From the NCBI GenBank assembly GCA_021779005.1, contig JAJYBN010000020.1, forward strand, positions 1 through 10,714: 10,714 bases of DNA, in the 5' to 3' direction. Positions 1 to 10,714 of this stretch are shown piece by piece (the first letter of the stretch is position 1; every line of letters begins with the position of its first letter). Both the position numbers and the translations under genes were made by a program. Below the pieces are notes generated by a model. That model worked only from the letters and a program-made list of their open reading frames with translations, did not search any database and had not been told where the DNA came from. The stretch comes from Pseudomonadota bacterium (GTDB lineage Bacteria > Pseudomonadota > Gammaproteobacteria > Natronospirales > REEB76).

Positions 1-141
1 TTATAACCACGGCCGGGATTGAACATAGCAAAAATCCACGAAATACAGCGGGTTGGATTTAGTCTTGTGCACATCTTCGGGATGCTTGCACGGGAACGCG
101 TCTCCAGCGTACCCTAATTCGCCATCTACGGAGGAAAACTA
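1..141 (+). other. Leader region upstream of the lipase gene, with inverted repeats
   Basis: No gene is supported here. One frame is open from the left edge to a TAG at 60-62 and could be the last 19 codons of an upstream gene, but it is too short to judge. Two inverted repeats are visible: AAATCCA (32-38) with TGGATTT (54-60), and a longer imperfect hairpin at 64-94. GGAGG at 130-134 is a good ribosome binding site 7 nt before the ATG at 142. I found no convincing sigma-70 promoter: TTGCAC at 86-91 lacks a good -10 partner. Confidence 0.5.
64..94 (+). repeat. Imperfect hairpin in the lipase leader
   Basis: GTGCA (67-71) pairs with TGCAC (87-91) and CATC (72-75) with GATG (81-84) around the loop TTCGG, leaving a 2-nt bulge (85-86). 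Weak G-T pairs and a C-G pair extend the base to 64 and 94. No T run follows, so it is not an obvious terminator. It may be a leader structure or the end of an upstream transcript. Confidence 0.45.
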
Positions 142-2322
142 ATGAATAAGCGCGCGCTGGTCCTGCTCACCGCCCTGGCTCTGGTCCTTTCCGCCTGCGT
201 CAAGGGTAATAATTCAACGACCGTCACCAATCCCAACGCCAACTCGAGCGCTGTGTTCCAGGCAAGCTACGCGCCCTTGAGCGGCATAGGTCCGTTCCCA
301 AATGATCTGTATTTCAATGGCAGCACCACCGGCACCCTGAACATCCCGGTACTGGCGAGCGGCGCCGGCAGTCCCGCGAATGCGCCAATCCTGGCGATGA
401 ATCATCTGGACGGTTTCGGTACGCAATCGGTTATCAATGCCTACTTCACTTCACAGATCGATCCGACCAGCCTGAATGCTGGCGACGTGATCGTGTTCAA
501 GGTTTCCTCTAATCCGCAGAACAAGGCGGTCAATCCACCTCCACCCGGTGGTACCGGCGCAGCTCCAGTGCTGCTAACGCAAGGCGCAAACTGCAGTTCA
601 TCCGCCACTGATTACAGTGTCGGTGTCTCCGCCGGCAGTGATTCTGGCGGTACGGTGCTCAACATCATGCCCTGCAAACCACTGGCGGGTGGCAGCACTT
701 ATCTGGTCGTGCTCACCAATGGCATCAAAGACAGCATTGGTGATGCCGCCGCACCCAGCGCGGATTACGCTTTGATTCTGGCAGCCGACCTGCCGGTGCT
801 CTCCGGCGGGCAGATGGGCACCACGGGCAACGCCCAGCTGGATCAAGTGGCACTATTCACCCTGCCACAGCTTGCGGTAGCGGCTGGTGCAGGTGTCAAT
901 CCACAGGCTATCGCCGCCACCTTCAGCTTCAGCACCCAGTACATCGGTGCAACACTTACCGCTTTACAAGCCAATACGCCAGCGGGTATCGGCACCGCGG
1001 CGGACACCGGCTTGAATACTCACGCCATCAACGCTGCCCTGTACGGATTTGCCGAAGTATGGGCCGGCACGCTCAAGATCCCCTATTACCTCTCAGTGGC
1101 TACTCCCAGCAATCCTGCCCCGGCGCTGACTGGTTACTGGCACACGGCTTCCGGTGGTGACACCACCGTTCTAGATCCGATGCCAGCCGCAACCACAACG
1201 GTTACCATTCCAATGCTGATTAATTTGCCCATACCTAACAATGCGGCCAACGGCGGCTGCCCGGCACCTGCCACACCGACTTCCGGCTGGCCGGTGGTAA
1301 TCTTCCAGCATGGCATCACACAGAACCGGGAGAACGTATTTGCCGTGGCGGATTCCCTGGCCAAGGCCTGCATCGCGACCGTGGCCATAGATCTGCCACT
1401 GCATGGCGTGACCGACAACACCGATCCGTTCTATGACAATCAGTTGTTCAGCGGCAGCCCTGCTGCAGGCCTGATGACAGGAGAGCGTACATTTGATTTG
1501 CCGGAAGTCCCCCCCTTCTTTAGCACCGCCAGCACTACGATCGCGCCCTCTGGCAGCTACTTCATCAATCTCACTAGCCCATTGACTCTACGCGACGATC
1601 TGCGGGAAGCGGTGGCTGATTTGATTGCCCTGCGTAAAGCTATCCCTGGCATCACCGCTTACGGAACCTCCACTACCCTGTTCGACGGATCACAAATCTC
1701 CTTCGTGGGCCACTCCTTGGGCGCAATCACCGGCGCCAGTTACCTGGCTTTTGACGGCAGCAATATCCTGGCGGCTACACTCGCCAACCCCGGCGGCAAC
1801 ATTACCCAGTTGGTGCAAAATTCAGGGGAGTTTGCGCCCATAGTCAATGGGGGGTTGCAAGCGCAGGGCATAGGAACCGGAACCCAGTTCTACTATGACT
1901 TTTTCCGTGATGTCCAGTCGGTAATCGATGATGGCGATCCGGCCAATTACGCGGCGCTGGCCGCAGCCACTGATCCTATCCACATGATCGAAGTCGTGGG
2001 TGGTTTCGCCAGCGATCCCTGCAACGTGCCGGATACAGTGGTGCCCAACAGCAGCACCCAGTTGCTGGCGAATCTGATGGGGCTTTCCCCGACCAGCAGC
2101 ACGGTGGGCCCGGGTCTTGCACCCATCCATGCACTGGTACAATTCACCGCCGGCACACACGGTTCGCTGCTGTCGCCTGCGGTCCCATCATCCGCTTGCA
2201 GCGCCGATGCTTTGCTGTACGGTGGGGTGACCCTGGAGATGCAGACTGAAATGGCGAACTTCATGGGCAGCCACGGACGCTATCTGCCGATCAACAACAA
2301 TCCACCCGGCCTCATCAAATAA
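142..2322 (+). CDS. Outer-membrane lipoprotein lipase, Pla-1/cef (VolA-like) family
   Basis: A 726-residue predicted lipase or (lyso)phospholipase. Residues 1-19 form a lipoprotein signal peptide: a basic start, a hydrophobic run and the lipobox LSAC, with lipidation expected at Cys19. The next residue is Val, not Asp, which favours sorting to the outer membrane. Residues from about 39 to 300 match the N-terminal domain of bacterial virulence-factor lipases (FPNDLYF, then GTLNIPV, then DGFGTQS). The C-terminal half is an alpha/beta hydrolase: oxyanion-type FQHG with His390-Gly391, nucleophile elbow GHSLG with Ser525, probable acid Asp631 (PDTVVPN) and His673 (GTHGSLL). The triad assignment beyond Ser525 is inferred from order and context. 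VolA of Vibrio cholerae, a relative, is surface exposed and releases fatty acids from lysophosphatidylcholine; the substrate here is unknown. The start is fixed by GGAGG at 130-134 and by the signal peptide. The gene has its own terminator, so it is probably transcribed alone or with an upstream partner outside the window. Confidence 0.88.
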   Translation: MNKRALVLLTALALVLSACVKGNNSTTVTNPNANSSAVFQASYAPLSGIGPFPNDLYFNGSTTGTLNIPVLASGAGSPANAPILAMNHLDGFGTQSVINAYFTSQIDPTSLNAGDVIVFKVSSNPQNKAVNPPPPGGTGAAPVLLTQGANCSSSATDYSVGVSAGSDSGGTVLNIMPCKPLAGGSTYLVVLTNGIKDSIGDAAAPSADYALILAADLPVLSGGQMGTTGNAQLDQVALFTLPQLAVAAGAGVNPQAIAATFSFSTQYIGATLTALQANTPAGIGTAADTGLNTHAINAALYGFAEVWAGTLKIPYYLSVATPSNPAPALTGYWHTASGGDTTVLDPMPAATTTVTIPMLINLPIPNNAANGGCPAPATPTSGWPVVIFQHGITQNRENVFAVADSLAKACIATVAIDLPLHGVTDNTDPFYDNQLFSGSPAAGLMTGERTFDLPEVPPFFSTASTTIAPSGSYFINLTSPLTLRDDLREAVADLIALRKAIPGITAYGTSTTLFDGSQISFVGHSLGAITGASYLAFDGSNILAATLANPGGNITQLVQNSGEFAPIVNGGLQAQGIGTGTQFYYDFFRDVQSVIDDGDPANYAALAAATDPIHMIEVVGGFASDPCNVPDTVVPNSSTQLLANLMGLSPTSSTVGPGLAPIHALVQFTAGTHGSLLSPAVPSSACSADALLYGGVTLEMQTEMANFMGSHGRYLPINNNPPGLIK

Positions 2323-2340
2323 ACAGGTTGCGCATCGATC

Positions 2341-2369
2341 ACGGGGCGGCACGAGCCGCCCCGTTTTTT
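2341..2369 (+). terminator. Rho-independent terminator after the lipase gene
   Basis: A perfect 10-bp stem (ACGGGGCGGC at 2341-2350 with GCCGCCCCGT at 2355-2364) closes a 4-nt loop (ACGA). It is followed directly by a run of T to 2369. It starts 18 nt after the lipase stop codon and separates that gene from ftsY. Confidence 0.93.
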
Positions 2370-2421
2370 ATGTGGTATACGACCGATGCTAGGATGAAGT
2401 TTGCGCCAGTGTTTTATTGAT

Positions 2422-3354
2422 ATGAATCAGCCCATCTCCCAGACAAGTTTCCTCAGCAAGCTGCGGATGCGACTGCGGCGTGCAGTGGTACACATCGCCC
2501 CGGGCCGCCCAATCGATGACGCGCTCCTGGAAGAACTCGAAACCCAATTACTTCAGGCGGACGTGGGCGTAGATGCGACACGGACGATTCTCGAGCAGCT
2601 GCGCGTCGGCGCGCGTGAAAACAAGTTGAAGGATGCGGATGCGCTGCGTGCGACCCTGGTGCAAATCATCACCGGCCTGCTGGCGCCGGTGGCACATCCG
2701 CTCAAACTGGGAGGCACAAACAAGCCATTTGTGATCCTGGCTGTGGGTGTGAACGGCGTGGGCAAGACCACCATACTCGGCAAGCTGGCGCTGCGTTTCA
2801 AATCCCGCGGGATCAATCTCATGCTGGCCGCCGGTGACACCTTCCGGGCCGCCGCGGTGGAACAGTTGCAGGCCTGGGGCGCGCGTCAGGAGGTCCCGGT
2901 CATCGCCCAAGCTGCTGGTGCCGACCCGGCCGCCGTGGCCCACGATGCCTGGCTGGCGGCCAAAGCCCGCGGCATCGATGTGCTAATCGTGGATACCGCC
3001 GGACGCCTGCACACCCAGGGCAACCTTATGGAAGAACTGAAAAAAATCCGCCGGGTGCTTACCAGGCTGGATCCGGCTGCGCCACACGAATGCCTGCTGG
3101 TATTGGACGCCGGCACCGGCCAGAATGCCCTGCGCCAGATCGAACAATTCCATGCGGCGGTGGGAGTGACCGGCTTAGTTCTCACCAAGCTGGATGGCAC
3201 CGCCAAAGGCGGTATCGTGATCGCCGCAGCCCAGCGTTTCGGCATCCCGATCCGCTACCTCGGCTTGGGCGAACAGGCCGATGATCTGGAAGAATTCGAT
3301 GCCCAGCCATTTGCATCAGCCTTAATAGGTATCTCCGAGGCCACACACCCTTGA
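2422..3354 (+). CDS. ftsY: Signal recognition particle receptor FtsY (NG domain only)
   Basis: SRP receptor GTPase that pairs with Ffh at the inner membrane to deliver ribosomes making membrane proteins to SecYEG. With the ATG at 2422 it has 310 residues: a helical N domain (about 10-90), then the G domain with GVNGVGKTT (109-117), DTFRAAA (139-145), DTAGR (191-195), TKLDG (255-259) and GLGEQADDLEEF (281-292). It lacks the long acidic A domain of E. coli FtsY (497 residues). A basic, amphipathic N-terminus (SKLRMRLRR) could bind lipid instead. The start is uncertain. An in-frame TTG at 2401 has a better spaced AGGA (2391-2394), whereas the ATG at 2422 has no clear Shine-Dalgarno. A weak extended -10 (TGG-TATACG, 2373-2381) is the only promoter hint between the terminator and the gene. 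The stop overlaps the ftsE start in TTGA. Confidence 0.95.
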   Translation: MNQPISQTSFLSKLRMRLRRAVVHIAPGRPIDDALLEELETQLLQADVGVDATRTILEQLRVGARENKLKDADALRATLVQIITGLLAPVAHPLKLGGTNKPFVILAVGVNGVGKTTILGKLALRFKSRGINLMLAAGDTFRAAAVEQLQAWGARQEVPVIAQAAGADPAAVAHDAWLAAKARGIDVLIVDTAGRLHTQGNLMEELKKIRRVLTRLDPAAPHECLLVLDAGTGQNALRQIEQFHAAVGVTGLVLTKLDGTAKGGIVIAAAQRFGIPIRYLGLGEQADDLEEFDAQPFASALIGISEATHP

Positions 3355-4040
3355 TCCAATTCTCCGAGGTCAGCAAACGTTACGCTGGAGGCAATGAAGC
3401 ACTCTCAGGCGTGAGCTTCAGCATCGAGCGCGGCGAGATGGTGTTTCTCACCGGACCTTCCGGTGCCGGCAAGAGCACCTTGTTAAAACTGTTGGCGCTC
3501 ATTGAGCGGCCAAGCCGCGGCCAAATCATCGTCAACGGCCAGAACCTCTCCGGTATCCGCCGCCGTCAGATCCCCTATTACCGTCGCACAGTGGGAGTCA
3601 TTTTTCAGGACCATAAACTGCTGCATGAACGTACGGTGTTCGATAACGTGGCTATACCGCTTACCATCGCCGGGGTGTTCTACAAGGATATCCCGCGGCG
3701 CGTGGGCGCGGCCCTGGAGTTAGTGGGACTGTTGCATAAGGAACGCGCTCTGCCGCTGGCCCTGTCAACCGGTGAACAACAGCGCGTCGGCATCGCGCGC
3801 GCCGTCATCAGCCGACCGCCTATCCTGATCGCCGATGAGCCTACCGGTAACCTGGATCCGGATCTTTCCTACGAAGTCATGCAGTTGTTCCAGCGCCTGA
3901 ACCAAGTGGGCATCACGGTGTTGGTCGCCAGCCACGATCATAATCTGATCCGGCGTCTCGGCCAGCGCTACCTGAGCCTGCGTGCCGGCCGCATGGTGGC
4001 GCCTGAACTCCAGGGAGGCCACGATGCCGAGCATGCATGA
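3351..4040 (+). CDS. ftsE: Cell division ABC-type ATPase FtsE
   Basis: Cytoplasmic ATPase of the FtsEX complex, which couples divisome assembly to cell-wall hydrolysis through FtsX and periplasmic EnvC-type amidase activators. The 229 residues include Walker A GPSGAGKST (35-43), Q-loop Gln86 (VIFQDHK), signature LSTGEQQR (138-145), Walker B ILIADE (158-163) with catalytic Glu163, D-loop GNLD and H-loop His195. The signature has Thr140 where E. coli FtsE has Gly (LSGGE). The start is a TTG, and MIQF aligns exactly with MIRF of E. coli FtsE. It overlaps the ftsY stop by 4 nt (TTGA), pointing to coupled translation. The product is slightly longer at the C-terminus than the 222-residue E. coli protein, and ftsX begins inside this end. 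Confidence 0.97.
   Translation: MIQFSEVSKRYAGGNEALSGVSFSIERGEMVFLTGPSGAGKSTLLKLLALIERPSRGQIIVNGQNLSGIRRRQIPYYRRTVGVIFQDHKLLHERTVFDNVAIPLTIAGVFYKDIPRRVGAALELVGLLHKERALPLALSTGEQQRVGIARAVISRPPILIADEPTGNLDPDLSYEVMQLFQRLNQVGITVLVASHDHNLIRRLGQRYLSLRAGRMVAPELQGGHDAEHA
4013..4018 (+). promoter_or_regulatory. Ribosome binding site for ftsX inside ftsE
   Basis: GGGAGG lies within the last codons of ftsE, 5 nt before the ATG at 4024. It decides the ftsX start against the nearby ATG at 4033 and an upstream in-frame GTG at 3982, neither of which has such a site. Confidence 0.8.
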
Positions 4041-5004
4041 CGAAGGCGCACACGGCGCGCAACTCAATCAGCGGACGCTAAGCCAGCGGATAGGTGCCTA
4101 TTTTCTGCATCACCGGCAAATGCTGCTGGCGGGATTCGCACGCTTGCGTCATCACCCACTGGCCACCTTCATGACCGTGGCGGTCATTGGCATCGCACTG
4201 GCGTTACCCGCTGGCACCTTGCTGCTGGTGAAAAATGCCAAAAACCTGAGCGGTAACTGGAAGGGTGCAGCGCGTATCTCATTATTCCTGAAACCAGGAC
4301 TCAGCGATGCCATGGTTCAGCAATTAGCCACGAACGTACGCGCTCAAGCGGGTGTGGGGATGGTGCAGATAATCACCGCCAGCCAATCACTAGCAGATTT
4401 CCAACAACGCTCTGGTTTCGGAGATGCCATGAACCTGCTAGGGAGCAATCCGCTGCCTGCAGTGCTGGTCATCCAGCCAACCGATGACTACGCCACCCCC
4501 GCGGCAACCCAGCAGTTGGGCAAAACCCTGGGCGCGCTGCCGCAGGTGGATCAGGTACGCATGGACATTCAGTGGTTGGAGCGTCTGCAAGCCATGCTGG
4601 ATATCCTGCGGCGCGCAGTCATCATCATCGGACTGCTGCTGGGGCTCGCGGTGGTGTTCATCGTGGGCAATACCATACGTCTGGAAATCGAGAACCAGCG
4701 AACCGAGATCGAGGTGAGCAAACTCTTGGGGGCCACCGACCGCTTCATCCGCAGGCCCTTCCTCTACCACGGAGCCTGGTACGGCCTGGCTGGAGGGGTA
4801 CTGGCCTGGCTGCTGGTAGTCATCGCAGTGTTGCTCATGGCGGGGCCTGTGGGCCGGTTGGCGAGTCTTTATGGCGGCCAGTTCAGCTTGAGCGGGTTGG
4901 GGTTCGAAGGCAGCGTGTGGCTGCTGGTCAGCGGCATCGCCCTAGGCTGGCTGGGCTCCTGGCTGGCCGTGGCCCGGCACTTGCGGGATATCGAACCAGC
5001 TTGA
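4024..5004 (+). CDS. ftsX: Cell division membrane protein FtsX
   Basis: Inner-membrane partner of FtsE that passes ATP-driven conformational change to periplasmic EnvC-type activators of cell-wall amidases at the septum. The 326 residues show the family layout: cytoplasmic N-terminus, TM1 (about 47-69), a periplasmic domain (about 70-196), TM2 (198-219), TM3 (252-275) and TM4 (296-317). The conserved cytoplasmic stretch EIENQRTEIEVSKLLGATD after TM2 is typical of FtsX. E. coli FtsX has 352 residues; the difference is mainly a shorter cytoplasmic N-terminus. The gene overlaps ftsE by 17 nt. Its stop codon (5002-5004) lies inside a TTGACA hexamer that may belong to an rpoH promoter. Confidence 0.95.
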   Translation: MPSMHDEGAHGAQLNQRTLSQRIGAYFLHHRQMLLAGFARLRHHPLATFMTVAVIGIALALPAGTLLLVKNAKNLSGNWKGAARISLFLKPGLSDAMVQQLATNVRAQAGVGMVQIITASQSLADFQQRSGFGDAMNLLGSNPLPAVLVIQPTDDYATPAATQQLGKTLGALPQVDQVRMDIQWLERLQAMLDILRRAVIIIGLLLGLAVVFIVGNTIRLEIENQRTEIEVSKLLGATDRFIRRPFLYHGAWYGLAGGVLAWLLVVIAVLLMAGPVGRLASLYGGQFSLSGLGFEGSVWLLVSGIALGWLGSWLAVARHLRDIEPA

Positions 5005-5031
5005 CAACCACTTGCAATCAAAAGGTTTAAT
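5001..5031 (+). promoter_or_regulatory. Candidate sigma-70 promoter for rpoH, distal
   Basis: A perfect -35 hexamer TTGACA (5001-5006) overlaps the ftsX stop codon. The best -10 match is TTTAAT (5026-5031), with a 19-nt spacer that is longer than the preferred 17. Transcription from here would run through the CIRCE operator, giving a leader of roughly 80 nt before rpoH. No terminator separates ftsX from rpoH, so readthrough from ftsYEX is also possible. Confidence 0.4.
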
Positions 5032-5045
5032 CGCCATTACCACCT

Positions 5046-5073
5046 GGAACTTTGGTGCCTATTAGCACTCAAA
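5046..5073 (+). promoter_or_regulatory. Sigma-E (RpoE) type promoter for rpoH
   Basis: GGAACTT (5046-5052) matches the sigma-E -35 consensus completely. It is followed after 16 nt by TCAAA (5069-5073), an accepted sigma-E -10 form. E. coli rpoH also has a sigma-E promoter (P3) with the same 16-nt spacing, so both position and gene fit. The predicted start, near 5080, lies inside the CIRCE operator, so bound HrcA should block this promoter. This is a sequence match only. Confidence 0.72.
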
Positions 5074-5088
5074 CACCCGGAGTGCTAA
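5062..5088 (+). promoter_or_regulatory. CIRCE operator (HrcA binding site) in the rpoH promoter
   Basis: TTAGCACTC (5062-5070), a 9-nt spacer (5071-5079) and GAGTGCTAA (5080-5088) form the exact CIRCE consensus with no mismatch. CIRCE is bound by the repressor HrcA, whose activity in characterised bacteria is promoted by GroEL and lost on heat shock. Its usual targets are groESL and dnaK/grpE operons. Here it sits 29 nt before the rpoH start codon and covers the -10 of a sigma-E promoter and most of a sigma-70-like promoter. hrcA itself is not in the window. Confidence 0.94.
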
Positions 5089-5091
5089 AAT
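5062..5091 (+). promoter_or_regulatory. Candidate sigma-70 promoter embedded in CIRCE
   Basis: TAAAAT (5086-5091), preceded by TGC (5083-5085), makes an extended -10 element (TGN-TAAAAT). TTAGCA (5062-5067) is a 4/6 match to the -35, with an 18-nt spacer. Both hexamers share bases with the CIRCE arms, so HrcA binding and RNA polymerase binding should exclude each other. The predicted start near 5098 leaves a leader of only about 20 nt, which carries the ribosome binding site AGGAGG (5107-5112). Confidence 0.55.
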
Positions 5092-5117
5092 GCGACTCAA
5101 GCTTTTAGGAGGTTTTC

Positions 5118-5990
5118 ATGGCGCGTAATGCCCTAATGCCCCGTTCGCAACAGCTAATCCTGGCTGGCCCCACCGGCAGTCTGGATGCCTATATCCAGGC
5201 AATCAATGCTGTCCCGGTCTTGAGTGCGCGGGAAGAGCGTGCCTTGGCGGTACGTTTCCGCGAATCCGAGGATCTGGAGGCCGCCCGTGAGTTGGTGCTG
5301 CACCATCTGCGTTTCGTGGTGCATGTGGCGCGCGGTTACCTGGGCTACGGGCTGCCGCTCGGCGACCTCATCCAAGAAGGCAACATCGGCCTGATGAAGG
5401 CGGTCAAACGCTTCGATCCGGAAGTGGGCGTGCGCCTGGTATCGTTCGCCGTACATTGGATCAAGGCGGAGATGCACGAATTCATCCTTAAGAACTGGCG
5501 TATTGTCAAGGTGGCCACCACCAAGTCGCAACGCAAGCTGTTCTTCAACTTGCGCAGTTCCAAGAAACGCCTCGGTTGGATGAACCACGAGGAAGTGGAA
5601 ACCATCGCGCGGGAATTGAAAGTCTCACCCAAAGAAGTGATGGAAATGGAATCCCGGCTCGCCGGCCAAGACATCACCTTTGACCTCACGCCCGAAACAG
5701 ATGATGATGACAGTCGCAGCGTGGCACCGGTGTCTTACCTGACAGCAGACAATAACGCGGATCCCGCGCAAGCGCTGGAACACACGGATTCTGCAACCAA
5801 AGGCGAGGCGCAACTGCAGCGCGCCCTCGTGAAGCTCGATGACCGCAGCCGTCACATCATGCAGCGGCGCTGGCTGGATGAGAACAAGGCGACCCTGCAG
5901 GAACTGGCGAACCATTACGGCGTATCAGCGGAACGCATTCGCCAACTTGAAAACAACGCTATCAAGAAACTCGGCGTACTCATGGCTTAA
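5118..5990 (+). CDS. rpoH: Heat-shock sigma factor RpoH (sigma-32)
   Basis: Alternative sigma factor that directs RNA polymerase to chaperone and protease genes. Its 290 residues compare with 284 in E. coli. Visible are region 2.2 ([19 protein letters not shown], 83-101), the RpoH box QRKLFFNLR (138-146), which is diagnostic against RpoD and RpoS, an acidic linker with DDDD (195-198), and a region 4.2 helix-turn-helix (about 258-285, [20 protein letters not shown]). The region 2.1 stretch that controls stability in E. coli (Leu47, Ala50, Lys51, Ile54) aligns with Leu53, Ala56, Arg57 and Val60, so only conservative changes; turnover by the SRP/FtsY-FtsH route is therefore plausible. The start has a strong AGGAGG 5 nt upstream. 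Regulation appears to involve up to three promoters and a CIRCE operator. A terminator follows. Confidence 0.97.
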
Positions 5991-6014
5991 ATTCTCGCTC
6001 GTATGCGAATTATT

Positions 6015-6041
6015 AAGACCTGGTAACCAGCCGGGTTTTTT
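6015..6041 (+). terminator. Rho-independent terminator after rpoH
   Basis: AAGACCTGG (6015-6023) pairs with CCGGGTTTT (6031-6039), with two G-T pairs, around a 7-nt loop. The 3' side merges into a T run ending at 6041. It lies 24 nt after the rpoH stop, where an operon end is expected. The core six pairs (ACCTGG with CCGGGT) are the firm part. Confidence 0.72.
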
Positions 6042-6099
6042 ATTGCCTGTCCGCTGACATCAGGCAGAATATAGGCATCGATTGCCAGAAAGGATTGTT

Positions 6100-6687
6100 A
6101 TGACTTCCCAGGATAATCCGGCCGGACAATGGAGCCGGCCTCTGCGGCTGCTACATCTGCTGCTGGCCATCGCCGTCACTGCGCAACTGTGCATAGGCAC
6201 CTTCATGCGCAGCCCTCATATCGGCCGGCCTGATACCTTCGGCTTCGTGTCGCATGAAATCCTTGGTTTTACGATACTCGCATTGATACTGCTGCACTGG
6301 CTCTGGTCATTTACCCACCCGCTAGAAGGTCTTGGTCACCTGTTCCCCTGGACTCGCAAAGGTCTAAACCGCGTCTTCGCGCAATTCTGGCAGGCCGCGC
6401 GTTATCAGCAGCTGCCATCAAGTGGACCCGATGTCGACAGCGGTTTGGCAGGTTTTACCCATGGTCTCGGATTGCTTGCAGTTACCGGCATGGCTTTTAC
6501 CGGCTGCATTTTCTATCTATCGCGCATGGGCGGAGCCAGCCACGACATCCTCGAGATCATCGAAGATGTTCATGACACTCTGGCGGTAATTACCTGGATC
6601 TACTGGAGCGGTCATCTGGCTGTGACGATGCTGCATAGTCTGTTGCGTCACCCGACATTTACACGCATGTTCGGCTTATTCGATTGA
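6100..6687 (+). CDS. Cytochrome b561 family membrane protein
   Basis: A 195-residue four-helix inner-membrane b-type cytochrome of the prokaryotic b561 / nickel-hydrogenase cytochrome b superfamily. Predicted helices are at about 17-37, 50-70, 117-140 and 161-183. The opening RPLRLLHLLLA resembles the first helix of CybB-like proteins. Histidines within or near the helices, His19, His52, His66, His121, His158 and His172, are candidate heme ligands; two pairs would bind two hemes, but which four serve cannot be told by eye. Some relatives move electrons between quinones and other acceptors (E. coli CybB oxidises superoxide); the partner here is unknown. The start at 6100 is set by AGAAAGGA (6087-6094) with 5 nt spacing; a TTG at 6082 would add six residues without a good site. 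The rpoH terminator lies between this gene and rpoH, so it probably has its own promoter, though I see no clear one. Confidence 0.87.
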   Translation: MTSQDNPAGQWSRPLRLLHLLLAIAVTAQLCIGTFMRSPHIGRPDTFGFVSHEILGFTILALILLHWLWSFTHPLEGLGHLFPWTRKGLNRVFAQFWQAARYQQLPSSGPDVDSGLAGFTHGLGLLAVTGMAFTGCIFYLSRMGGASHDILEIIEDVHDTLAVITWIYWSGHLAVTMLHSLLRHPTFTRMFGLFD

Positions 6688-6712
6688 AAATCGAGTACCT
6701 GAGTGCTTGCGC

Positions 6713-7255
6713 TCAAGGTTTCTTTACGCCATGACCGCGGTCGACCGTGATCCAATGGCTGCCATCACGTGACACCAGGATTGCCACATCCACCTCGTTG
6801 GTCGAGCTATAGCGATAGGTGATGCGCTCGCTGATCTTCTTGCCATGGTCCGCATCCTCACCATATTCTGTCCAGGTATTACCGGCGACGGTCATCTTCG
6901 AGATGAAAGGGCGCGAACCGGTCTGGCCACCGGCAAATAACTCATAGTGCCAGTAACCGTGATCCTTGTTGTTATAAGTATCCACGACCAATGAGTTGAC
7001 GGGTTTTCCAGACCACACATTCGCGAAGCTGCACAGCAGAAACCCCCGATCGTCGGACCAGCGGCAATCCTCATTCCAGATCCAGGCGCCAGGCTTGCCG
7101 AAAGCCGTGTCCAACGTCTGGCCGTGAAACTCCCAGTGGCCCACGAAGACATCCAGTTTTTGGAGCTCCGGGGAAAGTGGCGGGCCGTCTGCAGCTAAAG
7201 CTGCTTTGGCTACAGCAGACATGAATAACAGTGCGATTACCAGGATGAATTTCAT
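6713..7255 (-). CDS. Small secreted protein, DUF1579-like (calycin-type fold suspected)
   Basis: A 180-residue protein with a clear Sec signal peptide: MKF, a hydrophobic core to about residue 16, and a likely cut after Ala21 (ALA|AD). The mature part is rich in Trp, Tyr, Gly and charged residues in an alternating beta-strand pattern. It has ELQKLDVFVGHWEFHG near its start and SRDGSHW near its end, resembling DUF1579-type proteins that often form a small beta-barrel. That family link is by pattern only, and no enzymatic residue is evident. Two cysteines, in EDCRW and LLCSF, could form a disulfide in the periplasm. The start at 7255 is chosen because GAGGAA (7261-7266 on this strand) sits 5 nt ahead and because it begins the signal peptide; a start at 7297 would add 14 charged residues before it. 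It follows the permease gene by 43 nt on the same strand, so the two may be co-transcribed. Its end faces the cytochrome gene, 25 nt away. Confidence 0.75.
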   Translation of the reverse strand: MKFILVIALLFMSAVAKAALAADGPPLSPELQKLDVFVGHWEFHGQTLDTAFGKPGAWIWNEDCRWSDDRGFLLCSFANVWSGKPVNSLVVDTYNNKDHGYWHYELFAGGQTGSRPFISKMTVAGNTWTEYGEDADHGKKISERITYRYSSTNEVDVAILVSRDGSHWITVDRGHGVKKP

Positions 7256-7260
7256 ATAGG

Positions 7261-7266
7261 TTCCTC
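7261..7266 (-). promoter_or_regulatory. Ribosome binding site for the small secreted protein
   Basis: Read on the minus strand this is GAGGAA, 5 nt ahead of the ATG at 7255. It decides that start over the upstream in-frame ATG at 7297. Confidence 0.75.
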
Positions 7267-7284
7267 TGTCTTTGAATATAAATA

Positions 7285-7296
7285 TGAAGCGCTTCA
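7285..7296. repeat. Perfect 12-bp palindrome between permease and small secreted protein genes
   Basis: TGAAGCGCTTCA is fully self-complementary and lies just after the permease stop codon, inside an AT-rich 43-nt gap. It could be a protein binding site or a processing hairpin. With no loop bases and no T run it does not look like a terminator. Confidence 0.6.
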
Positions 7297-7298
7297 AT

Positions 7299-8642
7299 TC
7301 ACATCTTAAATCTCAACTTGCGGATGCCCTGATATACCGGGTAACTGATGAGCAGACATGCAAGTGCGATCAACGTATGCCGCCTGTCGCTGACCACCAC
7401 GCCGCCTAGAAATACCAGGCCGATGATGATTGCCAGCAGCGTAGTCCAAGGATAACCCCAGGCCTTGTAAGGTCGCGGCGTTGTTGGCTCATGCCAGCGC
7501 AAGACGATCAGGGATACGTACATCAGTAGGTAATTCACCACCATAAACACTGCAATGACACCAAGGACCGCGTTGAAGGTGCCGGAAAGCATGAATACAC
7601 TTGCAGCCACAGTACCCAGCAGCATCGCAAGCGTCGGTGTCCCGCCTCTATTCACGCTGGTCGCTTGCCGCAGGAACATCCCGTTGCGCCCCATGGCCAG
7701 CAATAGGCGCGCCGAGATCAGAATCTGCGCATTGATAGTGCCCAGCAGGGAAATTATGACGATGGCTGTGATGATCAGATTGCCACGCTCACCAAATAGT
7801 GCCTCGGCCACTAAGCCGCCGACGAACGGCGCATGCGCCATCCTGGCGATCGGCAACACCGACAAAAACGCCAGGTTAAGCAACAGATAGATTACGATGA
7901 TCAAAAGCACACTGCGAAAGATAGCCCGCGGAACGTCACGGCTTGGATCGCGCAGCTCCTCACCGAAGAAACACACGTAAAAATAGCCGTTATACGTGAA
8001 AATGATGCCCTGCATGGCGAGAACCAGGGCGATCATGAGCGCCACCCCGTGCGGAACAGCAAGGGCGGGAGTTCCAGAAACTGCTGCATGCGGCATCACG
8101 AACGCAGCGATGATCAAGCCCGTGAAAGCCACCATCTTGATCACTGTGACAATAGTCTGAATGTGACCGCCCCAGCGCACCCCCTGCCATTGCAACACCA
8201 CCAGCATGAACAGCACCGTGAATGCGACAGCGAGCGCATGACCCGAGAGGGCCGGAATTAACACCGGCATATATTCACCGATGAGCAGTGACAATGCCGC
8301 TTCCACGGCGCACACCTGGATCCAGTAGGTATAGCCAACGAAAAAACCCGCATAGTCGCCTAAAGCCTGGTGTGCAAATACATAGGGACCACCGGCACTC
8401 GGCATCATGGCGCCGAGTTCGGAGAACACCGAGGCCCCCAGCAGTGCGTTGATAGCGCCGAATACCCACACCGCCATGATCAACAGCGGCGTCGGCAATA
8501 ACGCAGCGATGTCACCTGGCGTACGCAGGATACCGCCGCCAATAGTCGTACCTATGCCGATGGCAAGACCGAATGCCAAGCCGAGAACACGCAGCAGATG
8601 GCTGTTTAACTGCGACTTTTCTTTGAGGCTACTGATTTTCAT
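7299..8642 (-). CDS. APC-superfamily amino acid permease
   Basis: An inner-membrane amino acid (or polyamine) transporter of about 447 residues with roughly 12 hydrophobic helices, fitting the amino acid-polyamine-organocation superfamily. TM1 carries the glycine-rich unwound segment TIGGGI (33-38) followed by LRTPG. TM2-3 contain ELGAMMPSAGGPYVF, and the TM6 region has NGYFYVCFFGEELRDPSRDVPRA, all hallmarks of this superfamily. The substrate cannot be read from the sequence. Translation may begin at the ATG (8642) or at the adjoining GTG (8645). The ribosome binding site is weak (TGGG about 10 nt ahead), hinting at low expression or coupling to the gene upstream. That upstream TPR gene ends 70 nt away on the same strand without a visible terminator, and a small secreted protein follows 43 nt downstream. 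Confidence 0.9.
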   Translation of the reverse strand: MKISSLKEKSQLNSHLLRVLGLAFGLAIGIGTTIGGGILRTPGDIAALLPTPLLIMAVWVFGAINALLGASVFSELGAMMPSAGGPYVFAHQALGDYAGFFVGYTYWIQVCAVEAALSLLIGEYMPVLIPALSGHALAVAFTVLFMLVVLQWQGVRWGGHIQTIVTVIKMVAFTGLIIAAFVMPHAAVSGTPALAVPHGVALMIALVLAMQGIIFTYNGYFYVCFFGEELRDPSRDVPRAIFRSVLLIIVIYLLLNLAFLSVLPIARMAHAPFVGGLVAEALFGERGNLIITAIVIISLLGTINAQILISARLLLAMGRNGMFLRQATSVNRGGTPTLAMLLGTVAASVFMLSGTFNAVLGVIAVFMVVNYLLMYVSLIVLRWHEPTTPRPYKAWGYPWTTLLAIIIGLVFLGGVVVSDRRHTLIALACLLISYPVYQGIRKLRFKM

Positions 8643-8712
8643 CACTTGCCCAGCACAGTTTGCGTGTTCAAGCTCTATCTGCGTGCGGGTCAGTCACCGC
8701 GCCCGGACCAGA

Positions 8713-10714
8713 TCACAGAGTTGCAGTCGCCCTCGCTTGCGTACTTTGGCTGTATTCCCTGAGCAGGGCATGAAAGGCGGGATCCGTGCGCAGCGGATCC
8801 CATTCAGGGTCCAACTGAAGCAAAGCGATAGTGATCCTGCCGCCATAGAAACTGCTACTGTACGGGACTGAGAGTAGGTGACGGATTGCATCGATTGCCT
8901 GATGGCGTTCACCAACTTGCATTTCGATGCGAGCCAGTATCTCGTCATAGCCTGGCCCGTAGAACGCATCCGAGCTGGCAGATACCAGGGCCACGGCTTT
9001 GCGGCCAGCTGCGAGTGCTGCGCCTTTATGCCCCAATCCTGCCTCTGTGAGTCCCAGCCATGCATACACGAGCGGATTGCCCGGATCCTTCTTAAGTCGG
9101 GCCTTTATTGCATCGCGTGCGCGATGATAGGCCGAGGTGGCCGCATCCGGATGCCCCGCGAGCTGTTCGGCAAATCCCAGTTGTTGACCGAAAACACCCT
9201 GCTGCAGGTAAAGTCCCGGCTGAGGCCGTGCGAGCATCGTTTGCAACATCTGGATTGCAGCGGCGTAATCGCGCTTATAGAATTGGTGCTGAACAGCCAT
9301 GAGGAAGTTACCAGGATTCGTGGGGGGTATCGTTATCCCGGCAAGCACCTGTGCTGCATGCGGCATGTCACCTTGGGATTCATAAAATGCCGCCTTATAT
9401 ATCAGCAGATCAGGTGAATCGGGGTTGACCACCAGCCCCCGATTCACCAAGTTCAGGGCTTCCGTGTAGCGGCCGAGGGCGCCATAGGTGGCGGCAAATT
9501 GTTCCAGCAGTGCGATGTTGAGAGGATCTAGTGCGACCGCCTGCTGTTCTTGTTCAATTGTTTGTGTCCACTTTCCCTGCTGACGCATGAGATAGCCAAG
9601 CTCCGCAAGCGCCTCAGCGTTGTTTGGCAGTTGCTCGATAGCGCGTTCATAGGCAATTCGTGCCCGGGGATGATCGTTCTGGCCATAGTAATAATAGTTA
9701 CCGAGTGCGAGCTGCGTTTCACCCCGATCTGGAGCAAGCGCGCGCGCCTTGTAAATCGCATGTGTCGCTAATTGCAGACGTTGCTGAGTATGGTCGTAGT
9801 AGCTATAAATCTGACTCTCGACGCCGGCAAGCCTTGCCCAGGCCAAGGCGAATCTGGGATCGAGCTGGACAGCGAGGCTGTAGCTATCAGCAGCCTGCTG
9901 CAGCGCGGCGGCATCGCCTTCATCGGCAGCTTTTTTGGCGAGCCCACGCAAGTAGGCGTCATACGCAGCTATATTCGTGGTCGACTGTGCAGCGAGATGC
10001 TGGATTTGTGTAGTGGTTAAACTTGCCTGGAGCGCAGCAGCGACCATTCTTGCCACCTCATTCTCCACCCCAAAGATATTGCTTAACGTACGCTCATAAC
10101 TTTCGGCCCAAATATGGCTATTGTTCTGAGCATCAATTAATTGCACATCGATCAGCACATGGTTGCCAGCTTTCTGCACGCTACCTTCCAGGACCGTGGC
10201 GACACCCAACTGTTCGCCAATGGGCTTCAAATCCTCTGGGTAACTGCTGTACTTTGCGGTTGAAGTGCGTGCGATCACCTTGATGCCGCCGATACTTGCC
10301 AGCTTGGTGAGGATGATGTCCTGCATGCCGGCTGCAAAATAGGCGTTGTTCTTGTCGGGAGAGAGGTTCTCGAACGGCAGTACCGCCACGGATTTGGCGG
10401 GAATCACGGTGGCGACAGCGGGCGCAAGAGCGCTCGGTAGCGCGTTGGCCAAGGTAATTGCCTGTTCGGCTTGCATATGCCGTGCATTAGCCCGCCACAG
10501 CAATACACCCGAATAAGTGACTAGCACTATAATGACGACGGAGAGTACCGAGCCCAATCTCCAACGCAACTTATGCCAGCGGGAGTACTTCGCCGGATCT
10601 TCTTTTGAGGGCGGGATGAACATCCAGCCCACCACTAACACCACCGGGAACAGCAGTGCCACAGCCACGATCAGGATCAGTACACTCTGACGTGGCCAGC
10701 CGAGGTTGGGAATG
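8713..10714 (-). CDS. Membrane-anchored FlgO/TolB-N-like protein with TPR repeats (5' end cut by window)
   Basis: The frame stays open to the right edge, so the true start is outside. 666 residues are visible, numbered here from the first whole codon at 10711-10713. Two hydrophobic helices lie at about 11-32 and 54-73. Then comes a FlgO/TolB-N-like domain (about 107-232) opening with SVAVLPFENLSPDK and containing EQLGVATVLEGSV and HIWAESYERTL. A TPR solenoid follows, with the clearest repeats near 274-297, 316-343, 351-380, 385-414 and 418-448 and more degenerate ones after. The end has the recurrent motif WDPLRTDPAF (638-647). In relatives with this layout the missing N-terminus is often a winged-helix DNA-binding, kinase or adenylate cyclase domain, or just another helix. 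Which applies here cannot be seen, so its role (signalling or regulation against scaffold) is open. It is the first visible gene of a possible three-gene minus-strand group. Confidence 0.85.
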   Translation of the reverse strand, partial: IPNLGWPRQSVLILIVAVALLFPVVLVVGWMFIPPSKEDPAKYSRWHKLRWRLGSVLSVVIIVLVTYSGVLLWRANARHMQAEQAITLANALPSALAPAVATVIPAKSVAVLPFENLSPDKNNAYFAAGMQDIILTKLASIGGIKVIARTSTAKYSSYPEDLKPIGEQLGVATVLEGSVQKAGNHVLIDVQLIDAQNNSHIWAESYERTLSNIFGVENEVARMVAAALQASLTTTQIQHLAAQSTTNIAAYDAYLRGLAKKAADEGDAAALQQAADSYSLAVQLDPRFALAWARLAGVESQIYSYYDHTQQRLQLATHAIYKARALAPDRGETQLALGNYYYYGQNDHPRARIAYERAIEQLPNNAEALAELGYLMRQQGKWTQTIEQEQQAVALDPLNIALLEQFAATYGALGRYTEALNLVNRGLVVNPDSPDLLIYKAAFYESQGDMPHAAQVLAGITIPPTNPGNFLMAVQHQFYKRDYAAAIQMLQTMLARPQPGLYLQQGVFGQQLGFAEQLAGHPDAATSAYHRARDAIKARLKKDPGNPLVYAWLGLTEAGLGHKGAALAAGRKAVALVSASSDAFYGPGYDEILARIEMQVGERHQAIDAIRHLLSVPYSSSFYGGRITIALLQLDPEWDPLRTDPAFHALLREYSQSTQARATATL

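Follow-up and report, generated by a model that had tools for sequence, protein, structure and literature searches.

The gap between ftsX and rpoH in the window (the whole 10 714-nt stretch of DNA that was analysed) carries a perfect CIRCE sequence, which is most likely an operator for the repressor HrcA and which overlaps two putative promoters of rpoH, the gene encoding the heat-shock sigma factor sigma-32. We put the probability that positions 5062–5088 represent an HrcA operator of rpoH, with the overlapping promoters under its control, at roughly three in four. The link between CIRCE and rpoH is not itself new; it is the overlapping promoter–operator design, together with its spread, that is of interest here. 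From comparison of sequences, we infer that HrcA controls rpoH in this bacterium.

A predicted HrcA operator upstream of rpoH

Positions 5062–5088 read TTAGCACTC-AAACACCCG-GAGTGCTAA, in which both 9-nt arms are exact and enclose a 9-nt spacer (0 mismatches). The pattern TTAGCACTC-N9-GAGTGCTAA matched only here when the whole window was scanned at up to 3 mismatches, which confirmed the preliminary description of this DNA as having exact 9-nt arms and a 9-nt spacer that end 29 nt ahead of the rpoH ATG at 5118. A chance match as the origin of the CIRCE was ruled out by dinucleotide shuffling of the window, as 0/200 shuffles contained any match at up to 3 mismatches. The site is located in a 113-bp intergenic gap, downstream of the consecutive ORFs ftsY, ftsE and ftsX, which overlap one another (Table 1). 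Elsewhere in the window, the product of positions 142–2322 resembles VolA/Pla-1 phospholipase (287 bits, under the cut-off of 384), and that of positions 8713–10668 on the minus strand is a TPR-repeat protein for which NCBIfam gave no match above cut-off.

Table 1. Features of the window, and CIRCE sites elsewhere in the host genome
Feature	Position	Strand	Basis or remark
ftsY	2401..3354	+	TIGR00064, 332 bits
ftsE	3351..4040	+	TIGR02673, 293 bits
ftsX, cell-division permease	3982..5004	+	TIGR00439, 368 bits; longest ORF, true start may be further in
Putative sigma-E-type -35 element GGAACTT	5046..5052	+	Conserved at rpoH-CIRCE sites
Predicted CIRCE operator (HrcA site), perfect	5062..5088	+	Pattern match; kept at rpoH of relatives
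Weak -35-like TTAGCA, 18-nt spacer	5062..5067	+	Inside left CIRCE arm
Putative sigma-E-type -10 element TCAAA	5069..5073	+	TC closes the left CIRCE arm and AAA opens the spacer
Putative extended -10 TGCTAAAAT, sigma-70-type promoter	5083..5091	+	Right CIRCE arm plus AAT
Ribosome-binding site AGGAGGT	5107..5113	+	Read off sequence
rpoH, heat-shock sigma factor sigma-32	5118..5990	+	TIGR02392, 403 bits, cut-off 323
CIRCE at groES-groEL operon	Contig C74		Perfect; downstream genes read from sequence
CIRCE at hrcA	Contig C92		1 mismatch; downstream gene read from sequence

The preliminary description had proposed looking in the same genome for hrcA and for CIRCE ahead of groESL, and both were there. 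In the host assembly (1.32 Mb in 228 contigs, 52% complete), hrcA was identified by its profile (PF01628, E 1.8e-68), and a genome-wide CIRCE scan at up to 3 mismatches located three places, compared with 0 for a reversed control pattern. Besides the rpoH site, these were a perfect CIRCE ahead of groESL and a copy with 1 mismatch ahead of hrcA. The repressor gene, two usual HrcA targets and the rpoH CIRCE co-occur in one genome.

We assembled a set of 56 genomes of relatives, the host included, in which rpoH was found in 52 and hrcA in 41. Leaving the window aside, there were 52 rpoH matches in 51 genomes; the upstream region of each was taken, and a CIRCE was scored when it lay within 400 nt upstream of the matched rpoH stretch with no more than 2 mismatches. 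Counting the host window, CIRCE preceded rpoH in 36/40 cases in hrcA-bearing genomes versus 3/13 in genomes without a found hrcA (Fisher p = 1.1e-5, a value overstated by kinship among the genomes); leaving out the host window, the figures were 35/39 and 3/13. The best CIRCE scores at rpoH of the relatives were either 0–2 or 6–8 mismatches, with nothing between. The arms proved to be conserved in close relatives, a point raised in the preliminary description, with a perfect CIRCE at rpoH in 9/9 same-genus genomes with rpoH found and in the single same-family genome; in the tenth same-genus genome (G007), no rpoH was found.

Exceptions ran in both directions. Four of the 40 rpoH genes in hrcA-bearing genomes had no CIRCE, one of these being a second rpoH copy. 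Genome G050 carries two rpoH genes (L190 and L191), one with a CIRCE (1 mismatch) and the other without. The three CIRCE-bearing genomes in which hrcA was not found are 62%, 90% and 97% complete. In the most complete of them (G034, locus L176), rpoH is preceded by a CIRCE with 1 mismatch, which may be a relic or may be read by another factor.

The arrangement is also found among named bacteria. Among the best 80 of at least 591 named rpoH loci, which are not a random draw, 44 carried a CIRCE at no more than 2 mismatches within 400 nt of the match, 5 scored 3–5 and 31 scored 6–9; one of these loci (L070) offered just 75 nt of upstream sequence. Named loci with CIRCE at rpoH include Pandoraea, Nitrosomonas, Dyella, Methylocaldum and Pseudoalteromonas, while no CIRCE at up to 4 mismatches was seen at the Vibrio, Aeromonas and Enterobacterales rpoH loci among these best 80 of at least 591. 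A quirk of one lineage as the explanation of CIRCE at rpoH was ruled out by this spread, both in the relatives and in a class-wide draw of genomes described below. A 2003 article by Permina and Gelfand, the title of which reportedly covers HrcA/CIRCE in beta- and gammaproteobacteria, may already list CIRCE at rpoH.

Promoter-like elements overlapping the operator

Promoters recognized by sigma-E have a -35 element GGAACTT, a spacer of about 16 nt and a -10 element TCNRA, and the extended -10 consensus of sigma-70 promoters is TGnTAnnAT. Positions 5046–5073 of the window read GGAACTT-N16-TCAAA, with the -35 just upstream of the CIRCE and the -10 lying across the left arm and spacer, and this is the single occurrence of GGAACTT-N16-TCNRA in the window. 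It should be noted that 23/200 shuffles contained at least one match to the sigma-E pattern at up to 1 mismatch, so that a single sigma-E-like site alone is weak evidence. A sigma-70 promoter scanner additionally reported 5062–5091, with TG preceding the -10.

A gap-free alignment of 83 rpoH-CIRCE sites (38 from relatives, 44 from named loci and the window) brought out three elements. The sequence GGAAC(T/C)T begins 16 nt ahead of the CIRCE, and the first bases of the spacer often complete TC(T/C/A)AA where the left arm meets the spacer; taken together as GGAACTT-N16-TCNAA, these two elements have the form of a putative sigma-E promoter. The third element consists of A and T at two and three bases past the right arm, by which TGCTAA becomes TGCTAA-N-A-T. 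This fits the extended -10 consensus, and in the window it appears as TGCTAAAAT at 5083–5091.

These elements, which the preliminary description did not mention, are kept at the CIRCE sites of rpoH and not at those of groESL and hrcA. For comparison, 45 oriented control windows were derived from 51 non-rpoH CIRCE places and assigned by regular expression alone (31 to groES and 14 to hrcA). The operator at groESL and hrcA is the same as that at rpoH of the same genomes, but its surroundings differ: GGAACTT (at least 6/7, offsets -25 to -8 from CIRCE) was present at 51/83 rpoH sites versus 0/45 groESL/hrcA windows, and NAT followed the right arm at 70/83 versus 0/45. Fifty of the GGAACTT matches at rpoH fall in three adjacent registers. 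Relaxing the threshold to at least 5/7 brought in 1/45 of the control windows, and TCN(A/G)A occupied the -10 place at 41/83 rpoH sites versus 7/45 groESL/hrcA windows. Unlike the rpoH sites, the groESL CIRCE has a TTGAC-like -35 upstream of the operator, along with TATNA adjoining the left arm.

In the class-wide draw of 369 genomes, exact CIRCE-NAT was found in 106, and GAAC-N10..12-CIRCE-NAT in 63, representing 43 of 271 genera. A control with CAAG in place of GAAC was found in 0/369; for any one four-letter word allowed in three registers, the chance expectation is about 3/256 of the 106 genomes. Among the matches listed, rpoH lay directly downstream on the same strand in 30/30 GAAC-CIRCE-NAT loci and in 27/30 CIRCE-NAT loci; one of the three loci without rpoH (L319) is short, at 1595 bases.

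The occurrence of the upstream element followed that of rpoE. At CIRCE-bearing rpoH genes of relatives, a GGAACTT-like element (at least 5/7, with AAC) was present in 27/33 rpoE-bearing genomes versus 0/5 without a found rpoE (Fisher p = 0.0009, an overstated value given that related genomes are not independent), and 6/33 rpoE-bearing genomes had none at the expected place. When all rpoH genes except that of the window were scored (10/11 or better at any place within 400 nt), the counts were 23/37 for rpoE-bearing genomes versus 1/15 for those with none found (p = 0.0004). In genome G049, where no rpoE was found, rpoH is preceded by TGAACTT-N16-TCAAA.

Neither rpoE nor rseA was found in the 52%-complete host genome, a result that carries little weight at such completeness. 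As rpoE was detected in 10/10 same-genus genomes, and as GGAAC is kept at the position seen in the window in 9/9 same-genus rpoH genes examined, the failure to find rpoE probably comes from the half-complete state of the assembly.

The strict form GGAACTT-N15..17-TCNRA, counted on both strands of six whole genomes, was not enriched, with 23 matches versus 31 for the reversed control (4/2 in G000, 2/9 in G001, 8/8 in G003, 2/3 in G008, 4/4 in G009 and 3/5 in G011). The promoter reading consequently rests on place and conservation. Upstream regions of rpoE were taken from 20 of the 40 genomes with an rpoE match, and the first two patterns applied to them each gave 0/20. A looser form, GAACT-N15..18-TC, which was picked after inspecting the sequences and is hence descriptive, was present in 19/20 genomes versus 0/20 on the antisense strand (L236–L255, about 126–151 nt before the end of each stretch), which suggests that rpoE may be autoregulated.

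Alternative explanations for the rpoH site

The evidence above bears on several other accounts of the site. The sigma-70-type promoter might be the only one through which HrcA controls rpoH, with the sigma-E-like element either a relic or in use just in relatives. The failure to find rpoE in the host assembly would fit such an arrangement, as would the 33/83 rpoH-CIRCE sites that lack GGAACTT (at least 6/7) at the three main registers while NAT is kept in 70/83. We nevertheless consider it unlikely, given that the match in the window is perfect, that GGAAC is kept in all nine same-genus rpoH genes examined and that every one of the ten same-genus genomes has rpoE. GGAACTT could also belong to the HrcA site of rpoH as an accessory part, without being a promoter element, and its nearly fixed distance from the CIRCE speaks for this. 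An accessory role is, however, highly improbable: the element is missing from all 45 other CIRCE windows at 6/7 or better (1/45 at 5/7 or better), GGAACTT-N16-TCTGA stands at rpoH genes without CIRCE in Lelliottia (twice) and Kluyvera, and the similar sequence before rpoE, GAACT-N15..18-TC, occurs in 19/20 genomes on the sense strand alone.

Two further accounts concern transcription arriving from upstream. Bound HrcA could act mainly as a roadblock to transcription coming from ftsYEX, rather than as a block to initiation, and here the overlapping ftsY, ftsE and ftsX ORFs, the 113-bp gap before rpoH and the lack of any terminator-like site on the plus strand between 4950 and 6100 are all in its favour. 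A roadblock would not, though, require the fixed register of promoter-like elements over the CIRCE, and we regard it as quite improbable. The inverted repeat could instead act in the ftsX read-through RNA, where a hairpin and its flanks would mask the ribosome-binding site and so serve to insulate rpoH or to sense temperature. The predicted fold of 5040–5135 is more stable than that of shuffled sequences (z -2.3; 2/200 as stable), although the perfect 9-bp stem alone would stabilize any such RNA, and the stability of transcripts from the two predicted start sites is unremarkable (z 0.70 and 0.76). In the window the rpoH ribosome-binding site is predicted to pair with about 5040–5049, just before the CIRCE. 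Upstream pairing of this kind was predicted in 12/23 folded sequences, the window included (11/22 relatives), but not in the other 11/23, where the test also scores no if the motif is not found. Moreover, the way in which CIRCE tracks hrcA is unexplained by an RNA function, and we judge such a function to be very unlikely.

Relation to known systems and a proposed circuit

The doubt about novelty voiced in the preliminary description was justified, as the CIRCE–rpoH link was printed in 2004 as a prediction for Geobacter sulfurreducens (PMC545781). Table 8 of that paper, by Rodionov et al., lists a perfect CIRCE for rpoH of G. sulfurreducens at position -51, and CIRCE was also predicted there at groESL and at hrcA-grpE-dnaK-dnaJ. 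As in the window, the case of G. sulfurreducens combines a perfect CIRCE before rpoH with CIRCE at groESL and hrcA, and is likewise a prediction. G. sulfurreducens is a delta-proteobacterium, and in the portion of the paper available to us, compared by description, no overlapping sigma-E or extended -10 promoter is described (PMC545781). The parts available of PMC8103513, PMC3224663, PMC10490939 and PMC10696704 make no mention of CIRCE at rpoH. An overlapping promoter–operator design at rpoH was not found described in the literature searched, a body with most subscription papers outside it. With the CIRCE–rpoH link known in print as a prediction, the promoter overlap suggests that two stress circuits are more closely coupled.

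The E. coli rpoH gene offers the closest comparison for the promoter. Its P3 promoter is driven by sigma-E, and the -35 element of E. coli RpoE is given as GGAACTT in the part of the source available (PMC8103513). Upstream of rpoH of E. coli K-12 we found GAACTT-N16-TCTGA, which shares the -35 core and the spacing with the window. Unlike the window, the E. coli K-12 gene had no CIRCE visible in the 200 nt upstream, and a control search of E. coli with the hrcA profile gave no match. On the simplest reading, the sigma-E promoter would be shared, and the CIRCE would have been lost along with hrcA.

One published time course does not fit easily. In Xylella fastidiosa under nitrogen starvation, the level of hrcA had risen four-fold at 2 h and that of rpoH two-fold at 8 and 12 h, according to the part available of PMC3224663. 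This timing does not look like simple repression, and may count against HrcA control of rpoH.

Heat-shock regulation is usually taught as two separate plans, namely repression by HrcA and, as in E. coli, control of sigma-32 through its translation, activity and stability. In the first of these, free GroEL keeps HrcA active. We propose that, at rpoH, HrcA kept active by free GroEL would occupy the CIRCE and block both promoters, since the sigma-E -10 would lie beneath it together with most of the extended -10 promoter. When heat or misfolding loads GroEL with unfolded protein, HrcA would release the CIRCE, and rpoH could then be transcribed by the housekeeping polymerase; under envelope stress, sigma-E would add to this transcription once the CIRCE is free. 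RpoH would in turn switch on chaperone genes, and the additional GroEL would restore HrcA and turn rpoH off again. Most likely, then, HrcA would shut both promoters, and sigma-E and the housekeeping polymerase would make RpoH only under GroEL overload.

We see an even chance that such a two-key lock operates at rpoH of many Gammaproteobacteria (as defined by GTDB, and so with the betaproteobacteria). The left half of the CIRCE would supply the sigma-E -10 and the right half would form the extended -10 promoter, so that envelope stress would raise RpoH only with the GroEL/HrcA gate open; E. coli would then be derived, having lost both HrcA and CIRCE but retained P3. If this is true, many relatives of E. 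coli stack both heat-shock plans, placing a chaperonin-sensing repressor over an envelope-stress promoter of sigma-32. It would explain, simply and in a testable way, how stress signals from the envelope and the cytoplasm are joined, and would give a direction for the origin of the E. coli circuit.

Several rpoH loci depart from the arrangement in the window. At L329, L330, L071 and L184 (G043), GGAACTT-N16-TCNAA starts about 30–45 nt upstream of the CIRCE and does not overlap it, so that in these lineages control by sigma-E may be independent of control by HrcA. At some rpoH genes, including those of Xanthomonas and relatives, the two CIRCE arms are altered alike, as TTAGCAGTC-N9-GACTGCTAA; this form is complete in L012 (2930) and L156 (G014), and partly decayed in L007 (2940) and L008 (about 2930–2965). 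The matching changes in the arms may reflect a shifted HrcA specificity. Finally, L170 (G028) carries tandem CIRCE-like sites before rpoH, a copy with 1 mismatch lying just upstream of a perfect one.
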